Of a DNA stretch of 64,000 nt, positions 1 through 64,000 are shown in pieces. The stretch is from Flavobacterium sp. GSB-24 (GTDB lineage Bacteria; Bacteroidota; Bacteroidia; Flavobacteriales; Flavobacteriaceae): contig NZ_AP027043.1 in the NCBI RefSeq assembly GCF_027924665.1, positions 558,001 through 622,000 of the forward strand, in the 5' to 3' direction. The position numbers and the translations under genes were made by a program. A model generated the notes under the pieces. That model was not told the DNA's origin. It was given only the letters and a program-made list of their open reading frames with translations, and ran no database searches. Each line of letters opens with the position of its first letter. Within the stretch, counting starts at the first letter, position 1.

Positions 1-596
1 TTCTCCATAATTTCCAGCAATTCTTCTTGAACCGAGATTCCTTTGTCTGCCAAATACCACAATTGTAAATCTGTTTTTATCTTTTCATCAATTGGGCCAA
101 CCTCTCTTTTGTGATTTGCCATTAATTCAGCGGCACCTTTTGGTCTTGGTCCCCAATCGGCACGAACAATTCCGGCTTCTTTACAAATAACAATTACTTT
201 AGGAATTGCCCTTCCGCCATTTGTGAGATATTGATTCATTAAATCATCATTTTCATCACGCAAAGCTATTCTTAGATCCACTTTTTTGTTTGAAGCCAAA
301 GCCATTTTATTTAAAATGGGAAGAATCTGCGCTGCATCGCCGCACCAACCTTCAGAAAGTACCAGCCATATATAATGATTGTCTAAATGTTGTAGTTTAT
401 CAATAATAGGTTCTGCAATTTGTATGGTTTTCTCCAGTCTGTTCATTCTCGCTTCGTTTAATTTGGAATAATTAGTCAAGCTTTCCGATTGTTCGTTTCC
501 TGTCGACTTTCCTTCAGACAATAAATCGGTTACTAATTTTCTGTATTCAGCATAAGAATGACTGTTGAATAATGCTTTGGCTACGATGCTTTTCAT
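1..596 (-). CDS. Thioredoxin-family protein (C-terminus beyond the window)
   Basis: The frame is open from an ATG at 594-596 to the left edge, so the 3' end is missing; about 198 residues are visible. A helical N-terminal half is followed by the segment WLVLSEGWCGDAAQ near residue 97, then a beta-strand region with 'AIPKVIVI', the cis-proline position of a thioredoxin fold. Only one cysteine occupies the usual CxxC site (WCGDA), so a classic disulfide oxidoreductase is less likely than a monothiol or scaffold role. The family, a thioredoxin-like group common in Bacteroidota, is recognised from this motif; substrate and pathway are unknown. No signal peptide is visible, so it is probably cytoplasmic. 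Confidence 0.75.
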   Translation of the reverse strand, partial: MKSIVAKALFNSHSYAEYRKLVTDLLSEGKSTGNEQSESLTNYSKLNEARMNRLEKTIQIAEPIIDKLQHLDNHYIWLVLSEGWCGDAAQILPILNKMALASNKKVDLRIALRDENDDLMNQYLTNGGRAIPKVIVICKEAGIVRADWGPRPKGAAELMANHKREVGPIDEKIKTDLQLWYLADKGISVQEELLEIME

Positions 597-721
597 ATTG
601 GTTTGATTTTTAGGATAGAATAAAAATACAAAATTTAGAAAGACGAGGATAATGACATTTGTCAGATTTAAAAACAATAGTATTAAATATTCAAAAAATT
701 TGAAAAGAAATAAAAATGCAA

Positions 722-1162
722 TTAATAATTTCGCTCTTCTTCTTCCTCATCTAACAAGTATTCAAAAAAATCTGAAAAATCATCCCATATATATGGCTTA
801 GATATAAAATCTTGTTTTTCCAATTTGGTAATTTCTATTGAATCAATCCATAAAATTGGTGGCTTATTTTCTGTATCCATTAGAAATACGCTCATATCAT
901 GCTCAGCAAGCACAATAAATCTGTTTGGTATAGCAACAGCTTTTCTAATTCTTAGGGTTTCCCCAATGAGATTAGTTGAATCATCAAATAAAAAAGAATG
1001 TAGCCAAATACTGCCATCACAAAAACTTGCTATTTCTTTAAAGTCAATAGGCAAACTTATTTGTAATTCACTTTCAATTTTATTTAAGTCTTCTGTGGAA
1101 ACTCCATCAATTTCACCAAATAGTAAAATATATCTATCTCTTAATTTATTTATATCTTTCAT
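722..1162 (-). CDS. SMI1/KNR4 (SUKH) family protein
   Basis: This is a 146-residue acidic protein. Its N-terminus contains a helix and the segment 'ISLPIDFKEIASFCDG' (about residues 35-50), which matches the family pattern LP.dy..f....nG. A 'VLAEHDMSVFLMDTE' strand region and an acidic tail with 'DDFSDFFEYLL' follow, typical of SUKH proteins. In bacteria many SUKH proteins are immunity proteins against polymorphic toxins, but no toxin gene is present here, so that role is inference only. It stands alone, divergent from pyrH. The tail EEEEERNY is strikingly acidic. Confidence 0.7.
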   Translation of the reverse strand: MKDINKLRDRYILLFGEIDGVSTEDLNKIESELQISLPIDFKEIASFCDGSIWLHSFLFDDSTNLIGETLRIRKAVAIPNRFIVLAEHDMSVFLMDTENKPPILWIDSIEITKLEKQDFISKPYIWDDFSDFFEYLLDEEEEERNY

Positions 1163-1276
1163 CTATCTAAATTTGAAAATACTAATAAAATATTTCCTAC
1201 AAAAATAAAAAATTTAATTAATACAACCTTCTTAAAATAATTTTACAAACATTATTTCTAAAAATCAGAATATGTC

Positions 1277-1284
1277 TATATTTG
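1277..1284 (+). promoter_or_regulatory. Bacteroidota -7 element upstream of pyrH
   Basis: TATATTTG matches TAnnTTTG, the -7 core of Bacteroidota sigma-A promoters, and ends 22 bases before the pyrH ATG. No clear -33 TTTG was found at the usual spacing. Confidence 0.5.
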
Positions 1285-1306
1285 CACAAATTAACGCGAC
1301 ACACAC

Positions 1307-2014
1307 ATGAAATATAAAAGAATTCTTCTAAAACTTAGCGGCGAAGCGCTAATGGGTGATTTACAATACGGTATAGACCCAAAAAGATTAGCCGAATATG
1401 CAGATGAAATTAAGCAGATTCACAGTAAAGGAGTAGAGATTGCAATTGTTATTGGAGGAGGAAATATATTTAGAGGAGTTGCTGGAGCAAGTTCTGGAAT
1501 GGATAGAGTTCAAGGTGATTACATGGGGATGCTTGCAACTGTAATTAACGGAATGGCTTTACAAGGTGCTCTTGAAGATAAAGGAATGAAAACGCGTTTG
1601 CAGACTGCTTTAAAAATGGAATCTATTGCAGAACCATACATTAAAAGAAGAGCAGACCGCCACTTAGAAAAAGGCAGAATCGTAATTTTTGGTGCTGGAA
1701 CCGGAAATCCATATTTTACAACAGATACTGCAGCAGTTTTAAGAGGAATCGAAATTAATGCTGATGTTATCTTAAAAGGAACTCGTGTTGATGGTGTTTA
1801 TGATTCTGACCCTGAAAAAAATGCTTCTGCAGTAAAATTTGACTTTATTTCGTTTGACGATGTAATCAAAAAAGGTTTAAATGTAATGGACACTACTGCA
1901 TTTACACTTAGTCAAGAAAACAAATTACCAATTGTTGTTTTTGATATGAATAAAATTGGAAACTTGTTGAAAATCTGCGAAGGCGAAAACATAGGAACTG
2001 TAGTTAATATATAG
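1307..2014 (+). CDS. pyrH: UMP kinase
   Basis: UMP kinase phosphorylates UMP to UDP in pyrimidine nucleotide synthesis, as a cytoplasmic hexamer of the amino-acid-kinase fold. The 235 residues are the usual family length. Visible family motifs are KLSGEAL near the N-terminus, the glycine-rich IGGGNIFRG around residue 50, and [13 protein letters not shown] around residue 130, which forms the nucleotide-binding region. The ATG at 1307 is the only start that gives the canonical N-terminus, and a promoter core lies just upstream. frr follows after 77 bases in the same direction; this pairing is conserved across bacteria. Confidence 0.97.
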
Positions 2015-2015
2015 T

Positions 2016-2088
2016 CATCAGTAACAGTTTACAGTCGCATAAATAAGACTTTAACTGAAAACTGAGAATGAAAACTGAAAACTAAAAA
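2016..2088 (+). repeat. Short-word repeat leader in front of frr
   Basis: The pyrH-frr gap is built from repeated short words (AACAGTTTACAGT, then ACTGAAAACTGAGA and GAAAACTGAAAACTAAA), and is poor in G and free of stable hairpins. Similar word-repeat leaders occur before asnS, rpoN, rsmI, recJ, lpxH and accC in this window. Confidence 0.6.
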
Positions 2089-2091
2089 AAA

Positions 2092-2655
2092 ATGACTGAA
2101 GAAATAGACTTTATTTTAGAAAGTACTGAAGAATCGATGAATGGTACTATTGCACACTTAGAGAAAGAATTTCTTAATATTCGTGCAGGAAAAGCTTCTC
2201 CAGCAATGCTTGGAGGTGTTTTTGTAGATTATTATGGATCTGCAACACCGCTTTCTCAGGTATCTAAAATCAGCGTTCCAGATGCTAGAACAATTACATT
2301 ACAGCCATTTGAAAAAAATATGCTGCAAGCAATTGAAAAGGCTATCTTAATTGCAAACATCGGATTTAACCCGATGAACAATGGCGATATGGTAATCATC
2401 AGCGTACCGCCATTGACAGAAGAGCGTCGTCGTGATTTGGCTAAACAAGCAAAATCTGAGGCTGAAGATGCTAAAATTGGTATTCGTAACTCTCGTAAAG
2501 ATGCAAATACTGAAATCAAAAAATTAGAAAAAGAAGGAACTTCTGAAGACATTTGCAAATCTGCTGAAGAAGAAGTTCAAAACTTGACAAACGCTTTTAT
2601 TAAAAAAATTGATGAATTATTGGTTTTAAAAGAAGCCGAAATCATGAAAGTGTAA
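2092..2655 (+). CDS. frr: Ribosome recycling factor
   Basis: RRF works with EF-G to split the post-termination ribosome. The 187-residue length matches the family (about 185). Family signatures are visible: LNIRAGKASPAML near residues 28-40, the PDARTITLQPF segment, IGFNPMNNGDMVIISVPPLTEERRR, and a C-terminal helix with KKIDELL. Domain I is the long three-helix bundle and domain II the central beta part. It lies downstream of pyrH and is followed by a strong terminator, so pyrH-frr is probably one transcription unit. Confidence 0.97.
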   Translation: MTEEIDFILESTEESMNGTIAHLEKEFLNIRAGKASPAMLGGVFVDYYGSATPLSQVSKISVPDARTITLQPFEKNMLQAIEKAILIANIGFNPMNNGDMVIISVPPLTEERRRDLAKQAKSEAEDAKIGIRNSRKDANTEIKKLEKEGTSEDICKSAEEEVQNLTNAFIKKIDELLVLKEAEIMKV

Positions 2656-2674
2656 TCAAAGATCTGAGATATTT

Positions 2675-2716
2675 AAAAAATCCGTCTGGTGAATAGTACC
2701 AGACGGATTTTTTTAT
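2675..2716 (+). terminator. Rho-independent terminator after frr
   Basis: The inverted repeat AAAAAATCCGTCTGGT / ACCAGACGGATTTTTT has a 7-base loop and ends in a T tract. Confidence 0.85.
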
Positions 2717-2774
2717 TGTTATTTTTGCATACGAAAATTAAATTCTTTTCGTTTTTGAAACTATATCATTCTGT

Positions 2775-5270
2775 ATGAAGCTATTTTGTTTTTTGACTTT
2801 GTTTTTTACGCTTACTCTTCAAGCGCAATTTCAAATAAACGGAATCGTAACCGATTCAAACAACAAACCTCTTCCGTTTGCCACAATAACCACCTCAGAA
2901 AACAACAATACTATTACAGATGTTGACGGGAAGTTTATTTTTAAAATCAGCACATCTGCTACAACTATATCAGTATCTTATGTTGGTTTTCAAACCAAAA
3001 CCATTGCATTAATCAGCAATAAAACTTTTTATGCCGTTTCGCTTGTACAGCAGACAGATGATTTGAAAGAAGTTGTGGTTTCTAATGAAAATCCTGCATT
3101 GACGATAATTCGAAAAGTTATTGCCAATAAACCGCTAAATGATCCGCAGAAAAAACTCAATAATTTTGAGTACAAAACATACAACAAACTTATTGTAACC
3201 GCTAATCCAGATTCGATAGACGGCAGAATCGACTCTACTGCATCTTACAAAGATTTAAATAAAAAAATCATCAATGTTGATTCTTCTGATTATAAGTTTA
3301 AAGAAATTGTAAGCAGACAGCATTTATTTCAGACCGAAAAAGTTTCGGAATATCAATTTGGAAATAACAAATTAAAAGAAACTGTTCTTGGCACCAAAAT
3401 AGCTGGTTTTAAACAGCCTATTTATGAAGTTCTAGCATTTAACCTCCAGTCGATTTCCATTTACGATCCGAAGTACGAATTGTTTGAAACGAAATATGAA
3501 AATCCGATTTCTAATCAAGCGCCATCGAGTTATAATTATAAATTATTAGATACTGTCAGCATCAAAGGCCGCGACACGTATATGATTTATTTCAAAAATA
3601 AACTTAAGCGAAAATCTTCTGGCTTAGAAGGCGTATTGTATATTGATAAAGAAAATTTTGCTGTTGCGAAAGCGGTAATGCGAATTAAAGGTGTTTTGGA
3701 TATTAGCGGTATTCACGAATTTGAATATATTCCGAAAGAAAAAATTTGGTTTCAAAGCAATACCACATTCAAAATTGTAAAAGGAAAAAATGACGATGAT
3801 ATTAGAATTTTAGGAGGAACGATTCAGTTTGACGGAGATGTTGAAGAAAATTTTGAACCCAGAAAAAAAGTGGCTTCAGATTTCACCTATTTACTTTCAG
3901 AAAGTAATAGTTTCGATATTCGTGTCAACACCAATACTGCTATAAAAAATCCATCGCTTTATATCGAAATTAAAGACGATGCGGCCAAAAAACCTGAATC
4001 GTTTTGGGAAGCTTACCGCAAAGAAAATCTTGACTTAAAAAGCCAAAAAACATATTTATTACTAGACAGTCTTTCGGTGAGCAATAGAGTTGAAAAGCGT
4101 TTAGGAATAGGCCGAAAAATTATTAATGGCTTCTATCCTATTGGTCCTGTTGATCTGGATTTAAAGAAGATTATAAGTTTTAATAATTATGAAGGTTTCC
4201 GAATTGGTTTAGGCGGAATTACAAATGATCGCTTTTCGAAAAACTTCAGACTTGAAAGTTATACGGCATACGGAACCAAAGATGGTGTTTTTAAATACAG
4301 TGTGGGAGCCGGCGTTTTATTAGATAAATATACCAATACCTGGCTGAATGGTTATTATGCTGATGACGTACGGGAAATTGCAAGTACCGTTTTCAGTGTA
4401 GACAAACGTGTGTTTAAAATTTATGACCCGCGGCCAATTAATATTAGTACTTTTTACGAATATTCAGGATGGCGAGGTAATATCCAGACTAAATTTATTC
4501 CGAAAACTGAAGCAGTTTTAGAAGTTTCGCGAAATTATATTGAACCTAAATTTGATTATCTTTTTAATCATAACGGAAAATTATATTCCAGCTATGTAAT
4601 GACTACAGCAATGCTGTCGATTGTATGGGCGCCTTTCAGCGAGTTTATGCAGACTCCAACGGGACGAAATGAAACAGATAAAAAATTTCCAAGGTTTACG
4701 TTTCAATACACACAGTCATTACCAAATGTATTTGATAATGATTTTACTTTCAGCAAAATAGATTTTAAAGCCGAATACGAAAAACAATATTTAAATCGCC
4801 AGAAGACGAGTTTGCTTTTGCAGGCAGGTTATGCAATGGGAGATGTTCCTATTACTCATTTGTATAATACTTCTCCAAATAATTTAACCAAAGAAACTGT
4901 TATTCAGCGTATTACTTTTGCAGGAAGAAATGCCTTTGAAACCATGTATTTTAATGAATTCTTCTCTAGTCAATATCTTATGTTTCAAATCAAGCATGGT
5001 TTTGACCGTATTAAAATTATGAGAAAAGTTCGTCCGTCGCTGGTTTTAGTAACCAGAATGGCTTGGGGAAATATGGAAAAACCAGAACAACATGTTGGAC
5101 CAGACTACAAAACACTTGATAAAGGCTATTTTGAATCGGGAATTGAGCTAAACAAAATCTACAAAGGTTTCGGTCTTGGCGGATTCTATCGTTATGGCCC
5201 AAACCAATTATTGAAGTTTGAAGACAATATTGCAGTTAAGATTTCTTATGTACTTGATCTTGGGCTTTAA
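2775..5270 (+). CDS. DUF5686 family outer-membrane protein with a carboxypeptidase-regulatory-like domain
   Basis: This 831-residue protein has a Sec signal peptide ending near 'TLQAQF' (about residue 17). A CarboxypepD_reg-like beta-sandwich follows (about 20-105, with 'GIVTDSNNKPLPFATI' and 'VSYVGFQTKTI'), of the kind found at the N-terminus of TonB-dependent receptors. The remainder matches the DUF5686 architecture and ends in alternating strands and 'ISYVLDLGL', as in outer-membrane beta-barrels. There is no plug domain, so it is not a TonB receptor. Function is unknown. It is transcribed alone, after the frr terminator. Confidence 0.8.
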   Translation: MKLFCFLTLFFTLTLQAQFQINGIVTDSNNKPLPFATITTSENNNTITDVDGKFIFKISTSATTISVSYVGFQTKTIALISNKTFYAVSLVQQTDDLKEVVVSNENPALTIIRKVIANKPLNDPQKKLNNFEYKTYNKLIVTANPDSIDGRIDSTASYKDLNKKIINVDSSDYKFKEIVSRQHLFQTEKVSEYQFGNNKLKETVLGTKIAGFKQPIYEVLAFNLQSISIYDPKYELFETKYENPISNQAPSSYNYKLLDTVSIKGRDTYMIYFKNKLKRKSSGLEGVLYIDKENFAVAKAVMRIKGVLDISGIHEFEYIPKEKIWFQSNTTFKIVKGKNDDDIRILGGTIQFDGDVEENFEPRKKVASDFTYLLSESNSFDIRVNTNTAIKNPSLYIEIKDDAAKKPESFWEAYRKENLDLKSQKTYLLLDSLSVSNRVEKRLGIGRKIINGFYPIGPVDLDLKKIISFNNYEGFRIGLGGITNDRFSKNFRLESYTAYGTKDGVFKYSVGAGVLLDKYTNTWLNGYYADDVREIASTVFSVDKRVFKIYDPRPINISTFYEYSGWRGNIQTKFIPKTEAVLEVSRNYIEPKFDYLFNHNGKLYSSYVMTTAMLSIVWAPFSEFMQTPTGRNETDKKFPRFTFQYTQSLPNVFDNDFTFSKIDFKAEYEKQYLNRQKTSLLLQAGYAMGDVPITHLYNTSPNNLTKETVIQRITFAGRNAFETMYFNEFFSSQYLMFQIKHGFDRIKIMRKVRPSLVLVTRMAWGNMEKPEQHVGPDYKTLDKGYFESGIELNKIYKGFGLGGFYRYGPNQLLKFEDNIAVKISYVLDLGL

Positions 5271-5297
5271 GAGTTAAATTCCAATTTTTACGATAGG

Positions 5298-5414
5298 TTT
5301 GTCATCCTGACGAAGGAAGGATCACACTCGTAACTCGACAAAGATTGGCAATTCTTTATGTGAAATTACTTTGCCGAATCGCTAGTGTGATCCTTCCTTC
5401 GTCAGGATGACAAA
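5298..5414. repeat. Long inverted repeat (31-bp arms), TGTCATCC type
   Basis: The arms 5298-5328 and 5384-5414 are perfect reverse complements (outer word TTTGTCATCCTGACGAAGG) around a 55-base loop. The element lies between convergent genes. Related elements occur at 5446, 12776 and 35075. Confidence 0.85.
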
Positions 5415-5445
5415 AAACATGCTTAAAAAAAATCTTCAGATAGTC

Positions 5446-5545
5446 TGTCATTTCGAGGAACGAGAAATCTCCGTAAGGACCTCTACAAAGATTGGATATT
5501 CGTTATGGAGTTACTCGTGGAGATTTCTCCTTCGTCGAAATGACA
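5446..5545. repeat. Long inverted repeat (27-bp arms), TGTCATTTCG type
   Basis: The arms 5446-5472 and 5519-5545 are complementary except for two positions. The right arm shares its sequence with the 12776-12875 element (GGAGATTTCTCCTTCGTCG). Confidence 0.8.
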
Positions 5546-5551
5546 AAAAAA

Positions 5552-5660
5552 CCTTTATCAAAGTTTAAAACTTTGACAAAGGTATGCGTGCAAGAAAGAA
5601 TCAAAAAAAAATCCCAAATCCCAATCATAAAAATTGGAATTTGGTCCCGAAGCCTCGGGA
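5552..5660. repeat. Cluster of three small hairpins
   Basis: Three palindromes are strung together. The first is CCTTTATCAAAGTTT / AAACTTTGACAAAGG (5552-5582, one mismatch). The second is CCAAATCCCAAT / ATTGGAATTTGG (5614-5644, one mismatch). The third is TCCCGAAGCCTCGGGA (5645-5660, perfect 6-bp stem). The last two word families recur elsewhere in the window. With the two larger repeats they fill the 5271-5684 gap, in which no gene is seen. Confidence 0.75.
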
Positions 5661-5684
5661 TAAAAAAATTGATATTTAAAAAAA

Positions 5685-7955
5685 TTATGGTTTCAAAATC
5701 AGGACTGAAGGTGTATTGTTCAGCCAAGTACTTTGAGATTCAATTAATTTTTTCCAGCTGTCTAAACTTATAATCATTAAGTCTTGACCATCTAAAAATT
5801 CTTTTTTAATTGTTCTATCATGCATAATCATAATATGATTTGGCGCAATCTGTTCGATAGATCGGATAGTTTCCTGAATATCACGAGTGTTTTTTACTTC
5901 ACCGCTGGCATCTAAAACTGTAATCTGTGAACCGTTATTATTGATTAGTTTTTTAGCATAATCAATTAAAAAAGCATCTTCTCTACTGAATACAGGCATA
6001 AAAACCTGATTTATTTCTTCAAAATCTTTATCGATAAAAATACCAACCGGCATTCTCGTTTTTGCAATAATATGACGGGTTCTTTCGTCAAAAGGAGAAT
6101 TTTCAAACAATCCTTCTTTTCCTGTGAATTTATCGATTAAACGATCTGGATTTACTATTCGGGTTGTAAAACCAAGAATCTTTCCAAGTAAAGTTCCATC
6201 AAAAATAGATTGTCCTAAACCAACCAATAATAAGTCATATTCTCCTTGGTTTGCCGAATCAATAATATCCGTATCTATATCATTAGAAACTTTAAAAAGA
6301 CTCACAATATTTTGATTCAATCGGTTGGATTCCTCGATAATCGGAACTAACATTTTACGTTCATGATCTTTCACATCAAAAGAGTGAATTTCTGTACTTA
6401 AAGACAAGTGCATTGCTGTTACAATTGAATTATCTGGTTGTTTTTTAACCAAACTGTTGGCAATTTTTAAAAGTTTTTTCCCTCTTTCTGGAGTTGCAAA
6501 CGAAAGCAGGATTTTATATTTGCTCTTACTTCCAATTTCCTGCGGTACATTCGTCGCTTTGTCTTTAAAAATAAAGCCTATAAAATCTAAAGCTGGGCCT
6601 GTCATAAAAGTAGTTACCAAAGCCATAATTACCATCATGGTAAAAATCTCTGTTGACAAAACTCCAAGATCATATCCAATATTTAAAACTACAAGTTCCA
6701 TTAAACCTCTTGTATTCATCAAAGCTCCAATTGCCAAACTATCTTTCCAATTTTGTCCAACAAATTTAGCTGCCAACGCACTTCCGAAAAATTTACCAGC
6801 AACAGCAACCGCTATAATTAATCCAGTAATTTTCCATAATTCAGGATCGTTTAAAAGACCAATCTGCGTACGCAAACCTGTAAACACAAAGAATAAAGGC
6901 AATAATACAATTATGGCAACGTCTTCTACTTTCTCAATAAATATATTTCTGAATTTATTATTTTCAGGCATAATTGCTCCTGCAAGGAAAGCTCCAAATA
7001 AAGCATGAATTCCAATTAATTCTGCAGCATAAGCTGAAATTAAAAGTGTAATAAAGAAAATAGCAACAACTGGTTTATTTAAACTTTCTCTTGTTGAATT
7101 TAAATCTCCAACACGTTTTAGGAACGGACGAACGATTTTCAACATTATGATCACGTATAAAATCGCCAATCCAATCACGTATAATGCACTTGTAAATGAG
7201 CCTGCTTTTACGATAGCAATTACAACGGCAAGAATACACCATGCAGTAATATCATCTGCAGCGGCACAAGTAATGGCAATAGTTCCGAGTTTTGTTTTCT
7301 GCATACCGCGTTCCTGAACAATTCTCGCTAGAACCGGAAACGCAGTAATACTCATGGCAATTCCCATAAATAGTCCGAAAGAAGAAAACTCAACACCAAT
7401 TGGGGCAAAAGTGTGATAAATGAAATAAGCCAATGTTAATCCTAAAGCAAACGGAATTACGATACTGGCATGGCTGATAACAACTGCATCGTGTGCTTTG
7501 TTTTTCAGTACTTTCAAATCAAGTTCCATCCCGATAACGAACATGAAAAGTATTAAACCAATCTGGCTTAAGAATTGTAAATTTCCTAATGATTCTTTTG
7601 GGAATAAAGCCGCAGAGAATTCTGGAAAGTACATTCCGACCAAAGATGGCCCTAAAACAATTCCGGCAATCATTTCTCCAATTACAGATGGCTGTCCGAT
7701 TTTTCTAAAAAACCATCCAAATAAACGTGCTACTAAAATAATAGTCACGATTTGTGCTAATAAAATAGCCAGCGGATGCTGTAAATTTTCGATCATTGAA
7801 TGAAGGAAGTCATTCCAATGATTACTTTCTATTTTTTTCTTGACAATATCGCGTCCAACTTCTAATGCTGCGCCCTTTGAAATTATCCAATATATTAGAG
7901 CGGTAAAACCTCCAATAATTGTTACGTAGAATAAAGAGTTTTTAATGTTATTCAT
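5685..7955 (-). CDS. Kef-type cation:proton antiporter with C-terminal cytosolic domain
   Basis: The N-terminal two thirds form a CPA2-type Na+/H+ exchanger domain with about 12-13 membrane segments. Typical segments are visible: 'GEMIAGIVLGPSLVGMYFP', 'IGLILFMFVIGMELDL', 'AADDITAWCILA' (the paired acidic residues of the ion path) and 'GALMNTRGLMELV'. The last 250 residues resemble a tandem universal-stress-like cytosolic domain ('YDLLLVGLG', 'RMPVGIFIDKD') rather than TrkA-N. The start at 7955 gives a membrane-anchored N-terminus 'MNNIKNSLFYVTII' and 756 residues; a start 20 codons upstream is possible but its extra residues look non-coding. It probably exchanges K+ or Na+ for protons across the inner membrane. 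Confidence 0.85.
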   Translation of the reverse strand: MNNIKNSLFYVTIIGGFTALIYWIISKGAALEVGRDIVKKKIESNHWNDFLHSMIENLQHPLAILLAQIVTIILVARLFGWFFRKIGQPSVIGEMIAGIVLGPSLVGMYFPEFSAALFPKESLGNLQFLSQIGLILFMFVIGMELDLKVLKNKAHDAVVISHASIVIPFALGLTLAYFIYHTFAPIGVEFSSFGLFMGIAMSITAFPVLARIVQERGMQKTKLGTIAITCAAADDITAWCILAVVIAIVKAGSFTSALYVIGLAILYVIIMLKIVRPFLKRVGDLNSTRESLNKPVVAIFFITLLISAYAAELIGIHALFGAFLAGAIMPENNKFRNIFIEKVEDVAIIVLLPLFFVFTGLRTQIGLLNDPELWKITGLIIAVAVAGKFFGSALAAKFVGQNWKDSLAIGALMNTRGLMELVVLNIGYDLGVLSTEIFTMMVIMALVTTFMTGPALDFIGFIFKDKATNVPQEIGSKSKYKILLSFATPERGKKLLKIANSLVKKQPDNSIVTAMHLSLSTEIHSFDVKDHERKMLVPIIEESNRLNQNIVSLFKVSNDIDTDIIDSANQGEYDLLLVGLGQSIFDGTLLGKILGFTTRIVNPDRLIDKFTGKEGLFENSPFDERTRHIIAKTRMPVGIFIDKDFEEINQVFMPVFSREDAFLIDYAKKLINNNGSQITVLDASGEVKNTRDIQETIRSIEQIAPNHIMIMHDRTIKKEFLDGQDLMIISLDSWKKLIESQSTWLNNTPSVLILKP

Positions 7956-8134
7956 AACTCGTTCTTTTAATTTATTGCCGCAAATATCAGAAGTGAGCTT
8001 CAAGTGAAAAAACAAATTTCCTGCTAATTTTCAATGTATGTAACAAGTCGGAAAAACTTTGTAATAAGTTCTAAAGCTCAACAAAAATCTACTAGAAATG
8101 TGAATGGAATCTAAGGCTTTATTTCGAGAACAAA

Positions 8135-8158
8135 GCTTCGACTTCGCTCAGCCTAACA
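8135..8158. repeat. Degenerate single copy of a CGCTCAGC-type repeat word
   Basis: GCTTCGACTTCGCTCAGCCT followed by AACA resembles the right-hand outer arm of the long inverted repeat at 35075-35161 (CGCTCAGCTTGACA), but no partner arm is present. It lies in the 154-base gap before the LytTR regulator. Confidence 0.4.
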
Positions 8159-8169
8159 CATAAATAACT

Positions 8170-8898
8170 CTATATCTTCACTTTCTTCAAAAAATCAGAA
8201 CGATAGGTTTCGCTTAAAATTAAAGTCGTGTTTTTATTTTTTTCTTCTAGATGATGCAATACAATTTCATTATGATTAAAGAATTTTATTGCCTTTACTG
8301 CCACAATTTCTTTTTTGTTTATTCGGCAGAAATCGGCTTCGGGTAATTCGTTTAAAAGGGTGTCGAATTTTACGTTTTTTAAATTCAGAAAACTTCCGTC
8401 AGAAAGCAGAACCGTTTTGTCACGGCTATCGCTTACAGCCGTTTTGATGTATTGAATTTTATTAAAATACAGCAAAGTTTTTCCTTTATCTGTATTCAAC
8501 TGTATGAATTTTTTAGCCGAATCTGGTTTATCAAAACGTTCAAAAGCTTTTGAGACTGCTTTTTGCAGACGTTCCAATTTAACAGGTTTTGTGATATAAT
8601 CTACTGCATCTATATTAAAAGCATCTGCGGCATAATCTTTATAAGCCGTACAAAAAATGACCAATTTATCATCGAGCATTTCAGCCAAATGCAAACCGTC
8701 CATGCCTGGCATTTCGATATCAGAAATTAAGAGATCAAAATCCAGATCTGAAATATCAGACAAAAGTTTCTGCGGATTATTATACGTTTTTACAATTTCC
8801 AGTTCTGGAATTTGTTCACAAAGCATTTTAAGATACGTTAATCCAGGAAGCTCATCGTCCAGAAGCAAGCATTTCAGTTTTGTATTCAAGTAAATCAA
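8170..8898 (-). CDS. LytTR-type response regulator
   Basis: This is a two-domain regulator of 242 residues. The receiver domain covers about 9-125 with the acidic pair DDE, phospho-acceptor in 'DLLISDIEMPGMDG', and 'YITKPVKLERL' carrying the conserved lysine. A LytTR DNA-binding domain covers about 140-240 ('FIQLNTDKGKTLLYFNKIQYI', shown by 'CRINKKEIVAVKAI'). The ATG at 8898 lies inside the end of the sensor kinase gene (47-base overlap), implying translational coupling. It is presumably phosphorylated by that kinase; targets are not apparent. Confidence 0.9.
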   Translation of the reverse strand: MIYLNTKLKCLLLDDELPGLTYLKMLCEQIPELEIVKTYNNPQKLLSDISDLDFDLLISDIEMPGMDGLHLAEMLDDKLVIFCTAYKDYAADAFNIDAVDYITKPVKLERLQKAVSKAFERFDKPDSAKKFIQLNTDKGKTLLYFNKIQYIKTAVSDSRDKTVLLSDGSFLNLKNVKFDTLLNELPEADFCRINKKEIVAVKAIKFFNHNEIVLHHLEEKNKNTTLILSETYRSDFLKKVKI

Positions 8899-9613
8899 TT
8901 TTTAGATGAGCAATATAAACATCGTTTTCTATAAACTTATCGAGTTTGAAATTATTCTTATAAATAATTCGAAGACGATGCTCCAGAGTGGCATGTCCAA
9001 AACCGCTTCGCTCCTTTTTGAGCACTTTTTTATCGGAGATTTTATTCGAAACCGTCATAAAAAAAGCATTGTCTTTAAACTCAAAAACAACAGAAATAAA
9101 AGCATCTGCACTTTGAAGATCAGCATGTTTAAAAGCATTTTCGATTAAATCAATAGAAATTAACGGCGCCAATAGTGGCTGATCGTATAATTTATCATCT
9201 TGATTAATATTAGTTTTAACTTTTAATTCAAAAAGCGGACTGATTTTGATTTTATTGATTTCGATTAAATTCAACGCAAAATCAATCTCTTCTTTTGCCG
9301 TTACAAATTTCTTTTTGCTTTCGTATAGAATATAATCCAAAACATTGGCGAGTTTATCTAAAGCAAAATAAGTCTGATATGCATGCGACTGAATTGAATT
9401 TAGAATATTCTTGAATAAATGCGGATTTAATTTTGACTCCAGATTCTCCAGCTGCAGATCATTCACCTTTACCTCTAAAGCATAAAAACTTTTTTCTGCA
9501 TCTTCTTTTGCTTTTTTAGTCTGCATTAATTGATACATCATAAAACAAATTATGACGATCAAGAGCAGCAGAATTGCTAAGAAAATAAAAGTTGTGGTAT
9601 TGTTATCCTGCAT
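8852..9613 (-). CDS. Sensor histidine kinase, LytS/YehU type (His_kinase family)
   Basis: One membrane segment near the N-terminus ('FIFLAILLLLIVIICF') and a short coiled coil lead into the His_kinase domain with 'LESKLNPHLFKNILNSIQ'. The family usually has NPHFLFN, so the phospho-accepting histidine is kept. The ATPase N-box 'LIENAFKHAD' follows, and the glycine-rich 'GFGHATLEHRL' lies near the end. I prefer the ATG at 9613 (253 residues); an ATG at 9649 adds 12 charged residues. There is no large sensory domain, so input probably comes through the membrane segment or a partner. It is the cognate kinase of the overlapping LytTR regulator. Confidence 0.85.
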   Translation of the reverse strand: MQDNNTTTFIFLAILLLLIVIICFMMYQLMQTKKAKEDAEKSFYALEVKVNDLQLENLESKLNPHLFKNILNSIQSHAYQTYFALDKLANVLDYILYESKKKFVTAKEEIDFALNLIEINKIKISPLFELKVKTNINQDDKLYDQPLLAPLISIDLIENAFKHADLQSADAFISVVFEFKDNAFFMTVSNKISDKKVLKKERSGFGHATLEHRLRIIYKNNFKLDKFIENDVYIAHLKIDLLEYKTEMLASGR

Positions 9614-9832
9614 TTTGTTATCGTTTTTATTTTTCAGCAACCAGAACAATATTGAACAGGTTGAGCACGTATACTAATTTTTAAATTCTTCGTTTTAATT
9701 AGTGCAAATATGAGAAAAGCTGATGAGTAAACCGCAAAAAGAAAGAAATATATCACAAACCATAAATTGGAGGTTTTGTGTTAACGTTAAGTAAAATACA
9801 ATCGATTATTTATGATTTCGAGCACTTTTCAC

Positions 9833-9840
9833 TACATTTG
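9833..9840 (+). promoter_or_regulatory. Bacteroidota -7 element upstream of the MMPL transporter
   Basis: TACATTTG fits TAnnTTTG and ends 20 bases before the ATG at 9861. Confidence 0.45.
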
Positions 9841-9860
9841 CAACCATTTTTAAAGATTTT

Positions 9861-12227
9861 ATGAAAAACGCGATTCAAGTTGGATTTTGGGAGAAATTGG
9901 CCCGAATTATACTTAAGAACAGAATTACAATTCTAGTTGTCCTATCTGCTTTAACGATTTTCCTTGGTTTTCAATGGAAAAACCTAGCTATGACTTATAC
10001 CGAAGCAAACTTGCTTCCTAAAGATCATATTGCGAATAAAGAATACCAAAAATTCTTGGATAAATTTGGTGAAGAAGGAAACCTTGTCGTTATTGGTTTT
10101 AAAGATCCTAAATTCTTTACGCCAAAAAATTATGCGGCGTGGAATGAATTGATGACAGGTTTAAAAAAATCTAAAGAAGTTGATTTGGTCGTTTCCTTAA
10201 ATGATTTAAAAAAGCTTGAAAAAGATACGGTTAACGAAAAATTTGTTTTAACGCCTTTTATCGATCAAAGCAAAGTTTTAGATCCAGCTTATTTAAAAAG
10301 CGTTCAATACGATTTGTTTCATAATTTGCCGTTTTACGAAGGACTTTTGTTTAATAAAGAAAGCGGCAGTGTTCGTTCTGCGATTTACATCAATAAAAAA
10401 CTGGTAAATACCGCAGAAAGAAAGACTTTTATCCTTGAAAATTTAGTTCCGAAAATCGATAAATTCGAAAAAACAACTGGAATTGATCTTAAGGTTTCAG
10501 GAATGCCATACATCAGAACGATCAATGCTGCCGATATGAAAGGCGAAATCGGATTGTTCATCGGTGCGGCTTTATTTACCGTTTCTTTGATTTTCTTTTT
10601 CTTTTTCCGTTCGTTTAGAGCGACATTCATTTCAATTTGTATTTTAATCGTTGGTGTAATCTGGTCGTTTGGAACCCTTGGATTATTTGGTTATAAAATC
10701 ACGATTTTAACTGCGATTATTCCGCCGTTAATTATTGTAATCGGAATTACAAACTGTATTTTCTTGATCAATAAATACCAGCAGGAAATTAAATTACACA
10801 ATAATCAAGCTAAAGCATTACAGCGTGTTATTTCAAAAATTGGGGTTTCTACTTTAATGACGAATTTAACAACAGCGATTGGTTTTGCTACGTTTATGAT
10901 TACTGGAAACGATTTACTTTTTGAATTTGGTTTAGTAACTTCAATCAATGTAATATCTGTTTATTTATTGACGCTTTTCATTGTGCCAATTGTATACAGT
11001 TTTATGCCATTGCCAAATGAAAAACATTTATACCATTTGACTAAAACCTACATTTCGACTTTGCTGAATGTTGTAGAAGATTTAGTGAGAACAAAACGTA
11101 AATACGTTTACATCATTTACGGTTTGCTTTTGGTTTTTAGTGTAATCGGAGTTTCTCAAATGAAGGTTTCAGGAAGTTTAATTGGTGAAATGCCAAAAAG
11201 CGCTTCTTTCTTTAAAGATATTTTATTTTACGAAAAAGAGTTTAATGGTGTAATGCCGTTGGAAATTATGATTGACACCAAAAAGAAAAAAGGTGTTATG
11301 AAAGCTTCGACTATTCGTAAAATGGACGAATTGCAAAATACAATTTCTGAGATTCCAGAATTGGCAAAACCAGTTTCGATTGTAAATTTGGTTAAATATT
11401 CTAAACAGGCTTTCTACAATGGAAATCCTGAATATTATCAACTGCCGACTTCGCAGGAGCAGACTTTTATTTTGAGTTATGCTAAAAATGCAACTAAAAA
11501 CAGTAAAGAAAATTTAATGAAAGCTTACGTTGATTCGACTGGCCAGTACGCCCGAATCACAACTTTCATGAAGGATATCGGAACGGATGAAATGGCGAAA
11601 GTCGAGAAAAAATTAAATTCTAAAATTGATGAAATTTTCCCAAAAGATCGTTACGAAGTTACTGTTACCGGAAAAGCATTGGTTTTCCAAAAAGGAACTT
11701 CTTATCTGGTTGAAAACTTAATCGAGTCCTTAATCTTTGCAATTTTAACGATCGCGGTTCTAATTTTATATTTATTCCGTTCGTTCAAAATGGTAATGGC
11801 TTCGGTAATTACAAATGTTTTGCCACTTTGTATTACGTCTGGACTAATGGGTTATTTGGGAATTCCGTTAAAGCCGTCTACGATTTTAGTATTTAGTATC
11901 GCCTTCGGAATCTCGGTTGATAACGCAATTCAGTTTATGGCGAAGTATCGACATGACTTGCTTCAAAGTAATGGAAAAGTAAAAAAATCGGTTTTTAGTG
12001 CTTTAAGAGAAACTGGAATTAGTACTTTCTACACATCTGTAGTTTTAATTCTAGGTTTTGCAACTTTTACCTTATCAAGCTTTAGCGGAACCATTGCTCT
12101 TGGAGGATTAATTTCTTGTACGCTGGCTTTTGCGATGTTTGCGAACCTAGTTGTATTGCCTTCGTTGGTTTTAACTTTTGAGAAGAAGAAAACTAAGAAA
12201 GAGGAATTGGAGAGTTTGGAGAAGTAA
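9861..12227 (+). CDS. MMPL/RND family transporter
   Basis: The 788-residue protein shows the duplicated RND layout. Membrane segment 1 is at about 20-40, with a periplasmic loop up to about 225, then five segments (with 'TAIIPPLIIVIGITNCIFL'). A second segment 7 lies near 420, then a second loop and another five segments (with 'FSIAFGISVDNAIQF'). There is no HAE1-type length, so it belongs to the MMPL or hopanoid-exporter-like half of the superfamily. Such proteins move lipids or hydrophobic compounds using the proton gradient. It stands alone with its own promoter core, and the substrate cannot be told from sequence. Confidence 0.85.
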   Translation: MKNAIQVGFWEKLARIILKNRITILVVLSALTIFLGFQWKNLAMTYTEANLLPKDHIANKEYQKFLDKFGEEGNLVVIGFKDPKFFTPKNYAAWNELMTGLKKSKEVDLVVSLNDLKKLEKDTVNEKFVLTPFIDQSKVLDPAYLKSVQYDLFHNLPFYEGLLFNKESGSVRSAIYINKKLVNTAERKTFILENLVPKIDKFEKTTGIDLKVSGMPYIRTINAADMKGEIGLFIGAALFTVSLIFFFFFRSFRATFISICILIVGVIWSFGTLGLFGYKITILTAIIPPLIIVIGITNCIFLINKYQQEIKLHNNQAKALQRVISKIGVSTLMTNLTTAIGFATFMITGNDLLFEFGLVTSINVISVYLLTLFIVPIVYSFMPLPNEKHLYHLTKTYISTLLNVVEDLVRTKRKYVYIIYGLLLVFSVIGVSQMKVSGSLIGEMPKSASFFKDILFYEKEFNGVMPLEIMIDTKKKKGVMKASTIRKMDELQNTISEIPELAKPVSIVNLVKYSKQAFYNGNPEYYQLPTSQEQTFILSYAKNATKNSKENLMKAYVDSTGQYARITTFMKDIGTDEMAKVEKKLNSKIDEIFPKDRYEVTVTGKALVFQKGTSYLVENLIESLIFAILTIAVLILYLFRSFKMVMASVITNVLPLCITSGLMGYLGIPLKPSTILVFSIAFGISVDNAIQFMAKYRHDLLQSNGKVKKSVFSALRETGISTFYTSVVLILGFATFTLSSFSGTIALGGLISCTLAFAMFANLVVLPSLVLTFEKKKTKKEELESLEK

Positions 12228-12261
12228 TTTTTTTTGACACGAATTGAATTCAAAATAAAGA

Positions 12262-12735
12262 ATGGAATCAAAACTTAATATTACTGAATTCAGAAATCGA
12301 ATCAGAGAAAATACGGTAATTGGAAACCCAAAACTTAAGTTAATCAGTCCATTTGGTGTATTTAGAATATTTGGAAGTTTTTCAAAACCTTTCTATGGAA
12401 ATTTTGACGACTCAACATTTCGTTTAACAACAAATTCTGCTGTATCGCCAACATTTTTTATGATTAAAGGAAATTACAGAATTACAAACAGAACTTTATT
12501 TGTTAATTACACTATTGAGCCAACGCATAAAATTCAGATAATTTGGCTAAAATATTATCCACTTATTGTATTTATTTTATGTAATTCAGTATTTATTTTA
12601 ATAGAAAAAGTTCCTGTCCAAGTGTACTTAATCTTTAATTTATTTATTGTCTTTTCAGTATTACATACTAGATGGCTTCCTAAACGAAAAATGAAAAGTT
12701 TAGAACAAAAGTTTAATAAAATATTTGAGTTATAA
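12262..12735 (+). CDS. Hypothetical protein with two membrane segments
   Basis: This 157-residue protein is not recognised. The first 90 residues are polar and beta-rich ('LISPFGVFRIFGSFSKPFYGNFD'), followed by two adjacent hydrophobic segments (about 100-137: 'YPLIVFILCNSVFIL', 'VYLIFNLFIVFSVL'), then a basic tail (WLPKRKMKSLEQK). This suggests a membrane-anchored domain on the cytoplasmic side. It starts 34 bases after the MMPL transporter in the same direction and could be co-transcribed. Confidence 0.6.
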   Translation: MESKLNITEFRNRIRENTVIGNPKLKLISPFGVFRIFGSFSKPFYGNFDDSTFRLTTNSAVSPTFFMIKGNYRITNRTLFVNYTIEPTHKIQIIWLKYYPLIVFILCNSVFILIEKVPVQVYLIFNLFIVFSVLHTRWLPKRKMKSLEQKFNKIFEL

Positions 12736-12775
12736 TTTTAAGAATAATATTAATCTTAAAAGTTTTATCCAATCT

Positions 12776-12875
12776 TGTCATTTCGACGAAGGAGAAATCT
12801 CCGCAATATATTCCGCAAAGCTAGGAAATACTAGACGGAGCTACTTGCGGAGATTTCTCCTTCGTCGAAATGACA
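12776..12875. repeat. Long perfect inverted repeat (31-bp arms), TGTCATTTCG type
   Basis: Arms 12776-12806 and 12845-12875 are perfect reverse complements (TGTCATTTCGACGAAGGAG inward) around a 38-base loop. It is the same family as the element at 5446-5545. Confidence 0.88.
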
Positions 12876-12923
12876 AAAATGAGAGAAATACTAAATCTCA
12901 CTAAAATTGCTTCTTTTGAAACC

Positions 12924-13009
12924 GAGTGCTCTAGCCCTGATCGAAGCGGCATCCTTTCTGTTTTTTCTTTAAAAACAGAAAGATACAGTGAAGAGCAGGA
13001 ATCCGCTTC
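12924..13009 (+). ncRNA. Possible structured RNA element upstream of asnS
   Basis: This block shows three complementary pairs. GCTCT (12928-12932) pairs with AGAGC (12992-12996). GAAGCGG (12943-12949) pairs with CCGCTTC (13003-13009). A central hairpin is TTTCTGTTTTT / AAAAACAGAAA (about 12955-12982). The first two pairs interleave, which would form a pseudoknot. The word GCCCTGATnGnAGCGG is familiar from intergenic sequences of Bacteroidota, and the arrangement could be a known motif such as Flavo-1; that identification is from memory and unverified. A 68-codon reading frame overlapping it looks non-coding. Confidence 0.4.
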
Positions 13010-13029
13010 AAAAATTAATTATTATCCTT

Positions 13030-13037
13030 TATATTTG
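13030..13037 (+). promoter_or_regulatory. Bacteroidota -7 element upstream of asnS
   Basis: TATATTTG fits TAnnTTTG, 68 bases before the asnS ATG. Confidence 0.45.
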
Positions 13038-13065
13038 CAATTCGATATAAAAAACACTGGTTTTA

Positions 13066-13105
13066 TTTTGATCTAAAATCAGCAATCTATAAATCTAAAA
13101 TTAAA
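13066..13105 (+). repeat. Short-word repeat leader in front of asnS
   Basis: Three variants of the word ATCTAAAATC / ATCTATAAATC / ATCTAAAATT fill the last 40 bases before the ATG. It is the same dialect as the leader of recJ. Confidence 0.55.
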
Positions 13106-14551
13106 ATGAGACACACAAAGGTTAAAGACTTATTAAACAGTACTACGACGCTTCAGGAGGTTAATGCAAAAGGATGGGTGAGAACTTTTAGAAATAATCA
13201 GTTCATCGCGCTTAATGACGGTTCTACCATTAATAATATACAATGTGTTGTTGATTTTGAAAATACACCAGAAGAGATTTTAAAAAGAATCACAACTGGA
13301 GCTGCGGTTTCTGTAATTGGAACTTTGGTCGAAAGTAAAGGTGCAGGTCAGAAATACGAAATTCAGGTTTCGAAAATTGAAATCCTTGGAGATTCTGATG
13401 CGGAGAAATTCCCAATGCAGCCTAAAAAACACTCTTTGGAGTTTTTACGCGAAAATGCACATTTACGTGTACGTACAAATGCTTTTGGAGCAATTATGCG
13501 TGTGCGTTCAGTATTGTCTTATGCAGTTCACAAATATTTTCAGGATAAAGGTTTTGTGTATGTAAATACGCCAATTATTACTGGTGCTGATGCTGAAGGT
13601 GCTGGAGAAATGTTTCAGGTAACTTCTCTGCCTTTGGATAATCTTCCAAAAAACGAAGAAGGAAACATTGATTTCAAAAAAGATTTCTTTGGGAAACATA
13701 CGAACTTAACGGTTTCTGGACAATTAGAAGGTGAAACTTTCGCAATGGCTTTGGGTCAGATTTATACTTTTGGACCAACTTTTAGAGCAGAAAATTCAAA
13801 CACTTCTCGTCACTTGGCTGAGTTTTGGATGATCGAGCCAGAAGTTGCTTTCAATGATCTTGATGACAACATGGATTTGGCTGAAGATTTTATTCAGTAC
13901 GTAATCAAATATGCTTTAGACAACTGTAAAGACGATTTGAAATTCTTAGAAGGAAGACTTTTAGAAGAAGAAAAATCAAAACCACAGGCTGAAAGAAGCG
14001 AAATGAGTTTGTTGGAAAAACTAAACTTCATTTTAGAAAACAACTTCAAACGTGTTTCTTATACTGAGGCAATTGATATTTTAAGAGATTCAACTCCAAA
14101 TAAAAAGAAAAAATTCAGCTACTTAATTAACGAATGGGGAGCTGATTTACAATCTGAACACGAGCGTTACTTGGTTGAAAAACACTTTAAATGCCCTGTA
14201 ATTTTATACGATTACCCAGCAAATATTAAAGCGTTTTACATGCGTTTGAACGACAACACAGAACCAGGAAGAGAAACAGTTCGTGCAATGGATATTCTTT
14301 TCCCTGGAATTGGAGAAATCGTTGGTGGTTCTGAAAGAGAAGAGCGTTACGATGTTTTGGTTGAAAAAATGAAAGCTTTAAACATCGACGAAGAAGAATT
14401 ATACTGGTATTTAGACACCAGAAGATTTGGTTCTGCCACTCACGCAGGTTTCGGATTAGGATTTGAGCGTTTGGTATTGTTTGTAACAGGAATGACAAAT
14501 ATTAGAGACGTAATTCCTTTCCCAAGAACTCCTGGTAGTGCGGAATTTTAA
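13106..14551 (+). CDS. asnS: Asparaginyl-tRNA synthetase
   Basis: The enzyme charges tRNA-Asn with asparagine. An N-terminal OB-fold anticodon-binding domain (about 15-105, '[21 protein letters not shown]') precedes the class II catalytic core. Core motifs are '[21 protein letters not shown]' (motif 1 region and active-site loop), '[25 protein letters not shown]' (motif 2) and '[22 protein letters not shown]' (motif 3). The 481-residue length is normal for the Bacteroidota enzyme, which carries an insertion before motif 3. It stands just upstream of rpoN. Confidence 0.97.
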
Positions 14552-14687
14552 TCTAAGATTCTGAGGTACTAAGGTGCTAAGATTCTAAGTTTTTAAAATA
14601 TAAATAAAAAATAATTCAACCGCGAATTAATTCGCCAATATAAGATACTCAGCACCTTAGTGCCTTAGTATCTTAGCAACTTTTTTT
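14552..14687 (+). repeat. Word-repeat spacer and imperfect inverted repeat between asnS and rpoN
   Basis: The left part is made of CTAAGATTCTGAGGTACTAAGG words, and the right part of the near-complement (ACTCAGCACCTTAGTGCCTT), so the two halves can fold onto each other. The right half forms the leader directly before the rpoN ATG. Confidence 0.55.
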
Positions 14688-16148
14688 ATGCTAAAGCAAT
14701 TTTTAAATTTAAAATTATCCCAAAAATTATCTCCACAGCAAATTCAGCTGATGAAGTTAATTCAATTGCCTACGCAAGCTTTTGAGCAACGTTTATTAGA
14801 AGAAATGAACGAAAATCCGGCTCTGGAAGCTGGAAAAGAAGATGAATACGAAGCAGATGAATTCGCAAATGAAGACTACGACGATTATGATGATGCAGAA
14901 TCTGACAGAATCGAAGCAGACGACATTAATATCGATGAATATTTAAGCGACGACGATACACCTGATTACAAAACTCAGGTGAATAATTACAGTGACGACG
15001 AAGAACGTGAAACTCCATTTGCTTCTCCAATTAGTTTTCATCAGGATTTAATCAATCAGTTAAATACTTTTATTTTAAATGATGAAGAACGCGAAATCGC
15101 CGAATTCCTTGTGGGAAGTATTGATGATATGGGTTACATCCGCAGAAGCGTTCCAGATATTGTAGACGACATGGCTTTTACTCAGGGAATTTATACTGAT
15201 GAAGCAATGGTCGAAAAAATGATGACCGTGATTCACGAATTAGAACCTTCTGGAGTTGGTGCACGAGATTTACAGGAATGTTTACTGCTTCAGTTAAAAC
15301 ACAAAACACCAACTGAATATGTTGATCTAGCGATCGATATTATCGAAAATCAGTTTGATGCTTTTACGAAAAAACATTACGATAAACTACTACAGAAATA
15401 CAGCGTTTCTAACGAACAGCTTAAAAAAGCAATTCACGAAATTGAAAGACTAAACCCTAAACCGGGCGGATCTTATACTGGAAACAATAAAGTAACTGAA
15501 AATGTGGTTCCTGATTTCGCAATCAGAATTGTTGATGGCGAACTTGAATTGACTTTAAACGGGAGAAATGCTCCTTCCCTGCATGTTTCTAAGGATTATC
15601 AGGAAATGATGCAGACGTATAAAGATTCTCGTGATAAATCATCGGCTCAAAAAGATGCTGTTCAATTTATCAAACAAAAACTAGATTCTGCAAAATGGTT
15701 TATCGATGCGATTAGACAGCGTCAGGAAACACTATTTGTAACGATGAATGCAATTATGCATTATCAGGAAGAATATTTCTTAGATGGTGACGAAACCAAA
15801 CTAAAACCAATGATCTTGAAAGATATTGCGGATATGGTTGGTTTGGATATTTCGACAATTTCGCGCGTAGCGAACAGCAAGTATGTTGAAACACCATACG
15901 GAACAAAACTAATCAAAGAATTTTTCTCTGAAGCGATGAAAAATGATCAAGGTGAAGATGTTTCGACTTTGGAAATCAAAAAAATTCTGAAGAATACAAT
16001 CGAAGAAGAAGACAAAAAGAAACCGCTTCCAGACGATCAATTGGCTGAAATCTTAAAAGAAAAAGGATATCCAATTGCAAGAAGAACGATTGCAAAATAT
16101 CGTGAGCAGCTTGATATTCCAGTTGCAAGAATGAGAAAGAAGATTTAG
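14688..16148 (+). CDS. rpoN: RNA polymerase sigma-54 factor
   Basis: Sigma-54 directs RNA polymerase to -24/-12 promoters and needs an ATP-driven activator. Region I is the glutamine/leucine-rich N-terminus ('LSPQQIQLMKLIQLP', which contacts the activator). Region II is strongly acidic (about 45-110). The core-binding and DNA-binding parts follow, ending with the RpoN box 'ARRTIAKYRE' about 13 residues before the end. The 486-residue length is usual. An activator of the right type is encoded in this window at 39855-41204. Confidence 0.97.
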   Translation: MLKQFLNLKLSQKLSPQQIQLMKLIQLPTQAFEQRLLEEMNENPALEAGKEDEYEADEFANEDYDDYDDAESDRIEADDINIDEYLSDDDTPDYKTQVNNYSDDEERETPFASPISFHQDLINQLNTFILNDEEREIAEFLVGSIDDMGYIRRSVPDIVDDMAFTQGIYTDEAMVEKMMTVIHELEPSGVGARDLQECLLLQLKHKTPTEYVDLAIDIIENQFDAFTKKHYDKLLQKYSVSNEQLKKAIHEIERLNPKPGGSYTGNNKVTENVVPDFAIRIVDGELELTLNGRNAPSLHVSKDYQEMMQTYKDSRDKSSAQKDAVQFIKQKLDSAKWFIDAIRQRQETLFVTMNAIMHYQEEYFLDGDETKLKPMILKDIADMVGLDISTISRVANSKYVETPYGTKLIKEFFSEAMKNDQGEDVSTLEIKKILKNTIEEEDKKKPLPDDQLAEILKEKGYPIARRTIAKYREQLDIPVARMRKKI

Positions 16149-16208
16149 TTTTTTTTGTTTTTTCTAACCATTAAGAGATTAAGAAAAATAAAGTTTTACA
16201 AGAATAGC

Positions 16209-16240
16209 AAACCTAACAGGTTTTAAAACCTGTTAGGTTT
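16209..16240 (+). terminator. Terminator hairpin after rpoN
   Basis: A perfect 16-bp palindrome (AAACCTAACAGGTTTT and its complement) is followed by a T run. Its left arm resembles the AAACCCGACAGG half-arm repeated in the array just downstream. Confidence 0.75.
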
Positions 16241-16270
16241 TTTGTTTATTATTTCAAATGATGTTGTATT

Positions 16271-17027
16271 CGGTATTCCGTCAGGAATATTTGATCGGTC
16301 TAAAAAAATTAATGTGATAAATTGTGTTCAGTAGGAACACCTGTTTTCGGAATTAACCTCAACAATAATTTATCCTATAATCAAACGTTCCTATGGAACG
16401 TAAACTCACCCAGATCAAATTATAATCTACCGACGAGACATTCCTACGGAATGAAATATTACTATTTCTTTAAAGCAGCAAACCCGACAGGTTTTATCAA
16501 TTAACCAAAAATAATATCCCTATATTGTTTATATTCCGTAGGAATATTTCATCGGTAGCAAAAAAAACAATGTATTGCATTGTGTCCCGTAGGGACACCT
16601 GTTTTTACGAAATTAACCTCAATAATAATTTGTTCTCTAATCAAACGTTCCTATGGAACGTAAACCACCCAAATCAAATTATATCTACCGACGAGACATT
16701 CCTACGGAATGAAATATTACTATTTCTTTAAAGCAGCAAACGCGACAGGTTTTATCAATTAACCAAAAATAATATCCCTATATTGTTTATATTCCGTAGG
16801 AATATTTCATCGGTAGCAAAAAAACAATGTATTGCATTGTGTCCCGTAGGGACACCTGTTTTTACGAAATTAACCTCAATAATAATTTGTTCTCTAATCA
16901 AACGTCTTATGGAACGTAAACCACCCATATCAAATTATATCTACCGATGAGACATTCCTACGGAATGAAATATTACTATTTCTTTAAAACAAGAAACCCG
17001 ACAGGTTTTAAAAATCTGTCGGGTTTA
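16271..17027. repeat. Tandem array of three 258-bp units made of short palindromes
   Basis: The landmark word ATTCCGT(A/C)AGGAAT starts at 16273, 16531 and 16789, a period of exactly 258 bp. Units 2 and 3 are nearly identical and unit 1 has diverged. Each unit carries four trinucleotide-loop palindromes: ATATTCCGTAGGAATAT (16531-16547), GTGTCCCGTAGGGACAC (16582-16598), ACGTTCCTATGGAACGT (16645-16661) and ATTCCTACGGAAT (16698-16710). The first and fourth blocks, with their CTACCGA(T/C)GA flank, are reverse complements of each other. The layout resembles paired REP/BIME elements. No convincing gene lies in 16149-17049; two short frames inside the array run straight across the palindromes. Confidence 0.85.
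16994..17026 (-). terminator. Terminator hairpin after the 17050-17469 gene
   Basis: AAACCCGACAG / CTGTCGGGTTT with an 11-base loop lies 24 bases beyond the stop of the minus-strand gene. Only in this last array unit is the right arm present; units 1 and 2 keep the left arm alone. Confidence 0.6.
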
Positions 17028-17049
17028 GTAACGTCTCTAGAACGCTAAA

Positions 17050-17469
17050 TTATTTATATTGATCTGGTAATATCTTTACAGTAAATAAAAATGCTTTCTT
17101 TTTATCACTGTAACTATAAACCAACGTATAGTCATTATCTCTAAAAACCTGAAGTCCAGGATTTGCTTTTGCAGTACTTACGAGACTTTTTTCAATTTCT
17201 TCCTGAATTACATTAACTTCTGCAGTTTCCTTAACGACATTCATTAATGTTAAATTGTATTGAACATTCCTCTCCTCTGGCAAAGTCACGCTATCTAAAC
17301 GAATTCCTTCTTGAATTATCAGCGGGCAATTCTTATTGTATTTTTCAACTAATTCCTTTACTTCGGTATTTACTTCATCAGCATTTTCAGAAAGATAAAA
17401 TTGAAAAAAAGCTGCAGCGGCCAAAGCAACACCAATTATAATTAATAATAAAAGATTCTGTTTTCTCAT
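17050..17469 (-). CDS. Membrane-anchored hypothetical protein
   Basis: This 139-residue protein has a basic N-terminus and a single membrane segment ('LLLLIIIGVALAAAAFFQFYL'). The remaining domain of about 110 residues (with 'NCPLIIQEGIRLDSV' and 'NPGLQVFRDNDYTLVYSYSD') probably lies in the periplasm. I do not recognise the family. It sits 44 bases downstream of tdk in the same direction and may share its transcript. Confidence 0.65.
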   Translation of the reverse strand: MRKQNLLLLIIIGVALAAAAFFQFYLSENADEVNTEVKELVEKYNKNCPLIIQEGIRLDSVTLPEERNVQYNLTLMNVVKETAEVNVIQEEIEKSLVSTAKANPGLQVFRDNDYTLVYSYSDKKKAFLFTVKILPDQYK

Positions 17470-17513
17470 AATTTCTTTTCTCGAATTGCTAAGTAAATAT
17501 TAAATGGAATTAA

Positions 17514-18104
17514 TTATTTTTCCTCATTTTTCTTCATTGCATTAAAATACGCTGCACGGCTAAGTGGCTCGTATTCTTCAGTTTCACCCAGCATAACCAA
17601 TTTATCATTATCTGTTTTTCTAAAACTATAATTGGCCAAATTTCCAGTTCTGGTACAAACTGCATGCACTTTGGTTACATACTCAGCTGTTGCCATAAGT
17701 CCCGGCATTGGTCCAAACGGATTTCCTTTAAAATCCATATCAAGTCCGGCAACAATTACACGAATTCCCTGATTGGCTAAATCATTACAAACCGTGATAA
17801 TTTCATCATCAAAAAACTGAGCCTCGTCAATACCAATCACATCGCAACCTTGCGCCAAAATTAAAATATTGGCCGCTGCGGGAACTGGAGTGGAACGAAT
17901 TTCATTAGCGTCGTGCGACACTACCATTTCGTCATGATAACGGGTATCGATTGCGGGTTTGAAAATTTCGACTTTTTGCTTGGCAAATTGAGCACGTTTT
18001 AATCTGCGGATTAATTCCTCGGTTTTACCCGAAAACATTGATCCACAAATAACTTCAATCCAACCAAATTGTTCTTTGTGATTTACTGTATTTTCGAGAA
18101 ACAT
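17514..18104 (-). CDS. tdk: Thymidine kinase
   Basis: Thymidine kinase phosphorylates thymidine in the dTTP salvage pathway. TK1-type features are visible: P-loop '[15 protein letters not shown]', the Walker-B-like '[13 protein letters not shown]', and the lasso region near '[15 protein letters not shown]'. The start at 18104 (196 residues) gives the standard N-terminus; a longer frame from a TTG at 18197 adds 31 residues without family likeness. The lasso usually carries a four-ligand zinc site, but only one cysteine ('AVCTRTG') is present here, so the zinc site seems lost. Confidence 0.93.
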
Positions 18105-18339
18105 TTTGTATTTTTCTGCCTTTAAAAATGAATAGTTTTTATTACTTTGTACTGGTAATAAATCGACGTAAAAATGTGCTGTTTTACATTTTTTCAAAAG
18201 TAGAAAATTTTTATCAAATCGGAGATTAGCTAACGCTTATTAACAGAAATAAAAAAATATCTTTTGGATTTCTTTCAGAATAAAGACATTCAGACATTAA
18301 ATACACTAAAATACCTTATTCACTATAATTTCAACAGTT

Positions 18340-19407
18340 ATGAAAAAAAAATTGGAAGCCGATTTAATCAGCATTGCACATCGAATTTTGAAACTTAAAA
18401 ACAAGTCCGATATCAATCAATTGTATCTTGAAACTCAGAAATTATATGAGAAATTAGCGGTATTAAAGTTTGTAGAAGAAAATTTTGATGCTGCAAAACC
18501 AACAATCGGACAAAATGATATTACTTCAGAATTAGAAACAATTTTTGATAAAGAGGAAATAACTCCCGCTGCCGCTCAAATAGAAACTCCTGCCGCAATC
18601 ATTGAACTTGAGGAATCTTACGAACCAGAAGTTAAAGAAGAAATCACTGCTGAAATTCCTGAACCGATTACAGAAGAAACTGAAGAACCAATAGCTGCAG
18701 AAGTTACTGAACCAATAATTGAGGAAACACCTGAGCCTATTGCTGCTGAAATTATAGAACCTGAAGTAGAAAAAATTGAGGAACCAGTTGTTTCAGAAAT
18801 TATTGAAGTCGAAGCAGAAAAAGAAAGTGAAAAGATAGAAGAACCAAAGGAGAATATCGAAGAATTTTCATTTACAACCGTAAACGAATTAAAACCAATT
18901 CCAGATTTCATACCTGCTTTCGAATTAGAAACTGAAGAAATAAAAGAGGAAGTTAAAGAAGAACCAAAAACAGAAACTTCATCAATACCTACCATTTTAT
19001 TTGAAGATTTTGGAGTGAATTATGCCGATGCACAATTTGTAAAAGTTGATAGTTTTGAGGCTGTTCCACCAGCTAAAACTCCTTCGATTAATGATTTTAA
19101 AGAAGAGAAAAAGGTAGAAACAGCTATTCTTGAAACTCCTGCACAGCCAAAAGCGGTTAGTTTAAATGAAAAACTGGCAAGAGGTTTTCATATTGATCTG
19201 AACGATCGAATTGCATTTACAAAAAATCTTTTCGGCAACAGCACAGAAGATTACAGCCGTGTTTTAAATCAATTAATGACTTTTGATTCTTATGATGAAG
19301 CAAAAGAATTTATTGAAAACATGGTAAAACCAGATTATAACAATTGGGAAGGAAAAGATGATTACGCGGAACGTTTCCTTGGAATTGTGGAGAAGAAATT
19401 CGCTTAA
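18340..19407 (+). CDS. Acidic repeat-linker protein of unknown function
   Basis: This 355-residue protein has three parts. A helical N-terminal domain (about 1-65, 'LISIAHRILKLKNKSDINQLYLE') is followed by a very acidic Glu/Pro/Ile-rich linker (about 75-215) with loose repeats of the type 'EEPIAAEVTEPI'. A conserved C-terminal domain (about 270-355) has 'LNEKLARGFHIDLNDRIAF' and 'WEGKDDYAERFLGIVEKKFA'. It has neither a signal peptide nor membrane segments. It lies directly before rsmI on the same strand. I do not recognise a function; the two folded ends joined by a flexible acidic arm suggest a cytoplasmic scaffold. Confidence 0.7.
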   Translation: MKKKLEADLISIAHRILKLKNKSDINQLYLETQKLYEKLAVLKFVEENFDAAKPTIGQNDITSELETIFDKEEITPAAAQIETPAAIIELEESYEPEVKEEITAEIPEPITEETEEPIAAEVTEPIIEETPEPIAAEIIEPEVEKIEEPVVSEIIEVEAEKESEKIEEPKENIEEFSFTTVNELKPIPDFIPAFELETEEIKEEVKEEPKTETSSIPTILFEDFGVNYADAQFVKVDSFEAVPPAKTPSINDFKEEKKVETAILETPAQPKAVSLNEKLARGFHIDLNDRIAFTKNLFGNSTEDYSRVLNQLMTFDSYDEAKEFIENMVKPDYNNWEGKDDYAERFLGIVEKKFA

Positions 19408-19452
19408 AGACATTTTCACATCTCACATTTTACATTTCACGAATAAACAATT
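19408..19452 (+). repeat. Short-word repeat leader in front of rsmI
   Basis: TTCACATCTCACATTTTACA and a further TTTCAC word lie between the previous stop and the rsmI ATG. The same dialect precedes lpxH. Confidence 0.55.
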
Positions 19453-20169
19453 ATGTCAAAATTATATATCGTTCCAACGCCAATTGGCAATCTTGAGGAC
19501 ATGACTTTTAGAGCCATTCGGGTTTTAAAAGAAGTCGATTTGATTTTGGCGGAGGACACCCGAACAAGCGGTAAACTCTTAAAGCATTTTGAAATTGGCA
19601 CGCACATGCACAGCCATCATATGCATAACGAGCACAAAACAACCGAAAATTTAATTGCCCGTTTGAAAGCTGGCGAAACGATTGCTTTGATTTCTGACGC
19701 TGGAACTCCGGCAATTTCAGACCCTGGATTTTTATTGACCCGAGCTTGTGTCGAAAATAAAATCGAAGTTGAATGCCTTCCTGGCGCAACTGCCTTCGTG
19801 CCCGCTCTTGTAAACAGCGGACTCCCAAATGACAAATTTGTTTTTGAAGGTTTTCTGCCCGATAAAAAAGGACGTCAAACTCGTTTTTTGGCTTTAGCCG
19901 AAGAAACCCGAACAATGATTTTATACGTTTCGCCGCATAAACTCGTTAAAACTTTAGCCGAATTTGTACAATATTTTGGAGAAGACAGACAAGTCTGCGT
20001 TTCGCGAGAATTATCAAAATTACACGAAGAAAATGTTCGCGGAACTGCAAAAGAAGTTTTAGCGCATTTTGAGAAAACAGCACCGCGTGGCGAAATCGTC
20101 GTTGTCGTTGCCGGAAAAACAATAACAAAAGAACCTAAGAAAAGTAAGTTTTCTAAGGATGAAGAATAA
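19453..20169 (+). CDS. rsmI: 16S rRNA (cytidine-1402-2'-O)-methyltransferase
   Basis: RsmI 2'-O-methylates C1402 of 16S rRNA in the decoding centre, using S-adenosylmethionine. The tetrapyrrole-methylase fold is evident from 'LYIVPTPIGNLEDMT' at the N-terminus, 'LAEDTRTSGKLL' (about 32-43), 'ALISDAGTPAISDPGFLL' (about 75-92) and 'PGATAFVPALVNSGLP'. The C-terminus ends in a lysine-rich tail. At 238 residues it is slightly longer than the compact members. It follows the acidic repeat protein by 45 bases. Confidence 0.95.
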   Translation: MSKLYIVPTPIGNLEDMTFRAIRVLKEVDLILAEDTRTSGKLLKHFEIGTHMHSHHMHNEHKTTENLIARLKAGETIALISDAGTPAISDPGFLLTRACVENKIEVECLPGATAFVPALVNSGLPNDKFVFEGFLPDKKGRQTRFLALAEETRTMILYVSPHKLVKTLAEFVQYFGEDRQVCVSRELSKLHEENVRGTAKEVLAHFEKTAPRGEIVVVVAGKTITKEPKKSKFSKDEE

Positions 20170-20202
20170 TTCTATTTATAATCCAAACAATGCCCTTAAT
20201 TA

Positions 20203-20658
20203 ATGAAAAAGTTAATCTCTATAATTATCTGCATTACGTTATTTAGTTGTAATAATTCAGAAAATAGTTCAAACGAAGAAAAGGCCTTATTGGATAAAAT
20301 TTCCCAACTTGAAAATGAGAATAAAAGCCTAAAAGATTCATTATCAAAAAATGAACGTGATTTTTTAAATTCTCAAATGTTAATCGGAGTTCCTGATGTC
20401 GAAACTATTAAAGTTGGAAAAAAGAACAATATTGTAATGCTATTTCATACATCCGATAAAAAATTACCTAAATATGAAATTTATAAGATTGAAGGAGATA
20501 AAAAAATTAAAATTGGAGAAAACAATCAAACAAAATTTAATTACAATTTTATCCCAAAATCAATTGACGATAATAAAATACATTTGCTAGTAAAAATACC
20601 ATATCAGGGAAAAACAATTATTTTACAAAATGCAATGTCCTTTAATGTAAAAAAATAA
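20203..20658 (+). CDS. Small lipoprotein with a coiled coil
   Basis: This is a 151-residue protein with a lipoprotein signal ('IIICITLFSCNNS', Cys at about 16). A short heptad-like stretch follows ('LLDKISQLENENKSLKDSL', about 29-48), then a beta-rich domain of about 90 residues ending in 'NAMSFNVKK'. It is probably anchored in the inner or outer membrane facing the periplasm. The function is not recognised. It sits between rsmI and the HopJ gene on the same strand. Confidence 0.65.
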   Translation: MKKLISIIICITLFSCNNSENSSNEEKALLDKISQLENENKSLKDSLSKNERDFLNSQMLIGVPDVETIKVGKKNNIVMLFHTSDKKLPKYEIYKIEGDKKIKIGENNQTKFNYNFIPKSIDDNKIHLLVKIPYQGKTIILQNAMSFNVKK

Positions 20659-20662
20659 AATC

Positions 20663-21007
20663 ATGAGCATACAAGCCTTTTTAGAAAAAGTAAAACAAAC
20701 TCCAACTCACATCACATTTCCTGAAACTATTGCCGTAATCGAGGAAAATTACAACTTTACTCCAACCGCTTTTCAAAACGGAACACAGCATAATGCTGCT
20801 GGAGAAAATTCTGGTTCTTGTAAATTATTTTCTTTCGCAAAACTGCAAAATTTAAACAAAGAAGAAACTTTAGCATGTTTCGGAGCTTTTTATTTTGAAG
20901 AAGTTTTAAAAGATCCAAGCGGAACAAATCACCAGAACATTAGAAACTTCATCAACTTAGGCTGGGACGGAATTCAATTTGAAGGAAATGCTTTAGAAGC
21001 AAAATAA
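20663..21007 (+). CDS. HopJ type III effector family protein
   Basis: The 114 residues match the compact HopJ family: 'HITFPETIAVIEENYNFTPT', 'TQHNAAGENSGSCKLFSFAKL', 'ALEAK' at the end and 'FGAFYFEEVLKDPSGTNHQN' in the middle. The family is named after a Pseudomonas effector but is widespread in free-living bacteria that lack a type III system. None of the secretion genes are in the window, so a housekeeping role is more likely. It begins 4 bases after the lipoprotein stop, which suggests one transcript. Confidence 0.8.
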   Translation: MSIQAFLEKVKQTPTHITFPETIAVIEENYNFTPTAFQNGTQHNAAGENSGSCKLFSFAKLQNLNKEETLACFGAFYFEEVLKDPSGTNHQNIRNFINLGWDGIQFEGNALEAK

Positions 21008-21034
21008 TTATCTAAGATTTTTGATTAACGATTT

Positions 21035-21102
21035 TGATTTCAGAAATCAACAATCTAAAATCTACACTCTAAAATCTACACTCTAAAATCTAAAATCAAC
21101 CC
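21035..21102 (+). repeat. Short-word repeat leader in front of recJ
   Basis: The words AATCTAAAATCTACACTC and TCTAAAATCTAAAATC repeat at least four times with single-base changes and run up to 'CAACCC' before the ATG. Confidence 0.6.
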
Positions 21103-22815
21103 ATGCGTTGGACCTTAAAACCAAAACCTTCTGAAGATAAAATCAAACATTTGGCGCAGGCCTTAAATGTAGAAGATTTTGTAGCAACACTTTTGATTCA
21201 GCGTGGTATTGAAACTTTTGAAGATGCGAAGAACTTCTTTCGCCCGTCTTTAGAACATCTACATGATCCGTATTTAATGAAAGATATGGACAAAGCTGTT
21301 GCTCGAATCGAAGCGGCAATTGAAAACCAGGAAAATATTATGGTTTTTGGCGATTATGATGTTGACGGAACAACAGCGGTTTCTTTGGTTTCTTCTTACT
21401 TAAAATCACATTATCCAAACATTGCCACGTATATTCCAGATCGTTATAACGAGGGTTACGGCATTTCGTATAAAGGAATTGATTATGCGGACGACAATGG
21501 AATTTCCTTAATTATCGCACTTGACTGTGGTATCAAATCGATTGATCATATCGCTTACGCGAAAGCGAAAAACATTGATTTCATTGTCTGCGATCACCAC
21601 AGGCCTGGAGAATTTCTTCCAGATGCCGTTGCAGTTCTTGACCCTAAAAGAGAAGACTGCTCCTACCCTTATGATGAATTATGCGGCTGCGGTGTTGGTT
21701 TTAAGTTGATTCAGGCTTTAGGTCAAAACCGAAATGAAACTATCGAAGATTTAGTTCCCTATCTGGATTTGGTCGCTACGGCAATTGCTGCCGATATTGT
21801 TCCAATTACTGGAGAAAACCGTGTTTTAGCTTATTTTGGCTTAAAAGTAATTAATTCAGAACCGAGACCTGGAATTAAAGCTTTGGTTCATCAGGTAAAA
21901 AAGAAAGTTCTCGATATTACAGATGTTGTTTTTATTATTTCACCGAGAATTAATGCTGCAGGAAGAATCAAACACGGAAATCATGCGGTTGAATTATTAA
22001 CTGAATTTGATTTTGAACAAGCACAGCAATTCGCTTCAGAAATTGAACAGTACAACGCAGACCGAAAAGATTTAGATAAAAAAATTACCAAAGAAGCTTT
22101 TCAGCAAATTTTAGAAAACAATGAAGAAGAACGTTTTTCTACCGTTGTTTTTCAAGAAGACTGGCACAAAGGTGTGATCGGGATCGTAGCTTCAAGATTA
22201 ATTGAAACTTATTATCGACCGACTTTAGTTTTTACCAAAAGCGGTGACAAATATGCTGCTTCTGCCCGATCTGTAAAAGGTTTTGATGTGTATAATGCGC
22301 TTGATGCTTGTTCCGAGCACTTAGAACAATTTGGAGGTCATATGTATGCAGCTGGAATGACTTTAAAAGCCGAAAATTATCAGCTTTTTAAAGAGGCTTT
22401 TGAGAAATGTGTGCAAGAAACCATTCAACCCGAAATGCGCACTCCAGAAATTGAAATCGATGCAGAGATAAACTTCTCAGACATCACTCCAAAATTGATT
22501 AGAATTTTAAAACAATTTGAACCTTTTGGTCCTCAAAATATGACTCCAGTTTTTATGACTTCTGATGTAAAGGATACGGGGTATGCCAAAACGCTGGGCT
22601 CAGAAGAAGAACATTTAAGACTTTTCGTCAAACAATCCCGAGGTCTCGGGAACGACGGAATAGCTGCAATTGGCTTTGGACTGGGAAAAAAACTCAATAT
22701 TGTACAAAATCAAAATCTGTTTCAATTGGCATACTGTATTGCCGAAAATGAATGGAACGGAAATATTTCAACACAGCTTATGCTGAAAGACATTAGAACA
22801 AATGGAAGAGATTAA
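21103..22815 (+). CDS. recJ: Single-stranded-DNA exonuclease RecJ
   Basis: RecJ degrades single-stranded DNA 5' to 3' in recombination and mismatch repair. The DHH domain shows 'VFGDYDVDGTTAVSL' (about 80-94), 'ALDCGIKS' and 'VCDHHRPG' (about 160-167), which carry the metal ligands. The DHHA1 domain follows with 'RINAAGRIKHGNHAVELL' and 'GGHMYAAGMTL', and a C-terminal OB-like domain closes it. At 570 residues it is complete. Near residue 514 the coding sequence includes the perfect palindrome TCCCGAGGTCTCGGGA, which encodes part of SRGLGN and looks like a recent insertion in a surface loop. The stop overlaps the following MFS gene by 14 bases. Confidence 0.95.
   Translation: MRWTLKPKPSEDKIKHLAQALNVEDFVATLLIQRGIETFEDAKNFFRPSLEHLHDPYLMKDMDKAVARIEAAIENQENIMVFGDYDVDGTTAVSLVSSYLKSHYPNIATYIPDRYNEGYGISYKGIDYADDNGISLIIALDCGIKSIDHIAYAKAKNIDFIVCDHHRPGEFLPDAVAVLDPKREDCSYPYDELCGCGVGFKLIQALGQNRNETIEDLVPYLDLVATAIAADIVPITGENRVLAYFGLKVINSEPRPGIKALVHQVKKKVLDITDVVFIISPRINAAGRIKHGNHAVELLTEFDFEQAQQFASEIEQYNADRKDLDKKITKEAFQQILENNEEERFSTVVFQEDWHKGVIGIVASRLIETYYRPTLVFTKSGDKYAASARSVKGFDVYNALDACSEHLEQFGGHMYAAGMTLKAENYQLFKEAFEKCVQETIQPEMRTPEIEIDAEINFSDITPKLIRILKQFEPFGPQNMTPVFMTSDVKDTGYAKTLGSEEEHLRLFVKQSRGLGNDGIAAIGFGLGKKLNIVQNQNLFQLAYCIAENEWNGNISTQLMLKDIRTNGRD
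22636..22651. repeat. TCCCGA-N4-TCGGGA palindrome inside recJ
   Basis: TCCCGAGGTCTCGGGA is a perfect 6-bp stem with a GGTC loop, in frame within recJ. Copies with other loops lie at 5645, 35090, 35131 and, with an extra base pair, in three tRNA-like sequences near 28.2-28.4 kb. Confidence 0.75.
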
Positions 22816-24085
22816 ATCCAATAAGCAAGATCCGTATCAGGCATTGCGTTATAAAGAATTCAATGTATTTTTATTATTGCGTTTTGCGATGGTTTTTGCC
22901 TGGTCTATGCAGTTTATTATAATCGAATGGGAAGTTTACAGTTTAACTAAAAATCCGCTTTCGTTAGGAATTATTGGTTTAATGGAAGTTATTCCTGCCG
23001 TTTCGATGGCATTATTTGCCGGTCATATTGTCGATCAAAGAGAGAAAAAAGGATTATTAGTAAAATGTATTTTAGGTTTTTCAGTAATTAGTTTTGGATT
23101 ATTTTTACTGACTTGGCCTACAGTTGCTGGCGGCTGGTCTTCGACTGTAATTCTGTATTCCATTTATGCATTAGTGTTTTTGGGAGGTTTAGTACGTGCT
23201 TTTCTTGGGCCTACTATTTTCTCTCTTTTGTCCTTGATTATTCCTAAAAAAGTATATCCAAATGCTGCTACTTGGAGCAGTTCAGTTTGGCAGATCGGAG
23301 CTGTTATGGGACCTGCAATTGCTGGATTTTCTATTAACTGGATCGGAGTTCACTGGTCAATGTGTCTGGTATTTGGATTCTCAATTCTTTCTTTAGTTGC
23401 GCTATCACAAATCAGTAAAAAACCAATCATAAATCCGAAGATTGGAGAATCAATCAAAGATAGTTTAACCGAAGGCTTGACTTTTGTATTCAGAAACCAA
23501 GTTGTTTTAGGCGCTTTATCACTAGACATGATTGCTGTACTTTTTGGAGGAGCAGTTGCACTATTGCCTGTTTTTGCTCAGGATATTTTAAAAGTTGGTG
23601 CTGAAGGCTTTGGAATTTTAAGAGCTGCCCCTGCAGTGGGAGCTTTTATTACTATGATTATTTCTGCTTACGTGCCTTTATATAAAAATGCAGGAAAAAA
23701 ACTTTTAGCTGCCATATTTGTTTTTGGATTATCAATTATCTTATTTGGTCTTTCTACTTATTTCTGGCTTTCTGTTTTCGCCTTATTTTTAAGCGGTTTG
23801 GCTGATGGAATTTCTGTAGTAATCCGCCAAACGATTTTACAGCTTAAAACTCCCGATCATATGCGAGGGCGTGTTGGTGCCGTAAATTCAATTTTTGTTG
23901 GATCTTCTAATGAATTAGGCGCTTTTGAAAGTGGTGCAACCGCTAAATTAATGGGAGCTGTAACCTCTGTTGTTTTTGGAGGAAGTGTGACTCTTTTGAC
24001 TGTTGTGGTAACAGCATTAAAATCGCCGACATTCAGAAATTTAGATCTTCATAAAGATATGGAAGATCATCAAAAATTGGAATAA
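22802..24085 (+). CDS. MFS transporter
   Basis: This 427-residue protein has about 12 membrane segments. A cytoplasmic motif-A-like loop appears as 'FAGHIVDQREKKGLL' between segments 2 and 3. It resembles the MFS_3/enterobactin-exporter-like group (ending with 'DHMRGRVGAVNSIFVGSSNELGAFESG'). It starts inside the last codons of recJ, so the two are translationally coupled. The substrate is not evident; exporters of this type commonly move small metabolites or drugs. Confidence 0.85.
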   Translation: MEEIKSNKQDPYQALRYKEFNVFLLLRFAMVFAWSMQFIIIEWEVYSLTKNPLSLGIIGLMEVIPAVSMALFAGHIVDQREKKGLLVKCILGFSVISFGLFLLTWPTVAGGWSSTVILYSIYALVFLGGLVRAFLGPTIFSLLSLIIPKKVYPNAATWSSSVWQIGAVMGPAIAGFSINWIGVHWSMCLVFGFSILSLVALSQISKKPIINPKIGESIKDSLTEGLTFVFRNQVVLGALSLDMIAVLFGGAVALLPVFAQDILKVGAEGFGILRAAPAVGAFITMIISAYVPLYKNAGKKLLAAIFVFGLSIILFGLSTYFWLSVFALFLSGLADGISVVIRQTILQLKTPDHMRGRVGAVNSIFVGSSNELGAFESGATAKLMGAVTSVVFGGSVTLLTVVVTALKSPTFRNLDLHKDMEDHQKLE

Positions 24086-24225
24086 TACTTACAGAAACAT
24101 AGAAGTGCTATAAGTTAATTTTCAAATCTATCAACAATCAATTTAAATTATCTTATATCACTTACATGGTATAATATTTTTCTAGTTTTATGAACTTTTT
24201 ATTTAGAATTGATATAAATAATATT

Positions 24226-24233
24226 TATATTTG
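24226..24233 (+). promoter_or_regulatory. Bacteroidota -7 element
   Basis: TATATTTG fits TAnnTTTG and ends 20 bases before the ATG at 24254. Confidence 0.45.
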
Positions 24234-24253
24234 TTGACATAAAAGGTTTTACG

Positions 24254-24610
24254 ATGAGAGAAATTGAACAAATATACCATAACAACTTTGGAATAGCTTT
24301 TTACTGGAAAGATCATAACACGACAATTTCAGACAAAGTACAATTGGTTTTTAAAGAAACCGGCTTTTATTTTACCATTCAGGAATTAAATCTTTTTTGT
24401 GATTTAATTGAAGACAGTATGGTTGAAAATGGCTGTTGTGAAGCTTGTGAAATGAAATATTCCTGCCATAAATTTCTACTTAAAACTCCATGTAATTCTA
24501 TTGATTTAGCTGTAAATATGGCTGAATTGAGATCAATCAAAGATTTGGTTGAAGGTTCTTTATTCAAAATTGAATTGGATGAATATGTTTACGGAATAGG
24601 CATGAACTAA
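24254..24610 (+). CDS. Small conserved hypothetical protein with clustered cysteines
   Basis: This is a 118-residue protein with the cysteine cluster 'NGCCEACEMKYSCHKF' at about 56-71, and a further Cys 8 residues on; such spacing could bind zinc or an iron-sulfur centre. There are no membrane segments. It resembles a family of small Bacteroidota proteins (perhaps DUF6686), but I am not certain. It has its own promoter core and precedes the multihaem cytochrome on the same strand by 83 bases. Confidence 0.6.
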   Translation: MREIEQIYHNNFGIAFYWKDHNTTISDKVQLVFKETGFYFTIQELNLFCDLIEDSMVENGCCEACEMKYSCHKFLLKTPCNSIDLAVNMAELRSIKDLVEGSLFKIELDEYVYGIGMN

Positions 24611-24693
24611 GAAGCATTCTAAATATTTTAACAACATTTTTTCATTATTGAAATATATTTTGATTCAATTCAAAAAAAAGTATATTTACAGCA

Positions 24694-25905
24694 ATGAAAA
24701 AAGCTGTATTTCTAATTACCAATATTCTTTTGGCAATCTTATTTGTCAACTGCAACAATAAATCAGAAGAATATATTGACCCGCGCGGAACTGATTACGC
24801 AGGTTCTGAAAGCTGCGTTCAATGCCACAAAACGCAGTCGGAAATGGTATTTCACAGTTCGCACTTCAAAGCTACAGCGCCAGCCATACTCGAAAATGTT
24901 TCAGGAGATTTCGACTCTAAAAACCATACTTTCATTTATGATAAAGACACCAAATTGGTCATGGAAAAACATGGCGACAGTTTGTACCAGGTTTTGTATA
25001 AAAATGGAAAAGAAACAGCAAAATATAAATTCGAAATTGTTTTTGGAACCAAACATGCCCAAACATCAGTTTACTGGAGAAATAATAATACTTACGAATT
25101 ACCACTTTCTTTCTATCATTCTGTAAATAGCTGGGCAACAAGTCCTGGCTTTCCAGCCGACAAACCTTACTTTGACAGAATGGTCGTAAAAGATTGTTAC
25201 GCCTGCCATAGTTCTAATATCAGTTCTAGAACAGTTGACCAAAGTTCTACAGAGAAAAACTTCATGTCGATGGACATTGAAGATGTTATCAATAAAAAAA
25301 CTATTGTTTACGGAATTGACTGCGAGCGCTGTCACGGACCAGCAAAAAAACATGTGGAATTTCATTTAAAAAATCCAAACGTGAAAGTCGCAAACAGTAT
25401 TACCAGTTTTAAAACACTGAACCGACAACAAAAACTAGATGCCTGTGCATTATGTCATGCAGGAAATGATGGAATGAAGTTAAAATCCCGTTTTGAATTT
25501 AAACCTGGAGATAATTTATCGGCTTTCTTTCGTGAAACCAGAAGTATAAATGATACAACGCAATTTGATGTTCATGGAAATCAATTCAGATTAATGGCGC
25601 AGAGCAAATGTTTTATCAACAGCGAAAAAATGGATTGTATTACTTGTCATAATCCGCATGAAAATGCTTCTAAAAACATGGCATCATATTCTAAAATCTG
25701 CATGAGCTGTCATCAAGGCTTAAAACACAACGAAACAACGCTTAAAAGCATGCCCGAAAAGTTATTAGCCGACAATTGTGTAGAGTGCCACATGCCTAAG
25801 AAAGCTTCAAATGCAATTAGTTTTCAGCTTTCGAACAGTAAACAACTTTCGAATTATATTTTGAGAACACACAAAATTGGAATTTATCCGAAAAGCAAAA
25901 AGTAA
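24694..25905 (+). CDS. Seven-haem c-type cytochrome lipoprotein
   Basis: The 403-residue protein has a lipoprotein-type signal ('ILLAILFVNCNNKS', Cys at about 20). It has seven CXXCH haem-binding motifs: CVQCH, CYACH, CERCH, CALCH, CITCH, CMSCH and CVECH. The order and spacing resemble the cytochrome c554 / octahaem family of tetrahaem-based redox proteins that often carry TPR tails, but here no TPR is present and the protein ends shortly after the seventh haem. It probably faces the periplasm and moves electrons or reduces a nitrogen or sulfur oxide. No partner reductase lies nearby. Confidence 0.85.
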   Translation: MKKAVFLITNILLAILFVNCNNKSEEYIDPRGTDYAGSESCVQCHKTQSEMVFHSSHFKATAPAILENVSGDFDSKNHTFIYDKDTKLVMEKHGDSLYQVLYKNGKETAKYKFEIVFGTKHAQTSVYWRNNNTYELPLSFYHSVNSWATSPGFPADKPYFDRMVVKDCYACHSSNISSRTVDQSSTEKNFMSMDIEDVINKKTIVYGIDCERCHGPAKKHVEFHLKNPNVKVANSITSFKTLNRQQKLDACALCHAGNDGMKLKSRFEFKPGDNLSAFFRETRSINDTTQFDVHGNQFRLMAQSKCFINSEKMDCITCHNPHENASKNMASYSKICMSCHQGLKHNETTLKSMPEKLLADNCVECHMPKKASNAISFQLSNSKQLSNYILRTHKIGIYPKSKK

Positions 25906-26649
25906 TTATTTCTTGAATTCCTTCAATTCAAAAGTTTCGCCGTCAAAAACACCATATGTAAAATAACCAATCCAGTCGCCCAGATTAACATACTGGGAAT
26001 CTTCTCCAACGGTACGAATCATTGGTAAATGGCGATGTCCGAAAATAAAATAATTATAATGTTTGGTTTCTAGTTTGCGCTTTGCGTACAAGATCAGCCA
26101 TTCTTTTTCTTCGCCTAAAAACTTAATGTCTTCATCTCCAGAAATCAATTTGTTTTTAACCGATAAATATTGCGCCAAACTTACACCAACATCTGGATGT
26201 AGCCAGCGAAAAAGCCATTTTGAAAACGGATTCGTAAATACCTTTTTCATTCTTTTATAACCTTTATCACCAGGACCTTTTCCGTCGCCGTGACCAATTA
26301 AAAAGGTTTTTCCGTTAAAAGTAAATTCTTTGTTATCGTGATAAACGGGAATATTCAATTCGGTTTCAAAATAATCATTCATCCATAAATCATGATTTCC
26401 AACGAAAAAATAAATCGGGATGCCGCTGTCGCGAATTTCAGCCAGTTTGCCTAAGATGCGTACGAATCCTTTTGGAACCACCGTTTTGTATTCAAACCAA
26501 AAATCAAATAAATCACCCAATAAAAAAATCGCTTCTGCATCTTCTTTAACCTCATCAAGCCAAGCCACGAATTTCTTTTCACGTGGCAAACTCAATTCTG
26601 GAGTAGGCGCACCAAAATGCTGATCTGAAGCAAAATATATTTTTTTCAT
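25906..26649 (-). CDS. lpxH: UDP-2,3-diacylglucosamine diphosphatase
   Basis: LpxH removes UMP from UDP-2,3-diacylglucosamine in lipid A synthesis at the inner membrane surface. The calcineurin-like metal motifs are present: 'FASDQHFG' (about 5-12), 'LLGDLFDFWFEY' (about 43-54), 'FVGNHDLW', 'IGHGDGKG' and 'FGHRHLP'. At 247 residues the length is typical. The stop codon abuts the cytochrome stop codon tail to tail. The ATG at 26649 is preceded by a word-repeat leader. Confidence 0.93.
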   Translation of the reverse strand: MKKIYFASDQHFGAPTPELSLPREKKFVAWLDEVKEDAEAIFLLGDLFDFWFEYKTVVPKGFVRILGKLAEIRDSGIPIYFFVGNHDLWMNDYFETELNIPVYHDNKEFTFNGKTFLIGHGDGKGPGDKGYKRMKKVFTNPFSKWLFRWLHPDVGVSLAQYLSVKNKLISGDEDIKFLGEEKEWLILYAKRKLETKHYNYFIFGHRHLPMIRTVGEDSQYVNLGDWIGYFTYGVFDGETFELKEFKK

Positions 26650-26742
26650 TTAATGTGAGATGTAAATTGTGAGATGTAAGATGTGAAATGAAAAGCCTTT
26701 TACAATTTACTTTTCACATTTCACTTTTAACTTTTAACTTTT
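26650..26742 (-). repeat. Short-word repeat leader in front of lpxH
   Basis: Read on the minus strand, the gap is built from TTCACATCTTACATCTCACA and AAAAGTTAAAAGTTAAAAG words that run up to the ATG. It is the same dialect as the rsmI leader. Confidence 0.6.
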
Positions 26743-27195
26743 TTACAAATTATCCGATGCGTACCATTCTGCGAAAGAAGATTCTGTTTCTTGAAGTTTT
26801 AGCGAGAAAAGAGAAATTCCTTTTGGAAGTCTTGCCACAATTCTTTCTGCAAAATCTACCACCATATTTTCGCTTGTTGGCTGATAATCTACCAAAATAA
26901 CATGATGACCACGATTTTTCAATTCATTAGCCAATTCGATATGTGGCGTAGTTTGGTTAAAAACAGTTGCATGGTCAAACTGATCGACGATTTCTTCTTT
27001 TACAATTTTCTTTAGATCCGAAAAATCAATCACCATTCCGAACTTTACATTCGATCGATCTGTAATTGGCGAACCAATAACAGTTACCGATAATTTATAA
27101 CTGTGTCCGTGAACGTTCTTGCATTTTCCGTCGTAACCGTACAATGCATGTCCAGTTTCGAAACTAAATTGTTTTGTAATTCTGATATTACTCAT
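26743..27195 (-). CDS. queD: 6-carboxy-5,6,7,8-tetrahydropterin synthase (QueD/PTPS family)
   Basis: The family converts 7,8-dihydroneopterin triphosphate to 6-carboxytetrahydropterin in queuosine synthesis. The 150-residue sequence has the zinc-binding histidines in 'FETGHALYGYDGKCKNVHGHSY' and the catalytic Cys in 'KCKNVHGH'; 'FDHATVFNQ' and 'PTSENMVVDFAERI' are further family signatures. The TAAATTTG promoter core lies just upstream. Members can also make tetrahydrobiopterin, but the CKN-HGH arrangement favours QueD. Confidence 0.88.
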   Translation of the reverse strand: MSNIRITKQFSFETGHALYGYDGKCKNVHGHSYKLSVTVIGSPITDRSNVKFGMVIDFSDLKKIVKEEIVDQFDHATVFNQTTPHIELANELKNRGHHVILVDYQPTSENMVVDFAERIVARLPKGISLFSLKLQETESSFAEWYASDNL

Positions 27196-27216
27196 CGATG
27201 TTTAATTTTAAGGATG

Positions 27217-27224
27217 CAAATTTA
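27217..27224 (-). promoter_or_regulatory. Bacteroidota -7 element upstream of queD
   Basis: On the minus strand TAAATTTG fits TAnnTTTG, 21 bases before the queD ATG. Confidence 0.45.
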
Positions 27225-27335
27225 CGAATTAATAACCGTTTAAATAATAAATTGCAAATAAAGAAAAATTCCAAAATCCATTACGAATTTAATGTAATTG
27301 GAATTTGAAATTTCTCCACTTGGAATTTCCCTTAT

Positions 27336-28100
27336 CTATTTTTTAAACTGAAGCAAAGCATTTCTGCTAAAATCAGATAAAACTAGTTTACCCGTAATTG
27401 CAGCACGTTCGAAAAGAAGCGATTCCCAGTTTTCTGTATTTTCCCAAATAATCTTTTTCATTTCCTGCAAAGCTTCAGGATTGTATGAACTTAATTTTTG
27501 AGCAAAACTTTCAACGTCTGCATCAAGATCACGAATATCTTTTAAAACAGAATAAAGTCCTTTTTGAAAAGCCCAATCTGCCGATTTCCATTCATGTGCT
27601 GCTAAGGTCATTTCTGTCATTGCTGTTTTCCCTATTTTGCGAGAAACCGCAGGCTCAATTACAAAAGGTCCGATTCCGATTGCTAATTCCGATAATTTAA
27701 TATCACTTTGTGGAGTCGCAAAAACATAATCGCAGGCAGCAATAATTCCGACACCGCCCCCAACTGCTTTTCCCTGCACACGACCGATTATAATTTTATT
27801 GCAATTTCGCATTGCATTCAACAAATGGGCAAAACCAGAAAAAAATTCAGTTCCCTGGTCTTCATTTTCAACCTTTAAAAGTTCATCAAAAGAAGCGCCT
27901 GAACAAAAGGTTTTCTCACCTTCACTTTTTAAAATAATAACCGAAACATTTTCATTTCGGCTTAACGAATTAATTTCGGTGGTAAGCTGATCTAGTAATT
28001 GACGCGGAAAAGAATTACTTGCAGGATGACCAAACTGAACCGTTGCAATTGTATTTTGAAAAGAAGTTTCTAAACTTCCATTTAGATTTTCTGAACTCAT
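27336..28100 (-). CDS. Enoyl-CoA hydratase/isomerase family protein
   Basis: This 254-residue crotonase-fold protein shows the oxyanion-hole motifs 'TFCSGASFDELL' (about 68-79) and 'GRVQGKAVGGGVGIIAACD' (about 106-124). The acidic pair of classical hydratases is partly kept: 'PQSDIKLSELAIGIGPFV' supplies one glutamate. Substrate and exact reaction cannot be given. It lies at the end of a minus-strand run and is preceded by the tRNA region on the other strand. Confidence 0.85.
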   Translation of the reverse strand: MSSENLNGSLETSFQNTIATVQFGHPASNSFPRQLLDQLTTEINSLSRNENVSVIILKSEGEKTFCSGASFDELLKVENEDQGTEFFSGFAHLLNAMRNCNKIIIGRVQGKAVGGGVGIIAACDYVFATPQSDIKLSELAIGIGPFVIEPAVSRKIGKTAMTEMTLAAHEWKSADWAFQKGLYSVLKDIRDLDADVESFAQKLSSYNPEALQEMKKIIWENTENWESLLFERAAITGKLVLSDFSRNALLQFKK

Positions 28101-28205
28101 AAAAAATAGATTTAAACGTAAAGTTACGCTTTTGCAAAATATTTTGTCTGATTGATTTCTAAATTTGTTTTTTGAGAATTATTTGACTTTATTTGTTATG
28201 CTTTT

Positions 28206-28279
28206 GGGGGATTAGCTCATTTGGCTAGAGCGTCCCGATGAAAATCGGGAAGGTGACAGCTTGAATCCGACATTCTTCA
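28206..28279 (+). pseudogene. tRNA-like pseudogene 1 with a hairpin in place of the anticodon arm
   Basis: It begins GGGGGATTAGCTCATTTGGC, identical to the genuine tRNA-Ala at 28459 for the acceptor and D arms. The anticodon arm is replaced by TCCCGATGAAAATCGGGA (28233-28250), a 7-bp stem with a GAAA loop. The T arm (GACAGCTTGAATCCGAC) no longer pairs properly. It is not expected to be charged. Confidence 0.75.
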
Positions 28280-28290
28280 CAAAACAAAAG

Positions 28291-28364
28291 GGGGGATTAG
28301 CTCATTTGGCTAGAGTATCCCGATGAAAATCGGGAAGGTGACAGTTCAAATCCGATATTCTTCA
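28291..28364 (+). pseudogene. tRNA-like pseudogene 2
   Basis: This is the same design as copy 1, shifted 85 bases. It has the same GAAA-capped TCCCGAT hairpin at the anticodon position and a decayed T arm (ACAGTTCAAATCCGAT). It lies 11 bases after copy 1, separated by the spacer ACAAAACAAAAG. Confidence 0.75.
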
Positions 28365-28374
28365 CAAAACAAAA

Positions 28375-28448
28375 GGGGGATTAGCTCATTTGGCTAGAGT
28401 ATCCCGATGAAAATCGGGAAGGTGACAGTTCAAATCCGATATTCTTCA
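28375..28448 (+). pseudogene. tRNA-like pseudogene 3
   Basis: The copy is identical to copy 2 over its 74 bases and sits 84 bases downstream of it. The same spacer separates it from the functional tRNA-Ala. Confidence 0.75.
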
Positions 28449-28458
28449 CAAAACAAAA

Positions 28459-28532
28459 GGGGGATTAGCTCATTTGGCTAGAGTACTTGCCTGGCAGGCA
28501 AGGGGTGACCGGTTCGAATCCGGTATTCTCCA
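28459..28532 (+). tRNA. tRNA-Ala(GGC)
   Basis: A full cloverleaf can be drawn. The acceptor GGGGGAT pairs with ATTCTCC and includes the G3:U70 wobble that defines alanine tRNAs. The anticodon arm is CTTGC-CTGGCAG-GCAAG (anticodon GGC) and the T arm is ACCGG-TTCGAAT-CCGGT. The CCA end is not encoded. It is the only member of the four-copy array with a normal anticodon and T arm. Confidence 0.92.
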
Positions 28533-28545
28533 CTAATAATTAAAA

Positions 28546-28582
28546 AAATACCCAAACAGATATTGATTCTGTTTGGGTATTT
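28546..28582 (+). terminator. Terminator after tRNA-Ala
   Basis: AAATACCCAAACAGA / TCTGTTTGGGTATTT with a 7-base loop lies between the tRNA and the nuclease gene. Confidence 0.7.
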
Positions 28583-28598
28583 TCATTTATATCAAACT

Positions 28599-28847
28599 AT
28601 GTTTTACACTTATATTTTATATTCTTCTTCACTGAATAAATATTATATTGGATCTTGCCAAAATATCGAACAACGTCTAAATTATCATTTAAACAGCAGA
28701 AGTAAATTTACAAGAACAGCTAAGGATTGGAAAATAAAATATTTCGAAACTTTTCATACAAGAAGTGAAGCTTACCACAGAGAAATGCAAATTAAAAAAA
28801 TGAAAAGTAGAAAATACATTGAGAATCTTATAGCTACAAAAGGCTAA
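28599..28847 (+). CDS. Single-domain GIY-YIG nuclease
   Basis: The 82-residue protein is a minimal GIY-YIG (URI) domain: 'YTYILYS' and 'YYIGS' give the GIY and YIG strands. The likely catalytic residues are R26 (EQRLNYH), E62 (YHREMQ) and N76 (IENLI). I use the ATG at 28599; a frame opening at 28563 adds 12 residues that overlap the terminator. The last codons, GGC then TAA, fall in sequence matching the tRNA D-loop word GGCTAGAG, so the stop lies in tRNA-derived DNA. Such small nucleases are frequent in Bacteroidota genomes; their role is not settled, and mobility is inference. Confidence 0.85.
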   Translation: MFYTYILYSSSLNKYYIGSCQNIEQRLNYHLNSRSKFTRTAKDWKIKYFETFHTRSEAYHREMQIKKMKSRKYIENLIATKG

Positions 28848-28896
28848 AGTATCCCATGGATCGGGAAGGCGATCGGTTCGAATCCGATATTCTCCA
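28842..28896 (+). pseudogene. 3' part of a tRNA-like sequence after the nuclease gene
   Basis: From GGCTAAAGTATCCC onward the sequence follows the tRNA-like copies. It has a damaged TCCC...GGGA arm, then an intact T arm (ATCGG-TTCGAAT-CCGAT) and the acceptor strand ATTCTCC plus A. The 5' half (acceptor strand and D stem) is missing and is replaced by the end of the nuclease frame. Confidence 0.7.
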
Positions 28897-28899
28897 CAG

Positions 28900-28929
28900 A
28901 AACCGTATTACTTAGTTGTGATACGGTTT
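28900..28929 (+). terminator. Terminator hairpin
   Basis: AAACCGTAT / ATACGGTTT with a 12-base loop is followed by a T run directly after the tRNA fragment. Nothing else is recognised up to 29135. Confidence 0.65.
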
Positions 28930-29135
28930 TTTATTTAGATAGCGACAAAAAACGTAGAATGGAAATTTAAACTTCAACAATAGCCTTTTGCATTAATATC
29001 TAATAGCAGAATTACAGCTTTTAAAAGACAACCTGCACAAATAAAAACATTTTTAAGTAACTTACATTAAATTATAACCTTAGCAAAATTTAAGCTTTAC
29101 CATACAAATTACTAATCTGTAAAATCGACTTAAAA

Positions 29136-29489
29136 ATGACATTATTATTACGATGGTTATTACTACCAATAATAGCTTTGATTGCATTATTATTCTGGAA
29201 AGGAAGTCCGCTTCTTTTAAAATCAACATTATTAATTATTCCGCTAGCTTTAATTATTGGCTGGTTTGCTCATGAAGGCGCTTTTAGCGGAAGCGGCGGA
29301 TTAGAAAAAGTATATGGTTTATTAACCTTAATTGGTTTTCTATTATTTTACGAAATCGGAATGTTGATCGATCGTTATTATCTAGTCAAAAAAAGCATTA
29401 TTTCTGCGGAAGATGACATATTACTAATAATCGGATTAGTTCTCTTAATTGTATCTGTTATTTATTTTGTAATAATAATTTCAGAATAA
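29136..29489 (+). CDS. Hypothetical four-helix membrane protein
   Basis: This is a 117-residue, very hydrophobic protein with four predicted membrane segments ('LLLRWLLLPIIALIALLFW', 'LLIIPLALIIGWFA', 'VYGLLTLIGFLLFYEIGML', 'LLIIGLVLLIVSVIYFVIII'). A small glycine/serine turn (AFSGSGG) lies in the middle. I do not recognise the family. Confidence 0.6.
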   Translation: MTLLLRWLLLPIIALIALLFWKGSPLLLKSTLLIIPLALIIGWFAHEGAFSGSGGLEKVYGLLTLIGFLLFYEIGMLIDRYYLVKKSIISAEDDILLIIGLVLLIVSVIYFVIIISE

Positions 29490-29655
29490 AACCATAATTA
29501 AGCATTATTATCAAAATTATTATTTAGAAGTTTTGGACCAAAGAATTCTTTTATGGCATCATTTTTTTTCTAAAAAAATGTCCTAATTTATTATATTTAA
29601 AACTAAACCAGTATCTCGTTCAAATTTCATCGAATCAATTTTGTAAAAAAATTTA

Positions 29656-30066
29656 ATGATGAAAAAATTAATAGTTTTACTAAGTCTAGTTTTTATGTAT
29701 TCATGTTCATCTGACGAAAGTCAAGATGTTATGAGTATTGATGGTGGTTATAATATCAATGCTAAAATTAATCCTCCTCAGTGGATTCAAGGAACATGGA
29801 TTGACTCTAAAGGTCAAATATTTGAATTTACAAAATCTGATATTACTTGTAACTCTTATGGAAATCTTTATTCGGCTAAAGGAGAAGTACAGTATTACAT
29901 CATTCAGGATGAAGATCCAGAAATTACGCAAACACAAACCGATGATTCTTATATTTTACAATATAAAAATTCTGCTTCTTCCAAAAGAACTTATAATTTT
30001 GTCAAAATATCAGATACAGAAATAGAATCTAAAGGAGCTTTTAAAGGAATTTATACTAAAAAATAA
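29656..30066 (+). CDS. Small lipoprotein
   Basis: The 136-residue protein has a lipoprotein signal ('IVLLSLVFMYSCSSDES', Cys at about 17). A compact beta-rich domain follows ('QWIQGTWIDSKGQIFEFTKSDI' then 'AKGEVQYYIIQ'), the pattern of small lipocalin-like lipoproteins of Bacteroidota. Function is unknown. It is followed by a terminator. Confidence 0.65.
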   Translation: MMKKLIVLLSLVFMYSCSSDESQDVMSIDGGYNINAKINPPQWIQGTWIDSKGQIFEFTKSDITCNSYGNLYSAKGEVQYYIIQDEDPEITQTQTDDSYILQYKNSASSKRTYNFVKISDTEIESKGAFKGIYTKK

Positions 30067-30094
30067 AATCTGCCTTTTTATAAAATAAACGATA

Positions 30095-30125
30095 AAAACC
30101 GCATAGCAACTAGTTATGCGGTTTT
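30095..30125. terminator. Bidirectional terminator
   Basis: AAAACCGCATA / TATGCGGTTTT lies between the lipoprotein gene and a convergent small gene; A and T tracts on both sides allow use in both directions. Confidence 0.75.
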
Positions 30126-30129
30126 ATTT

Positions 30130-30306
30130 TTATTTTTCATTCGCCGAATCCTCAGCATTTACATCGTCTTTATCTGTTTTTTTGAAATCATTATTCAGCA
30201 AATTTTCCAATTTCCTTTTTTCTTTTTGGTTTTTTCTGAGTGTCAAAATAACCAAGATGATAACCAATAGCGCTACAACTCCTATTACAATCCAATTAAT
30301 TTCCAT
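30130..30306 (-). CDS. Small single-pass membrane protein
   Basis: A 58-codon frame starts at an ATG at 30304-30306. It encodes MEINWIVIGVVALLVIILVI, one membrane segment, followed by a basic stretch (LRKNQKEKRKLENLL) and an acidic tail ending in EDSANEK. The pattern is a small membrane protein with a cytoplasmic charged tail. The function is not recognised. Confidence 0.6.
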   Translation of the reverse strand: MEINWIVIGVVALLVIILVILTLRKNQKEKRKLENLLNNDFKKTDKDDVNAEDSANEK

Positions 30307-30466
30307 AGTTTGAATTTTAATTAAATGTAAAGATTTTAATTATTAAGCATATTATCAAAAGGTTAAGTGTTTCTTTAAAGTTAAACAATGCCAATTCCCG
30401 AAATATTTCTTTATTTTTATTTTTGTCAAAATCTAAACAAGTAAACCTTTCGGACAATAAAAACAA

Positions 30467-30919
30467 ATGGAGCAAACCTTAAAAATTAAATTATTCCCTT
30501 TATTACTAAAACTTTCTATAACTGCGATTACAATTTTCATTGTTACTTTTATACAAATTTACTGGGCAATGGGAAGCCTTTCTGAAAGAAGTTCAAGCAG
30601 CTGTCTCGACTGTTCTTTTTCTTATGACGCTTATTTAATGTCTTTCATTTGTTCAATTTTATTATCAATAGTTTTTCGGTTTCTTTCTTTCCTTAAAAAC
30701 AGCTATTCAATAGTTTTTCTTCAATTATTATTCTTAATTTCAATATGGTTTTTCTGGAATTACAGCATTTTTGTTGATCGAGAATCTTCGTGGAGCACAT
30801 TTCTATTTACAGAAGAATTGCTTCATACGCTTACATTGTCATTTTTACCTATTTCCATTTTATCTATAATTACAGTATTTACATTACATTATATTCTAAA
30901 AAAGCATGAGTCGAAATAA
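30467..30919 (+). CDS. Hypothetical four-helix membrane protein
   Basis: This 150-residue protein has four hydrophobic segments. A short loop between the first two contains 'SSSSCLDCSFSYD', whose CxxC could be redox-active or bind a metal. I do not recognise the family. It stands between unrelated small genes. Confidence 0.55.
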   Translation: MEQTLKIKLFPLLLKLSITAITIFIVTFIQIYWAMGSLSERSSSSCLDCSFSYDAYLMSFICSILLSIVFRFLSFLKNSYSIVFLQLLFLISIWFFWNYSIFVDRESSWSTFLFTEELLHTLTLSFLPISILSIITVFTLHYILKKHESK

Positions 30920-31034
30920 AAAATAGTATTGAGATTCGATCTCATTATCAGTATATTTCTTTATATAAATTTCAAAATAATCGTTAAAAACAAACCGCTG
31001 ATTGTTTAATTATGTTTCATTAAAATCTTAAATA

Positions 31035-31595
31035 ATGTCTGAATTAAGTTCTTTATTCTCTAAAGTAAAAATCACAAAAGCGCAGCTAGAAAATTTTTTA
31101 AAAAGCGCTCCCGAAAAACCAACCTTAAACGACAACTGGCAAAAATGGTGGGACAGCCGTGAAATGTATTCTAAAATGGATTTAACGCCAGAATATCTTC
31201 GTTCCTACAATGAAAAAACCAATCAGGAAGTTCTTGATGGATGGATGGAATACAAACAAGCAATGGCTTTTTCAGACTATGATGAAGCGAAAGAAGAATG
31301 GCAATGGGGATTGTTGTTTTTCAGTGAAAATTATGTTGAAATGCTGCCCATGCTTGCTTTTATCGTCAGTATGGAAAAATTCGTTACCGAAAGCACGGAA
31401 AACAGAGCAATAGTTTACCCATACTTTTGGGGAGACAGCAATGTTGATGCTTATATTTATTTCAAAAATGAAAAAGCAGTATTAAGTCCGCAAGTAAAAA
31501 GCACTTCTGATGTGAATGTCGCTCTAATGGAAAATACTATAGTTTGTCTGGATCAAAAATGGGAGGATTTGTCTAAAAACATGGAAATGGATTAA
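31035..31595 (+). CDS. Hypothetical cytoplasmic protein
   Basis: The 186-residue protein has no signal or membrane segment and is rich in Trp and acidic residues ('NDNWQKWWDSREMYSKMDL', 'AKEEWQWGLLFFSENYVEML'). The shape, a helical acidic domain followed by 'YPYFWGDSNVDAYIYF', is like some immunity proteins, but no toxin is adjacent. Treat the function as unknown. Confidence 0.6.
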   Translation: MSELSSLFSKVKITKAQLENFLKSAPEKPTLNDNWQKWWDSREMYSKMDLTPEYLRSYNEKTNQEVLDGWMEYKQAMAFSDYDEAKEEWQWGLLFFSENYVEMLPMLAFIVSMEKFVTESTENRAIVYPYFWGDSNVDAYIYFKNEKAVLSPQVKSTSDVNVALMENTIVCLDQKWEDLSKNMEMD

Positions 31596-31650
31596 ATCCG
31601 AAAGCATTTAAAGTAGATAGCGTGGATTTGTAAAAAATTTTCACTTATTA

Positions 31651-32058
31651 TCAAACTTCTTCCTTCATGTATTTTAAGTAATACTTCAAAAAATACAAAG
31701 GAAAAAATGCCCCAGCAACTGGTATGTATATACCCCAAAGAGCCTCATAATTCATAGTCTGCTTTTGTACAATCATTAATAAAATAGAGATAAGAATAGG
31801 AAATATGTAGTAAGTTCTTTTTTCGTTTTCTCTATCAAAATAAATAAATATTGACGAAAGGAATAAAAGGGCATACAAGAACAGATTAAACATAGAAATC
31901 AGAATCAATCCTCTATCATTGTATTTGTAATAAAAATAGGTTAAGAATAGTAATAAAATAAATCCAACGACAAAGTTTGGAATCAAAAACGATCCCCATT
32001 TATAGCTCATAAAAGCATAAAAGACAAAAAAGAAGAACAAGAAAAAATAATTCCACAT
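31651..32058 (-). CDS. Hypothetical membrane protein
   Basis: The 135-residue protein has four to five hydrophobic segments ('FFLFFFFVFYAFM', 'VVGFILLLFLTYFYY', 'LFLYALLFLSSIFIYF', 'FPILISILLMIV'). No family was recognised. The stop lies 55 bases from the preceding plus-strand gene, to which it is convergent. Confidence 0.55.
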   Translation of the reverse strand: MWNYFFLFFFFVFYAFMSYKWGSFLIPNFVVGFILLLFLTYFYYKYNDRGLILISMFNLFLYALLFLSSIFIYFDRENEKRTYYIFPILISILLMIVQKQTMNYEALWGIYIPVAGAFFPLYFLKYYLKYMKEEV

Positions 32059-32119
32059 AACTTTTAAACTTTCATTTTAAAAAAATCTTCACGTCTTAAC
32101 GCCTTTGTGCATAGAAAAT

Positions 32120-33079
32120 CTACCTCAACAAAAACCCCATTCGAATAGACCCATAAAAATAACCTCGATTAGTATCATTAATATCACCTTTTGATTCGCG
32201 TCCGCGGTAGAGGAAAGAATACGAAATATTGAAATTATTGTGACGGTATTTTAAACCTGCTTCACCATTAAAACGAAGTGGAACCAAATCGAAGGTAATT
32301 GGGTTGGTATGATTAAACAAGCTTCCTTCGATTGTGGCATCGTAAAATTGGTAATTGACACTTGGTGCCATGTAGAAATAAAACTCCCTTATGTTGGGCT
32401 GTGCTTCTGAATTTACAGAAGCATGATACATATTAGAATTGTAAATTGGTGTCAGTCTTTTAAAACCAAATCTTGCCATAAAACCTGTTGAAACACCTGT
32501 ATAAATTGTTCCCAGCCTGCCTTCTGACTGAAAGTACAGATCGACAAAATCGTTGTGTTTTGAAGGAAACATTTTTTTAGCATACATTACATGCGCTTGT
32601 ATTCCAAAAGCGTTGTGAAGTTGATGCTCCCAACCGTATACTTTTTTGTAGCCAATTAAATTATGAAAACCTACCTGTGTTTCTTCTCCTAAAGCATTTG
32701 GTCCCATAAAGCCCAGCTGAAAATCGGTTTTTAAAACTGACTCACTTTGATAAAAAAAGCTTCTCCCTGCTTCTGCAAAAAGATAGGCAGTAAAGGGCCG
32801 ATCGCTTACATACTCTGCTTCTTTATTTATAAATCTCGGATTATAAATATATTGTCCGATACGGAACTCTGTTACTTTTTTATTGATTTTCGGATTTTCA
32901 TTCTTTGATAAAAAACGATAAAAAATCTCCAATCCGTTAGTGTAATACATGTCATTTTTAGACGAAGTATACAAATCGTTATCCGATATAAAACCTATTT
33001 CTGAAGTTTTTCCTTGTCCAAAAGTCAACGTTACTGTTAATATCAGAAAAGCAAAAAAAGTCTTTTTACTTTTTCCCAT
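32120..33079 (-). CDS. Lipid A deacylase LpxR family protein
   Basis: LpxR-type enzymes remove the 3'-acyloxyacyl chain of lipid A in the outer membrane. The start at 33079 gives a signal peptide ('FFAFLILTVTLTFGQG') and 319 residues. The family motif around the calcium site is visible as 'DNDLYTSSKNDMYYTNGLEI', and the rest shows beta-barrel strands ending in 'IRMGFLLR' with aromatic girdle residues. The start codon overlaps the end of mtgA by 14 bases, so the two are translated together. The longer frame from 33124 adds 15 residues without a signal. Confidence 0.8.
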   Translation of the reverse strand: MGKSKKTFFAFLILTVTLTFGQGKTSEIGFISDNDLYTSSKNDMYYTNGLEIFYRFLSKNENPKINKKVTEFRIGQYIYNPRFINKEAEYVSDRPFTAYLFAEAGRSFFYQSESVLKTDFQLGFMGPNALGEETQVGFHNLIGYKKVYGWEHQLHNAFGIQAHVMYAKKMFPSKHNDFVDLYFQSEGRLGTIYTGVSTGFMARFGFKRLTPIYNSNMYHASVNSEAQPNIREFYFYMAPSVNYQFYDATIEGSLFNHTNPITFDLVPLRFNGEAGLKYRHNNFNISYSFLYRGRESKGDINDTNRGYFYGSIRMGFLLR

Positions 33080-33851
33080 CACCTTTATAATTGATTTTTC
33101 CAACGTATCGCATTTCGCGCACAATTCGTTCTTTTCTTCTATTTATATAACTTGAAGAACCTGTAGCCTTAAATTTTCTTGGATTTGGAAGAATGGCCGC
33201 AATTCCTGCCGCCTGCATTGGTGTTAAACTCGAAGCGTCTCGACGATACCAGTGTTCTGTTGCCGCATAAGCGCCGTAAACACCATCGCCCATTTCAATA
33301 CTATTGAGGTAAACTTCCATAATACGCTCTTTGCCCCAAATCAATTCTATTAAAACCGTAAAATAAGCTTCGAGACCTTTTCGCAAATAACTTTTTCCCT
33401 GCCATAAAAAGACGTTTTTGGCGGTTTGCTGCGAAATAGTACTTCCGCCGCGAATTCGGCGTCCGCGTTCATTGCTTTTATAGGCTTTTTGAAGTGCTTT
33501 AAAATCAAAGCCATTATGCGTTAAGAAAGTAGCGTCTTCACTAGCAATTACTGCTTTTTGCAAATTCATTGAGATTTTCTCAATTGGTTCCCAATCGTGA
33601 TCAAAATAAACTTCCTTTCCTCCCATTTTATTTTCGATAGCTCGAATGATCATTAAGGGCGTAAAAGGAACGGGAACATATTTAAAAAATATAACCGACC
33701 CAATTGATAGTCCGAAAAACCATAAAGCTGCTTTAATAAAAAACCACTTTATTTTTTCTCCCAAAGATCGATTTCCTTTTTTAGGAGACGATTTTGGTTT
33801 TGGTTTCGCTGCGGTTGTTTTTTTTGGTACTGGTTTTTTGGGTGCTGCCAT
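33066..33851 (-). CDS. mtgA: Monofunctional peptidoglycan glycosyltransferase
   Basis: This is a GT51 enzyme of 261 residues that polymerises lipid II glycan strands. A basic Pro/Lys-rich N-terminus and one membrane anchor ('WFFIKAALWFFGLSIGSVIFF') lead to the catalytic domain. The catalytic Glu lies in 'AVIASEDATFLTHNGFD', and further motifs are 'GGSTISQQTAKNVFL' and 'GKERIMEVYLNSIEMGDGVYGA'. The start at 33851 overlaps the stop of the oxidoreductase gene in a TAATG junction. A longer frame from 33926 would be read inside that gene. Confidence 0.93.
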   Translation of the reverse strand: MAAPKKPVPKKTTAAKPKPKSSPKKGNRSLGEKIKWFFIKAALWFFGLSIGSVIFFKYVPVPFTPLMIIRAIENKMGGKEVYFDHDWEPIEKISMNLQKAVIASEDATFLTHNGFDFKALQKAYKSNERGRRIRGGSTISQQTAKNVFLWQGKSYLRKGLEAYFTVLIELIWGKERIMEVYLNSIEMGDGVYGAYAATEHWYRRDASSLTPMQAAGIAAILPNPRKFKATGSSSYINRRKERIVREMRYVGKINYKGDGKK

Positions 33852-34963
33852 TATATTAAATCTGCTAATTCTGTTCCTATTAAACTGCCTATTGCTACTC
33901 CCATTCCGCCTAAACGCACTCCACAAAACACGTTTTCAGACAGTTGAGAAACAACAGGATTTTTACTGTTTCCGACTCCCATAATACCGCTCCATCGATG
34001 CGCGATCTGAAAATCCTGATTTGGTAAAATTACATTTTTCAGCAAATCTTCCAATTTATTTTGTACAATTTTCGTCTGTCCAAATTCGATTGTGGTTTCT
34101 GCTTCAAAATCTAAATTTCGTCCTCCTCCTAATAAAATTCGATTATCAATATTTCTAAAATAATAATAACCGCGATCTAAATGAAACGTTCCTCTTATAT
34201 CTAAATTGTGAATGGGTTCTGTAATTAAAACTTGTGCCCTTGCGGGTTTTACAGCTCCGCTGGTTAAAGATCCCGCAAAACCATTTGTTGCAAAAAGCAA
34301 TTTATGGGTTGTAAAATTAAAATTGTTCACAACAACTTCAACATGATTTCCCGCATCTGCATAAGAAGTTACCGTTTGCTGATTTAGAATTAAAATATTG
34401 GCAGAAACTGCCTGCTTCAATAATTCCTGCATCATATTTCCAGTATCAATCTGCGCTTCAAACGGATTAAAAATCAAATATTCCTGAATATTTCCAAATC
34501 CAAAACGGTCTATTTCTTTAGAAAAAACATCAGCTTTGAAAAGTGGTTTTAGTACTTCATTAATAAAAGAAGTTTTAGAAACACATTCATTAAATCCGAA
34601 TTCATCTTCTTTCAAAAACAATTCATATCCTCCGTAAGGTTTAAAATCGATCGCAGAATCTCCTAATCTTTTTCGAAGCAGTTGCAAACCTCTCCAGCGT
34701 TTTTCTATAAGATTTACTACATCATCTTCTGAATGTGTTTTTAAATCTTCCAAAATTTCAGAAAGGCTTCCGAAACACGCAAAACCAGCATTTTTTGTAC
34801 TTGCACCCTGAGGCAGCATTCCTCTTTCGAGAACAAGAATCTTAGCCGTTGGAAATCTTTCGCGTAAGCGCAATGCCGTATGCAGGCCAACGATTCCGCT
34901 TCCCACAATTGTATAATCAATATTCGTGAACCAGTTTTTTAATTCCCAATAACTTAATTCCAT
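33851..34963 (-). CDS. FAD-dependent oxidoreductase (DAO family)
   Basis: The 370-residue flavoprotein has an N-terminal Rossmann motif 'IVGSGIVGLHTALRLRERFP' (about 19-38) followed by 'VLERGMLPQGASTKNAG'. Near the end is 'RWSGIMGVGNSKNPVV' and a closing 'CGVRLGGMGVAIGSLIG', typical of DadA/GlyOx-like proteins. It probably oxidises an amine or amino acid, but substrate assignment is not possible. It is translationally coupled to mtgA and lpxR, which may just reflect compact packing. Confidence 0.85.
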   Translation of the reverse strand: MELSYWELKNWFTNIDYTIVGSGIVGLHTALRLRERFPTAKILVLERGMLPQGASTKNAGFACFGSLSEILEDLKTHSEDDVVNLIEKRWRGLQLLRKRLGDSAIDFKPYGGYELFLKEDEFGFNECVSKTSFINEVLKPLFKADVFSKEIDRFGFGNIQEYLIFNPFEAQIDTGNMMQELLKQAVSANILILNQQTVTSYADAGNHVEVVVNNFNFTTHKLLFATNGFAGSLTSGAVKPARAQVLITEPIHNLDIRGTFHLDRGYYYFRNIDNRILLGGGRNLDFEAETTIEFGQTKIVQNKLEDLLKNVILPNQDFQIAHRWSGIMGVGNSKNPVVSQLSENVFCGVRLGGMGVAIGSLIGTELADLI

Positions 34964-35074
34964 CTTTTCTAAATTCCAATATTGGGTTAAATTACAATTT
35001 TTTAAATTCCAAAACTACTATGAGTTTTTTTTTGGCGAGCTTACAAATATTTAACTAATATAATTTTCAACTCA

Positions 35075-35161
35075 TTGTCAAGCTGAGCGTCCCGAGACTT
35101 CGGGAGAAACCCGCCCCTATTATGTCCTTCTCCCGAAGTCTCGGGACGCTCAGCTTGACAA
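35075..35161. repeat. Long perfect inverted repeat (34-bp arms), GCTGAGCG type
   Basis: Arms 35075-35108 and 35128-35161 are perfect reverse complements (TTGTCAAGCTGAGCGTCCCG inward) with a 19-base loop. Each arm contains its own TCCCGA-N4-TCGGGA palindrome (35090-35105 and 35131-35146). It lies between divergent genes. Confidence 0.88.
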
Positions 35162-35182
35162 ACATGATTACAATTGTCTAAA

Positions 35183-35275
35183 GTAAAATTGGAATTTGGA
35201 TTTTAAATCTTGGAATTTTTATCTAAGTTTTAACAATAATTGGGATTTGGAATTTAAAAGATTGGAATTTTATTG
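35183..35275. repeat. TTGGAATTT word repeats
   Basis: Four copies of (A)TTGGAATTT or TTGGGATTTGGAATTT occur within 93 bases of the S9 peptidase leader. Together with the inverted repeat they account for most of the 34964-35314 gap. Confidence 0.5.
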
Positions 35276-35314
35276 TTGTATTTTTAGCGCCACAAAAAAT
35301 AGAATAATTTGATT

Positions 35315-37216
35315 ATGAAAAAAGTATTATTAACAACCTTAATAATGATGAGTTTAAACGCTATCGGACAGAATGTTATGTCACCAGAATTGTTATGGAA
35401 ATTAGGAAGAGTGACACCTCTTGGCATTTCTAAAGATGCAAAAAATGTTGTTTTTAAAGTTTCTACGCCTTCTGTAGAAGAAAATAAGTCGACTTCTAAA
35501 ATTTATATGATTCCTGTAAATGGAGGAAATGCAGTTGAAATTAAAGATACAAAAGATATCTTGGCAGATAAAAACATTTCACCTGACGGAAAATTTATCG
35601 TTTACAATGAAGAAGTAAAAATTGATAAAGTTTTAGGAAAAGATTTTTATCCAAAATTGACCAAATCTGATGCGCAAATTTATGATGGTTTAGATTACCG
35701 TCATTGGGATACTTGGAACGAAGGAAAATTTAATCACGTTTTTTATAAAGAAAACAAAGACGGCGCAAAAGGAATCGACATCTTAAAAGGAGAAAATTTT
35801 GATTCTCCGCAAAAACCTTTTGGCGGTGACGAGGATTATATCTGGTCGCCAGACAGCAAAAGCATTTTTTATGTATGCAAGAAAAAAGCAGGAACAGCTT
35901 ACGCAATTTCTACGAATACAGATATTTATGAGTACAATTTAGAAACTCAAAAAACTATTAATAAAACCGAAGGTAATTTAGGTTATGATACTGCACCGCA
36001 GTTTTCTCCAACAGGAAATTTAACTTGGTTACAAATGAAACGTGACGGTTACGAGTCTGATAAAAACGATATTATTGTTGAGTTTAAAGGAATCAAAACT
36101 AACTTAACTGCAAATTGGGACGGAACTGTAGATAATTTCATCTGGAGTAAAGACGGAAAAACAGTTTTCTTTGTAGCTCCAATTGACGGAACGAAACAAC
36201 TTTTCTCTGTTAATTTTCCTGGTTTAACTAAAATCGCAATCAACGTTCGCCAATTGACAAACGGAGATTTTGACGTAAATGATTTAGTAGGTTTTTCTGG
36301 AGATGATATTATTGTTACCAGAACAGATATGAATCATGCTGGTGAAATTTTTTCTTTTAATTTGAAGAAAAATACTTGGAAACAGCTTTCAAATGTGAAT
36401 ACAGAAACGTACAAATCTTTAACTTTAAGCAAAACCGAAAAACGTTACGTTACAACTACAGATGGCAAAAAAATGCTGGTTTGGGTAATTTTGCCTCCAA
36501 ATTTTGATGCTTCTAAAAAATATCCAACTTTATTATTCTGTCAAGGCGGACCACAAAGTGCGTTGACTCAATCGTATTCTTTCCGTTGGAATTTCTCTTT
36601 GATGGCCGCAAAAGGCTATGTGGTAGTTGCTCCAAACCGTCGTGGAATGCCAGGACATGGTGTTGAATGGAACGAGCAAATTAGTAAAGATTGGGGCGGA
36701 CAAGTTATGGACGATTATCTTTCTGCAATTGATGATGTTGCTAAAGAAAAATACGTTGACAAAACTCGTTTAGGATGTGTTGGTGCTAGTTACGGCGGAT
36801 ATTCTGTGTTTTATTTAGCTGGAATTCACAAAAACCGTTTCAAAACTTTTATTGCTCACGATGGTGTTTTCAATACTGTTTCAATGTTAGGAACTACTGA
36901 GGAAGTTTTCTTTAACAACTGGGATTTCGGCGGGCCTTACTGGGAAAAAGATAATGCTGTAGCTCAAAAAGCTTATACTACTTTTAATCCTGCAACTCTG
37001 GTTCAGAACTGGAATAAACCAATTTTAATTTTCCAAGGAGGAAAAGATTTCCGTGTGCCAATCGGGCAGGGACAAGAAGCTTTTCAAGCAGCACAGTTAA
37101 GAGGCATTAAAAGCCGTTTTGTTTATTTTCCAGATGAAAATCACTGGGTGTTAAAACCTCAAAATGCTCAGGTTTGGCAAGGTGAATTTTTTAAATGGTT
37201 AGATGAAACTCTTTAA
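35315..37216 (+). CDS. S9 family prolyl oligopeptidase-like peptidase
   Basis: This is a secreted 633-residue enzyme with a signal peptide ('LLTTLIMMSLNAIGQN'), a beta-propeller (about 30-370) and an alpha/beta-hydrolase domain. The catalytic triad is visible: S492 in 'GASYGGYS', D578 in 'GGKDFRVP' and H610 in 'ENHWVLKPQ'. The arrangement fits acylaminoacyl peptidase/DPP-like members that release short peptides in the periplasm. I use the ATG at 35315; a TTG two codons upstream is possible. It is followed by a terminator. Confidence 0.92.
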   Translation: MKKVLLTTLIMMSLNAIGQNVMSPELLWKLGRVTPLGISKDAKNVVFKVSTPSVEENKSTSKIYMIPVNGGNAVEIKDTKDILADKNISPDGKFIVYNEEVKIDKVLGKDFYPKLTKSDAQIYDGLDYRHWDTWNEGKFNHVFYKENKDGAKGIDILKGENFDSPQKPFGGDEDYIWSPDSKSIFYVCKKKAGTAYAISTNTDIYEYNLETQKTINKTEGNLGYDTAPQFSPTGNLTWLQMKRDGYESDKNDIIVEFKGIKTNLTANWDGTVDNFIWSKDGKTVFFVAPIDGTKQLFSVNFPGLTKIAINVRQLTNGDFDVNDLVGFSGDDIIVTRTDMNHAGEIFSFNLKKNTWKQLSNVNTETYKSLTLSKTEKRYVTTTDGKKMLVWVILPPNFDASKKYPTLLFCQGGPQSALTQSYSFRWNFSLMAAKGYVVVAPNRRGMPGHGVEWNEQISKDWGGQVMDDYLSAIDDVAKEKYVDKTRLGCVGASYGGYSVFYLAGIHKNRFKTFIAHDGVFNTVSMLGTTEEVFFNNWDFGGPYWEKDNAVAQKAYTTFNPATLVQNWNKPILIFQGGKDFRVPIGQGQEAFQAAQLRGIKSRFVYFPDENHWVLKPQNAQVWQGEFFKWLDETL

Positions 37217-37236
37217 TTCATAAAAAAGATCAATTC

Positions 37237-37267
37237 ACAGCCGTAGATTTACATAATCTACGGCTGT
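37237..37267 (+). terminator. Terminator after the S9 peptidase
   Basis: ACAGCCGTAGATT / AATCTACGGCTGT with a 5-base loop is followed by a T tract. Confidence 0.85.
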
Positions 37268-37392
37268 TTTTATTTGCAGACCTTATAATTATGTAACATA
37301 TCGAAGAGATTTACTTTTCGGTAAACAGATTTTTTTAGATAAATTGCAGGAGTTTAGATTCATCCCAAATTTACAAACATTTTCAGCAAAAT

Positions 37393-39828
37393 ATGGAGAG
37401 CAAAAGAAGTTACACGGCACTCAAAGTTTTATTCAGCTATGTTGCATTATTGGCTTTGGTTGTTACAGTTGGATGGTTTTTATATTCTGAAAATGTCGTT
37501 TACAACAAACTGGAAGACAAAATTGCTTTCGAAAAAACCAAAATTCTTAGAGTCAGTAAACTTTTCTCGAACGTTTATAAAACAGAAAGTTTAGCAAGAC
37601 AGACGATTCAAAATAACTCCGAAAAAGATTTTAAAAATTATTTGATCGAGACAGATTCGCTTCGTCTTCGCATCGATACTTTAAAACAAATTGTTACTAC
37701 AGAATATCAAAAAACACTTTTGGATAGTGTGACTTATCTTTTATCTGAAAAGACTAAAAACATCAAACAGTTAAAAGAAATAAAGAATAAAGCAGATGAC
37801 GAAACTTCTGTAAATAATGCTATTGACGAAATCACGAAAATGGAGTTTAATTTGAGAAAACTCGAACTTCAGGATTTTACTAAAAACCCAAATCAATTAG
37901 GAAGTTATCAGCGAGGCGTTTTACAGCGATATGTAGATTATCTCAATCAAAATATTCCTGACGACAGCACCAATACGTTGAGCAAAAAAGCTTCGGATTC
38001 TATTTTAGCAAATTCTAAAAAGCTGTTGAGCAACGTAAAAATGAAAGCTGAAAAGAAAAAAGAATCCCTAAATTTTGAAGAAAACAAACTGCTTCAAAAC
38101 GAAATGGCGATTTCAGATCAGCTGCGAAAAGTACTTCGAATTATTGAGCGTGAAATCATTATCAATTCGATAAAAAACAATTCACTAAAAGAAAAATCAC
38201 TAAAAAGAGTCAATGAAATCGTGACGGCTTCTGCTGTTATTGGTTTATTGCTGACAGTGTTTTTCTCTATTTTAATTGTGAGTGATTATTCTAAATCACA
38301 GGTTTATAAAAAACAACTGGAAATTGCCAATTTCAAAACCAAAAATCTGCTTAAAAGCCGCGAGCAATTAATTTCGACCGTAAGCCACGATTTAAAAACA
38401 CCTTTGAGTACGATTGTGGGATATTCTGAGCTTTTAGGAAATTCAGATATTAATACCAAGCAGTCTTATTTCGTTAAAAACATTAAAAATTCTTCTGAAT
38501 ATATTACACAGCTGGTACAGGATTTATTGGACTTTTCTAAAATCGAAGCGGGAAAAATTGCCATCGAAAAAGTTCCGTTTTTACTTCCTGAAATTGTAGA
38601 AGATGTTGCGAAAAACATTCAAACTGTTTATAAGGAAAAAAATATTGACCTGATTATTAATGTTGATGAAAAGTTTCAGAAACGCATTGTTGGTGATCCT
38701 TTTCGACTAAAACAAATCTTAACCAATATTATTGGAAACGCTTATAAATTTACAGAGGAAGGACACATTAGAATTGCCGCTTACGCGAATGAAGACCAGA
38801 CTTTTACTATTTCTATTCAAGACACTGGAATTGGAATTGAAAAAGGAAATCAAAAATTAGTTTTTGAAGAATTTGCGCAAGCCAATGAAAATATCGAGAA
38901 AAAATATGGCGGCACTGGTTTAGGATTATCGATCTGCCAAAAGATCATTTCTATTTTGGGCGGAACTTTAAGTTTAGAAAGTATTTATGGTAAAGGAAGT
39001 ACGTTTAAAGTTGAACTGCCATTAATTTTTGATAATAGCCAGCCAACTACGACTGAAGTCAAAAACAAGCCATTAAAAAACACTAAAAAACAAACTTTTA
39101 TTGTTGTTGACGATGACATTAATCTCTTAAATCTAACGAGTGGTGTTTTAAAACAAGAACAACATCAGGTTTTATCTTTTAGCAATCCTGCAAAGGCTTT
39201 AGAAACCATTCAAAACACGCCTTTTGATTTTGTGATTACCGATATTCAGATGCCAGAAATCGACGGATTTTTGTTCTTAGAAAAGCTTCGTGAACTTCCT
39301 GATTCTGTTTTCAAAAATCAGCCCGTAATAGCGTTAACTGGTCGAACAGATTTGGACCTTTCGGTTTATAAAGAAGCTGGTTTTTCTACTGTTGTCAAAA
39401 AGCCATATTCGCCAAAAATTTTGCTCGAAACTATCCAGCATATTTTAGACAATGAAGAAATTCCGGATACTGAATTTTCAGAAACTGCAGAAAATCATTC
39501 TTCTCAAATGTATTCTTTAGATACTTTAAAAGATTTTCTTGGTCAAGATGAATCCGCTTTGAAAGAGGTTCTAAAATCTTTCATAGACAGCAGTATAGAA
39601 AATATAGGTCTTTTGAGCACGGCTATACAAGAAAACAATCACGACGAAATAAAATCGATTGCACATCGTATTGCGCCAATGTTTAAACAAATTCAGGCGA
39701 ATGAAATTGGTGAGATTTTAAAGAAATTAGAAAAAGACGATTTGAATACTTTAGATCTGGAAAGTATGTTTATCGATTTAAAAGAAAAAATGAATGTCCT
39801 TTTTGAAGAATTAAAACAAGAGGTATAA
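37393..39828 (+). CDS. Hybrid sensor histidine kinase with receiver and Hpt domains
   Basis: The 811-residue membrane kinase has segments at about 12-31 and 277-297 flanking a helical periplasmic domain. Then come HisKA (H332 in 'VSHDLKTPLSTI') and HATPase_c ('QILTNIIGNAYKFTEEGH', 'DTGIGIEKG', 'YGGTGLGLSI'). A receiver domain (D617 in 'VITDIQMPEIDG') and a C-terminal Hpt-like helix bundle (H758 in 'AHRIAPMFKQ') complete a four-step phosphorelay. It is convergent with the sigma-54 response regulator immediately downstream, an obvious candidate receiver. Confidence 0.92.
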   Translation: MESKRSYTALKVLFSYVALLALVVTVGWFLYSENVVYNKLEDKIAFEKTKILRVSKLFSNVYKTESLARQTIQNNSEKDFKNYLIETDSLRLRIDTLKQIVTTEYQKTLLDSVTYLLSEKTKNIKQLKEIKNKADDETSVNNAIDEITKMEFNLRKLELQDFTKNPNQLGSYQRGVLQRYVDYLNQNIPDDSTNTLSKKASDSILANSKKLLSNVKMKAEKKKESLNFEENKLLQNEMAISDQLRKVLRIIEREIIINSIKNNSLKEKSLKRVNEIVTASAVIGLLLTVFFSILIVSDYSKSQVYKKQLEIANFKTKNLLKSREQLISTVSHDLKTPLSTIVGYSELLGNSDINTKQSYFVKNIKNSSEYITQLVQDLLDFSKIEAGKIAIEKVPFLLPEIVEDVAKNIQTVYKEKNIDLIINVDEKFQKRIVGDPFRLKQILTNIIGNAYKFTEEGHIRIAAYANEDQTFTISIQDTGIGIEKGNQKLVFEEFAQANENIEKKYGGTGLGLSICQKIISILGGTLSLESIYGKGSTFKVELPLIFDNSQPTTTEVKNKPLKNTKKQTFIVVDDDINLLNLTSGVLKQEQHQVLSFSNPAKALETIQNTPFDFVITDIQMPEIDGFLFLEKLRELPDSVFKNQPVIALTGRTDLDLSVYKEAGFSTVVKKPYSPKILLETIQHILDNEEIPDTEFSETAENHSSQMYSLDTLKDFLGQDESALKEVLKSFIDSSIENIGLLSTAIQENNHDEIKSIAHRIAPMFKQIQANEIGEILKKLEKDDLNTLDLESMFIDLKEKMNVLFEELKQEV

Positions 39829-39832
39829 AAAA

Positions 39833-39859
39833 AGTAAAGCATTTAAAAAATGCTTTACT
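39833..39859. terminator. Bidirectional terminator between the kinase and the response regulator
   Basis: AGTAAAGCATTT / AAATGCTTTACT lies between two convergent genes and overlaps the regulator's stop codon. Confidence 0.7.
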
Positions 39860-41204
39860 CTATGTTGTATTGTTTCAATTTATTATAAAGCGTCTTCCTA
39901 GTAATTTTTAAGAGCTTCGCTGCCTCCGATTTATTATTCTGTGCTTTTGATAAAGCGTGAATAATAGTCTCTCTTTCATTTTCAGATAATGACATTCCTG
40001 CTGCAGGCTGTTGTTTTTGAATTTGAAAAAATTCTGCTGGAAGTACATCACTTTCAATAAAATTACCACGAGATAAAAGAGTTGCACGTTTTACGCAATT
40101 TTGCAGTTCACGTAAATTACCTGGCCAATTGTAGTTTTGAAAAATAGTAACTACTTCTGGAGAAAACCCAATAATATCTTTATTTAATTGCTGATTGGCT
40201 TTTTCTAGGAAATAATCGGCAAAAACCATTAAATCTTCGTCACGATCTTTTAAAGATGGTGACTGAATAGAGAATTCGTTGATTCTATGATATAAATCTT
40301 CTCTAAAATCGCCGTTTTTTACTGCCTCGCGCAAATCTTCATTTGTAGCTGTAATAATGCGTATATCGACGTTTATTTCTTTATTACTTCCAACGGGTTT
40401 AATTTTTCTTTCTTGAAGTGCTCTTAACAACTGTATCTGGTTTTCGTATGAAAGATTTCCAATTTCATCCAAAAATAATGTTCCACCATTTGCTGCTTCA
40501 AAATAACCCATTTTATCACTGATCGCTCCTGTAAAAGATCCTTTTAAATGACCAAAAAATTCACTCGCAGCTAATTCTTTCGGAATAGCACCGCAGTCAA
40601 CTGCTATAAAATTATTGTTTTTCCTCTGGCTTTGCTGATGTATACTTTTTGCAATAATTTCTTTTCCAGTTCCGCTTTCGCCGATAATTAAAACCGACAT
40701 ATCAGTTGGACTAACTAATTCAATATGATCTAACAGTTTTTTAGAAGCAACAGAAATTCCTTTTACAAACTCATTTTCTGTAGAAACTGTTTTTTTGACT
40801 TTCTTTTTTTCTTTAACCGGAGTTTCGGTTTCGTCTTCCAGCTCTTGCGATTTTAGAGCGTTAGTAATAACTAATAAAACCTCATCGGGATTGAAAGGTT
40901 TAGAAATATAATCTGCCGCACCATTTTTAATGGCTTTGACTGCAGTATTTACATCCGAATATCCCGTCATCAAAATGACTGGAATATTGGGGTATGAATT
41001 TTTGAATTCTGACATTAAAGCAATACCGTCAAAATCAGGCAGACGAAGATCTGTCAAAATCAAATCGAAAGATTCGTTTTTAACTGCTGTACGCGCTTCT
41101 GCAGCAGAGAAAGCTATCGTTACATCGTAAGCTTTTTTAATTAGAAATTTTTCTAATAATTTGCAAAACGCGATGTCATCTTCTATCAATAATATCTTCG
41201 GCAT
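39855..41204 (-). CDS. Sigma-54-dependent response regulator (enhancer-binding protein)
   Basis: The 449-residue NtrC-type activator has three domains. A receiver comes first (D52 in 'ILTDLRLPDFDG', K in 'YISKPFNPDEV'). The AAA+ ATPase has Walker A 'IIGESGTGKEIIAK', the sigma-54-contact loop 'LKGSFTGAISDK' (GSFTGA instead of GAFTGA) and Walker B 'GGTLFLDEIGNL'. The last is a Fis-type helix-turn-helix ('NKSEAAKLLKITRKTLYNKL'). It would activate genes read by sigma-54, whose gene is at 14688. Five small secreted proteins stand just upstream on the same strand. Confidence 0.95.
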   Translation of the reverse strand: MPKILLIEDDIAFCKLLEKFLIKKAYDVTIAFSAAEARTAVKNESFDLILTDLRLPDFDGIALMSEFKNSYPNIPVILMTGYSDVNTAVKAIKNGAADYISKPFNPDEVLLVITNALKSQELEDETETPVKEKKKVKKTVSTENEFVKGISVASKKLLDHIELVSPTDMSVLIIGESGTGKEIIAKSIHQQSQRKNNNFIAVDCGAIPKELAASEFFGHLKGSFTGAISDKMGYFEAANGGTLFLDEIGNLSYENQIQLLRALQERKIKPVGSNKEINVDIRIITATNEDLREAVKNGDFREDLYHRINEFSIQSPSLKDRDEDLMVFADYFLEKANQQLNKDIIGFSPEVVTIFQNYNWPGNLRELQNCVKRATLLSRGNFIESDVLPAEFFQIQKQQPAAGMSLSENERETIIHALSKAQNNKSEAAKLLKITRKTLYNKLKQYNIE

Positions 41205-41273
41205 TTGAGTTTAGGGAGTTTTTTGCTAAAATAAGACTATTAAAATTGTATTTTCACAAAATTATGCAAAAAA

Positions 41274-41300
41274 AAAGAGATTGCACGTCGCAATCTCTTT
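41274..41300 (-). terminator. Terminator after the PepSY-like cluster
   Basis: AAAGAGATTGC / GCAATCTCTTT lies 33 bases beyond the last PepSY-like gene, flanked by an A/T run. Confidence 0.75.
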
Positions 41301-41332
41301 TTCACCAAAAACATAAATCTAAATTCACCTAA

Positions 41333-41629
41333 TTATATCTTCAACCAGTTACCATTGACATCTGAGTAAACAGTAGCCTTTTGGTCTCCAACTGATATTT
41401 CGAGTTTATACTCTTTTTTTTCGTTTACAAATGCTTTCTCCAGTTTTGCTCCTGGATAAGCGGTCTGCAATGCTGTTTTTACAGCTGCAGGCACAGCATC
41501 TGCAGCAACTTCTGTATATTCTGACTGAATAATGACAGTAGTTTTAATATCTTCTGAAACTGGCAATACATCTGCATGAATTGACATTGTTCCAAAAAGG
41601 ATAACTGCTGATAAGATTAATTTTTTCAT
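41333..41629 (-). CDS. PepSY-like secreted protein, copy 1
   Basis: This 98-residue paralogue has the signal MKKLILSAVILFGTMS and then the PepSY-like core: 'ADAVPAAVKTALQTAYPGAK', 'KAFVNEKKEYKLEISVGD' and a C-terminal 'YSDVNGNWLKI'. The domain (formerly DUF2874) occurs in small periplasmic proteins of unknown role. It is last in a five-gene tandem row and is followed by the terminator at 41274. Confidence 0.8.
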   Translation of the reverse strand: MKKLILSAVILFGTMSIHADVLPVSEDIKTTVIIQSEYTEVAADAVPAAVKTALQTAYPGAKLEKAFVNEKKEYKLEISVGDQKATVYSDVNGNWLKI

Positions 41630-41644
41630 GATGCTGATTTTTAA

Positions 41645-41938
41645 TTATTTTTTAATGATATTACCAGAAGCATCTGTAAAAATAGTATACTTCTTGTCTC
41701 CATTTGAAATTTCAAGTTTGTACTCGTTTTTCTCGTTTTTATAAGCTTTTTCAAGCTTAGTTTTCGGGAAAGATTTTTCAACTGTAGACTTTACTGCTGC
41801 TGGAACGGCATCTGCAGCTACTTCAGTAAATTCATCTTGAATAAGTACTGATTGAGAAATCGAAATTGCTGGCAGGATAGCGGCATTTACCGATAAACTT
41901 CCTAAAACAATCGCTGCTGATAAGATTAACTTTTTCAT
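41645..41938 (-). CDS. PepSY-like secreted protein, copy 2
   Basis: This is a 97-residue paralogue with the signal MKKLILSAAIVLGSLS. It shares 'TEVAADAVPAAVK' with copy 1 and ends 'IFTDASGNIIKK'. The 15-base gap to copy 1 suggests one transcript. Function is unknown. Confidence 0.8.
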   Translation of the reverse strand: MKKLILSAAIVLGSLSVNAAILPAISISQSVLIQDEFTEVAADAVPAAVKSTVEKSFPKTKLEKAYKNEKNEYKLEISNGDKKYTIFTDASGNIIKK

Positions 41939-41956
41939 AATATTGTGGTTTAAAAA

Positions 41957-42247
41957 TTATTTTTTAAGAATGTTACCAGAAGCGTCTGTAAAGACAATTG
42001 ACTTTTCACCTCTAACAGTGATCTCAATTTTGTACTCTTTTTTGTCATTTACCCATGCTTTTTCAAGCACTACACCAGGATAAGCCTCGTCTAAGCCTTT
42101 CTTTACAGCCGCCGGAACTCCGTCTACTTCTTTATATCCATCCTGATCATTAACTGTCTGTACCATTGGGCTGGTTACAGCAGTGGTTTCTGCGTGCATC
42201 GACAAACTGCCTAAAACAATTGCTGCCGATAGAATCAACTTTTTCAT
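41957..42247 (-). CDS. PepSY-like secreted protein, copy 3
   Basis: The 96-residue paralogue has the same signal as copy 2 but a more diverged centre ('GVPAAVKKGLDEAYPGVVLE', 'WVNDKKEYKIEITVRGEKS'), and ends 'FTDASGNILKK'. It lacks the extra Ala-Asp repeat of copies 1 and 2. Confidence 0.8.
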   Translation of the reverse strand: MKKLILSAAIVLGSLSMHAETTAVTSPMVQTVNDQDGYKEVDGVPAAVKKGLDEAYPGVVLEKAWVNDKKEYKIEITVRGEKSIVFTDASGNILKK

Positions 42248-42276
42248 AGTAATAGTTTTTAAGGGTTAGTCTTATA

Positions 42277-42573
42277 TTATTTTTTAATCCAAGTTCCGTC
42301 TGCGTTTGCAAAAAGATTTCCTGTTTTATCTCCAACAGTTACTTCTAACTTGTACTCAGATTTTGTGTTTTTAAATGCTTTAGTAAGCACAGCATCTGGA
42401 TATGCTTTTTTAAGAGCATCTGTTACTGCTGTTGGAAGCTCTTCCAATTTAATTTCTGTATAATCATCTTGGATAGAGATTGTTTTTACGATAGTATTTG
42501 AAATTGGCGAAGTTGAAGCAAATGATGTTAAACCTCCCAAAACGATTGCGGCTGATAAAAATAAATTTTTCAT
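42277..42573 (-). CDS. PepSY-like secreted protein, copy 4
   Basis: This 98-residue paralogue has the signal MKNLFLSAAIVLGGLTSFAS and the core 'IKLEELPTAVTDALKKAYPD'. It ends 'GNLFANADGTWIKK' exactly as copy 5 does, so copies 4 and 5 are the youngest pair. Confidence 0.8.
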   Translation of the reverse strand: MKNLFLSAAIVLGGLTSFASTSPISNTIVKTISIQDDYTEIKLEELPTAVTDALKKAYPDAVLTKAFKNTKSEYKLEVTVGDKTGNLFANADGTWIKK

Positions 42574-42647
42574 GATAGTTATATTTTAATGTTGTTAATT
42601 TGATTTTAGTATTCTTGAACTGGATTTTCACACCAATCTATTTTAGA

Positions 42648-42944
42648 TTATTTTTTAATCCAAGTTCCGTCTGCATTAGCGAAAAGATTTCCAACTTTGT
42701 CACCAACAGTAACGTCAAGTTTGTACTCTGATTTTTCGTTTTTATATGCTTTTGTTATTACTGCTTCTGGATATGCTTTTTTCAAAGCTTCTGTAATTGC
42801 AGCTGGTAATTCTTCTAATTTGATCTCTGTGTATTCGTCTTCAATAGAAATCGTTTTTACGATTGTATTTGTTACTTGTGTATTTGAAGCGAATGAAGTT
42901 AAACTTCCTAAGACAATTGCGGCTGATAAAAATAAATTTTTCAT
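42648..42944 (-). CDS. PepSY-like secreted protein, copy 5 (first of the row)
   Basis: This 98-residue paralogue is nearly identical to copy 4 in signal and tail, and differs in the centre ('ELPAAITEALKKAYPEAV'). It is the promoter-proximal gene. Its 74-base gap to copy 4 is the longest in the row. Upstream lies a sigma-54-like site and about 320 bases without a gene. Confidence 0.8.
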   Translation of the reverse strand: MKNLFLSAAIVLGSLTSFASNTQVTNTIVKTISIEDEYTEIKLEELPAAITEALKKAYPEAVITKAYKNEKSEYKLDVTVGDKVGNLFANADGTWIKK

Positions 42945-43008
42945 AACGTATATATTTAATATTAATAGTTGTTTACGCTTTAGGTAATGAAATTATTATG
43001 CCGTAATA

Positions 43009-43025
43009 GAAAAGAACTGTGCCAA
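43009..43025 (-). promoter_or_regulatory. Sigma-54-like -24 element upstream of the PepSY-like row
   Basis: On the minus strand the sequence TTGGCACAGTTCTTTT gives a perfect -24 half (TTGGCAC); at the -12 position TTTTC replaces TTGCW. The site is about 65-80 bases before the first ATG. The weak -12 makes this tentative. The rest of 42945-43263 holds TTGGAATTT words and no gene. Confidence 0.3.
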
Positions 43026-43154
43026 ACGCTATAAACCCTTATTTTTAAAGGGTTTGATTAATTATGCCCAAAAAAGACAAATTTCAAAAAGTGTGTAAAA
43101 GATAAAAAAGGTGTGTAATAAGTAAACACTTAAAGTGTAACCTTAGAAGTAATT

Positions 43155-43245
43155 TCAAATTTTAAAATTCCCAATTCCAATGTTTGAGGTTTTAAATTAT
43201 AACTCCAAGTTGGAATTTGGAGTTTATTTATTGGAATTTTAAATA
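43155..43245. repeat. TTGGAATTT / AAATTCC word repeats
   Basis: Words AAATTCCCAATTCCAA and TTGGAATTTGGAG and TTGGAATTTT alternate and can pair with each other. They are of the same family as 5614-5644 and 35183-35275. Confidence 0.45.
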
Positions 43246-43263
43246 AAGTGCATATAAAAGAAA

Positions 43264-43292
43264 AAAGGCTGTCAAAAAAATTGACAGCCTTT
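43264..43292 (-). terminator. Terminator after accC
   Basis: AAAGGCTGTCAA / TTGACAGCCTTT with a 5-base loop lies directly after the accC stop on the minus strand. Confidence 0.85.
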
Positions 43293-43296
43293 ATAA

Positions 43297-44643
43297 TTAT
43301 TCTGGATCTTTCATTTTAAATGTATCCATAAATGCAGTTGTATAATCTCCTGCAATATATTGTGGATCATCCATTAATTGTCTATGGAAAGGTATTGTAG
43401 TTTTTACACCTTCAATTACGAACTCGTCCAAAGCTCTACGCATTTTGCTGATAGCTTCTTCACGAGACTGCGCTGTTGTAATTAACTTAGCAATCATAGA
43501 ATCGTAGTTTGGCGGGATACTATAACCTGAATATACGTGAGTATCTAAACGTACTCCGTGTCCTCCTGGCATATGAAGCGTAGTAATTTTTCCTGGTGAA
43601 GGACGAAAATCGTTATAAGGATCTTCAGCATTAATACGACATTCAATAGCGTGTAATTCTGGAAGATAGTTTTTACCAGAAATTGGAATTCCAGCAGCAA
43701 CCATAATCTGCTCACGGATCAAATCATAATCAATAACTTGTTCTGTGATTGGGTGCTCAACTTGAATACGAGTATTCATTTCCATGAAATAGAAGTTTCT
43801 GTGTTTGTCCACTAAAAACTCTACAGTTCCAGCTCCTTCATATTTAATGAATTCAGCAGCTTTTACAGCAGCTTCTCCCATTCTCGTACGTAAGTCATCT
43901 GTCATGAAAGGTGAAGGAGTTTCTTCAGTAAGTTTTTGGTGACGACGTTGTACAGAGCAGTCTCTTTCAGAAAGGTGACAGGCTTTTCCGTAAGAATCTC
44001 CAACAACTTGAATTTCGATATGGCGTGGTTCTTCAATAAGCTTTTCCATGTACATTCCGTCATTTCCGAATGCAGCAGCAGCTTCTTGACGCGCGCTTTC
44101 CCAAGCTTTTAAAAGCTCTTCTTCTTTCCAGATAGCACGCATTCCTTTTCCACCACCACCAGCAGTAGCTTTCATCATAACTGGATAACCAATTTCTTTA
44201 GCTACTTTTTGTGCATGCTCGTAAGATTCTAATAATCCGTCTGAACCTGGCACACAAGGAACTCCTGCAGCTTTCATTGTAGCTTTTGCAGAAGCTTTAT
44301 CACCCATTCTGTCAATCATTTCTGGAGCAGCACCGATAAATTTAATTCCGTGCTCTTGACAAATTTTAGAGAATTTAGCATTCTCAGAAAGAAAACCGTA
44401 TCCTGGGTGTATTGCATCTGCATTTGTAATTTCTGCAGCTGCAATGATATTTGACATTTTCAAATACGATAAGTTACTCGGAGGAGGACCAATACAAACC
44501 GCTTCATCAGCAAATTTAACATGTAAACTTTCTGCGTCGGCTGTAGAGTAAACTGCAACAGTTTTGATTCCCATTTCCTTACATGTACGAATTACACGAA
44601 GTGCAATTTCTCCTCTATTCGCAATTAATATTTTTTTAAACAT
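43297..44643 (-). CDS. accC: Acetyl-CoA carboxylase, biotin carboxylase subunit
   Basis: AccC carboxylates the biotin on AccB with ATP and bicarbonate, the first step to malonyl-CoA. The 448-residue sequence has the N-terminal '[21 protein letters not shown]', the ATP-grasp '[15 protein letters not shown]' (about 158-172), '[16 protein letters not shown]' and the metal site '[19 protein letters not shown]'. It is normal in length and ends at 'FKMKDPE'. It follows accB after a 110-base word-repeat leader and closes the operon. Confidence 0.97.
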
Positions 44644-44753
44644 CTTATTTTAATTAGATAATTAGACAATTTGATAATTAGATAATTTTAGATGATTAAC
44701 AAAACTTATATTATGAACCATTCTAAAATCTAAAATCTAAAATCTAAATTTAT
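44644..44753 (-). repeat. Short-word repeat leader in front of accC
   Basis: On the minus strand the gap reads TAGATTTTAGATTTTAGA, then AATTATCTAATTATCAAATT and further TCTAATTA words up to the ATG. Confidence 0.6.
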
Positions 44754-45239
44754 TTATGATGGATCTACTAAGAATAAAGGTTGGTCAAATTCTACCGGAG
44801 ACATATCGTCAACAAGAATTTTTACAATTTTACCAGAAACTTCAGATTCGATTTCGTTGAATAATTTCATTGCTTCAATTACACAAAGAACATCTCCTTT
44901 TGAAATAGTGCTTCCTACTTCTGTGAAAACTGGTTTGTCTGGAGATGGTTTTCTATAAAAAGTTCCAATGATTGGAGATTTTATAGTTATGTATTTAGAA
45001 TCGTTAGCAGCTGGTGCTTCTGGAGTTACATTTACAACTGTTGGAGCAGTAACTTGTGGAGCTGTTACCTGAGGTAAAGCTGCCTGAGTTGGTAATTGCT
45101 GCACGTAAGTTGCCTCAGTTACATTTGTTTCTAAAGTTGTTCTGATCGTGATTTTTACATCATCCATTTCTAACTTCACTTCTGCAACGCCCGAATTTGC
45201 AACAAATTTGATTAGGTTTTGAATTTCTTTTAAATCCAT
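44754..45239 (-). CDS. accB: Acetyl-CoA carboxylase, biotin carboxyl carrier protein
   Basis: The 161-residue carrier has a helical N-terminus, a Val/Pro/Ala/Thr-rich linker (about 45-75) and a C-terminal biotinyl domain. The biotin is attached to K125 in '[14 protein letters not shown]', the canonical EAMK site. It is 23 bases from fabH and shares its strand, so the fatty-acid cluster reads as one operon. Confidence 0.96.
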
Positions 45240-45262
45240 AATGATTCGTTTTTAGTTTTAAT

Positions 45263-46261
45263 TTATTTCTTATCGTAAGCCCATTTTAAATAGATAGATC
45301 CCCAAGTGAATCCACCACCAAAAGCAGCAAAGATAACATTATCTCCTTTTTTAAGCTTATCTTCAAAATCTGCCAATACTAATGGTAAAGTTCCAGAAGT
45401 AGTATTACCATATCTTTCGATATTTACTAATACTTTAGAATCATCCAATTCCAATCTTCCGGCAGTAGCATCAATAATACGTTTGTTAGCTTGGTGTGGC
45501 ACTAACCAATCTACATCTTGATTTGTCAAATTATTTCTTTGTAAAATCAATTCGCTGGCATCGGCCATATTAGTCACAGCATATTTGAAAACAGTTTTTC
45601 CGTCTTGCATAATATTGTGCTGTCTGTTTTTTACAGTTTCTTCAGAAGGCGGAATCAAAGATCCTCCAGCTGGAATTTTAAGAAAATCGCGTCCTACACC
45701 ATCACTTCTTAAGTATTCATCCTGCAAACCTAGACCTTCGTAATTTGGTTCAAAAAGAACTGCACCAGCTCCATCACCAAAAATAATACAAGTTGCTCTG
45801 TCTGTATAATCTACAATTGATGACATTTTATCGGCACCAATTAAAAGTACTTTTTTGTAACGTCCTGACTGAACATAAGCTGCAGCAGTAGACATTCCGT
45901 ATAAGAAACTTGAACATGCAGCCTGCAGATCGTATGCAAATGCATTTGTAGCCCCAATTTCTGTTGCAACAAATACTCCTGTCGAAGCCACCATCATATC
46001 TGGTGTTGCTGTTGCCATTATAATCATATCAATCTCTAAAGGATCAATATTTGCTTTTGCAATTAAATCTTGCGCTGCTTTTATAGCAAGATAAGATGTG
46101 CCTTTATCTGCATCTTTAAGAATTCTTCTCTCTTTAATTCCTGTTCGAGTAGTAATCCACTCGTCATTGGTATCAACCATTGTTTCTAAAACTTTGTTAG
46201 AAAGTACAAAGTCAGGAACGTAAGCGCCAACAGCGGTAATAGCGGCTGTGATTTTATTCAT
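45263..46261 (-). CDS. fabH: 3-oxoacyl-[ACP] synthase III
   Basis: FabH condenses acetyl-CoA (or branched starters) with malonyl-ACP to begin fatty-acid synthesis. The thiolase fold shows the Cys-His-Asn triad: Cys in 'QAACSSFLYGM', His in 'LVPHQANKRII' and Asn in 'ERYGNTTSGTLPL'. At 332 residues it is normal. It precedes accB by 23 bases. In Flavobacterium it is likely to accept branched C4-C5 starters, but that is inference. Confidence 0.96.
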   Translation of the reverse strand: MNKITAAITAVGAYVPDFVLSNKVLETMVDTNDEWITTRTGIKERRILKDADKGTSYLAIKAAQDLIAKANIDPLEIDMIIMATATPDMMVASTGVFVATEIGATNAFAYDLQAACSSFLYGMSTAAAYVQSGRYKKVLLIGADKMSSIVDYTDRATCIIFGDGAGAVLFEPNYEGLGLQDEYLRSDGVGRDFLKIPAGGSLIPPSEETVKNRQHNIMQDGKTVFKYAVTNMADASELILQRNNLTNQDVDWLVPHQANKRIIDATAGRLELDDSKVLVNIERYGNTTSGTLPLVLADFEDKLKKGDNVIFAAFGGGFTWGSIYLKWAYDKK

Positions 46262-46389
46262 TATATTCTATTATTTCCTTTCAAATACTGCGATTTGAAA
46301 AATTTTTAAAAGACTTGAAAATTACAAAAAAAAACGAAGCGATTTTGTCTATATTTTCTTAAAAAACAAAAATTATAACCAACAAAAAA

Positions 46390-46410
46390 AACTCTCACTA
46401 TGTGAGAGTT
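46390..46410 (-). terminator. Terminator hairpin after rpmF
   Basis: AACTCTCAC / GTGAGAGTT with a 3-base loop lies 24 bases beyond the rpmF stop on the minus strand and is followed by an A/T run (T on the minus strand). It may only partly stop transcription into fabH. Confidence 0.65.
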
Positions 46411-46433
46411 CTAGTATAATTTACAAAAACGTA

Positions 46434-46628
46434 TTAAGCAACCGCTTCAGATTTATCGATAACAACTTGCCCTCTGTAGTACATTTTACCTTCATGCCAG
46501 TAAGCTCTGTGGTATAAATGCGCTTCACCTGTAATAGGACATGTAGCGATTTGAGCTACAGTAGCTTTATAATGTGTTCTTCTCTTATCTCTTCTTGTTT
46601 TCGAGGTTTTTCTCTTAGGATGTGCCAT
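46434..46628 (-). CDS. rpmF: 50S ribosomal protein L32
   Basis: The 64-residue protein begins '[19 protein letters not shown]', the universal L32 N-terminus. It continues '[20 protein letters not shown]'; two of the four zinc ligands of other L32 proteins are replaced. It sits 9 bases from the DUF177 gene, its usual neighbour. Confidence 0.95.
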
Positions 46629-46637
46629 TTTACTATA

Positions 46638-47180
46638 TTATTTATCCGTTAATAGTTTCTTTAATTTTTCCCAACGCGGGTCAATATCTTCTTCTTTATT
46701 ACTCTCTTCCTTTTGTTCTTTTACACTTAATTCATTCAATTTTGTCAAAGCTTCGGTTTGTAATGTTCCGTCTTTAACACCTGGATGAATTCTTTTTTGA
46801 GGCACCGAAAGTGCAATCATTTCATAAATGTATTGTGACACATATAATTCATGTTCTCCATGCGGCAAAATCAACAATTCTTCATTATCATTATTGAACT
46901 CGTCTCCAAAGCGAACAATTAATTTCATTTTCCCTTTTATAGGAAGGTCAAAATCCTCGCCCGTTAGATCACAAGGCACATTTACAGTTCCTTTGTGTTT
47001 GAATTCTAACTCTAACATGTTGCTTTTCTTTTCGAAAACCAAATTCACTTTAATATCTGAACTTTGAAACTCTTCATAGTCAAAGTCCTTAAAGAACGTG
47101 TTATTTATTTGATACTCAAAATGGTGTTTTCCTAGTTTTAATCCTACGAAAGGAATTAAAAATTCTTTTGTTTTGCTCAT
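46638..47180 (-). CDS. DUF177 (YceD) family protein
   Basis: This 180-residue protein carries the DUF177 pattern 'VPCDLTGEDFDLPIKGKMKLIV' in its middle and 'ISKP'-type ends are replaced by an acidic tail (KEEDIDPRWEKLKKLLTDK). The family precedes rpmF in many bacteria and is linked to 23S rRNA accumulation. The TATCTTTG promoter core is located 54 bases upstream of the ATG. Confidence 0.9.
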   Translation of the reverse strand: MSKTKEFLIPFVGLKLGKHHFEYQINNTFFKDFDYEEFQSSDIKVNLVFEKKSNMLELEFKHKGTVNVPCDLTGEDFDLPIKGKMKLIVRFGDEFNNDNEELLILPHGEHELYVSQYIYEMIALSVPQKRIHPGVKDGTLQTEALTKLNELSVKEQKEESNKEEDIDPRWEKLKKLLTDK

Positions 47181-47234
47181 TTCAACATCAATTTGATCAA
47201 TTCAGTTCTATAACTAGATGTCTGAATTGGGGTG

Positions 47235-47242
47235 CAAAGATA
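47235..47242 (-). promoter_or_regulatory. Bacteroidota -7 element for the DUF177-rpmF-fabH-acc operon
   Basis: On the minus strand TATCTTTG fits TAnnTTTG, 54 bases before the first ATG. Confidence 0.45.
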
Positions 47243-47285
47243 TAAAATTATTATAAATCTAATAATCTTATTCACCTTTTTTTGT

Positions 47286-48335
47286 TTATAACTGTTTTTC
47301 TTTTATTTTAAGAGGTTTTTGGCTAATCTCCTCATACTGATTACGCGAGCGAAAAATGTCTATTGCAAGATATACTGCCTCTGTAAATGAATTGTGATCT
47401 GCCATGTCTTTTCCAGCAATATCGTAAGCTGTACCATGATCTGGAGAAGTCCTAACTTTATTCAAACCAGCTGTATAGTTCACGCCTTTTCCAAAAGATA
47501 ATGTTTTAAACGGGATCAATCCTTGGTCGTGATACATTGCCACAATAGCATCATATTTTTCGTATTGACCGCTTCCAAAAAAACCATCCGCAGGAAATGG
47601 ACCAAAAACCATTGTTCCAGAATCGAATAGTTTCTTTAAAACTGGCTTTAAAACCAAATCATCTTCTTTTCCGATAACACCACCATCACCTGCATGCGGA
47701 TTTAATCCTAAAACTGCAATTTTCGGCTTCACTATACTAAAATCTTGAATTAAAGATTTTTTAATCGTTTCAATTTTTTTAGTGATTAATTCTTCTGTTA
47801 AATGAGAAGCTACCTCATTTAAAGGCACATGATCTGTAATTAAACCTACTCTTAAATTATCCTGCACCATCATCATAAGCGCATTGCCTTCTAATTCTTG
47901 ATTTAGATAATCTGTATGTCCTGGAAATTTAAAACCTTCAGATTGTATGTTATACTTATTAATAGGTGCTGTTACCAGAACATCTATTTCATCATCTTTT
48001 AAAGCTTTTGTTGCTGCCGCAAAAGATTTTATCGCATACTCCCCTATTTTTGGGTCATTTACACCAAAATTTACATCAATACTTTCTTTCCAAAGATTTA
48101 AAACATTTACTTTTCCAGGTACAACTTGATCTAATTTATCAATCCCGTGAAACTGAACTGTAGAGGTAAAACTTTTTTTAACGAAAGAAAGAATTTTAGC
48201 ATTTGCAAAAATAACCGGCGTACACAATTCTAACATGCGAGAATCCTCGAATGTTTTTAATATAACTTCGCTTCCAATACCGTTTAAATCTCCTACTGAA
48301 ATTCCAACAATTATATTTTCTGCTTTTTTATTCAT
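47286..48335 (-). CDS. pdxA: 4-hydroxythreonine-4-phosphate dehydrogenase
   Basis: PdxA oxidises and decarboxylates 4-phosphohydroxy-L-threonine on the way to pyridoxal phosphate. The 349 residues include 'ISVGDLNGIGSEVILK' (family: GDP.GIG.E; here GDLNGIG), 'FPGHTDYL', 'LGLNPHAGDGG' and 'YHDQGLIPFK', which hold the metal-binding histidines. It is divergent from ribE with only 57 bases between the starts. Confidence 0.95.
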   Translation of the reverse strand: MNKKAENIIVGISVGDLNGIGSEVILKTFEDSRMLELCTPVIFANAKILSFVKKSFTSTVQFHGIDKLDQVVPGKVNVLNLWKESIDVNFGVNDPKIGEYAIKSFAAATKALKDDEIDVLVTAPINKYNIQSEGFKFPGHTDYLNQELEGNALMMMVQDNLRVGLITDHVPLNEVASHLTEELITKKIETIKKSLIQDFSIVKPKIAVLGLNPHAGDGGVIGKEDDLVLKPVLKKLFDSGTMVFGPFPADGFFGSGQYEKYDAIVAMYHDQGLIPFKTLSFGKGVNYTAGLNKVRTSPDHGTAYDIAGKDMADHNSFTEAVYLAIDIFRSRNQYEEISQKPLKIKEKQL

Positions 48336-48368
48336 GAGCTCAGTTTATTTATTACTAATTTTGATGTG

Positions 48369-48376
48369 CAAATTTA
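48369..48376 (-). promoter_or_regulatory. Bacteroidota -7 element upstream of pdxA
   Basis: On the minus strand TAAATTTG fits TAnnTTTG, 33 bases before the pdxA ATG. Confidence 0.45.
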
Positions 48377-48392
48377 GTAAAATAAAACCACA

Positions 48393-48983
48393 ATGTTCAC
48401 AGGAATTATAGAAACCCTTGGTACGATTCACGAAATCAAAAAAGACCTTAACAATCTTCACGTAACAGTAGACTCTTCGATAACTAACGAATTAAAAATA
48501 GATCAAAGCGTTTCGCATAACGGAATCTGTCTTACCGTTGTAGCCATTAAAGATTCTCTTTATACCGTAACAGCAATCGATGAGACAATTTCAAAAACCA
48601 ATATTGGTGATTGGAAAGCAGGCGATATTGTAAATTTAGAACGAGGCATGAAACTTGGCGATCGTCTTGACGGACATATTGTTCAAGGCCATGTTGACCA
48701 AACAGGAACGTGTATTAAAATTGAAGAAGCCAACGGAAGCTGGAATTACACTTTTGAATACGATAAAGATTTAAATAACATTACAATAGAAAAAGGTTCG
48801 ATTACTGTAAACGGAGTAAGTCTTACAGTTGTGAATTCTAAAACTCATGAATTTAGTGTTTCAATTATTCCTTATACTTATGAACACACTAACTTTAAAG
48901 ACTTCAAAGTTGGAACAAAAATCAATTTAGAATTTGATGTAGTTGGAAAATACATTTCAAGACTATATTCTATTAATAAATAA
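48393..48983 (+). CDS. ribE: Riboflavin synthase, alpha subunit
   Basis: Riboflavin synthase dismutates two 6,7-dimethyl-8-ribityllumazine molecules to riboflavin. The 196 residues hold two tandem lumazine-binding barrels: 'MFTGIIETLGTI' opens the first, with 'NGICLTVV', and the second ends with 'NGVSLTVV' and 'VDQTG'. Length and repeat structure fit the trimeric enzyme. No FMN riboswitch fits in the 57-base gap from pdxA. Confidence 0.95.
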   Translation: MFTGIIETLGTIHEIKKDLNNLHVTVDSSITNELKIDQSVSHNGICLTVVAIKDSLYTVTAIDETISKTNIGDWKAGDIVNLERGMKLGDRLDGHIVQGHVDQTGTCIKIEEANGSWNYTFEYDKDLNNITIEKGSITVNGVSLTVVNSKTHEFSVSIIPYTYEHTNFKDFKVGTKINLEFDVVGKYISRLYSINK

Positions 48984-49000
48984 CTTACTGATTTCCTATA

Positions 49001-49033
49001 AAAAAAGCTTCAATTTAAATTGAAGCTTTTTTT
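49001..49033. terminator. Bidirectional terminator between ribE and the PID-CTERM gene
   Basis: AAAAAAGCTTCAATTT is followed directly by its complement. It sits just past the ribE stop and overlaps the end of the convergent gene. Confidence 0.8.
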
Positions 49034-49278
49034 ATTTGATTTTTATATATTATGGTAGCACCTAAAGCTAAACCGCTAACTAGTAAAAATACGGTATTTT
49101 GGTCTATTGGAAAGTCAGGTCCACCACTACCCGGTCCACCTGGTCCATCATCATCTTCTAAGCTCATAGTACCAGCTGTTTTCGCAGTTGGCGATGGCGG
49201 TGTAGGACCAGCCAGCATAAATGAGACATTTAATAATATTAAAGCAACTGCTAAAAATGGGGCTTTTAGATTTTTCAT
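49015..49278 (-). CDS. PID-CTERM sorting-domain protein
   Basis: The 87-residue protein begins 'MKNLKAPFLAVALILLNVS', a signal peptide. It has a low-complexity middle ('EDDDGPGGPGSGGP') and the C-terminal signal 'FPIDQNTVFLLVSGLALGAT' followed by 'KNQIKKASI': PID, a membrane segment and basic residues. The PID-CTERM family is thought to be a sorting signal for membrane anchoring and processing. The start at 49278 avoids a non-coding extension to 49404. No sortase-like enzyme is near. Confidence 0.75.
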   Translation of the reverse strand: MKNLKAPFLAVALILLNVSFMLAGPTPPSPTAKTAGTMSLEDDDGPGGPGSGGPDFPIDQNTVFLLVSGLALGATIIYKNQIKKASI

Positions 49279-49468
49279 AAAATTCAAGCTGTCAAAACAG
49301 CAAGCTATAATTATTAACAAATATTCTTTAATAGAAATTTCGCATAAATACATTCCTATTTGCAAAATCTTGGACAAAAGTATAAGTTTTTTGCACAAAA
49401 GCAATATTTAAAACAAAAAACATAAAACAAATTTTAACACTTTTTTCAACAAATAGCTTAATCCCTTT

Positions 49469-49642
49469 TTAGAAAACGTTGTAGCTCATAAAAAGCTCAT
49501 TTTCATTACTATTTACTAATTCAGCAAGCTTATAAGAATTTCCTGATTTTAAAAAAAGAACAGTAACTGTAACCAAAATTTCTTCATTAAAAGTTACGTA
49601 AAAACTTAAACCTTGGATCTTATTTTTTTTACACGGGAACAA
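49469..49642 (-). CDS. Possible small protein, TTG start (uncertain)
   Basis: A 57-codon frame runs from a TTG (49642) to a TAA. It contains 'NKIQGLSFYVTFNEEILVTV' and ends 'NENELFMSYNVF'. Composition and codon use look coding, but there is no ATG and no recognisable family. It could be a decayed gene. It explains part of the 49279-49712 gap. Confidence 0.3.
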   Translation of the reverse strand: MFPCKKNKIQGLSFYVTFNEEILVTVTVLFLKSGNSYKLAELVNSNENELFMSYNVF

Positions 49643-49655
49643 TCTTTTGAATTAA

Positions 49656-49663
49656 TATATTTG
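49656..49663 (+). promoter_or_regulatory. Bacteroidota -7 element upstream of the methyltransferase
   Basis: TATATTTG fits TAnnTTTG, 49 bases before the ATG. Confidence 0.4.
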
Positions 49664-49712
49664 CATTGGCTATCAATAAAAAAACAAGCTCTTTTTTAAA
49701 AACCAAAAAATA

Positions 49713-50699
49713 ATGAAAAACAAATATACAGTTGGAAGTTTATATGCTGGTGTCGGCGGTATTTGTTTAGGCTTTGAAAATGCAGGTTTTAAATTAGAAT
49801 GGGCAAATGAATTTGATAAAAAAGCCTGTGTCACTTATAGAAACAATTTCGATCATACTCTTATAGAAGGTGACGTAATGGAGATTGATGTAAAAAATCT
49901 AAAAAAAATTGATATTCTCACCGCAGGATTTCCTTGCCAGCCATTTTCTCTTGCGGGCCATCGAAAAGGTTTTAATGACAGCAGGGGAAATCATTTCTTT
50001 AAAATATTGGATTTTATTGACGAGATGAGACCTAAAGTTGTATTTCTTGAAAATGTAAAAAATTTAAAAAGTCATGATAACGGAAATACAATGAAAGTAA
50101 TTCAAAGCGAAATAAAAAAACGCGATTATACTTTTGACAGCGCTATTTTGAATACCAAAGATTTTGGAAACATTCCACATAGTCGTGAAAGGATTTTCAT
50201 GGTTGCTTTCGATAAAAGTTTCGTAAAAAAAGGTTTTAAATTTACCTTTCCTGAAAAAGAGCCGTTAACTAAAAAGATTACCGATTTAATCACAAAAGAA
50301 AAAGTCGATAAAAAATTCTATTACACGGAAGAGAAATATATGTACAACATGCTGAAAGAAGCTGTTGTGAGTAAAGACAGAATTTACCAGTTTAGAAGAC
50401 AATACGTAAGAGAAAATAAATCTAAAGTCTGCCCCACGCTAACTGCAAATATGGGAACCGGCGGACATAATGTTCCTATTATTACGACAGATTTTGGTTT
50501 TAGAAAATTAACCCCAAGAGAATGTTTTCGTTTTCAAGGTTTTCCCGACACTTATAAACTACCTTCTATTTCAAATTCTAGTCTTTATAAGCAGGCTGGA
50601 AATTCCGTAAGCATGCCCGTGATTGAAAGATTGGCTTCGGAAATATTTAAGTGCATTGAAAAAATTGAAACTAAAAAAGCAAAAGCTCAAAAGGTTTAA
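49713..50699 (+). CDS. DNA cytosine-5 methyltransferase (orphan)
   Basis: The 328-residue enzyme transfers a methyl group to C5 of cytosine in DNA. The motif order is intact: I 'VGSLYAGVGGICLGFE', IV 'GFPCQPFSLAG' with catalytic C75, VI 'FLENVKNL', VIII 'HSRERIFMVAF', IX near 'RRQYVRENKS' and X 'LYKQAGNSVSMPVIERLA'. The variable region is short, typical of a single-recognition enzyme. No restriction nuclease is near; a Vsr-type repair nuclease overlaps its end on the other strand, as in dcm-vsr pairs. Confidence 0.93.
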   Translation: MKNKYTVGSLYAGVGGICLGFENAGFKLEWANEFDKKACVTYRNNFDHTLIEGDVMEIDVKNLKKIDILTAGFPCQPFSLAGHRKGFNDSRGNHFFKILDFIDEMRPKVVFLENVKNLKSHDNGNTMKVIQSEIKKRDYTFDSAILNTKDFGNIPHSRERIFMVAFDKSFVKKGFKFTFPEKEPLTKKITDLITKEKVDKKFYYTEEKYMYNMLKEAVVSKDRIYQFRRQYVRENKSKVCPTLTANMGTGGHNVPIITTDFGFRKLTPRECFRFQGFPDTYKLPSISNSSLYKQAGNSVSMPVIERLASEIFKCIEKIETKKAKAQKV

Positions 50700-51115
50700 A
50701 TACTCAAAAGCATTATTGTTCCTTCAATTTTAGCCAAACAAACTTCTAAGTTTCTTCTAATTTCTTGACTCCAAAACCTTAGAACTGTCCAATTTTCTGA
50801 AACTAGAAAAGCATTGACTTCTTCATCTCTTTTCATATTCCTTTCAATTTTCGGAATCCAATATTCGCGATTTGATTTAATTCTCAATTGCTGAACTTCC
50901 CAATCTTTTCCGTGAAAGAATTCACTGTCTACAAAAATGGCAATTTTATATTTGGCAAAAGTAATATCAGGTTTACCAAATATTTTTTTATTGTTTTTCC
51001 GATATCGGTAGCCCAGATTCCACAAAGCTTTAGCAAGCCTTATTTCGTCTTTTGTAGCAGTACTTTTTATCGCCTGCATATTTTTCCTCCTTTGTTCGGG
51101 AGTTAAATTATCCAT
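50696..51115 (-). CDS. vsr: Very-short-patch-repair (Vsr) type endonuclease
   Basis: Vsr nicks beside T:G mismatches formed by deamination of 5-methylcytosine. The 139-residue protein has 'PEQRRKNMQAIKSTATKDE', 'GYRYRKNNKKIFGKPDITFA' (catalytic Asp in PDI) and 'IAIFVDSEFFHGKDW'. Most family members have the zinc-binding GCFWHxHxC pattern at the last motif; here Cys is absent (SEFFHGKDW), so the zinc site is lost or different. It overlaps the methyltransferase stop by 4 bases, so the pair is a convergent repair couple. Confidence 0.85.
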   Translation of the reverse strand: MDNLTPEQRRKNMQAIKSTATKDEIRLAKALWNLGYRYRKNNKKIFGKPDITFAKYKIAIFVDSEFFHGKDWEVQQLRIKSNREYWIPKIERNMKRDEEVNAFLVSENWTVLRFWSQEIRRNLEVCLAKIEGTIMLLSI

Positions 51116-51231
51116 CGTAAGATTAAATTTGTTTCTTACAGATAAAGTTAGTTATTTAACGGAAATGAAAATTCAATTATTTGAGGTTAAATATTGTATT
51201 ATTTTCATTTTAAAATAGGAAGAAAAACAAA

Positions 51232-51261
51232 AAAAGCCTTTACATTGCTGTAAAGGCTTTT
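51232..51261 (-). terminator. Terminator downstream of tRNA-Met
   Basis: AAAAGCCTTTACA / TGTAAAGGCTTTT with a 4-base loop lies just past the tRNA 3' end on the minus strand. Confidence 0.75.
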
Positions 51262-51274
51262 ATTTCTAAAGAAG

Positions 51275-51348
51275 TGGTCCCACCTGGGCTCGAACCAGGG
51301 ACCACCTGATTATGAGTCAGGTGCTCTAACCAGCTGAGCTATAGGACC
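51275..51348 (-). tRNA. tRNA-Met(CAU)
   Basis: The acceptor GGTCCTA pairs with TGGGACC (one G-U). The anticodon stem CCTGA/TCAGG holds the loop CTCATAA with anticodon CAU (plus-strand 51312-51314). The initiator-type 1:72 mismatch is absent, so it is elongator Met, or Ile if modified to lysidine. The CCA is not encoded. Confidence 0.9.
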
Positions 51349-51494
51349 GGTTTAGAGGATGCAATATTACTACTATTTTTGATTCACTCCAAATATTTTA
51401 AGACATCATTTGTATTTAATTTTAAATCTTTTACTGAATTTCAAAAACGAAATTGATTTTCAATGTCTTATTTAAAAATTAAAATGACATTTTT

Positions 51495-51899
51495 TTATTT
51501 AATTTCCTGACAAAGCTCCACCAAAACACCATTTGTGTTCTTCGGATGCAGAAAAACAACCAATTTATTGTCGGCACCTTTCTTCGGAATTTCATTTATC
51601 AACACAAAACCTTCACTTTTTAGGCGAATAATTTCTGCTTCGATATCATCAACGTCAAAAGCAATATGATGAATTCCCTCTCCTTTTTTTTCCAAAAATT
51701 TAGCAATCGGACTTTCTGGATTTGTTGCTTCTAGAAGTTCGATTTTATTATTACCGGTTTGAAAAAAAGAAGTCAGCACGCCTTCGCTTTCTACAGCTTC
51801 CATTTTATAGGATGGAACGCCCAGCATTTTTTCGAACAAAACATTGGCATCATCCATATTTTTTACTGCAATTCCGATATGTTCAATTTTGTTTACCAT
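51495..51899 (-). CDS. mce: Methylmalonyl-CoA epimerase
   Basis: Epimerase interconverts (R)- and (S)-methylmalonyl-CoA, linking propionate or branched-chain metabolism to succinyl-CoA. The 134-residue vicinal-oxygen-chelate fold shows 'KIEHIGIAVKNMDDANVLFE', 'FFQTGNNKIELLEATN' and 'GIHHIAFDVDDIEAEI', which provide metal-binding His and Glu. It lies 12 bases after the end of the 785-residue secreted protein on the same strand. Confidence 0.93.
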   Translation of the reverse strand: MVNKIEHIGIAVKNMDDANVLFEKMLGVPSYKMEAVESEGVLTSFFQTGNNKIELLEATNPESPIAKFLEKKGEGIHHIAFDVDDIEAEIIRLKSEGFVLINEIPKKGADNKLVVFLHPKNTNGVLVELCQEIK

Positions 51900-51910
51900 T
51901 GTTTCAAATT

Positions 51911-54268
51911 TTATTGATTTACATAAGTATTAAAATAACCACATTCTGCAATTACATCTTGATAATATTTCGTATCTGAATAGTCTTTCTTTAAAGCTTT
52001 GAAAGAATTCCAAGCAATAAAATTAATCTTATCATCTTGAATTTCCCAGTAACTGTTTATGTTATTATACTTTTTATTGTAATAATCATTTCGTTCGCAT
52101 TTTGAAATCAGATACAGACATTTTGCTTTTTGTTCTTTGTTCGAAGCAGCTTCAAAAGCTTTTTGGTAATACATTTTCGAAACTGAATTATTGGTAATCA
52201 TTTCTTTCATTGCATTTCTAAATGAATACGGACTCGAGCCATAACCCACAATATTAATTTCGTAGAAAGTTCTTCCGTTCCCGAAATGAGAAATATTATA
52301 AAATACATTTCCTAACAAAAGACTATTGGTATAAACATCTTCTTTCTGCGCCAATTTTTCCTGCATCGATTTTATCGTAGTCAGAAAATCCATGTAGGTA
52401 TATTTTCTTTTTTGATAAGCGACATGATCACAATCGTGACAATCTTTAATGCTTCCGTTGAACGGATTTCCTAAAAATTTATAATATTGAACTGAATCTG
52501 TCTGCTTCAAATATTCGATCGCTTCAGGAATTTTGTTTTTGAAAGTCGCCTGAACTGCCTGAAAATTATTAATATCTTTCAATTTCAAACTATAAATTCC
52601 AGCACCAATTTTCTCGATTTCGGTTTTATTGGTTTTTTCTAAAAAAGCTTTCATTGCCAGCAATTCCTTTTCATTATCATAAAATGAATTTCCATCGTTC
52701 CAATAGCTGTAACGCGATTCGTTAAACAATTCTGCCATTACTGGATTTGACTTTGCTTTGTATAAAGCTGCCAAATAATTTTTACTCCATTGAAAAGCAT
52801 TTTGATAACGAAACTCACTTCCTTTATAAGTTTTTGGCAGCTCAAAATAAATCCAATTTAGATCTGCTAAAACGGTTTTTACATTGTTGTCATCTAGTTT
52901 ATCTATTTTGCTCAAGTTATTTACAAAACGCAATAATCGAATTTGGTAACTTGCCAGTTCGGTTTTTGGCAGCGTTTTTACTGCTTTAGTATAATTCTTG
53001 TCTGCATTGGCATAATCGCCTTTTAGCGTTTGAAGATAACCAATTGCAATATCCCACAAATATGGTTTTTCTGTATTTCCCGCTGCAGAAATTTTAGCAA
53101 TTAAATCAAATGCACTTTTGTCAATCTTTGCTTGATTTTCACTTTTATTTTCTGCGATTGTCTGAGGTTTGGTAGGTTGATTTTCACCTGCATTCTGCTG
53201 AAAAGAATTATTGATTTTTTGCTCCAGCGAATTCACCAATCTTGTTGCTAGATAATTTAAATGTTCGCTTTTTGGATCTAGTTCATAAATCTTTTCGATC
53301 GCTTGTTTTTCATCTTTATAATAACCATGAATTGCCCAAAGCGCAGCTTTCTCACTATTATTTTTAGCCATTGCTAAAGCTTTAGTCCAATCTGTTTCAT
53401 TTTTCGGACGAAAACTATACGCAGTTACCACGCGTAATTCTGGACATTTATCAAAAACCTGGGCATATAAATAGTTAGAAATCGCATATTTTTTCTGTTG
53501 GTAATTGATTCCTGCAACATACGCCAAAGCACGATAATACAAAGTGTTTTTTGCTACAGAACTTTCTGTTTTATTAAAAAAGTCAATTGCTTTTTGTTTA
53601 TCATTACTATAAAAACGAGCCTTCATCGTTAAAAACCAATATCTGTTTTTCAAAAATGAATCTGATAAAGTGTTGTACACATTTTCGATAGATTGAATCA
53701 TCTTTGCATCATTGAATGTTTTTGCCACCACTGGATCGTAACTCCAGTAATCTTCTCCAATAGAAACTGTTTCAATCTTTTGAGCTAAGTATAAGAATTC
53801 AATAAAATCTTTAATTTTCTCGTCTTTCAAATTAATCTTTTTTCCCCATTTCTGCGAACTCTTATTTTCTTTTTTGCTTTTATAAAAAACATGAAGATCT
53901 GTAATTTCTTCTTTGTTTTTAATCGCATTTTTATCGTCAGAATAGTATCTTGGCTTTTCGTCACCAATCAAAAAATAATTTACTGTTGTAGTATCCACTT
54001 TTCCTTTAAGGTAATTCGCCCAATCTGATTTTATATTTCCATTAAAACGGGAATTGTGCTGCGTATCAAAACCAATTCCGTAAAAAATTCCTCCTGATAA
54101 AAATAGAGGAGAATAGGATTTGTCTGCAAAAGTTTCTGGCGTAAAATTAGAATTATAACCAAAGAAATCCCAGTCGTCTCCGCCGGCACAGGCATAAATA
54201 ATTCCGTATATCGAAAGTAAAGCGAGACTAAAACTCAGAAATAACTTGTTCAAAAATATTCTTTTCAT
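51911..54268 (-). CDS. Large secreted protein with TPR-like repeats, unknown function
   Basis: The 785-residue protein has a signal/lipobox-like N-terminus ('SLALLSIYGIIYACAGGDDW', Cys at about 27). It continues with 'FFGYNSNFTPETFADKSYSP'. The central third has TPR-like helix pairs ('FNKTESSVAKNTLYYRALA', 'LKGDYANADKNYTKAVKTLP'). Near the end 'CHDCDHVAYQKRK' is a Cys/His-rich point. The family is familiar in Bacteroidota but uncharacterised. The start overlaps the upstream lipoprotein gene by 41 bases, so the pair is translationally coupled. Confidence 0.75.
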   Translation of the reverse strand: MKRIFLNKLFLSFSLALLSIYGIIYACAGGDDWDFFGYNSNFTPETFADKSYSPLFLSGGIFYGIGFDTQHNSRFNGNIKSDWANYLKGKVDTTTVNYFLIGDEKPRYYSDDKNAIKNKEEITDLHVFYKSKKENKSSQKWGKKINLKDEKIKDFIEFLYLAQKIETVSIGEDYWSYDPVVAKTFNDAKMIQSIENVYNTLSDSFLKNRYWFLTMKARFYSNDKQKAIDFFNKTESSVAKNTLYYRALAYVAGINYQQKKYAISNYLYAQVFDKCPELRVVTAYSFRPKNETDWTKALAMAKNNSEKAALWAIHGYYKDEKQAIEKIYELDPKSEHLNYLATRLVNSLEQKINNSFQQNAGENQPTKPQTIAENKSENQAKIDKSAFDLIAKISAAGNTEKPYLWDIAIGYLQTLKGDYANADKNYTKAVKTLPKTELASYQIRLLRFVNNLSKIDKLDDNNVKTVLADLNWIYFELPKTYKGSEFRYQNAFQWSKNYLAALYKAKSNPVMAELFNESRYSYWNDGNSFYDNEKELLAMKAFLEKTNKTEIEKIGAGIYSLKLKDINNFQAVQATFKNKIPEAIEYLKQTDSVQYYKFLGNPFNGSIKDCHDCDHVAYQKRKYTYMDFLTTIKSMQEKLAQKEDVYTNSLLLGNVFYNISHFGNGRTFYEINIVGYGSSPYSFRNAMKEMITNNSVSKMYYQKAFEAASNKEQKAKCLYLISKCERNDYYNKKYNNINSYWEIQDDKINFIAWNSFKALKKDYSDTKYYQDVIAECGYFNTYVNQ

Positions 54269-55298
54269 AATTGTTTAAATTGAATTCGTCTAAATCGTAA
54301 AATATAATTTCTTTTGGTTTTTGTGGCAGATTTTCATCCAAATCTTCTGCCATTTCTTTTAAATCTTTTGTGCTGATTTCTTCTATTTTCAATAAATCTT
54401 TCTCTTCATAAAAAATACCATTCTTATAGTTAGATTGTTTTACTCTGAAAAAAATCGGGCTTATTTTTTCAAAATTCGAATCTTGAAGCAGATCTTTTAT
54501 ATTCATTTTCGAACGAAGTCCGATTACTTTATTATTTCTAATATGAACTCCCCAAGAATAAATGGGAAGTGCCAAATCAAGATGAAGCGGATATTTCTTC
54601 AAACTCTTCAAATATTTTGAAGCCGCTTTTTGATCGTAAATAGAATTTAGCGAATCTGGTGCAATCGACCCCATGTTGTAGTACATTAAAACTCCAGAAT
54701 CGACATTTGGGATTTTTGTTTTTTTGAAATATTTGACTTGATGCAGTCGAATTGTTGCCGAAAGCTTCTTCTTCGATAGCTTTTTAAAAACCTCTACAAA
54801 CTTCAAATAATTATCTTTGCTATTCAATGTCCAATCGCAGTCAATTTGAATTTCGTCACAAGATATTTTATTCTTTTGGTTGATCTGTTCAATAAAATCA
54901 AATGTTTTCTCAGCCAAATCATTGACATCCAGATTGGGCTGCAGCATTACTTTGTTCTGAATAAAGACAACTGGAACAACAGCATATTGATTAAGATTTT
55001 CGTCAAAGCGAATTGGACTAACCGGAATTGGATTTTTCTTTTCTGGATGAACTCCAATATCAAAATACCTTATATAAAGCTTTTGAACATTGTTTTCATT
55101 TAAAACTTCTCTTTCCGTTTTTGAAAATTTTAATATTGTTTTCCAATAATAAAAAGAAATAACAGGCTTTTCGTTTTTACTGCAGGAGAAGAGTAAAAAG
55201 AGAAATAAAATTGGAAAAAGTCGCTTTAACAAAACTTGGAAAATTACATTTAAACCCAAAAGTAAGAAATTATGGCTCTTTAAAATATTCGAAACCAT
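54228..55298 (-). CDS. Lipoprotein with TIM-barrel-like (DUF3142-like) fold
   Basis: The 356-residue protein has a lipoprotein signal ('FPILFLFLLFSCSKNEKP'), Cys at about 39 if the first Met is used. A TTG 22 codons later, at 55232, gives a normal signal length. Internal strands 'KLYIRYFDIGV', 'EIQIDCDWTLNSKDN', 'LSATIRLHQVKYF' and 'LDLALPIYSWGV' recur at intervals, as in a barrel of the DUF3142/glycoside-hydrolase-like type. An 'IDCDWT' acid might be catalytic. It is the first gene of a two-gene coupled unit. Confidence 0.7.
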   Translation of the reverse strand: MVSNILKSHNFLLLGLNVIFQVLLKRLFPILFLFLLFSCSKNEKPVISFYYWKTILKFSKTEREVLNENNVQKLYIRYFDIGVHPEKKNPIPVSPIRFDENLNQYAVVPVVFIQNKVMLQPNLDVNDLAEKTFDFIEQINQKNKISCDEIQIDCDWTLNSKDNYLKFVEVFKKLSKKKLSATIRLHQVKYFKKTKIPNVDSGVLMYYNMGSIAPDSLNSIYDQKAASKYLKSLKKYPLHLDLALPIYSWGVHIRNNKVIGLRSKMNIKDLLQDSNFEKISPIFFRVKQSNYKNGIFYEEKDLLKIEEISTKDLKEMAEDLDENLPQKPKEIIFYDLDEFNLNNYEKNIFEQVISEF

Positions 55299-55405
55299 AA
55301 AAAATAAACAGAAATGTAATTTTTTTAAATCCTAATAAATGGATAAAAAATTTCAATTAAAGCAAATATAATCGTTATTTTGTGCAATCAAATTGAAAAC
55401 CCGTT

Positions 55406-57094
55406 ATGTTGAAAAACACTCTAAAATATATTTCATTTATAATTTTAATATCAATGATAAGCTGCGCTAAAAGAGGCAGTATTACAGGCGGTTTAAAAGA
55501 TACTTTAGCACCGGTTTTGGTATCAAGTTATCCTGAAAATTATAGTACAAACTTTAAAGGAAACACTATCACTTTAAATTTCGACGAATATGTTAAGCTG
55601 AAAAATACCAATAAACAGTTGATTATTTCTCCGCCATTAAAGAATGAACCGTTAATAACACCAAGTACCGTTAGTAAATTTATTAAGATTGAAATTAAAG
55701 ATACTTTACAGCCCAACACAACTTACAGTTTAAATTTCGGGCAGGCTATTACGGATAATAATGAAGGAAATGCTTTAAACCAATTCAAATATATTTTCTC
55801 CACAGGATCTCATATTGATTCGCTTAAACTGAACGGACGAATTAAAGATTCATACGAAAAACATGTAGATAATTTTGTTTCGGTAATGCTTTATGAAGTA
55901 AATGATAAATTTAAAGATTCTACTATTTACAAAGAATTTCCGCGTTATATCACCAACACTTTGGATAGTATGCGAACTTTCCAGTTTGAAAATCTAAAAG
56001 AAGGAAAATATCTTTTAGTGGCATTAAAGGATAAGGGAAGCAACAATAAATTTAATCCGAAAGATGATAAAATTGGGTTTCTTAAAAATTATGTTACGAT
56101 TCCGACTGACACTGTTTACGAAGTAGAATTATTTAAAGAAACACTGCCTTTAAAAACTTTTAAACCTATTCAAGCTTCTGGAAATAGATTGTTTCTTCCT
56201 TATGAAGGAAAACAGAATTTTAAGAATTCGAAACCGAAAATTGTCCTTAAAAACGGAAGCGAAGTTCTAGAAACTATAGTTACGCAGCTTCCTAAAAAGG
56301 ATTCCCTGCAAGTTTGGTACAAACCGATAAAAGCAGATTCATTATCGCTTGAAGTTTCAAAAGAAAACTATGACAAGAGGTTTTCTTTTAAAATCAAAGC
56401 TTTAAAAAAGGATACTCTTAATATCAAAGCAGTACAAAATGGCCAAATTAATTTTAGAGAGCGCTTTACATTGGAGACCGAAACTCCTTTGGTAAAATTT
56501 GACAAATCTAAAATCACTTTAGTCAATAAAGATTCTGTAGCAGTTCCGTATACGACTGAATATGACGAATTTGATCAAAAACTATATATTGATTTCAAAA
56601 AAGAGCCTTTAGAAAAATACAATTTTACTTTCCTGCCAGGCGCTTTGACTGATTTTTATGAAAAAACAAACGATACATTATCTTATAAACTCAGCACCAA
56701 AGAAGCAGCAGATTATGGAAACATCATTTTAAATCTAAAAAATGTAAAACGTTTTCCTATAATTGTCGAATTGACGAATAAAAAAGGAGATGTTGTTTTA
56801 GCCAGCGATTATTCTGAAGGTGCAACAACTTTAGAATTTAATTTACTCCAGCCAGAAGTTTTTACGGTGCGTATTATTTACGATGACAACAAAAACAAGA
56901 TGTATGACACGGGTAGTTTCCTAGAAAAACGATACTCTGAAGAAGTATTCTACAATCAGGAAGAATTTGATGTCCGCGCCAATTGGGATCGAAACGAAAC
57001 TATCGATTTAAGTGTTCCGTTTAATCCAGAAGTCGAGAAAAAACAAGACGAGAAAAAGAAAAAAGATGAAGAAAAGAAACGGAAAGCTTTCTAG
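55406..57094 (+). CDS. Lipoprotein with Ig-like (SbsA-type) domain
   Basis: The 562-residue lipoprotein has the signal 'FIILISMISCAKRGSITGG' (Cys at about 20). The first domain, 'LKDTLAPVLVSSYPENYSTN' then 'NTITLNFDEYVKLKN', has the Big_5 bacterial Ig-like pattern. The rest contains further beta domains and ends in a Lys/Glu-rich tail. It probably sits in the outer membrane facing out. Its stop overlaps that of the amidohydrolase by 4 bases on the opposite strand. Confidence 0.78.
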   Translation: MLKNTLKYISFIILISMISCAKRGSITGGLKDTLAPVLVSSYPENYSTNFKGNTITLNFDEYVKLKNTNKQLIISPPLKNEPLITPSTVSKFIKIEIKDTLQPNTTYSLNFGQAITDNNEGNALNQFKYIFSTGSHIDSLKLNGRIKDSYEKHVDNFVSVMLYEVNDKFKDSTIYKEFPRYITNTLDSMRTFQFENLKEGKYLLVALKDKGSNNKFNPKDDKIGFLKNYVTIPTDTVYEVELFKETLPLKTFKPIQASGNRLFLPYEGKQNFKNSKPKIVLKNGSEVLETIVTQLPKKDSLQVWYKPIKADSLSLEVSKENYDKRFSFKIKALKKDTLNIKAVQNGQINFRERFTLETETPLVKFDKSKITLVNKDSVAVPYTTEYDEFDQKLYIDFKKEPLEKYNFTFLPGALTDFYEKTNDTLSYKLSTKEAADYGNIILNLKNVKRFPIIVELTNKKGDVVLASDYSEGATTLEFNLLQPEVFTVRIIYDDNKNKMYDTGSFLEKRYSEEVFYNQEEFDVRANWDRNETIDLSVPFNPEVEKKQDEKKKKDEEKKRKAF

Positions 57095-57858
57095 ATTTTA
57101 ATTTCGAAAGTATCACGATCACCTAGAAAATTAAGTTTTCTTCGGGTTTCTAACATTATATTTTTATCCAATTCAGCCACAAAAACACCTGCTGTTTCTT
57201 GTGGCTTTATTATATAATTTCCCCAGAAATCAATTAATTGGGTATGACCATTATGTTCAAAATTATTATCATCAAAACCTACCGTATTTACGCCGGCAAC
57301 ATAACTTAAATTTTCTATGGCGCGCGCGTTTAGCAAAGTGTCCCAAGCGTTTGTTCTAACTTTTGGCCAATTGGCAACATACAAAAGAAGATCATAATTT
57401 TCGACATTTCTAGCGAAAACAGGAAAACGCAGATCGTAACAAATTTGAAGACAAATTTTCCATTCTAAATATTCAACAATTAATTTCTGAGTTCCAGCAG
57501 TGTAAAACTGGTCTTCTCCCGCCAGCGAAAACAAATGTCTTTTATCATAATATTGAAAATCTCCTGACGGAAAAACAAAAAACATTCGGTTGTAATATTT
57601 TCCATTTTCTGTAATAACTAAGCTTCCTGTTATTGCAGCATTTTTTTGTTTTGCTTTTACTTTCATCCATTCGATTGTTTCTCCTTCCATCGTTTCGGCA
57701 ATTGCAGATGGATTCATTGTAAATCCTGTCGAAAACATTTCTGGAAGTACAATTAAATTTACTTCAGAAGCAATCTCATCGATTTTTGAATCAAAGTTTT
57801 CTCGATTTGCAGCAGCATTTTCCCAGAAAAGATCGGTTTGGATTAAAGCAATTTTCAT
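57091..57858 (-). CDS. Carbon-nitrogen hydrolase (omega-amidase-like)
   Basis: The 255-residue nitrilase-family enzyme has the catalytic triad E40 ('VLPEMFSTGF'), K106 ('YYDKRHLF') and C140 ('LQICYDLRFPVF'). It hydrolyses an amide or omega-amide such as 2-oxoglutaramate, as in YafV-type proteins. The N-terminus 'MKIALIQTDLFWENAAANR' and 'HTQLIDFWGNYI' fit this group. It is convergent with the Ig-like lipoprotein. Confidence 0.88.
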   Translation of the reverse strand: MKIALIQTDLFWENAAANRENFDSKIDEIASEVNLIVLPEMFSTGFTMNPSAIAETMEGETIEWMKVKAKQKNAAITGSLVITENGKYYNRMFFVFPSGDFQYYDKRHLFSLAGEDQFYTAGTQKLIVEYLEWKICLQICYDLRFPVFARNVENYDLLLYVANWPKVRTNAWDTLLNARAIENLSYVAGVNTVGFDDNNFEHNGHTQLIDFWGNYIIKPQETAGVFVAELDKNIMLETRRKLNFLGDRDTFEIKI

Positions 57859-57949
57859 TTTAAATATATTTTAGATTGAAAACAAGTACTGAAATTTTCA
57901 AGATTTAATTTTATCAAACCTGAAGTGTTTTTCTAATAAAAAATTGACA

Positions 57950-58726
57950 TTAAACCACAACCAGACTTGGAACGGCGCTTTTATATGGCTTTAGTTTTTC
58001 GTGAGTAGGTTCTTCCTCAGTAATAACATAGTTTACTTCAGACAAACTCGCAATTTTCATTTTAAGAACCGTATTTAATTTTTCCGTAATTGTTAAAACT
58101 GCTGTTTTTTTAGAAGCCTGAATCATTGCCTTTTTTACCTGAACAGTTTCCCAGTCCGAATCAGAATAACCACCGTCTACGTCTAATGCATTTGTTCCCA
58201 AAACCAAAAGATCTGCTTTTATGTTGGCTAATTGATGAAAAGCTTCTCCGCTCACACACATTTGACTGTAAGAAGAAATACTGCCGCCAATCATGATCGT
58301 TTTAATATTAGGCTTATCTAAAAGTTGTACGGCCGTTAAAGCTGTAATGGTAAAAACGGTTAAATTAAGATCGTTTGGAATTAATCGGATGAATTCACGA
58401 ATGGTAGTTCCTCCGTCAACAATCAAAACCATTCCGTCATGAAGTAGTCCGACTGCTTTTTGAGCAATAACCTGTTTGGCTTCGACTGCATAAGTCTGGT
58501 TAGATGAAGAATAGTGATATCCTTTGGTCATTGCGCCGCCTTTTACTTTAATCAAAAGTGCATCAGCGTCGAGTTCATTAATATCACGGCGAATAGTATC
58601 TTCAGAAACACCAAGTTTAGCTGAGAGGGTTTCAAAACTTACACGCGTGTGCAGATTGATCTCTTTTAAAATATGATTTTTACGTTCTTCTTTACTATAA
58701 TTTAAAACTTCATTTTCAGTACTCAT
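57950..58726 (-). CDS. DeoR/GlpR family transcriptional regulator
   Basis: The 258-residue regulator has an N-terminal helix-turn-helix ('FETLSAKLGVSEDTIRRDIN') and a C-terminal sugar-phosphate-sensing domain with 'LIVDGGTTIREFIRLIP' and 'GEAFHQLANIKADLLVLG'. I use the ATG at 58726; an upstream Met adds 12 hydrophobic residues. It is divergent from the GH20 hexosaminidase, separated by 158 bases, so it may control amino-sugar use. The target operator was not identified. Confidence 0.88.
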   Translation of the reverse strand: MSTENEVLNYSKEERKNHILKEINLHTRVSFETLSAKLGVSEDTIRRDINELDADALLIKVKGGAMTKGYHYSSSNQTYAVEAKQVIAQKAVGLLHDGMVLIVDGGTTIREFIRLIPNDLNLTVFTITALTAVQLLDKPNIKTIMIGGSISSYSQMCVSGEAFHQLANIKADLLVLGTNALDVDGGYSDSDWETVQVKKAMIQASKKTAVLTITEKLNTVLKMKIASLSEVNYVITEEEPTHEKLKPYKSAVPSLVVV

Positions 58727-58884
58727 GCCGATTGTTTTTTTTCTTACTACAAAAATAAACATTTCAGTAAATAATTCATTGAAACCAAAAGCTCGATTAT
58801 CAATAAAAAAATTTAAAAATCTGATTTTAAAACCATTTACTATCTTTAAAACTCCATTTTAATAAATTCTAAAGTTTTTCTTTT

Positions 58885-61176
58885 ATGAAAAAATTCCTTT
58901 ACCTCTTTTTTGTTCTTTCTTTTTTAAATGGAACCGCACAAAATTTCCAGCAGAATAACTCTATTATTCCAGCTCCAAATTTCTACAAATTAACAGGAGA
59001 CAGTATTCGTATAATTGGAAAAGTTCAAATCAATTTTGTGAATAAAAATTACAGTGAAAGGGAATTTAAATCGGCTCAAATTTTAGAAACGGCTTTCAAT
59101 TCTCAAACTGCTTCAAAGAAATCACATGTAAAAATTGACTTTAATACGAATGTGAATTTCACATCAAAAGAAGCCTATAAAATCGAAATTACTTCTAAAA
59201 AAATTATAGTTTCAGGAAAAGAAGAAGGGTTGTTTTATGGAGTTCAAACTTTACTTCAGCTTCTTCCAAACAAAATTTCAAAAGAAATCAAACTTCCTTG
59301 TCTAATTATTGAAGATCAACCCCGATATTCTTACCGAGGCCTGCATTTAGACGTCTGCCGTCATTTTTTCTCTGTTGCTGTCATAAAAGATTTTATCAGA
59401 CAAATGTCCAGCTATAAATTAAATAATTTTCACTGGCATTTAACCGACGATCAAGGATGGAGGATCGAAATAAAAAAATATCCGAAACTGACCGAAGTTG
59501 GTTCAAAAAGAGCTCAAACTTTAGTGGGAAATAAATTTGAACGATCGCCATTTTTTTTCGACGGAAATCCATACGGAGGATTTTACACTCAGGAAGAAAT
59601 TAAAGATGTTGTGAAATTTGCCGAAGAAAATTACGTGAATGTTATTCCAGAAATCGAAATGCCGGGCCATGCTTCTGCCGCCGTTACAGCATATCCAAAT
59701 TTAGCTTGTTTTCCAGATCGAAATTATAAAGTTATAGAATCTTGGGGTGTTTTTGAAGATGTATTTTGTGCGGGAAAAGATGAAACTTTTACTTTTTTAG
59801 AAGATGTTTTAACCGAAGTCATGGCATTATTTCCAAGTAAAAATATTCATGTCGGCGGAGACGAATGCCCAAAAACAAGATGGAAAACCTGCCCAAATTG
59901 CCAAAAGAGAATTACAGCTTTAGGTTTAAAAGATGAGCATGAATTACAGAGTTATTTTATTAAAAGAATTGAAAAATTCTTGAATGCTAATGGAAGACAG
60001 ATTTTTGGCTGGGATGAAATCCTCGAAGGTGGACTCGCCCCAAACGCTGCCGTTATGTCTTGGCGTGGAGAATCGGGCGGAATTCATGCAGCAAAACTGA
60101 AACACCCAGTTGTAATGACACCAGAAGGAACGGTTTATTTTGATTACAATCAGGGATATTCTCCAAATGAACCGCTTACCGTTGGCAGATTAAGTACTTT
60201 AGAAAAAGTATACAACTATAACCCAACTCCGGTTGACAGTTTATCGGTTGAAGAACAAAAATATATTATCGGAGCTCAAGCCAATCTTTGGTCAGAATAT
60301 TTAACTAGCCCAGCAAAATTGAATTATATGCTTTATCCGCGTGTTTTGGCTTTAGCAGAAATCGCTTGGACAGAACCAAAAAATAAAAACTACAACCATT
60401 TTATTCAAAATCAACTGCCCTATCATTTAGAAAAGTTAGAATTAGAAGATCGATTGTATAAAGTTCCGACGCCATTTGGTGCTGATGAAATGGCTTTAAT
60501 TGCATCAAAATATATTTTAGATTTAAAACCAACTATAAAAAACGGAAAGATCTTTTATACAATTGACGGTTATAATCCTGATGAAACGGCAGAATTGTAT
60601 CAAAATCCAGTGCCCATAAATATTCCAAAAGGAGAATATCGAATCATCAAAACGATTCAAATCAGCGAAAGCGGCAAAAGAAGTTCTATTAATAAAATCA
60701 TAGTTCGAAATCCAGATTTAAAATCAGCCTTGGCCATTCAGCCTAAGAAAAATGGTTTGAAATATGAATATTATACAGGAACATTTAAACAAGTTCTGGA
60801 TTTGGAGCTTTCAAAACCTGCAGCGACAGGAATTTTTGAAGGCAAAATCAGCGTTGAAAAATGGAAAACAAAATTAGAACGTTATATCGGCTTAAAATTT
60901 AACGGATACATCTTTGTACCTGAAACTGGAAATTATACTTTTTCGACCCTTTCAGACGACGGATCGAAGCTTTTTATTGATGATGAATTGACTGTTGATA
61001 ATGACGGTATTCATTGGGCAAATGAAGCTTACGGAGCAGTTAAACTAGAAAAAGGTTTTCATAAAATCAACATCAGTTATTTTGACTTAACCGGCGGTAC
61101 AATTTTAAATTGTTTTATTCAGAAAGAAGGAAAAAAGAAAGAAGAAATTACAGCATCGCAGTTATTTTATGAATAA
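58885..61176 (+). CDS. Beta-N-acetylhexosaminidase (GH20) with a PA14-like tail
   Basis: The enzyme removes terminal GlcNAc or GalNAc from glycans such as chitin fragments. A signal peptide ('LFFVLSFLNGTAQN') precedes a GH20b domain and the catalytic barrel ('FHWHLTDDQGWRIEIKKYP'), with the acid pair D326-E327 in 'VGGDECPKTRWK'. After the barrel and a small domain, a PA14-like module closes the protein ('YEYYTGTFKQVLDL', 'FVPETGNYTFSTLSDDGSKL'). At 763 residues it is complete and exported. Confidence 0.94.
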   Translation: MKKFLYLFFVLSFLNGTAQNFQQNNSIIPAPNFYKLTGDSIRIIGKVQINFVNKNYSEREFKSAQILETAFNSQTASKKSHVKIDFNTNVNFTSKEAYKIEITSKKIIVSGKEEGLFYGVQTLLQLLPNKISKEIKLPCLIIEDQPRYSYRGLHLDVCRHFFSVAVIKDFIRQMSSYKLNNFHWHLTDDQGWRIEIKKYPKLTEVGSKRAQTLVGNKFERSPFFFDGNPYGGFYTQEEIKDVVKFAEENYVNVIPEIEMPGHASAAVTAYPNLACFPDRNYKVIESWGVFEDVFCAGKDETFTFLEDVLTEVMALFPSKNIHVGGDECPKTRWKTCPNCQKRITALGLKDEHELQSYFIKRIEKFLNANGRQIFGWDEILEGGLAPNAAVMSWRGESGGIHAAKLKHPVVMTPEGTVYFDYNQGYSPNEPLTVGRLSTLEKVYNYNPTPVDSLSVEEQKYIIGAQANLWSEYLTSPAKLNYMLYPRVLALAEIAWTEPKNKNYNHFIQNQLPYHLEKLELEDRLYKVPTPFGADEMALIASKYILDLKPTIKNGKIFYTIDGYNPDETAELYQNPVPINIPKGEYRIIKTIQISESGKRSSINKIIVRNPDLKSALAIQPKKNGLKYEYYTGTFKQVLDLELSKPAATGIFEGKISVEKWKTKLERYIGLKFNGYIFVPETGNYTFSTLSDDGSKLFIDDELTVDNDGIHWANEAYGAVKLEKGFHKINISYFDLTGGTILNCFIQKEGKKKEEITASQLFYE

Positions 61177-61198
61177 ATAAAAAACACGTAATTAACTA

Positions 61199-61244
61199 AA
61201 AAAAGAAAGGCTGTTACAATTGTTAGTAACAACCTTTCTTTTTT
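61199..61244. terminator. Bidirectional terminator
   Basis: AAAAAGAAAGGCTGTTAC pairs with GTAACAACCTTTCTTTTT (one mismatch) between convergent genes. Confidence 0.75.
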
Positions 61245-61258
61245 TATATAGGACAGAA

Positions 61259-63691
61259 TTATCTTCGACCTCTAAAGCCACCGCCTCTAAAACCGCCGCC
61301 GCCAAATTGGCCTCCGTTATTTCTAAAATTGCTGTTGTTTCTAAAGTTTTGGAAATTTTGATTTCTCACTTCACCCTGTGATCTAGAGTTTTCAAAATGA
61401 TCCAGATCTCTTGTTACATTTTGTCCTCCAGCTTCACCTAAAGGTTTTTCTGGTCTGCCCAATGTCTGATCGGCTTTTGGAAAATTATCAACGCGATCCC
61501 CAAGACGATTGTTTTCTCCTAAAGGTTTATTTGTCAGTCCCGATTCTCTATCCCTTTTCGGTAAGTTATTAAGATCTGGTTTATCAGCTTTACGCTGTGA
61601 TCCACCGAGAGTTCCAGCTTGAGTCCAGCCTCCATTTCCATTATTATAATGACTCCAATTGCCATTTTGATCTCTTTTATAAATATGTCCGTCATGTCCT
61701 GCGTACATATTGTTATTAGTATGAATAGTCGTTCCGCCGCCTCTTCTATGCGTGATAACGCCTTTATTTCCACCAGAAGTTTCATACCCAACCGCGGTGC
61801 CTCGTCTTGTAGTGACATGCCCCGTTTGAACCCAATCATGTCCGTTTGTTGCAGCCGAATGACCCCATTGTGCGTAAGCATTATGTCCCTGAATAGTTTG
61901 CCCGTAATTTCCTGTCCACGGATTATAAGTATTGGCCGCAGTCCTACCTCCGTACCACCCTTGCACACTTGCAGAACGTCCGTACCTGCCTGTTGCTGGA
62001 TTATACCAAGCAGATGTTCCAGCAGCACCGTAAGGTCCGTAAACCCTTCTTCCGGCTGCCCAGCCCCCTGTCCACGGATTATAAACGGCTCCCGCTCCAT
62101 AAGTACATGGCCATGGTCGGTAAATTGGATACAATCCTCCGTAGTAATAATAAGGCGGGTAGTAATATCCTGTACCATAAGTTAAAATTGCACCCACAGT
62201 TGCTCCTATTATAAAGGCTCCAAAATAACCTGCAGTTGTATTACTTTCTACAGTTGTATCAGTCACATTAGTTTGAGTAACATATGTTACATTATAAACA
62301 GGCGAACTTGGTGGAATGGTATAAATTTCTTTGGGAACAGAATTTGTAACTTTCCAAGGTCCGTTTGGACTTGTAGACATAAACCACACAGCTTGAAAGC
62401 ACAGATAATACAGATCACCCACTTTTATGACTTTTTCCTGCGTATTGCTGGCATACTGCATTTTTGTTCCTTCGATTGGTTTAAATTGAGGCGTACCATC
62501 GTAAACGACTTTTGCTTTTGCTTCTGCATCAGCTTTGTTTACTATTGCAGTTGTGGGCACCTGCGCTAACATTACGGCATCTTTTGCTTCCTGAGTTCCA
62601 GGAACAGAAGCCAAAACACTTGCCCTTGGAGAATCTTTTGGAATTTTGGCAAAATCTGCAGGGAGATTATTCCCTGCATAACTCCATGGTCCGTCCAAGC
62701 TTTTAGAACCAAACCATCTTCCTGATAAAAGCACATAATATTGTCCCTGCGCTTCATTGGCAAAAACATCATTTTCTGTATTATCAATATACAATAATTG
62801 AGTGCCTGGTATTTTTTCAAATTTTGGAGGGCCATTTACTAAGATTAATTCAGCAGGTACTTTGCTAAAGAAAACATTTGGCGCAGTACCTGATTCTGGA
62901 GGCGGAATCATTTTTTTAACTTCGTCGAAATTTTGTCCCGATGGCAGATTTTTCAAACCATCTGGAAGTTTTGTCGCTTTTGTCCATTTACCGTCAAGTT
63001 TTTTAGAGCTCAGCCAAATATTTTCGGCAAGTAAATAATAATCACTAGTAGTTTTATCAAAAAATAAATCCCAATTTGTATTTACCACATATTGTATATC
63101 TGATTTTTCTACAGGAACCAAAACAGGTTCTCCCTGAACAATTAGCAATATTGCCGGACTTGAACTGTAAAAAATTGGCGGCGGACTATTTTGCGCAGCA
63201 ATTCCTTTCGCAGGACTTGTAGTTTTATCTAAATCTGCCAGGATACGATCCACAGAAACGGGATCACCTCCTTTCGGAAGTGTTTCTTTGAATAGCTTTT
63301 CCATTTCGGGAATCTTTTTTTCATCAAGAGCTGGAAAGCGAACATCGGTTACTTTAATATCTTTAAAGAAAACACTTCGGCTGTCTTTATCTACTAAAGT
63401 TGACGCTTGTAAAGATGCAACACCCAAAACTTGCTTTCCATCCTTAGGAGTTAATGAAAAAGCTAGTCTTGCTTTAATTTCCTTGTGGTCATCCCAGCTA
63501 TCGACCTGCGGCTGATAATAAACCAGTTTTGTCCCATTATTTGTTATCTCGCGCGGCCAGCCATTATCAGCAATATCTGTAGAATCTTTCTGATCGGCTA
63601 CAGCCATTTTTTGATCATCGACATCTTTCTCTTTTTTGCAAGATAAAAGAATGTAGGCACAACATGTAATTAGTACTAAAATCTTTTTCAT
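61259..63691 (-). CDS. Large lipoprotein with repeated W-rich units and Gly/Tyr-rich tail
   Basis: This is an 810-residue lipoprotein ('LITCCAYILLSCKKEKDVD'). From about 160 to 470 several units recur ('YYLLAENIWLSSKKLDGKW', 'YYVLLSGRWFGSKSLDGPW', 'CFQAVWFMSTSPNGPW'), with 'SS/SP.GPW' ends, resembling the family annotated as carbohydrate-binding V/XII. A membrane segment lies near 495 ('FGAFIIGATVGAILTYGTG'), then a Tyr/Pro/Gly/Trp-rich stretch ('YYYPPYYYYGGLYPIY'), and finally Asn/Arg/Gly repeats ending GGGFRGGGFRGRR. It probably belongs to the cell envelope; its role is unknown. Confidence 0.7.
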   Translation of the reverse strand: MKKILVLITCCAYILLSCKKEKDVDDQKMAVADQKDSTDIADNGWPREITNNGTKLVYYQPQVDSWDDHKEIKARLAFSLTPKDGKQVLGVASLQASTLVDKDSRSVFFKDIKVTDVRFPALDEKKIPEMEKLFKETLPKGGDPVSVDRILADLDKTTSPAKGIAAQNSPPPIFYSSSPAILLIVQGEPVLVPVEKSDIQYVVNTNWDLFFDKTTSDYYLLAENIWLSSKKLDGKWTKATKLPDGLKNLPSGQNFDEVKKMIPPPESGTAPNVFFSKVPAELILVNGPPKFEKIPGTQLLYIDNTENDVFANEAQGQYYVLLSGRWFGSKSLDGPWSYAGNNLPADFAKIPKDSPRASVLASVPGTQEAKDAVMLAQVPTTAIVNKADAEAKAKVVYDGTPQFKPIEGTKMQYASNTQEKVIKVGDLYYLCFQAVWFMSTSPNGPWKVTNSVPKEIYTIPPSSPVYNVTYVTQTNVTDTTVESNTTAGYFGAFIIGATVGAILTYGTGYYYPPYYYYGGLYPIYRPWPCTYGAGAVYNPWTGGWAAGRRVYGPYGAAGTSAWYNPATGRYGRSASVQGWYGGRTAANTYNPWTGNYGQTIQGHNAYAQWGHSAATNGHDWVQTGHVTTRRGTAVGYETSGGNKGVITHRRGGGTTIHTNNNMYAGHDGHIYKRDQNGNWSHYNNGNGGWTQAGTLGGSQRKADKPDLNNLPKRDRESGLTNKPLGENNRLGDRVDNFPKADQTLGRPEKPLGEAGGQNVTRDLDHFENSRSQGEVRNQNFQNFRNNSNFRNNGGQFGGGGFRGGGFRGRR

Positions 63692-63943
63692 AATATTAGA
63701 ATTAGATTGCTTTATAAATTGAAAATTATCTTTTTGCTCCTCAAAACAGCACGTGGATTAAAAACACTGCTTTTACACTGTAAATCTGTTGGTTAAAATT
63801 AGACTTTGACTTACAAAAAATCAAAATTTGAGAATGCTAGTTGGTTTCAAATTATAAAATGCTACAAAAAAACTGCACCATTATAAAAATTACTACGGCA
63901 GAACATATGACCTTAAGCAGGATTAACATTCAAATAGATCACA

Positions 63944-63977
63944 AAAAAAACGCATTCAAAAATGAATGCGTTTTTTT
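63944..63977. terminator. Hairpin with T tract near the right edge
   Basis: AAAAAAACGCATTC / GAATGCGTTTTTTT lies 250 bases upstream of the lipoprotein start, so it probably ends a gene beyond the window. The rest of 63692-64000 shows no gene. Confidence 0.7.
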
Positions 63978-64000
63978 ATATAGTAATTGGATTTTTATTA

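Follow-up and report, generated by a model that had tools for sequence, protein, structure and literature searches.

Upstream of an intact tRNA-Ala(GGC) gene in the Flavobacterium sp. GSB-24 chromosome lie three tRNA-like copies in which a palindrome takes the place of the anticodon arm. We conclude that these probably, though far from certainly, derive from a tRNA-Ala(GGC) gene that was split, at the anticodon arm, by a mobile GIY-YIG element, which carries a complete tRNA-Ala and a terminator. Comparison between loci and genomes shows that this architecture recurs at many tRNA types in Bacteroidota and that nuclease clade is tied to tRNA type; it also shows insert-free loci and an enrichment of palindromes in genomes with the nuclease.

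The tRNA-Ala(GGC) locus

The window, the whole stretch of 64,000 nucleotides that was analysed, contains three tRNA-Ala(GGC)-like copies at 28206-28449 on the forward strand, where every other feature given below for this locus also lies. They occupy 28206-28280, 28291-28365 and 28375-28449 (spacing 85 and 84 nt), the third being identical to the second. In all three, the 17-nt anticodon arm CTTGCCTGGCAGGCAAG is swapped exactly for an 18-nt palindrome, TCCCGATGAAAATCGGGA (28233-28250, 28318-28335 and 28402-28419), and within the window this exact 18-mer is confined to the copies. The 25 nt at the 5' end are those of the real tRNA-Ala in each copy, while 17, 19 and 19 of the last 22 nt are identical to it and the T arm has lost one base and its pairing. 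An earlier note, made from the sequence alone, had claimed three such copies with these starts and this spacing, a matching acceptor and D side, a swapped anticodon arm and a broken T arm; alignment to the real tRNA-Ala bears this out. The copies score 32.5, 35.1 and 35.1 bits against the Rfam tRNA model, above its gathering cut-off of 29 bits, as compared with 57.3 bits for the real gene, which is the sole tRNA called by ARAGORN in this region (28459-28533). They lack two parts of a functional tRNA, an anticodon arm with a 7-nt loop and an intact T arm, and when folded singly they did not favour the cloverleaf. Chance was ruled out as their origin, as TCCCGATNNNNATCGGGA, with up to two mismatches, occurs three times, against a mean of 0.15 in 100 shuffles, none of which reached three. 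The idea that the hairpin loop is a new anticodon was also rejected, as its length and sequence differ from locus to locus.

The sequence TTTATTTG (28188-28195), which we take from its consensus to be a promoter-like -7 motif, lies 18 nt before copy 1. A second such motif is found at 28160 and none between copy 1 and 28600, so that the copies are likely, to judge from these motifs, to be transcribed by read-through from upstream. The same motif class is present 17-21 nt before the tRNA in all eight of the empty (insert-free) loci examined. The complete tRNA-Ala(GGC), identified by both ARAGORN and Rfam, is followed by a terminator-like hairpin (28545-28583), a 16-nt perfect inverted repeat with similar counterparts in many filled Ala loci, and then by the gene for an 82-residue GIY-YIG nuclease (28599-28847). 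Beyond the nuclease gene is a fourth, right-hand copy, which begins with a decayed palindrome, TCCCATGGATCGGGA (28852-28866), in the position where relatives have TCCCGATGCATCGGGA. It continues with a tRNA 3' half (28867-28897) that shares 27 of its last 30 nt with the tRNA, the 5' half being lost, and a second hairpin, terminator-like in sequence, lies 3' of it (28900-28930). The only open reading frame of at least 40 codons between 28206 and 28930 is that of the nuclease, and the insert contains no integrase gene. The nuclease gene and the fourth copy (28852-28897) did not figure in the earlier note.

Identification of the nuclease rests on a PF01541 match of 55.7 bits, which covers the catalytic domain, together with alignments, a structure model and fold matches. 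Catalytic-type residues are intact in an alignment of 43 nuclease proteins. Neither Pfam nor the compact predicted structure (pLDDT 93.8) contains a domain beyond GIY-YIG, and hence a separate DNA-binding domain is absent. The nearest solved relatives by sequence are the UPF0213 proteins BH0048 (1zg2, E 1.2e-8) and EF2693 (1ywl, E 3.4e-8). Fold matches of the model were weak, none falling below E 0.001, with 1zg2 best, followed by I-TevI and Slx1. The gene is intergenic, between the tRNA terminator and the tRNA remnant, and outside any intron or intein. A search of 50,697 phage records revealed no relative; carriage by a phage or plasmid was rejected for want of a match, one viral contig having come up besides.

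Hairpin-bearing tRNA copies and intact tRNA genes in Bacteroidota

Relatives were fetched by nuclease alignment alone, the presence of a tRNA not being a criterion, and the best 80 of 354 from named genomes were taken, so that Ala-type members are over-represented. Among these best 80, a same-strand tRNA was found within 400 nt upstream of the nuclease gene in 66 and any tRNA within 500 nt in 70; in five the contig starts less than 300 nt from the gene. A hairpin of at least 6 bp was present between positions -30 and +45 of the stop codon in 65 of the best 80, as compared with a mean of 9.9 and a maximum of 18 in shuffled sequence, and in 49 the stop-codon hairpin was of the TCCCGA type. Twelve loci fetched by palindrome pattern were excluded from these 80-locus association counts. 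The relatives come from Flavobacteriaceae, Chitinophagaceae, Cyclobacteriaceae, Hymenobacteraceae, Crocinitomicaceae and Sphingobacteriaceae. Among 20 more distant loci from the genus Flavobacterium a tRNA was called in 19, and a scripted comparison found a hairpin whose right flank matches a tRNA in 16, with L179 matched to the wrong place; L176 and L184 had no such hairpin, and L174 had hairpins and no tRNA call. Another 20 loci, judged by eye, included 16 with a hairpin at the remnant. The order is mirrored in L144, L149 and L188, where a palindrome precedes the GIY-YIG gene and an intact tRNA (Gly or Pro) follows it; in L188 the palindrome sits in a tRNA-Pro 5' half.

The replaced segment depends on the tRNA. 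In remnants of tRNA-Ala, -Val, -Arg, -Pro and -Lys the hairpin stands exactly in place of the entire 17-nt anticodon arm. In Phe remnants it takes the place of five T-loop bases, as does a second hairpin in several Ala remnants, and in most measurable Asn, Met and Asp remnants the stretch replaced, close to the variable loop, is 5, 10 and 12 bases long, respectively. Variant stems still pair (TCCCGC..GCGGGA, TTCCGA..TCGGAA, TCACGC..GCGTGA), which indicates that the hairpin or dyad itself is conserved. Some relative loci have decayed palindromes and broken nuclease genes. Such copies can mislead a gene finder: ARAGORN called hairpin-substituted copies tRNA-Lys(TTT) or suppressor tRNA (L026, L027 and L147), and broken tRNAs were miscalled tRNA-Lys, tRNA-Phe(AAA) or suppressor tRNA, so that annotations of this kind in Bacteroidota may be false.

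Left copies occur at 28 loci, the window included, with one to seven per locus. Of these 53 copies, 47 match the intact tRNA of the same locus over the 21 nt before the arm, and none has the 14-nt tRNA 3' end exact; right copies show the opposite pattern. This bears on the earlier proposal that a mobile palindrome replaced the arm and was then amplified. That proposal holds in so far as a palindrome of the dispersed type occupies the arm and the copies have multiplied, and changes in that the copies now appear to be the 5'-half side of a tRNA gene split by an element with a complete tRNA and a GIY-YIG nuclease. When the T stems of the intact tRNA and the right copy were compared, the pattern used fitted just two loci, and the comparison was set aside.

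A tRNA-Ala(GGC) gene was present in 11 of 30 nuclease-free Flavobacterium genomes, and in none of the 11 did a split copy adjoin it. Many nuclease-free genomes have no close tRNA-Ala(GGC) (G003, G018, G020, G041, G055, G058, G072, G076, G087, G120 and G123 are examples), yielding either a 77-84% match, probably tRNA-Ala(TGC), or nothing; tRNA-Ala(GGC) may be dispensable. One empty locus, L195, has an enoyl-CoA hydratase homologue nearby and an upstream region similar to that of filled loci. Its terminator is of the type found 3' of the right copy in seven filled loci, with a variant in an eighth, and differs in type from the terminator between the intact tRNA and the nuclease gene. This places the resident 3' end and terminator downstream of the insert at those loci, and implies that the insert brings a complete tRNA. 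At the other filled loci, including that in the window, the terminator after the right copy matches no empty locus compared, and the other three empty loci with an enoyl-CoA hydratase neighbour have other terminator types. In a further empty locus, L200, two palindromes lie further downstream, outside the tRNA sequence. The enoyl-CoA hydratase homologue is found near 43 named loci, most filled Ala loci having a common chromosomal neighbourhood.

In 32 of 44 filled loci the intact tRNA-Ala has an anticodon arm unlike that of the empty loci, with pairing kept; none of the 11 empty loci shows such a change, as would be expected for a resistant allele. In contrast, tRNA-Val has the same sequence, with an unchanged arm, whether or not the nuclease is present at the locus, and a second intact tRNA-Val copy coexists with the nuclease in, for example, G017, G032 and G080. 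A cut site wholly within the tRNA is therefore doubtful.

Nuclease clades and dispersed palindromes

In a tree of 116 nuclease proteins, which included the 12 loci fetched by palindrome pattern, tRNA type required 13 changes, close to the minimum of 9; the mean for shuffled labels was 54.8 and none of 200 shuffles was as low, without correction for kinship. The tree is built on few columns, many of its forks are weak, and its tRNA labels were partly set by hand for remnants with no called tRNA. The Lys, Met, Asp and Phe nucleases each form a single, starred set.

Palindrome numbers vary with the nuclease. The 150 Flavobacterium genomes contain between 0 and 248 TCCCGA palindromes, with a median of 24.5 in the 120 nuclease-positive genomes (those with an A1 match of E 1e-8 or lower, whatever the tRNA linkage) and of 5 in the 30 nuclease-free ones. 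The partial rank correlation with the nuclease, given genome size, was 0.48, and both comparisons are uncorrected for kinship. Three nuclease-free genomes are nevertheless rich in these palindromes (41, 45 and 52). The raw genome-survey pattern, which also matches the native tRNA-Asp arm, was found in 57 of the 120 nuclease-positive genomes and in 1 of the 30 nuclease-free ones; with seven genomes that have the native tRNA-Asp arm only set aside by hand, the figures were 50 and 1. The nuclease-free exception, G111, has a non-tRNA site and the native tRNA-Asp arm. In many Flavobacterium (as at L033, L036, L043 and L049) the anticodon arm of the native tRNA-Asp(GTC) itself has a TCCCGA..TCGGGA stem, which may be a source or a coincidence. 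Across the phylum the TCCCGA palindrome occurs in 107 of 118 genomes, its number being near that of the control in many.

Asp-type remnants carry TCTCGT palindromes and Met-type remnants TCCGCC palindromes. Genome-wide, TCTCGT palindromes numbered 9, 14, 10, 17, 21 and 6 in Asp-type genomes as against 0 to 7 in fourteen others, without kinship correction; G015 had been moved into the Asp group after inspection of its locus, and the original five gave 9 to 21 as against 0 to 7 in fifteen. The median number of TCCGCC palindromes was 5.5 in ten Met-type genomes and 0.5 in sixteen others, again uncorrected for kinship, with type and presence confounded because 14 of the 16 have no such nuclease; the groups overlap, Met-type G025 having 1 and nuclease-free G055 having 7. 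Comparison genomes were classed by the nuclease matches listed, and the counts include the nuclease loci themselves.

The palindrome had been described in the earlier note as a dispersed repeat, and its stem, TCCCGA..TCGGGA, does recur elsewhere in the window, at 5645, 22636, 35090 and 35131, and 90 times in the genome, as compared with 1 for a reversed-pattern control. The palindrome at 22636-22651, TCCCGAGGTCTCGGGA, lies within coding-looking sequence, and the two at 35090-35146 are in inverted order within a longer inverted repeat (GTCAAGCTGAGCG... / ...CGCTCAGCTTGAC). The window also contains, at 12929-13006, a Flavo-1 RNA (RF01705, 72.8 bits), a known small RNA family of Flavobacteria. 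Of 48 dispersed palindromes, 8 have 3-bp direct flank repeats (1.95 in shuffled sequence) and 6 lie inside larger inverted repeats of at least 6 bp (0.93 in shuffled sequence), the commonest flank being CTA on both sides (6 of 48). The flank repeats hint at insertion, short of proof.

Further tRNA genes of this genome have remnants. Four GIY-YIG genes stand in tandem downstream of tRNA-Phe, and at the end of each is a 3' remnant of tRNA-Phe; the T-loop palindrome TCCCGAAGCCTCGGGA is exact in three of these four and has one base changed in the first. This locus (L025, C1:1423000-1428500) consists of four tandem units of ~381 bp, each a terminator, a GIY-YIG gene and a tRNA-Phe 3' remnant. Three remnants lie behind one tRNA-Pro, with the palindrome exact in two and mutated in one, and one hairpin copy lies in front of a second; two tRNA-Arg sites have two copies and one copy. 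No nuclease gene lies alongside these tRNA-Pro and tRNA-Arg remnants.

The scatter of palindromes away from tRNAs, their direct and inverted flanks and the three palindrome-rich nuclease-free genomes would all fit independent repeats, REP-like or GC-cluster-like, that land in hairpin-prone DNA and are tolerated by dead tRNA copies, the GIY-YIG gene being merely near tRNA duplications. We consider this unlikely, given that the arm is replaced exactly in five tRNA types, that in most loci the palindrome has a fixed position after the stop codon of the nuclease gene and that palindrome type tracks nuclease type. The genome has, moreover, just two Y1 transposase genes; neither 3.3 kb locus contains the TCCCGA/TCGGGA pair, one having a lone TCCCGA, and a RAYT was thus ruled out as the mobiliser.

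It is also rather improbable that the loci are inert debris, old tandem tRNA duplications with a nuclease gene that were inherited vertically and are now immobile and inactive. The shared neighbourhood of Ala-type loci, the decay of palindromes and nuclease genes at some loci and the remnants without a nuclease in this genome are consistent with such a history. They contrast with the intact catalytic-type residues in 43 proteins, the hairpins maintained through paired changes in several families, the scattered empty loci and the variable number of copies in the arrays.

An RNA-level system, in which the nuclease attacks a tRNA at its anticodon arm and is countered by tRNA-shaped RNAs of matching type, acting as decoys or antitoxins, would account for the copies being of the same type as the adjoining tRNA and for the arm being the part replaced; the copies are, on the motif evidence, likely to be transcribed. 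Type III toxin-antitoxin loci have tandem repeats before a nuclease gene, and the repeats 5' of the nuclease gene here resemble them. Left copies are absent, however, at many loci, right copies, lacking the 5' half, have no tRNA shape, left copies have a decayed 3' half and the folds do not favour a cloverleaf. We know of no RNA-cutting GIY-YIG enzyme, and regard this system as very improbable. Near-identical short tandem copies are a known hazard of assembly, and the earlier note had raised misassembly, yet such left copies occur at 28 loci, taken from different records, which rules out assembly error as the source of the architecture, and the window lies within a 5.29 Mb contig, which leaves an artefact at a collapsed or duplicated repeat with next to no likelihood.

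Proposed mechanism and known systems

The reading we favour is thus a tRNA gene split by a mobile GIY-YIG element. The left copies would be the tRNA 5' half, directly behind the promoter, and the right copy, past the nuclease gene, the 3' half, the gap in each being filled by a palindrome belonging to that nuclease family. The nuclease would cut the tRNA gene, the element would be copied in by break repair, as for SegB, and the complete tRNA that it carries would rescue the host cell. The palindrome might disarm or mark cut sites, or be moved by the nuclease, and the left array would be enlarged by unequal recombination. Cleavage, homing, transcription and palindrome movement are steps that we infer from the arrangement of the loci. 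Several observations count against a split by such an element: tRNA-Val is unchanged, the nuclease has no extra domain, three nuclease-free genomes contain 41 to 52 palindromes, tRNA-Pro and tRNA-Arg remnants in this genome have no nuclease, and the terminator after the right copy in the window and other filled loci is unseen in the empty loci compared. The common neighbourhood of most filled Ala loci fits vertical descent as well as homing. Given tRNA-Val, the target may extend to sequence outside the tRNA, the enzyme may cut its own allele weakly, or it may be structure that the enzyme acts on.

In its general form our proposal is tentative, and we put it at somewhat less than an even chance: a minimal 82-residue nuclease, with neither transposase nor integrase, and a family-specific palindrome would together split a chosen tRNA gene within one arm, make good its function through the complete tRNA carried along and seed the palindrome at other chromosomal sites, with clades across Bacteroidota having their own tRNAs and some their own palindromes. 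If true, this would be a widespread, overlooked class of tRNA-linked mobile element in a large bacterial group; it would offer a testable origin for some of the short palindromes dispersed in these genomes, and in many species enzyme, target and scar could be compared directly. A search of open-licence PubMed Central turned up neither GIY-YIG genes linked to tRNAs on Bacteroidota chromosomes nor tRNAs with a replaced arm, and no occurrence of any of six palindrome strings.

In REP/RAYT systems, too, an enzyme family goes with short palindromes that are scattered over a single genome. Here, unlike in those systems, the enzyme is of the GIY-YIG type, palindromes lie inside tRNA copies and the Y1 genes have no adjoining palindrome. 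The end of a REP palindrome is described as carrying a GTAG or CGTC tag (PMC3733652). Predicted REPs are tabulated for two Flavobacterium species by RepRanger (PMC12306157), so that palindromic repeats in themselves are already on record for the genus. Mitochondrial DNA has mobile GC-rich hairpins, among them yeast GC clusters (PMC4478555) and the sponge RHE (PMC2800124). The palindromes would resemble these in being short mobile hairpins in intergenic DNA. For the mitochondrial hairpins we know of no splitting of tRNAs with a rescuing tRNA and a linked nuclease. The nuclease itself is most like the small GIY-YIG proteins of UPF0213, which include its nearest solved relatives and its best fold match (1zg2). 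To our knowledge, these proteins have no link with tRNAs or palindromes.

The closest parallel is SegB of phages T4 and T6, a GIY-YIG homing endonuclease that is free-standing and lies in a cluster of tRNA genes (PMC13096335, PMC2988022). SegB is reported to act on a tRNA locus and to promote tandem tRNA-segB repeats, likely with the help of microhomology between the 5' region of the tRNA and the 3' end of segB (PMC13096335), where it is also stated that free-standing GIY-YIG enzymes may cut their own allele weakly. As with SegB, the nuclease gene adjoins tRNA genes and at its 3' end leads into the 5' half of a tRNA; as with homing endonucleases of that kind, the target gene has filled and empty alleles, the clade following tRNA type and 11 tRNA-Ala loci being empty. 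SegB is a phage enzyme, whereas the nuclease described here is chromosomal, has 82 residues and has no further domain. Palindromes and split tRNAs do not figure in the passages on SegB that were compared, and the string 'palindrom' occurs zero times in those of PMC13096335. We suggest that the element would work like a free-standing homing endonuclease, differing in its lack of a separate DNA-binding domain and in the addition of split tRNAs and cognate palindromes.
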